Source: Planctomycetota bacterium | GTDB taxonomy: Bacteria > Planctomycetota > Phycisphaerae > FEN-1346 > JAACEH01 | Assembly: GCA_016935955.1 (NCBI GenBank) | Contig: JAFGPY010000068.1 | Coordinates: 1 to 13,098 of the forward strand | Length of the DNA: 13,098 nt | Direction of reading: 5' to 3' | Shown here: one piece after another, positions 1 to 13,098 of the stretch | How the letters are laid out: each line of letters opens with the position of its first letter | Position numbering within the stretch: position 1 is the first letter of the stretch | Translations under genes and position numbers: made by a program | The notes under the pieces: generated by a model | Told to the model about the DNA's origin: nothing | The model's input: only the letters and a program-made list of their open reading frames with translations | The model's database searches: none

Positions 1-299
1 TCAAGCTCTCGTTCCCCATGCTCAACAGCGACGGCAACGAACTCGACCCGCGGCACCCGCTGGTCGTCACGCTGGTGCAGTCGCTGGAGGCCTCCGGCGT
101 CGCCCCGACACTCAGCGCCCTGACCGGATCGTGCGACGCCTGGTTCTACGCCAACCAGTTGGAGATTCCGACCGTGGTCTTCGGTCCCGGCGACCTGGGC
201 ACGGCCCACGGCAAGAACGAGCAGGTCGGCCTCAGCGAAATCCTCAAGGCCGCCGAGGTCATCATCCGAACCTTCGACCGCGTGAATGCGGCGAAGTGA
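1..299 (+). CDS. M20-family peptidase/deacylase (ArgE/DapE-like), C-terminal part, 5' truncated
   Basis: The reading frame is open from base 3 at the window edge to a TGA at 297-299, so only the last 98 or so residues are present; the ATG at 18 is internal, not the start. The segment GSCDAWFY, followed by IPTVVFGPGDLGTAHGKNEQV, matches the C-terminal catalytic-domain motif of M20 metallopeptidases such as acetylornithine deacetylase, succinyl-diaminopimelate desuccinylase and carboxypeptidase G2. In these enzymes the His in the AHxxNE motif is a zinc ligand. The family hydrolyses amide bonds of N-acyl amino acids or dipeptides in the cytoplasm using two metal ions. Substrate cannot be told from this fragment. 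The protein ends about 25 residues after the motif with a helix, the usual family ending. The next gene is 227 bp downstream and functionally different, so no operon link is evident. Confidence 0.85.
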   Translation, partial: KLSFPMLNSDGNELDPRHPLVVTLVQSLEASGVAPTLSALTGSCDAWFYANQLEIPTVVFGPGDLGTAHGKNEQVGLSEILKAAEVIIRTFDRVNAAK

Positions 300-352
300 G
301 CAGACCGCGTGGCTGCAAGCAGCCGCCCTACGTGCTGAACGCGGCGAAGTGA
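284..352 (+). repeat. 16-bp direct repeat of the gene's 3' end
   Basis: GAAYGCGGCGAAGTGA occurs at 284-299, where it includes the stop codon of the M20 gene, and again at 337-352. The copies are 53 bp apart and differ at one base. Between them lies the hairpin GGCTGC-AA-GCAGCC at 311-324. This looks like a local duplication or the footprint of a small repeat insertion just behind the stop codon. No function is evident. Confidence 0.5.
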
Positions 353-366
353 AGAGGCTGTTGTAG

Positions 367-386
367 GGGCGGCTCGCGAGCCGCCC
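367..386. repeat. Perfect 20-bp palindrome (REP-like)
   Basis: GGGCGGCTCGCGAGCCGCCC is its own reverse complement and is preceded by TTGTAG. No T-tract follows on either strand, so it is not a classic intrinsic terminator, although the RNA hairpin could protect the 3' end of the upstream mRNA. It resembles the dispersed GC-rich palindromes found between genes in many high-GC genomes. Only one copy is present here, so its repetitive nature is inferred. Confidence 0.5.
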
Positions 387-424
387 GCGATTGACCGAGG
401 GGAAATTCCTTATGGCCGGGGTGC

Positions 425-523
425 CATGGCGGCCGTTGTCCGCCGCCATGCTGACCGAATGGAGCAGCCGATTCGCATGCTTCTTCAAGGAGAAGCATGG
501 CACCTGATGCACAGGAGTGGTGA
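425..523 (+). promoter_or_regulatory. Leader with two hairpins and an 8-codon mini-ORF before the dehydrogenase
   Basis: Two inverted repeats lie ahead of the dehydrogenase. The first is CATGGCGG (425-432) with CCGCCATG (443-450). The second is CATGCTTCT (476-484) with AGAAGCATG (491-499). The loop and descending arm of the second hairpin hold AAGGAG (487-492), and its 3' arm ends in an ATG at 497. That ATG opens an eight-codon frame (MAPDAQEW) that stops at 521-523, three bases before the dehydrogenase ATG. The dehydrogenase's own AGGAG (513-517) lies inside this mini-ORF. Translation of the mini-ORF could therefore affect access to the main ribosome site. The frame is short enough to arise by chance, so the regulatory reading is inference. 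Confidence 0.35.
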
Positions 524-526
524 AAC

Positions 527-1573
527 ATGGCAACCATGAAAGCGCTGGTCAAGACGGCCAAGGGCGTTGGGAACATCGAGCTTCAGGATCGGCCCGTGCC
601 GTCGATCTCCAAGGCTGACGAGGTGCTGATCGAGGTCAAGGCCGCGGGCATCTGCGGAACCGACATCCACATTCTGCACGACAGCTTCCCCTACTGGCCG
701 CCGGTCATCCTGGGCCACGAGTTCGCCGGCCAGGTGATCGAGGCCGGCCCCGAGGTCACGACCGTGAAGGTCGGCGACCGCGTGATCGGCGAGCCGCACA
801 CGAAGGCCTGCGGCAAGTGCTATCTCTGCCGCACCGGCAACCGCCAGATCTGCCCGACCAAGCGCAGCCCGGGTTGGGGCATCGACGGAGCGTTCGCGAA
901 GTACCTGGTGATGCCCGACGTGCTGCTGCACCGCATTCCCGACGCGATGAGCTATGAGGATGCGGCCCTGGTCGAACCGTCGGCCAACGTGGTCCAGGAC
1001 GTGCTGCTGCGGTCGCGCGTCGAGGCCGGCGACGTGGTCGTCGTGCTCGGGCCGGGACCGATCGGCCTCGTGGCGGCGATGTGCGCCCGGGCCGGCGGAG
1101 CCAAGGCCGTGGTCGTCGTCGGCACGAACAAGGACGAGGACCTGCGGCTGCCGACGGCTCGCAAGCTCGGTTTCGAACACGTCGTCAACGTTCAGAAGAC
1201 CGACGTTGCGGCCCTGGTCAACGAACTGTCCGGCGGCCGCGGAGCCGACATGGCCATCGAGGCCAGCGGCGCGGAGCCGGCGATCAACCAGGCCGTGTCG
1301 CTGATCCGCAAGCAGGGCCGCATCTGCGTGATCGGCATGACGGGACGCAAGACGATCAACTTCGGTTGGGATGCGGCCATCTTCAAGGATTGCCGGATCG
1401 ACTTCCACATCTCGACCGGTTACGAGTGCTGGGACCGCACGATCGCCCTGATCGCCTCGGGGCAGATCGACGTCAAGCCGCTCGTGACGCACCGCGAGCC
1501 GCTGGCCAACTGGAAACAGGTTTTCGACGACGTGGAGAACCAGCGCGGCCTGAAGGCCCTGCTGATTCCGTAG
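527..1573 (+). CDS. Zinc-dependent medium-chain alcohol/polyol dehydrogenase
   Basis: This 348-residue cytoplasmic oxidoreductase belongs to the MDR superfamily (sorbitol/L-threonine dehydrogenase-like, usual length 340-350). The N-terminal GroES-like domain carries the catalytic zinc site: Cys43 in GICGTD, His64-Glu65 in GHEFAG, and probably Glu150. Cys95, Cys98, Cys101 and Cys109 form the structural zinc lobe. A Rossmann fold follows with GPGPIG at 175-180. After the second strand the sequence is VVVVGTNKDED, so the acidic residue that usually holds the NAD ribose is missing at the expected place; NADP use is possible but unproven. The start at 527 is chosen over the ATG at 536 because AGGAG at 513-517 sits 9 bases upstream. 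The exact substrate (sugar alcohol, threonine or other secondary alcohol) cannot be read from sequence. A Gfo/Idh oxidoreductase follows on the same strand after 162 bp. Confidence 0.9.
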   Translation: MATMKALVKTAKGVGNIELQDRPVPSISKADEVLIEVKAAGICGTDIHILHDSFPYWPPVILGHEFAGQVIEAGPEVTTVKVGDRVIGEPHTKACGKCYLCRTGNRQICPTKRSPGWGIDGAFAKYLVMPDVLLHRIPDAMSYEDAALVEPSANVVQDVLLRSRVEAGDVVVVLGPGPIGLVAAMCARAGGAKAVVVVGTNKDEDLRLPTARKLGFEHVVNVQKTDVAALVNELSGGRGADMAIEASGAEPAINQAVSLIRKQGRICVIGMTGRKTINFGWDAAIFKDCRIDFHISTGYECWDRTIALIASGQIDVKPLVTHREPLANWKQVFDDVENQRGLKALLIP

Positions 1574-1702
1574 CAGTCCGTTGAAGAAGTCGGAACCCAT
1601 GCAGCACGCCCGCCCTCGGGCGTGGCGTATGGCTGCAAAGGACCGTTCACGCCCGTGTCCCCCGGCCGAGGGCGGCCGGGCTACATTGCCTCAACGGGCT
1701 GT
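1573..1702. repeat. MITE-like or structured intergenic element with inverted ends
   Basis: The ends CAGTCCGTTGA (1574-1584) and TCAACGGGCTG (1691-1701) are inverted repeats over 11 bp, with one position that pairs only as G-U. Inside is the hairpin CACGCCCG/CGGGCGTG (1605-1612 with 1617-1624, 4-base loop). A second copy of CACGCCCG at 1648-1655 could compete for the same partner arm. Another hairpin, CCCGGCC/GGCCGGG, lies at 1661-1667 with 1674-1680. The whole fits a small non-autonomous mobile repeat or a folded RNA leader. No transposase is present. The element begins at the stop of the dehydrogenase gene and ends 33 bp before the next start codon. Confidence 0.45.
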
Positions 1703-1735
1703 CAGCGCGGCATCGGCAAGCGAAGGAGTGCAACC

Positions 1736-2782
1736 ATGGCAGACAAACCGTTGCGTTTCGCCCTGATCGGCACCGGACTGGTGGCCGACTTCCACGCCCG
1801 GGCGATCATCGAGTCGAGCAAGTGCGAACTGGTCGGCGCTACGGACATGAACACCGAGCGGCTGGCAAGGTTCGCCGAGAAGTACGACTGCGAGGCCATC
1901 CCGTCGCTTGAGGCCCTGCTGGCCCGCGACGACATCGACGCCGTGAGCGTCCTGACGCCGAACGCCACGCATTCGGCCCTCGGCGTCCAGGTGGCCAAGG
2001 CCGGCAAGCACTGCCTGGTCGAGAAGCCGCCGGACATGACGCTCGAGAAGGCCGACGCCCTGATTGCGGCCTTCGACGCCTCGGGAACCAAGCTGGCCGT
2101 GTGCCTCAACTGCCGCTTCCGCAAAGCCCTGGAGCCCGTCAAGCAGGCCCTGGCCGAGGGACGGTTCGGCACGCTGCTGGCCTGCGACGTGTACATGAAA
2201 TGGTTCCGCCCGCAGGACTACTATCACCTGGACGCCTGGCGGAGCAGCCGCGAGCACGGGGCCGGCGTGACCGTGCAGCAGGCGTTCCACTACTACGACC
2301 TGGCCCTGTACCTGATGGGCCCGGTGTCGCGGGTCTGGGCGCGGATGGAAAACCTGGCCCACCCGGGCGTGCCGGTCGAAGACACGACCATGGCCATGAT
2401 GGACTTTGCCAACGGGGCGCGGGGCGTGCTGCAGGCTTCGACGGCCATGTATCCCGGCAGCGACCTGCGGATCGAGATCAACGGCTCGAAGGGTACGGCC
2501 GTGATGGTCGGCGAGCGGCTGGCGAGGTTCGAGTTCGAGGACTCACGGCCCGAGGATGCCAAGGCCCTGGAGATCGGGGCCGCCCAGGGACCGACCGGGG
2601 CCGGCGGTGCGGCCGCATTCCAGCACCACGAGCACATGTACCTGATCGAGGATCTGTGCGACGCGATCCGCGAGAACCGCGATCCGCGAATCACCGGCCG
2701 CGAGGGTCGCCGCACGCTTGAGTTGGCGCTGGCCATGTACGACAGTGCCGAGACGGGCAAGTGGATCGAGTTGAAAGGCTGA
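1736..2782 (+). CDS. Gfo/Idh/MocA-family NAD(P)-dependent oxidoreductase
   Basis: This 348-residue enzyme has the two-domain Gfo/Idh/MocA layout. The N-terminal Rossmann fold has GTGLVA at 12-17 and an acidic residue, Asp37, after the second strand, as expected for NAD binding. The family motif EKP follows at 96-98, with the catalytic Lys97. The C-terminal alpha/beta domain carries the signature GVTVQQAFHYYDLALYLMG, with His185 and Asp188 at the usual active-site positions. Relatives oxidise or reduce sugars, inositols and UDP-sugars in the cytoplasm; the exact substrate is not evident. ATG 1736 is preferred over upstream in-frame starts because AAGGAG at 1723-1728 lies 7 bases before it and the Rossmann motif then begins at residue 12. 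Its pairing with the upstream polyol dehydrogenase suggests a shared carbohydrate oxidation route. A strong terminator follows. Confidence 0.9.
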   Translation: MADKPLRFALIGTGLVADFHARAIIESSKCELVGATDMNTERLARFAEKYDCEAIPSLEALLARDDIDAVSVLTPNATHSALGVQVAKAGKHCLVEKPPDMTLEKADALIAAFDASGTKLAVCLNCRFRKALEPVKQALAEGRFGTLLACDVYMKWFRPQDYYHLDAWRSSREHGAGVTVQQAFHYYDLALYLMGPVSRVWARMENLAHPGVPVEDTTMAMMDFANGARGVLQASTAMYPGSDLRIEINGSKGTAVMVGERLARFEFEDSRPEDAKALEIGAAQGPTGAGGAAAFQHHEHMYLIEDLCDAIRENRDPRITGREGRRTLELALAMYDSAETGKWIELKG

Positions 2783-2828
2783 CAATGTAGGGTGACTGCC
2801 AAGCCACCCGATAACAGGAAGTTCTTTG

Positions 2829-2863
2829 CGGGCGCGACTTGTAGTTCGCGCCCGTTTCTTTTT
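2829..2863 (+). terminator. Intrinsic terminator after the Gfo/Idh gene
   Basis: A perfect 9-bp stem, CGGGCGCGA (2829-2837) with TCGCGCCCG (2846-2854), has an 8-base loop and is followed directly by TTTCTTTTT. This is a textbook rho-independent terminator for plus-strand transcription. It lies 47 bp past the stop codon and before the end of the converging regulator gene. Confidence 0.9.
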
Positions 2864-2910
2864 GTGCAATGGACGCACACGACGACTCAAGGCCAGCCAT
2901 GGCACATTGC

Positions 2911-3597
2911 CTACTCTTCCAGCATGGCGGCAAGACGATCGGTGTCGAGAAGGTGGACGGTCTGGCCGCTGGTGGTCAGCAGGCCGCGGTCGTCCATGCG
3001 GGTGAAGGTTCGCGACAGGGTCTCGGGCGTGGTGCCGAGTTGGCGGGCCAGTTCTCCCTTGGGCATGCTCAGCCGGAACTTGCGTCGCTCGTGACGGTCC
3101 GCCTCTTCCAGCAGATAGCGTGCCAAACGTGCCGAGACCTCGCGCAGACTCAGGTCCTCGATCAGGTTGACGAAGTCCTGTAGGCGGCGGCTCATGGAGG
3201 CCAGGACGCGCATGGTCAGTTCAGGATAGCGGCCCAGCAGGTCGACGAATTCCTGCCTTGGCATGAGCAGACATTCGCTGGGTTTCATGGCCACGGCGTG
3301 GGCCGGATAGCGCGCGCCGGCAAACACGGCCGCCTCGGCAAAGGCGTTGGGCGGCGTGACCGTGTGCAGGATCTGTTGGCGTCCGTCGGGCGACGTGCGG
3401 AAGAGCTTGACGGCCCCTTCCACGAGCACGTAGAAACGGTCGGCCCGTTGGCCCTGCAGGAAGAGGGTAGCGTCCCGCGGAAAGTGTTCCCGCCGGGCGA
3501 CCGAGGCCAGTTGCAGAAGGTCCTTCGGCGGCAGACTCTCGAACAGCGACACGCGAGCCAGGTCGGTGGCGCACTGTGGACAATCGATACCCGTCAT
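2911..3597 (-). CDS. Crp/Fnr-family transcriptional regulator
   Basis: This 228-residue protein has an N-terminal cyclic-nucleotide-binding-type beta roll (about 17-120), a long dimerisation helix (about 122-150) and a C-terminal winged helix (about 151-228) with recognition helix TPETLSRTF. Glu192, Ser195 and Arg196 sit where FNR uses Glu, Ser and Arg to read TTGAT half-sites, so an FNR-like operator is likely. The cAMP-pocket arginine/serine pattern is absent; AFAEAAVFAGARYPAHAVA instead resembles the DNR/NnrR branch that responds to nitric oxide or redox signals. Only three cysteines are seen (C6, C9, C109), too few for an FNR-type [4Fe-4S] cluster. ATG 3597 is chosen because AGGGGAGG ends 5 bases upstream and the preceding in-frame extension has no family similarity. 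It is divergent from the zinc-ribbon gene and convergent with the Gfo/Idh gene. Confidence 0.9.
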   Translation of the reverse strand: MTGIDCPQCATDLARVSLFESLPPKDLLQLASVARREHFPRDATLFLQGQRADRFYVLVEGAVKLFRTSPDGRQQILHTVTPPNAFAEAAVFAGARYPAHAVAMKPSECLLMPRQEFVDLLGRYPELTMRVLASMSRRLQDFVNLIEDLSLREVSARLARYLLEEADRHERRKFRLSMPKGELARQLGTTPETLSRTFTRMDDRGLLTTSGQTVHLLDTDRLAAMLEE

Positions 3598-3621
3598 GTT
3601 AGCCTCCCCTCGCTGCCTTTC

Positions 3622-3650
3622 AGTGTACGCACATCGGCGTGCGGAGGAAA
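3622..3650 (-). promoter_or_regulatory. Possible promoter and operator of the Crp/Fnr gene
   Basis: On the minus strand TTTCCT (3650-3645) and TACACT (3627-3622) are spaced 17 bases apart and resemble weak sigma-70 -35 and -10 boxes. A start near 3615 would leave a short leader holding the AGGGGAGG ribosome site. The dyad CGCAC-N6-GTGCG (3628-3643) fills the spacer, a good place for a repressor or autoregulatory site. It is not an FNR-type TTGAT-N4-ATCAA box, so another regulator may bind. Confidence 0.3.
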
Positions 3651-3858
3651 TAGCCGACTGCAGCGAATCCCGAGCGGTCGTGGGGGCAACCGGAAATGGG
3701 GGAAATTTCGACTGCCGATTTTGCCGACATTCTCGTAGAATATGGGGCTGCGATGTGGGACTCGATGGCCGCCACGGCGGAGGGTGCGGCCGGACAGTCG
3801 CGGGCGGCACGACGGAGTGCCCCGACGACGTGAGGATCTGCAACCGGAGCTTTCACGG

Positions 3859-4419
3859 ATGAAGGTTGAGTGCTCGTGTGGACAATCAGTTGAGGTTTCC
3901 GACACCTCGGTCGGCCATGACGTTCATTGCCCCCTTTGCGGCCGCGAGATCGAACTGCCCAAGACCCTGGACGTCATGGGCAATCCCGTGGACGAAGACG
4001 AAGGGGAACTGCTGATCGCCCATGATGCCGCGGATGAGCCCTTGGTGGTGGCCATCGATTCGCCGCCCCGCCCTGTCGCGACGGCAAGGCCTGCCTCCGG
4101 CTCGGCCAACGGCAACGGACGGCCTGCGGGCAAACAGCAGGACATGCTGCCGTTGTTCATTGTGGGCGTGGGCGTGGTGTTGCTGGTGTTCGTGTTGGTG
4201 ATCGTCGTGCTCAACGGCGGCGGGCCGACAAGGGAGTCGCGGGACCCGGACGAGAACTATCGCCAGCAACTCGATGCCACGGCGCGGAAGCAGAAGGTTG
4301 AGACGCCTGAGATGCCGGACACGGGAAGCGGCTCCGGGTTCTTCTCGAACGTCCCCGACGGCCGCACCAGCAAAGACTACGAAGAGGAGAAGCAGCGTCG
4401 GCTCAATGGAGACCCGTAG
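3859..4419 (+). CDS. Zinc-ribbon, single-pass membrane protein of unknown function
   Basis: This 186-residue protein is unrecognised as a whole. Residues 1-35 form a small zinc ribbon with CSC at 5-7 and CPLC at 24-27, giving four cysteine ligands. An acidic, then proline/alanine-rich linker follows (40-95). One strong membrane helix, LPLFIVGVGVVLLVFVLVIV, lies at about 97-116. The hydrophilic tail (120-186) is rich in Glu, Lys and Arg. The ribbon is probably cytoplasmic, with the tail outside the membrane, but topology is not certain. Proteins joining such a ribbon to a membrane helix are common in planctomycetes and usually uncharacterised. ATG 3859 is chosen because the ribbon begins there and GGAG lies 9 bases upstream; the longer upstream frame adds only low-complexity Arg-rich sequence. 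It is transcribed away from the Crp/Fnr gene across a 261-bp gap. Confidence 0.75.
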   Translation: MKVECSCGQSVEVSDTSVGHDVHCPLCGREIELPKTLDVMGNPVDEDEGELLIAHDAADEPLVVAIDSPPRPVATARPASGSANGNGRPAGKQQDMLPLFIVGVGVVLLVFVLVIVVLNGGGPTRESRDPDENYRQQLDATARKQKVETPEMPDTGSGSGFFSNVPDGRTSKDYEEEKQRRLNGDP

Positions 4420-4447
4420 CTGGGATTTGTCATTCGGACACACCGTG

Positions 4448-4490
4448 CGGGGCCGCTTTTTGAGGCGGCCCCGATCATTTGCGCATTTGT
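4448..4490 (+). terminator. Hairpin terminator after the zinc-ribbon gene
   Basis: A perfect 9-bp stem, CGGGGCCGC (4448-4456) with GCGGCCCCG (4465-4473), has an 8-base loop, TTTTTGAG. The downstream tract, ATCATTTGCGCATTTG, is only moderately T-rich, so termination may be incomplete. It separates the zinc-ribbon gene from the glycosyltransferase gene. Confidence 0.6.
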
Positions 4491-4501
4491 CTTCAAAAAG
4501 G

Positions 4502-4532
4502 TTGTAATCGGCAGCCCCGAAGACTCGATATA
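4502..4532 (+). promoter_or_regulatory. Possible promoter of the glycosyltransferase gene
   Basis: TTGTAA (4502-4507) and GATATA (4527-4532) resemble -35 and -10 boxes, but their 19-base spacing is longer than ideal. The position, just past the terminator and about 95 bp before the start codon, is suitable. Support is weak. Confidence 0.2.
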
Positions 4533-4626
4533 GGGTGGTGGTGTCCGGTTCCTCCCGGGGCCGGGCGACCGATGGGCCTGCGCAGTCAGGGGGCGGAAAA
4601 GCCTCACGAAGGAGTTGTCAAGCACC

Positions 4627-6384
4627 ATGAAAACTGTCGTTCACGTGACGCACGAAGCGCTGCAGAAGATCGGCGGCATCGGAGCCGTTCTGCAGGGGCT
4701 GTGCACGTCGAAAGCCTACCTGGAGAGGGTGCAGCGAAACATCCTCATCGGCCCGATGTTCAGCGGCGACAAGGAGACCGCCGACCAGCTCAACCAACAC
4801 GGCGGCGAGGTCTTTTACTGCAGCGGCCTGGGCATCGACACCAACGGCTGGGGACGACACTTCGGTCCGATCGAGCACGAGTTCGGCGTGCGGATCATGT
4901 ACGGCCGTCGGCAATTCCGCGACGGCGGCAACGGCGGCGAGAGCAAGCCCGAGGTGTTGCTGGTGGGCATTGACCACATGCACGCCCATCCCCTGGCGGT
5001 GTTCAAGCTGCGGCTGTACGAGACGTTCGGCATCCGTTCGGACATTTACGATGCCTGGGACTACGAGCAGTACACGCGAATCGCGCTGCCGGCGTACAAG
5101 GCGCTTGCGGCCCTTGGCGCGGACCAGGCCGACGAACCGGCGACGATCATGGCCCACGAGTACATGGGCATGCCGCTGGCCCTGCTGGCGATCCTGGAGA
5201 AGAACCGCCGCTATCGCACACTGTTCTATGCCCACGAGACGGCGACCATCCGCCGCATCGTCGAGAAGCACCTGGGCCACGACACGATGTTCTACAACGT
5301 GCTCCGCCGGGCGGCGGCCGAAGGCAAGTACGTCGAGGACGTCTTCGGCTCGCAGATGTCGTATTTCAAACATCCGCTGGTGGCTTCGGCCTGGCGGTGC
5401 GATGCGGTACTGGCCGTCGGCGACCTGATCGTCGACGAGATGCGGTTCCTTTCGCCGAATTTCAAGGACTGCGACATCCGGCTGGTCTACAACGGCATCC
5501 CATCGCACCAGATCGACATGGCGGAGAAGTTGGCCAGTCGCCGCCGCCTGCAGGACTACGCCGAGAAGCTGACGGGATGGCGGCCGGACGTAATCATGAC
5601 GCACGTGACGCGGCTGACGTTGTCGAAAGGCCTGTGGCGTGACCTGAAAGTCCTCTGGCATCTGGAGCAGAGGATGCGTCAGGCGGGGCGCACGGGCATC
5701 TTCTTCATCCTTTCGACCGAGATCGGCGGCCCGCGGGCGTCTCGCGAGATTCAGCAGATGGAGGCCCAGTACGGCTGGCCGATCGCCCATCGCGAGGGAT
5801 ACCCCGACCTGTCGGGCGGCGAGGCCGAATTCTACACGTCCGTGCAGCGGTTCAACGCTTCGAGCCGCAACATCAAGGTCGTCTTCCTCAACCAGTTCGG
5901 CTGGTCGCGCCAGTGGTGCGGCCTGGCGATGCCCGAGGACATGGGGTTCATGGATATCCGGCACGGCAGCGACCTGGAATTCGGGCAGAGCGTCTACGAG
6001 CCGTTCGGCATCGCCCAACTCGAGCCGCTGGCTTTCGGCGGTCTGTGCGTACCGACGGACATCTGCGGCTGCGCGGGCTTCCTGCGTCGCGTGGGAGGCG
6101 ACGGCGACACGGCCAATGCCGTGCTGGCCGATTACACGCACTTGCAGACCGAGCCCAAGACGATCGAAGAGATGCTTCAGATCGGCGTCGTGGAGCGCGG
6201 CCGCATCGAGGAAATCGAGGCCGCACGCGTGGCCGAGGAAGTCTTCCGCAAACTCCCGGCCGACGAGGGCCAGATGCAACAGATGCTGGAATCGGGGTAC
6301 GACCTGGCCCGTCACATGGGCTGGGACAGCGTGGCTTCGCAATTCGTCCTGCCGGCCATGGCCGACACCGACGCACGGCCGTGA
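4627..6384 (+). CDS. GT-B glycosyltransferase, glycogen-synthase-like (GT4/GT5 type)
   Basis: This 585-residue cytoplasmic enzyme should transfer a sugar from a nucleotide donor. The N-terminus, MKTVVHVTHEALQKIGGIGA, carries the Lys-x-Gly-Gly-x-Gly-type loop (GGIG at 16-19) that glycogen and starch synthases use to hold the donor phosphates. Near the C-terminus, YEPFGIAQLEPLAFGG contains the E-x7-E motif of retaining GT-B enzymes (Glu458 and Glu466). A second-domain start, THVTRLTLSKGLWRD, is also typical. At 585 residues it is longer than most GT5 glycogen synthases (about 480), with extra sequence in the middle, so the acceptor may not be glycogen. ATG 4627 is chosen over TTG 4615: the GAAGGAG at 4608-4614 would touch the TTG but lies 12 bases from the ATG, and family homology begins at MKTVV. 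It stands alone, ending 119 bp from the convergent PBP2 gene, so context does not reveal the product. Confidence 0.8.
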   Translation: MKTVVHVTHEALQKIGGIGAVLQGLCTSKAYLERVQRNILIGPMFSGDKETADQLNQHGGEVFYCSGLGIDTNGWGRHFGPIEHEFGVRIMYGRRQFRDGGNGGESKPEVLLVGIDHMHAHPLAVFKLRLYETFGIRSDIYDAWDYEQYTRIALPAYKALAALGADQADEPATIMAHEYMGMPLALLAILEKNRRYRTLFYAHETATIRRIVEKHLGHDTMFYNVLRRAAAEGKYVEDVFGSQMSYFKHPLVASAWRCDAVLAVGDLIVDEMRFLSPNFKDCDIRLVYNGIPSHQIDMAEKLASRRRLQDYAEKLTGWRPDVIMTHVTRLTLSKGLWRDLKVLWHLEQRMRQAGRTGIFFILSTEIGGPRASREIQQMEAQYGWPIAHREGYPDLSGGEAEFYTSVQRFNASSRNIKVVFLNQFGWSRQWCGLAMPEDMGFMDIRHGSDLEFGQSVYEPFGIAQLEPLAFGGLCVPTDICGCAGFLRRVGGDGDTANAVLADYTHLQTEPKTIEEMLQIGVVERGRIEEIEAARVAEEVFRKLPADEGQMQQMLESGYDLARHMGWDSVASQFVLPAMADTDARP

Positions 6385-6503
6385 CACGCGTCATCCGGAA
6401 AGACCTGAGGACGGCTGGCAAATCGCCTTTGAATGCGCCGCGCGACCCATTGCTGCAGGCAACGGCCCCATGGCACTCAACGCCCAATGTCTGATAACGT
6501 GAT

Positions 6504-8747
6504 TCATCGCCGCGCGGTGCGTGTGGTGGAGATGATGCCCATCTGCAGGGCGGCCTCGGCGATTTGTTTGGCCACGGGACCGGCCACGGCGCCGCCCGAT
6601 CCGCCGTATTCGAAGACCACACTGAAGGCGATCTGCGGGTCCTCGGCCGGAGCGAAGCCGACGAACCAGGCGTGCGTCCGGTGGTCGCCGAGTTCGGCCG
6701 TGCCGCTCTTGCCGGCAATCCGCACCTGATCGCTTCTGACGGTTCTGTAGCCCGTCCCGCCTTCCTCGTTGACCACACCGGTCAGGGCATCACGAACGGT
6801 TGCCATGTAACCAGGATTCAGGTCCATGTTGATGCGGACAAGCGGCCGGTTGGCCGGTCGCGGCGAATCGATCACATGCACCTCGGTCATCTTGCCGTCG
6901 CTGGCGATCAGGGCCATGAACCGCGCCGCCTGAAGGGGCGTGACCATCAGTTCGCCCTGGCCGATGGCCAGACTCTTGGGATCCCCGCTACGAGGAAGGT
7001 TGCCAGCCTTCTCGCCTGGAATCAGCAGACCGCTGCGCGTGCCGAAGCCGAACCGCCGTCCCCACTCATACAGCTTGTCGGGTCCGAGGGCCAGACCGGT
7101 ATAGTAGAAGTAGATGTTGCACGACTTGACCAGGGCGCGGTGCAGGCTGATGGGGCCGTGCGTGCCCAGGCAGGTGAACTTGTTCGACACGCCGGGAAAG
7201 AACTGCTTGTTGCAGACGAAGACGGTCGAGGGGGTGATCTTGTGCTCGTGCAAGGCGGCCGTCGCGGTGACGGCTTTGAAGATAGAGCCCTGGGCCAGTT
7301 GGGCACCTATGGCACGGTGCACCAGCGGCCTGCCCTCGGCCTCCATCAGTTTGGGGAATTTTTCCGAGAACGTGTTGGGGTCAAACCTCGGCGTCGAGAC
7401 CAAGGCCAACAGGGCGCCCGTGCGGATGTCGATGACCACGACGGCCCCGCAAATGGCCCCAGAGGTCTCCGGCGGCGTGGGCGGCCGCGACATGAAGACC
7501 TCGATCTCGCTCTGCAGCGGCACGTCGAGCGTCAGGCGCACGTCCTGTCCGGGCTGCGGCGGTTCGTGCTGCAGCAACTGGTCGGCCTTGTCGCGTTGCT
7601 CGATGCCGCGGCGGCCGCGAAGGAACCGTTCCATTCCACCCTCAACGCCGGTCACGCCGACCATGTCGTGCAGGCGGTAAACGCGCTGTAGATCCTCAGC
7701 GGCGGCCTCGCCATCGCCATCGGGACTAGTGCCCAGGTGTTGCTCATCCACCTCGCCGACACGACCGACCACATGGGCGGCACAGTCGTTGTACGGATAG
7801 ATGCGTTTGGCGTGCTGTTCGAAGACCAGCCAGTCGTACTCGGTCTGCATGGCGGCGACAACGGCCTTGGTCAGTTCGTTGACGTCGACGAGCATCGGAT
7901 GGGCGACGCCGCGCGGGCCCGCGACCTCCTCTTTGATCTGCATGGATCGTCCGTGGCGGCGTTCGATGGCGCCTTTGAGGGCTCGAACGATGTGCAACGT
8001 GCGAATGCGCTGCTCGTCGAGCACGGCCACGTCGATGCCGGTCTTCTCGGCCAGCAGAGGCCAGAACTCGGACAGTTTCTTCTCGATCGTAGGCGTGAGT
8101 TCCGGGCTGTCGTCGATGAGATCGGTGAAGCGTTCGGGATCGATCCACAAGTCCTGCATGAGCCGCGACGCCTCGGCCTCGGACAGCCGCGGCGCAGCCG
8201 GCGTCGAGAACCGCAGACGGTCGATCGCCGCGCCGACGTCGTCGGTCTGAAGGCGGCCCTGCTCCGTCAGCAAGCGACGCAACTCGGGGTCGCGCGAAGC
8301 CAACAACTCGGACCACTGGCGGCTGGCGGCCACGCGGCGGCAGAGCGAACTGTCCTGCCCCGCCGCGGCCACCAGCAGGTCGAACCGGCGGCCGTCGGAA
8401 AGGGTCTTCTGCAGGATTTCGTCCCAGAAGCGCGTCGAGACCAGGGCCAGGGACAGCTCGGACCGGGCGGCGATGCGACGGATCAGGGCCGGGTCCTCCA
8501 CGGCCAGGAACGGGTAGTAGACACAGACGTCGAAGCTGGCAGTATCCTCGGCGAGTACCAGACCGTTGCGGTCGCGGATGGCCCCGCGGCGAGTCTCCAG
8601 CAGCGCGGGGCGACGGATGAGATTGACTCGGGCCTCGCGGTCGTATCCCGAGGCGCCCACGACCTGAAGCTGGCCGAGGCGCACAGCCAGAATGACCATG
8701 GCCAGGGCCACAACGACGAGAAAGAGTTTCAGGCGGCTCCAATACAT
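6504..8747 (-). CDS. mrdA: Penicillin-binding protein 2-type peptidoglycan transpeptidase
   Basis: This 747-residue class B PBP cross-links peptidoglycan during cell elongation and is anchored by an N-terminal membrane helix (about 7-24). RRGAIRDRNG at 53-62 is the conserved N-terminal motif, and YPYNDCAAHVVGRVG near 317-331 is the PBP2 pedestal motif. The transpeptidase domain has all three catalytic motifs: Ser488-Ile-Phe-Lys491 (SxxK, nucleophile Ser488), Ser542-Cys-Asn544 (SxN) and Lys680-Ser-Gly-Thr (KTG-type). The distance from the N-terminal motif to SxxK is about 150 residues longer than in E. coli PBP2, because of a charged helical insertion roughly at 85-290. PBP2 rather than FtsI is favoured by its place behind mreBCD. 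No good ribosome site precedes ATG 8747, but the membrane anchor begins there. It is the last gene of the cluster and lies 125 bp behind mreD. RodA is not seen. Confidence 0.93.
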   Translation of the reverse strand: MYWSRLKLFLVVVALAMVILAVRLGQLQVVGASGYDREARVNLIRRPALLETRRGAIRDRNGLVLAEDTASFDVCVYYPFLAVEDPALIRRIAARSELSLALVSTRFWDEILQKTLSDGRRFDLLVAAAGQDSSLCRRVAASRQWSELLASRDPELRRLLTEQGRLQTDDVGAAIDRLRFSTPAAPRLSEAEASRLMQDLWIDPERFTDLIDDSPELTPTIEKKLSEFWPLLAEKTGIDVAVLDEQRIRTLHIVRALKGAIERRHGRSMQIKEEVAGPRGVAHPMLVDVNELTKAVVAAMQTEYDWLVFEQHAKRIYPYNDCAAHVVGRVGEVDEQHLGTSPDGDGEAAAEDLQRVYRLHDMVGVTGVEGGMERFLRGRRGIEQRDKADQLLQHEPPQPGQDVRLTLDVPLQSEIEVFMSRPPTPPETSGAICGAVVVIDIRTGALLALVSTPRFDPNTFSEKFPKLMEAEGRPLVHRAIGAQLAQGSIFKAVTATAALHEHKITPSTVFVCNKQFFPGVSNKFTCLGTHGPISLHRALVKSCNIYFYYTGLALGPDKLYEWGRRFGFGTRSGLLIPGEKAGNLPRSGDPKSLAIGQGELMVTPLQAARFMALIASDGKMTEVHVIDSPRPANRPLVRINMDLNPGYMATVRDALTGVVNEEGGTGYRTVRSDQVRIAGKSGTAELGDHRTHAWFVGFAPAEDPQIAFSVVFEYGGSGGAVAGPVAKQIAEAALQMGIISTTRTARR

Positions 8748-8872
8748 TGCGGCAATGGCATCCGAAGCGGAGTGACGGTCACAGAACTCACTGATACCCT
8801 AAGCGGGGGTTGATGGCAAGCAAGAAGGAGCCGGGGATGAGGATTTGCCTCGCGGAGGCCGGCTGCGGACGC

Positions 8873-9403
8873 TCAGGACCGGCTAGCGAGGCGTCCGCGG
8901 TGGGTCGCCAGACGGGCCATCACCCACAGGAAGGGCCAGGCCAGTATGGCAGTATAGACGGCATCGCCAAGCGTCTGGTCGACAAGCAGCCCCAGTCCGA
9001 TCGTCGGCCCCAGCGAGAGCCAGGAGGCCAGCAGGAGTTGCAGCGGCCGCATCAGCAGCACCATGGCGGCGGCCAGGACGATCTGGGTGATTGGCCGCTC
9101 GTAGATCATGACCGACCGGGCATGGCAAAGGGCATAGCAGACAAGGGCCAACAAGAGCGCGGTGATGCCCAGCCGCTGGCTCGGGATGACACCCATCAGG
9201 TCTTCGACCATGCCGATCATCCAGCCGACGACGAAGGCCTCGTTCGGCCGCGCAACCAGGGCCACCAGCAAGGCCATGAGGATGAACAGGTCGGGTCGGA
9301 CGTCGGCCTCGAACGGCCGCAAGGCCAGCAGCTTAGGCACGAAAAACGTGGTTTGGATAACGGTGCAGGCCCAGCCCAGAATGATGAAGACGAACCAGCG
9401 CAT
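8873..9403 (-). CDS. mreD: Rod shape-determining protein MreD
   Basis: This 176-residue integral membrane protein is almost entirely hydrophobic, with five or six predicted helices (about 3-20, 37-52, 57-75, 80-97, 105-125 and 140-162). The segment FVVGWMIGMVEDLMG fits the conserved Gly/Asp-containing region of MreD, and the length matches the family (about 160-180). MreD sits in the inner membrane with MreC and PBP2 and helps to control lateral wall synthesis. Sequence conservation in this family is low, so the call rests on hydrophobicity, length, the GxxxD-type region and the fixed order mreB-mreC-mreD-PBP2. ATG 9403 is the natural start, with a weak GAGCGGA about 7 bases upstream. It lies 45 bp behind mreC. 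Confidence 0.88.
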   Translation of the reverse strand: MRWFVFIILGWACTVIQTTFFVPKLLALRPFEADVRPDLFILMALLVALVARPNEAFVVGWMIGMVEDLMGVIPSQRLGITALLLALVCYALCHARSVMIYERPITQIVLAAAMVLLMRPLQLLLASWLSLGPTIGLGLLVDQTLGDAVYTAILAWPFLWVMARLATHRGRLASRS

Positions 9404-9448
9404 CGGCGATTCCGCTCAGTGGTGGGTTGGCAAGCGTCGGGCGTCGCG

Positions 9449-10381
9449 CTACTTTTTGAACTCGCGGCTGCGCGGCGTCAGGACATAAACTTCGTCGAGC
9501 CTGCCGAAGTCGATCCGCGGACGGACGATGATGCGATGAGTCAGGCCGCCCTTCCCCGGCTCCACGGACGTCACCTCGCCGAGAATCATCGAGTCGGCGA
9601 TGCCGATGCCGGCCGAGTAGGTCACCACGTAGTCGCCCGGGGCGACGTCGACGTTGCTGCGAACAAGCTCCATGACCATGGACGTCTTATCGTCGCTGCC
9701 GGTCAGGCGCCCGACCTCCGGCGCGGCGACCCACTTGCGACTACCGACGTCCCAGTGGACGATTCGCGCGGACAGCCGGCAATCGGGGCTGGTCACGAGC
9801 CGCACCTCACTGAAGTCCGTGTCGGCGTGAGCGATGATGCCGACAACCCCTTTGCCCGTGACGACGGCCTGTCCGTCGCGTACGCCGGACGTGCGGCCGC
9901 GGGAAATGTAGGGGTAGAGAACGAACTGCCCCTCGCAGACGCCCTGCTTGCTGCCGGAGTCGATGCGGTATCCGCCACCCTGGTCCACGTAGCTGGGCGA
10001 GAGAATGTGGGCCGGAATAACGTCCAGCGGATACTCGGGCAGTTGGCCGAGAATCTGCTGCATGATCCGCTGCGATCGTTCCAGTTCGTTGATGCGGGCG
10101 GCCTGCTGGGCGACAATCGCCCGGGCCTCGTGGAGTTGAAGTCTGGTGAATTCGAGCTGCTTCTCTTCGTCGCTGATCAGCCGAATGTCGGGGGCCTGCT
10201 CGCGGATGACCAGCATGGCCTTCTGCGACAACTTCTGTCCGGGCTTGAAGACGTGCGCGGCCAGCCGCCGGCACTGAGCAGCAGCAGCCCCGTTGCGGTC
10301 CAGCAGGGCCAGCATCAAAGCAGTGACCACCAGGAAGGCGATCACGAGCCGACTCCATGTGCTGGACTGGGTGCGAGGCAT
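9449..10381 (-). CDS. mreC: Rod shape-determining protein MreC
   Basis: This 310-residue protein has the MreC layout. A short cytoplasmic N-terminus is followed by one membrane helix (about 11-28), a periplasmic coiled coil (about 66-112) and a two-part beta-barrel domain (about 120-302). In the beta domain GYRIDSGSKQGVCEGQFVL and GVVGIIAHADTDFSEVRLVTSP match the recurring MreC pattern of a glycine-rich turn followed by a strand and the VRLxT element. MreC links the MreB filament and MreD to PBP2 and switches the synthase on. ATG 10381 has AGCAGG 7 bases upstream. It is preceded by a 156-bp gap after mreB and followed at 45 bp by mreD. Confidence 0.93.
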   Translation of the reverse strand: MPRTQSSTWSRLVIAFLVVTALMLALLDRNGAAAAQCRRLAAHVFKPGQKLSQKAMLVIREQAPDIRLISDEEKQLEFTRLQLHEARAIVAQQAARINELERSQRIMQQILGQLPEYPLDVIPAHILSPSYVDQGGGYRIDSGSKQGVCEGQFVLYPYISRGRTSGVRDGQAVVTGKGVVGIIAHADTDFSEVRLVTSPDCRLSARIVHWDVGSRKWVAAPEVGRLTGSDDKTSMVMELVRSNVDVAPGDYVVTYSAGIGIADSMILGEVTSVEPGKGGLTHRIIVRPRIDFGRLDEVYVLTPRSREFKK

Positions 10382-10537
10382 TAGCGAACCTGCTTTCGCA
10401 GTGGATTGTTGACGTCACAACAAGAAGAACCATTTACAGGGAGGCGGCGATGATGCATACGACCACGGTCACGATGAAGCCCGGACCGTTCCCCCTCATA
10501 TAGTACACCGGACAGACGTGACGAGGTTCGCGAAAAA
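10382..10537 (-). other. mreB-mreC intergenic gap with a small dyad and a tiny hydrophobic frame
   Basis: The 156-bp gap holds TTGTTG-ACGTCA-CAACAA (10406-10423), a dyad with the exact palindrome TGACGTCA at its centre, 25 bases ahead of the mreC start. It also holds a 21-codon minus-strand frame from ATG 10499 to TAA 10434, MRGNGPGFIVTVVVCIIAASL, which would be one short membrane helix. That frame has no evident ribosome site. No T-tract terminator is seen, so read-through from mreB into mreC is likely. Confidence 0.35.
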
Positions 10538-11587
10538 TCACATATCGTCGCCGCTGTCGATCAGTCCGCCCAACAAGTCGATGTTCTCCAGGTAGACGGC
10601 CGTGCCACGAGCCACACACGTCAGCGGATCGTCCGTCACGCCGACCTTCAGACCCGTGGCCTGGGCCAGTACGGTGTCCAACCCCCGCAGCAGGCTGCCG
10701 CCGCCGGCCATAACGATGCCGTTGTGTACCAGGTCGGCCGACAGTTCCGGTTCGCTGCGCTCGAGCGTCCGCTTGACGGCCTCGACAATGGCCTGCACCG
10801 GCTCGCTCAGAGCCTCGCGAATCTCCTCGCTGGTGACCACGGCCTTCCGCGGCAGACCTGCAATCAGATCGCGGCCCGAGACCTCCATGGTCAGTTCCTG
10901 CTCCAGCGGATAGGCCGAACCGATCTCGATCTTGATCCGCTCGGACGTCAACTCGCCAATCAGCAGGCTGTAGGTCTTCTTCATGTGGCTGATAATGGCC
11001 TCGTCCATGTCGTCGCCGGCTACGCGGACGCTTTCACTGCAGGCGATGTCGCCGAGGCTGATGACCGCCACCTCGGTGGTGCCGCCGCCGATGTCCACGA
11101 TCATGCTGCCGACGGGCTCCTCGACGGGCAACCCGGCCCCAATGGCCGCAGCCATGGGTTCGCGCACCAGGTAGACCTTGCGGGCGCCCGCGCGGCGGGC
11201 CGATGACCGGACGGCCCGGGTCTCCACGGCGGTGATGCCCGAGGGAATGGCAATGACCACACGCGGGCGGAACAGACCGCCACGGCGATGGACCTTGCGG
11301 ATGAAGTAGCTGAGCATGGCCTCGGTGATGTCGAAGTCGGCGATGACGCCGTCCTTGAGCGGACGGATGGCCACGATCGAACCGGGCGTCTTGCCGATCA
11401 TCTTCTTGGCCACGTCGCCGACGGCGTTGCCGTTGAACAGCGGCTTGTTGGTGTCCTTGTAGACGGCCACGACGGAAGGCTCGCACAGGACGATGCCCTG
11501 GCCTCGAACGCTGACCAATGTGGTGGCCGTGCCGAGGTCGATGCCCATGTCCGTCGAGAACATGCCCAGGATACGATCGACGATCAT
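10538..11587 (-). CDS. mreB: Rod shape-determining protein MreB (bacterial actin)
   Basis: This 349-residue actin-like ATPase polymerises under the membrane and orients lateral wall synthesis. It is readily recognised along its length. Phosphate 1 loop GIDLGTATT lies at 15-23, phosphate 2 DIGGGTTEV at 165-173, and the adenosine-side motif MAGGGSLLRGLD at 293-304. MreB landmarks VREPMAAAIGAGLPV, ERIKIEIGSAYP and DPLTCVARG are all intact. The N-terminal MIVDRILGMFSTD corresponds to the membrane-binding N-terminus of Gram-negative MreB. The length is normal and no key residue is missing. ATG 11587 has GGAG with an 8-base spacing. A 312-bp structured gap with a possible promoter lies upstream, so mreB may have its own transcript in addition to read-through from the two upstream genes. 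Confidence 0.98.
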   Translation of the reverse strand: MIVDRILGMFSTDMGIDLGTATTLVSVRGQGIVLCEPSVVAVYKDTNKPLFNGNAVGDVAKKMIGKTPGSIVAIRPLKDGVIADFDITEAMLSYFIRKVHRRGGLFRPRVVIAIPSGITAVETRAVRSSARRAGARKVYLVREPMAAAIGAGLPVEEPVGSMIVDIGGGTTEVAVISLGDIACSESVRVAGDDMDEAIISHMKKTYSLLIGELTSERIKIEIGSAYPLEQELTMEVSGRDLIAGLPRKAVVTSEEIREALSEPVQAIVEAVKRTLERSEPELSADLVHNGIVMAGGGSLLRGLDTVLAQATGLKVGVTDDPLTCVARGTAVYLENIDLLGGLIDSGDDM

Positions 11588-11899
11588 ACGGGTAGCTCCG
11601 ATAGCTTCGATGCGACCGTGTTCAGGAAGACCGCATAGAGTTGATCACCGGCGGCGTCCGCGGGAAACCGCAGTGCGGACACGCCGTATAAGCAATATGG
11701 GACGATCCAACCGGTCGTTAGATCGTCCCTTAGCGAGTTAACCCCCGTACGAGATTTCCACTCAGCCCCGAGCCCGGAGCTTCGCGTCGCCGGACCGTCT
11801 TACGACCGTCTGCCTCCTGCCCTCTCCGGCACGTCCTGCTGCATCGACACGGCCCGGCGATCCTGCGTTTCCCCCGTTCGCCGGGCACTTCTGACACGC
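11588..11899 (-). other. Structured 312-bp non-coding region upstream of mreB
   Basis: No convincing gene lies here, but the stretch is rich in perfect dyads. GCCCGGCGA (11852-11860) pairs with TCGCCGGGC (11878-11886), starting 13 bases past the stop of the upstream gene. GCCGGA (11789-11794) pairs with TCCGGC (11825-11830). A 13-bp stem with one G-U pair lies at 11699-11711 with 11717-11729. None is followed by a strong minus-strand T-tract. The region could be a long structured leader of mreB, a processed non-coding RNA, or a weak terminator followed by a new promoter. I recognise no known riboswitch family with confidence. Confidence 0.5.
11686..11729 (-). promoter_or_regulatory. Possible mreB promoter overlapped by a long dyad
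   Basis: On the minus strand TGC-TTATAC (11694-11686) resembles an extended -10 element, about 92 bp before the mreB start. No good -35 box lies at the right distance, which extended -10 promoters can tolerate. The place of the -35 is filled by the inverted repeat GGGACGATC...GATCGTCCC (outer arms 11729-11721 and 11707-11699; loop GACCG), which continues inward to 13 bp. The dyad could be an operator or a terminator stem for upstream transcripts. This is inference. Confidence 0.35.
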
Positions 11900-12187
11900 C
11901 TACTGACCAGGCAGCTCACCGCCGGCCTGATTCTGAGACGTGTTGGTCGTGTTCAGACTGACTGTCTCCAGGGCGTTCTCGGCTTCCTTGATACCCCGGT
12001 CCAAGTCGCTCATCGCCTTGTCGTGGTCTTTGAGCGTCTTCTCGTACTTCTCGCCGAACGGAACCGACCACCCGTAACGAGCGTCGGCCTGCAAGGCCAC
12101 GAAGACCACGGCGACCAGCAGAAAGACCAAGGCAATGATCGTCAGCAGCGTGTAAATACTGTTCGACGGCTGGGCCGCAACCTGCAT
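11900..12187 (-). CDS. Small membrane/coiled-coil protein ahead of mreB, unknown function
   Basis: This 95-residue protein is not recognised. A short polar N-terminus leads into one strong membrane helix (about 11-33, IYTLLTIIALVFLLVAVVFV). A charged helical stretch follows (about 44-78, with EKYEKTLKDHDKAMSDLDRG) that could form a coiled coil, then a polar Asn/Gln/Thr-rich tail. ATG 12187 is chosen because AGGAGG at 12203-12198, formed by the last two Arg codons of the upstream gene, lies 10 bases before it. A longer in-frame start at 12220 would overlap the upstream gene by 26 bases and has no such site. The arrangement means the two genes are probably translationally coupled and their products made together. 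Their position before mreBCD suggests a role in wall growth or envelope structure, but this is inference. Confidence 0.75.
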   Translation of the reverse strand: MQVAAQPSNSIYTLLTIIALVFLLVAVVFVALQADARYGWSVPFGEKYEKTLKDHDKAMSDLDRGIKEAENALETVSLNTTNTSQNQAGGELPGQ

Positions 12188-12194
12188 CCCGGCA

Positions 12195-13034
12195 CTACCT
12201 CCTGACGGTATACGTGACATTGTCGTCCCTCCGCACGTCGCTCTGCTTGTACTCCAGCCGCCCGACCGCCGTGTTCTCATCGACCTTCATGATGACCAGG
12301 TCGGCCAGGTAATCGCTCCCGCGGGAGACGATGAACTTCATGTTCTCGACCACCTGATCGCTCGAACCGAGGCTGATTTCGGCCACGTTGGTGCCGTTGT
12401 CAACGTCGCGAACAACGCCGTGCAGGTCCACCGTCGGCAGGGCCGGAACGGCCTTGGGCAGATCGACCTTGGCGTGCTGCTTCAGGTAGGTGTTCTCCTT
12501 GCCCATCTCGGAGACCTGAACTTCCAGACCGCGTATGCGGGCACGCAGATCAATCACGGCCTGCTTGAGATCCTGGTTCTGGCTCTTCAGATCGCTGTTG
12601 ACCTGACGCAGAACCGTCGCGTCGGAGACCTGCGTCTTGTAGGACTCCTCAAGCTGGTCCCTGTCGGCCTTCAGCTTGGCGTAGTTGGAGTCCAGACCCT
12701 GGACGGCCGTACGCAGCTCGTTCAGTTCCTTCTGCTGTTGGGCCTTGTCACGATCAAGCGCGAGATTGGTGTTTCGCAGCTGTTCGATGAGCCCCATCTT
12801 GTTTTCAATTTCCAGAGAGTACGTCTTGGCCAGGTCGTTGCGCTTCGTGTTGGCGTTCAGCAGCGCATCCTGGAAGGCCTTCCAAGCCTCCTCGGCTTTG
12901 GCACGGCCCGCACTGGCCTGCTCATACCGCAGGTTCAACTTTTCGCTGCTCTTGACGTACGCCACAACAAGCACGCACAGGGCAATCGCGGCGACGACGT
13001 TCAGTACCGTAAAGATCTTACCGAGAGTACTCAA
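12195..13034 (-). CDS. Membrane-anchored coiled-coil protein with C-terminal beta domain, MreC-like layout
   Basis: This 279-residue protein is not a known family I can name. One membrane helix lies at about 6-27, followed by a long charged coiled coil (about 31-188) full of Lys, Glu, Gln and Leu. A compact beta-rich domain follows (about 200-279) with VDLHGVVRDVDNGTNVAEIS and MKFIVSRGSDYLADLVI. That pattern (strand, IslGssD turn, v-r-g-y-a-l-v-v) resembles small beta-barrel domains in MreC and in FlgT-type C-termini. The start is taken as TTG 13034: AGGGAGG (13049-13043) lies 8 bases before it and the membrane helix begins 5 residues later. An upstream ATG at 13091 would add 19 residues without a ribosome site. 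The stop is 7 bases before the ATG of the coupled 95-residue gene. Orientation and proximity to mreB suggest an envelope role. Confidence 0.75.
   Translation of the reverse strand: MSTLGKIFTVLNVVAAIALCVLVVAYVKSSEKLNLRYEQASAGRAKAEEAWKAFQDALLNANTKRNDLAKTYSLEIENKMGLIEQLRNTNLALDRDKAQQQKELNELRTAVQGLDSNYAKLKADRDQLEESYKTQVSDATVLRQVNSDLKSQNQDLKQAVIDLRARIRGLEVQVSEMGKENTYLKQHAKVDLPKAVPALPTVDLHGVVRDVDNGTNVAEISLGSSDQVVENMKFIVSRGSDYLADLVIMKVDENTAVGRLEYKQSDVRRDDNVTYTVRR
12198..12203 (-). promoter_or_regulatory. AGGAGG ribosome site inside the upstream gene's last codons
   Basis: The perfect AGGAGG is also the final Arg-Arg codon pair of the 279-residue protein and stands directly before its TAG stop. It is 10 bases from ATG 12187. 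This decides the start of the 95-residue gene and points to coupled translation. Confidence 0.8.
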
Positions 13035-13098
13035 GGAAACGTCCTCCCTAATCGAGCCGGCCCAAGCCTCGCGGCAGGCCAACCGGCACATGGTTCAA

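Follow-up and report, generated by a model that had tools for sequence, protein, structure and literature searches.

FtsL, FtsB and DivIC are bitopic coiled-coil proteins that form part of wall complexes. Among the described proteins closest to the one studied here is MreC, in which an N-terminal membrane helix and a coiled coil are followed by two six-stranded barrels, as a portion of PMC8804602 describes them. Planctomycetota are reported in a passage of PMC6952346 to be without FtsZ; the Phycisphaerae, according to that passage, divide by a binary fission-like mechanism without FtsZ, and the source raises the question of a main division protein other than FtsZ in the classes with binary fission. 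As far as a section of the 2016 review PMC5147048 goes, RodZ has not been found in Planctomycetes, MreC is patchy and MreD is absent from PVC bacteria; contrary to this absence of MreD, an excerpt of PMC6952346 places mreB, mreC and mreD of Planctopirus limnophila in one unit. In this species mreB (Plim_2620) and mreC (Plim_2621) are both given as non-essential in a part of PMC12283558, and the loss of mreB is tolerated according to sections of PMC6952346 and PMC12283558; deletion mutants and transposon data are available for it.

The window, by which we mean the whole stretch of 13,098 nucleotides that was analysed, carries two unnamed genes, gene 1 and gene 2, ahead of mreB, mreC, mreD and PBP2 (Table 1). 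The first-pass annotation had described two ORFs co-oriented with these four genes, the first encoding a membrane helix, a coiled coil and a C-terminal beta domain in the order known from MreC, the second a protein with one membrane helix, at a locus that also has a separate bona fide MreC. This layout is borne out: both ORFs and their four downstream neighbours lie on the same strand, the neighbours all score above their Pfam cut-offs, MreC clearly among them, and the likeness of gene 1 to MreC extends weakly to the level of fold and profile. The MreD-less PVC proteomes of the 2016 review (the section of PMC5147048 cited above) do not extend to the window, where MreD exceeds its cut-off. A hairpin about 110 bases 5' of mreB, whose stem is the same in L001 and absent in L002, has no U-run directly 3' and is a candidate terminator or leader element; Rfam models at gathering thresholds gave zero matches in the window.

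Table 1. Features of the gene 1/gene 2 locus in the window, with the basis of each assignment
Feature	Position	Strand	Remarks
gene 1	12195..13034	minus	279 aa; TTG start 13034; stop 12197-12195; unnamed single-pass membrane protein
gene 2	11900..12220	minus	106 aa; likely ATG 12220 within gene 1; stop 11902-11900; unnamed single-pass protein
gene 1 membrane helix	12951..13016	minus	residues about 7-28; sequence
gene 1 coiled coil	12474..12944	minus	residues about 31-187; AlphaFold2 and heptad period 3.5
gene 1 six-stranded C-terminal beta barrel	12207..12425	minus	residues 204-276; AlphaFold2, fold and profile comparison
gene 2 membrane helix	12092..12157	minus	directly after conserved motif N-x-[IV]-Y-T-x-L
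GGAGGG, likely gene 2 ribosome-binding site	12227..12232	minus	within gene 1 coding sequence
AGGAGG, site of the first-pass annotation	12198..12203	minus	CGGAGG in L001; not retained in L002-L006 and L037
hairpin between gene 2 and mreB	11699..11729	minus	13-bp stem; -24.3 kcal/mol, z -5.5
mreB	10538..11587	minus	Pfam MreB_Mbl 466 bits
mreC	9449..10381	minus	Pfam MreC 97 bits, cut-off 28
mreD	8873..9403	minus	Pfam MreD 28.1 bits, cut-off 24
PBP2	6504..8747	minus	Pfam Transpeptidase 208 bits, PBP_dimer 66 bits

The AlphaFold2 model of gene 1 consists of one helix (residues 3-187) and the six-stranded C-terminal domain, with a mean pLDDT of 87.5 and a pTM of 0.32. We regard the coiled coil as real because the hydrophobic periodicity of residues 33-180, calculated over 106 family members, peaks at 3.5 residues with a power of 0.87, against 0.16 in shuffled sequences. 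The protein begins with M-S-T-L-G-K, and position 6 is a lysine in 101 of the 106 members; among the 22 proteins of the protein search with gene 1 (21 homologues and itself), the S-T-L-G-K-I of the N-terminus is invariant and the C-terminal domain is strongly conserved. Between the centre of the membrane helix and the invariant glycine of the barrel there are 213 +/- 4.9 residues (range 201-227, 106 proteins), whereas the matching distance in MreC is 133 +/- 49 (range 64-290, 73 proteins from the window and the loci, with 3 skipped). The gene has GGAGG eight bases 5' of its TTG start. Of the 66 class loci described below, 56 start gene 1 with TTG and the other 10 with GTG, while ATG is the start codon at all 39 phylum-set loci, L132 and L133 included, although their genomes belong to the same class as L001; judging by these codons, TTG/GTG looks like a weak start that has become fixed across most of a clade.

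Neither gene 1 nor gene 2 matches a Pfam or NCBIfam family above its cut-off. Some homologues of gene 1 bear the source name 'chromosome segregation ATPase', and matches to SMC, myosin and tropomyosin occur; we dismissed both as the effect of a generic coiled coil, and despite the name no ATPase domain was found in gene 1. The precomputed labels PF24161 and PF28231 that some homologues carry could not be reproduced in the five of them that were rescanned, and in a PDB sequence search with the profile of alignment A4 the best 60 of 236 rows look like chance matches between coiled coils.

Gene 1 shares with MreC the N-terminal membrane helix, the coiled coil and the six-stranded C-terminal barrel that follows, as well as a place in the operon beside mreB, and its barrel shows a weak similarity in profile and fold. 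It differs from MreC in having one barrel in the model instead of two, in a longer stalk of nearly constant length, and in lying upstream of mreB, while the true MreC follows mreB. The window protein has no match to Pfam MreC (PF04085, cut-off 28 bits), and when C-terminal domains were scanned in isolation, two of ten reached 14.5 and 13.7 bits, below that cut-off. Using an MreC model from which gene 1 ORFs were excluded and for which a position after mreB was required, the hhalign value of gene 1 against MreC drops to 54% with the barrel alone. In the VIA-align comparison, MreC is absent among the best 50 rows listed, with rows for FlgT and the F1/V-ATPase tied, and the pdb_via list for the barrel is headed by the LPHT ring and FlgT. 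The barrel has the fold of the C-terminal domain of FlgT (PF16538), a protein of the Vibrio flagellar H/T ring, but gene 1 has no match to the other FlgT domains in the Pfam scan, and has instead a coiled coil, a membrane anchor and other gene neighbours. The barrel likewise resembles the N-terminal barrel of the F1/V-ATPase, although gene 1 is not a rotary ATPase subunit with a nucleotide-binding domain.

RodZ offers a likeness of position rather than of sequence, in that the pair would fill the same slot, a membrane-spanning link at MreB, which is apparently missing in Planctomycetota. Gene 1 and gene 2 have no match to RodZ_C or to a helix-turn-helix, and RodZ_C (PF13464) was found in none of 59 phylum genomes, with 6 of 14 controls positive, a count that agrees with what PMC5147048, in the section cited, states about RodZ. 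With FtsL, FtsB and DivIC, gene 1 has the bitopic coiled-coil plan in common, but its stalk is far longer and it carries a barrel in addition. The match to DivIC/FtsB (PF04977) amounts to 19.3 bits against a cut-off of 28.9 and looks generic, DivIC being one of 30 families at E <= 1, of which the 25 listed are mostly coiled coils.

The first-pass annotation had also proposed that the two proteins are probably made together, with an AGGAGG in the final two codons of gene 1 as the ribosome site of gene 2. This AGGAGG is present, ten bases 5' of the ATG at 12187 that had been taken as the start. The junction was aligned between the window and seven genome relatives (L001-L006 and L037), and none of the seven has an ATG at the position equivalent to 12187; the motif recurs as the variant CGGAGG in the last codons of gene 1 in L001, and nothing similar is present there in the other six. 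The start common to all eight junctions is an ATGTCA within gene 1, at 12220 in the window, which is preceded by GGAGGG in the window, L001 and L002, and by GAAGG in L003-L006 and L037. Read from this ATG, gene 2 shares 26 nt with gene 1 (between 23 and 26 nt in the relatives), and the coupling therefore holds in an altered form. On this alignment, the start of gene 2 is likely ATG 12220 rather than ATG 12187. Four metagenomic homologues of gene 2 (P0024-P0027) all have the inner methionine; P0026 is recorded as beginning there, the other three as beginning at the outer start. Within the clade of the window, translation may therefore begin at either site.

Overlap of the two genes also occurs at distant loci: counted back from the end of the last codon of gene 1, the first possible start of gene 2 is 17 bases away in L163 and 26 in L184. 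At many class loci, however, gene 2 starts past the end of gene 1, often by no more than about 100 bases. As read from these junctions, the spacing is generally tight and the overlap is confined to some clades. A gene 2 profile that was built on class members and refined over three rounds matched 87 of 9,908 small ORFs in 105 loci, and 82 of these 87 lie directly after gene 1 (at 63 of the 66 class loci and 19 of the 39 phylum loci). Among the remaining 20 phylum loci, all except L114 and L146 have an ORF of 51-122 aa with a single helix after gene 1, as judged by eye. At L042, the protein in the position of gene 2 is longer (141 aa) and its C-terminal half resembles the pattern of the gene 1 barrel (G-x-V, I-x-I-G, G-D), so that the barrel domain appears, from sequence, as if shared or copied between gene 1 and the gene 2 position.

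The pair is real and widespread in Planctomycetota. A gene 1 profile match was obtained at E <= 0.001 in 364 of 397 genomes from the class of L001, the closest relative, and at E <= 1e-5 in 281 of 294 Planctomycetota genomes. Of the 281 phylum matches, 23 are weaker than 1e-9; these are probably chance coiled coils, because in five such genomes that were opened (L154, L155, L156, L161 and L162) gene 1 is absent within the 13 kb read around mreB, and weak matches among the 364 class genomes may also be due to chance. Among those protein search hits that bear an organism name, the names are Planctomycetota, Planctomycetes, Phycisphaerae and one MAG labelled Anaerolineaceae. The alignments comprised 51 sequences chosen for spread (A3) and the window with 71 proteins from these searches (A4, leaving out P0033, P0039 and P0080-P0083). 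The 66 class loci (L001-L006 and L037-L096) consist of 6 taken from one search and 60 chosen from roughly 150 places listed for the gene 1 profile in the class genomes, and the 39 phylum loci were chosen from the match list, with L132 and L133 coming from genomes also drawn in the class search. A second, shorter relative of gene 1 lies just upstream of it in L123, L124, L126 and L128-L131, with a membrane helix and a coiled coil and no barrel (aligned in L123, L126 and L129), and L122 has two full-length copies of gene 1 in tandem. No description of the pair was found in the literature searched, which was mainly open-access full text.

The expectation that the pair stays beside mreB across the phylum is largely upheld. 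At 56 of the 66 class loci, mreB is co-oriented with gene 1 and lies directly downstream; of the remaining ten, 2 break off at a contig end, 6 are without mreB over the length read and 2 carry it at another place there. The same arrangement is present at 27 of the 39 phylum loci, with no mreB in the stretch at 12. A comparison of match lists gives a similar picture: in 76 of 89 genomes among the matches listed, a co-oriented mreB follows gene 1 at a distance of 154-1689 bp, where the 89 are the genomes common to the listed places for gene 1 (148) and MreB (150), a choice that favours strong matches. In the other 13 genomes among the matches listed, gene 1 and mreB are on different contigs, and in some of these exceptions one of the genes is only some hundreds of bases away from where a contig begins. 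Since the two genes lie in the same order and within 1.7 kb of each other in 76 multi-megabase genomes, the association is far from chance. A separate MreC follows mreB at 75 of the 105 loci, with mreB downstream of gene 1 at 83, and gene 1 is therefore no stand-in for MreC.

Upstream of gene 1, the gene for apolipoprotein N-acyltransferase (lnt) was found one or two genes ahead at four of the five loci scanned (L049, L078, L111 and L184); the fifth, L163 from genome G555, has a PDZ protein upstream and no lnt there. At L184, lnt, gene 1 and gene 2 follow in a row and mreB was not seen. A gene for a HEAT-repeat protein lies between lnt and gene 1 in L049 (8656-9648) and L078 (6500-7510). Ten mreB loci (L154-L162 and L167) were chosen for weak or no gene 1 match in their genomes, and all have mreB followed by mreC, with gene 1 in the stretch at none of the ten. 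At nine of them (L154-L162), which look like an empty site of the pair, mreB occurs with a normal mreC, and with PBP2 in seven, while gene 1 and gene 2 are absent from the stretch; because these mreB-mreC loci lack gene 1, MreB can do without the pair. In the five pair-less loci checked by Pfam (L154, L155, L156, L159 and L162), lnt directly precedes mreB. The order lnt-gene 1-gene 2-mreB-mreC-mreD-PBP2 set against lnt-mreB-mreC suggests that the pair was gained or lost there as one block between lnt and mreB.

The pair also occurs where the rod machinery was not detected. Twelve phylum-set genomes have no mreB near gene 1, and 11 of them encode a complete MreB in another part of the genome (best E no higher than 2.5e-114). 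G555, in which contig C1 alone makes up 4.81 Mb of a total near 4.8 Mb, keeps both genes of the pair; its search for MreB gave only DnaK-like matches (68.9 bits), and neither MreC nor the PF00905 transpeptidase had a match. In G590, lnt is followed without interruption by gene 1 and gene 2, and searches gave no MreB at E 1e-40, no MreC and no transpeptidase. Among 13 gene 1 genomes without MreB at E 1e-40, for which completeness is unstated, the transpeptidase is present in 11 and absent in G555 and G590. G305 and G061 likewise appear to be without a true MreB; at least one of the 13, G400, is not counted as MreB-less because it does have mreB next to gene 1, truncated where the contig stops. 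Both G555 and G590 have a PF00953 glycosyltransferase, a family that also includes non-peptidoglycan enzymes. A part of PMC5352709 reports MreB as missing in Isosphaeraceae, and a section of PMC8567305 reports that in many Planctomycetales the loss of peptidoglycan genes is correlated with that of MreB; these two genomes may be of this kind. That the pair persists in G555 and G590, where MreB, MreC and transpeptidase were not detected, speaks for a function independent of them.

With a probability of about one half, we read the pair as an MreC-like planctomycetal envelope scaffold that works beside MreB-MreC-MreD-PBP2 and whose core job is the spacing or organising of the envelope. The helix of gene 1 would sit in the inner membrane and its coiled coil would extend into the periplasm, a topology that leans on the weak charge bias around the membrane helix (+1.0 before, +0.3 after) and on analogy with the periplasmic location of MreC and FlgT, and that leaves about 6 residues in the cytoplasm. 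With the coiled-coil rise of 0.15 nm per residue, about 155 residues would make a rod of about 23 nm, which would be a parallel dimer if the dimeric state and the length are assumed as here, and which would present the small barrel at its tip. Gene 2, translated from the same mRNA through the overlap, would be its small membrane-spanning partner and would join the base of the rod to the cytoplasmic side, and gene 1 would work like MreC, with a single barrel and a longer, length-fixed stalk, so that the two scaffold the envelope alongside the rod complex. Most likely, the pair is tied to the rod operon by ancestry and is apparently able to work without it. Since at least two genomes keep the pair where the rod machinery is missing, its main task is probably to space or organise the envelope and not to switch on PBP2.

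A length of about 23 nm is in the range of the Gram-negative periplasm, and because of this fit one may tentatively go further and see in the pair an ancestral envelope ruler of the Planctomycetota, a strut that would span the periplasm with a set length, would have been built into the lnt-mreB operon, would act independently of MreB or peptidoglycan transpeptidation and be retained where the rod machinery was lost. Somewhat more doubtful is the opposite emphasis, that gene 1 and gene 2 are dedicated subunits of the elongasome and act only through MreB-MreC-PBP2, the cytoplasmic tail of gene 2 binding MreB as a substitute for RodZ and the barrel of gene 1 binding MreC or PBP2. The adjacency to mreB in the 76 genomes among the matches listed, the missing RodZ_C in the 59 genomes and the MreC-like layout and barrel all favour such subunits, but the pair is kept without detected MreB, MreC and transpeptidase in G590 and on the single 4.81-Mb contig of G555, and gene 1 lies away from mreB in other genomes. 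The idea of a rod-complex partner put forward in the first-pass annotation is thus weakened in part: the adjacency to mreB and the MreC-like plan stand in favour of a partnership with MreB, which would be in keeping with them, but the pair is away from mreB in some genomes, survives in G555 and G590, and is missing at nine mreB loci. It is unlikely, in turn, that the pair belongs with lnt, in outer-membrane lipoprotein delivery or membrane tethering, with the proximity to mreB as an old accident of the operon. The position of lnt at four of five loci, its unbroken row with the pair in L184 and its place before mreB in five pair-less loci speak for this, but only five loci with the pair were scanned, the locus in G555 has a PDZ protein instead, and a HEAT-repeat gene intervenes in L049 and L078.

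The remaining alternatives take gene 1 away from cell shape or out of the periplasm. The source name shared by several homologues would make it a cytoplasmic coiled-coil cytoskeletal element, and there are coiled-coil matches to models of SMC, intermediate filament and crescentin, but these are generic and below cut-offs, no ATPase domain was found, the protein begins with a membrane helix, and the barrel is known from the periplasmic MreC and FlgT, though also from cytoplasmic ATPases; we hold this to be very improbable. Least probable of all is a periplasmic or flagellar-ring-type part, in which the FlgT_C-like barrel would belong to a ring or a secretion apparatus with no bearing on cell shape. 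This is the direction in which the LPHT ring and FlgT at the top of the pdb_via list point, as do FlgT_C scores of 24.2 bits in L123 and 22.2 in L119, but all ten domains tested stay below the cut-off of 27, only four of the ten have any match, the window domain has none, and the genes recognised around the pair are for the most part mre genes, PBP2 and lnt. Moreover, the FlgT-like fold is not specific, because the same barrel also resembles F1/V-ATPase and MreC domains. The profile search brought up no confident match to a flagellar or secretion family, the outcome that would have counted against a rod-complex partner.

The MreC-like scaffold proposed here draws attention because the pair stands at the mre locus, follows an MreC-like plan and persists in two genomes in which no MreB was found. 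How Planctomycetota build and divide their envelope is an open question, and the pair provides a concrete, widespread and so far unnamed candidate. If the tentative ruler reading is true, the pair would be one of the phylum-specific parts for shaping and dividing an envelope without FtsZ.
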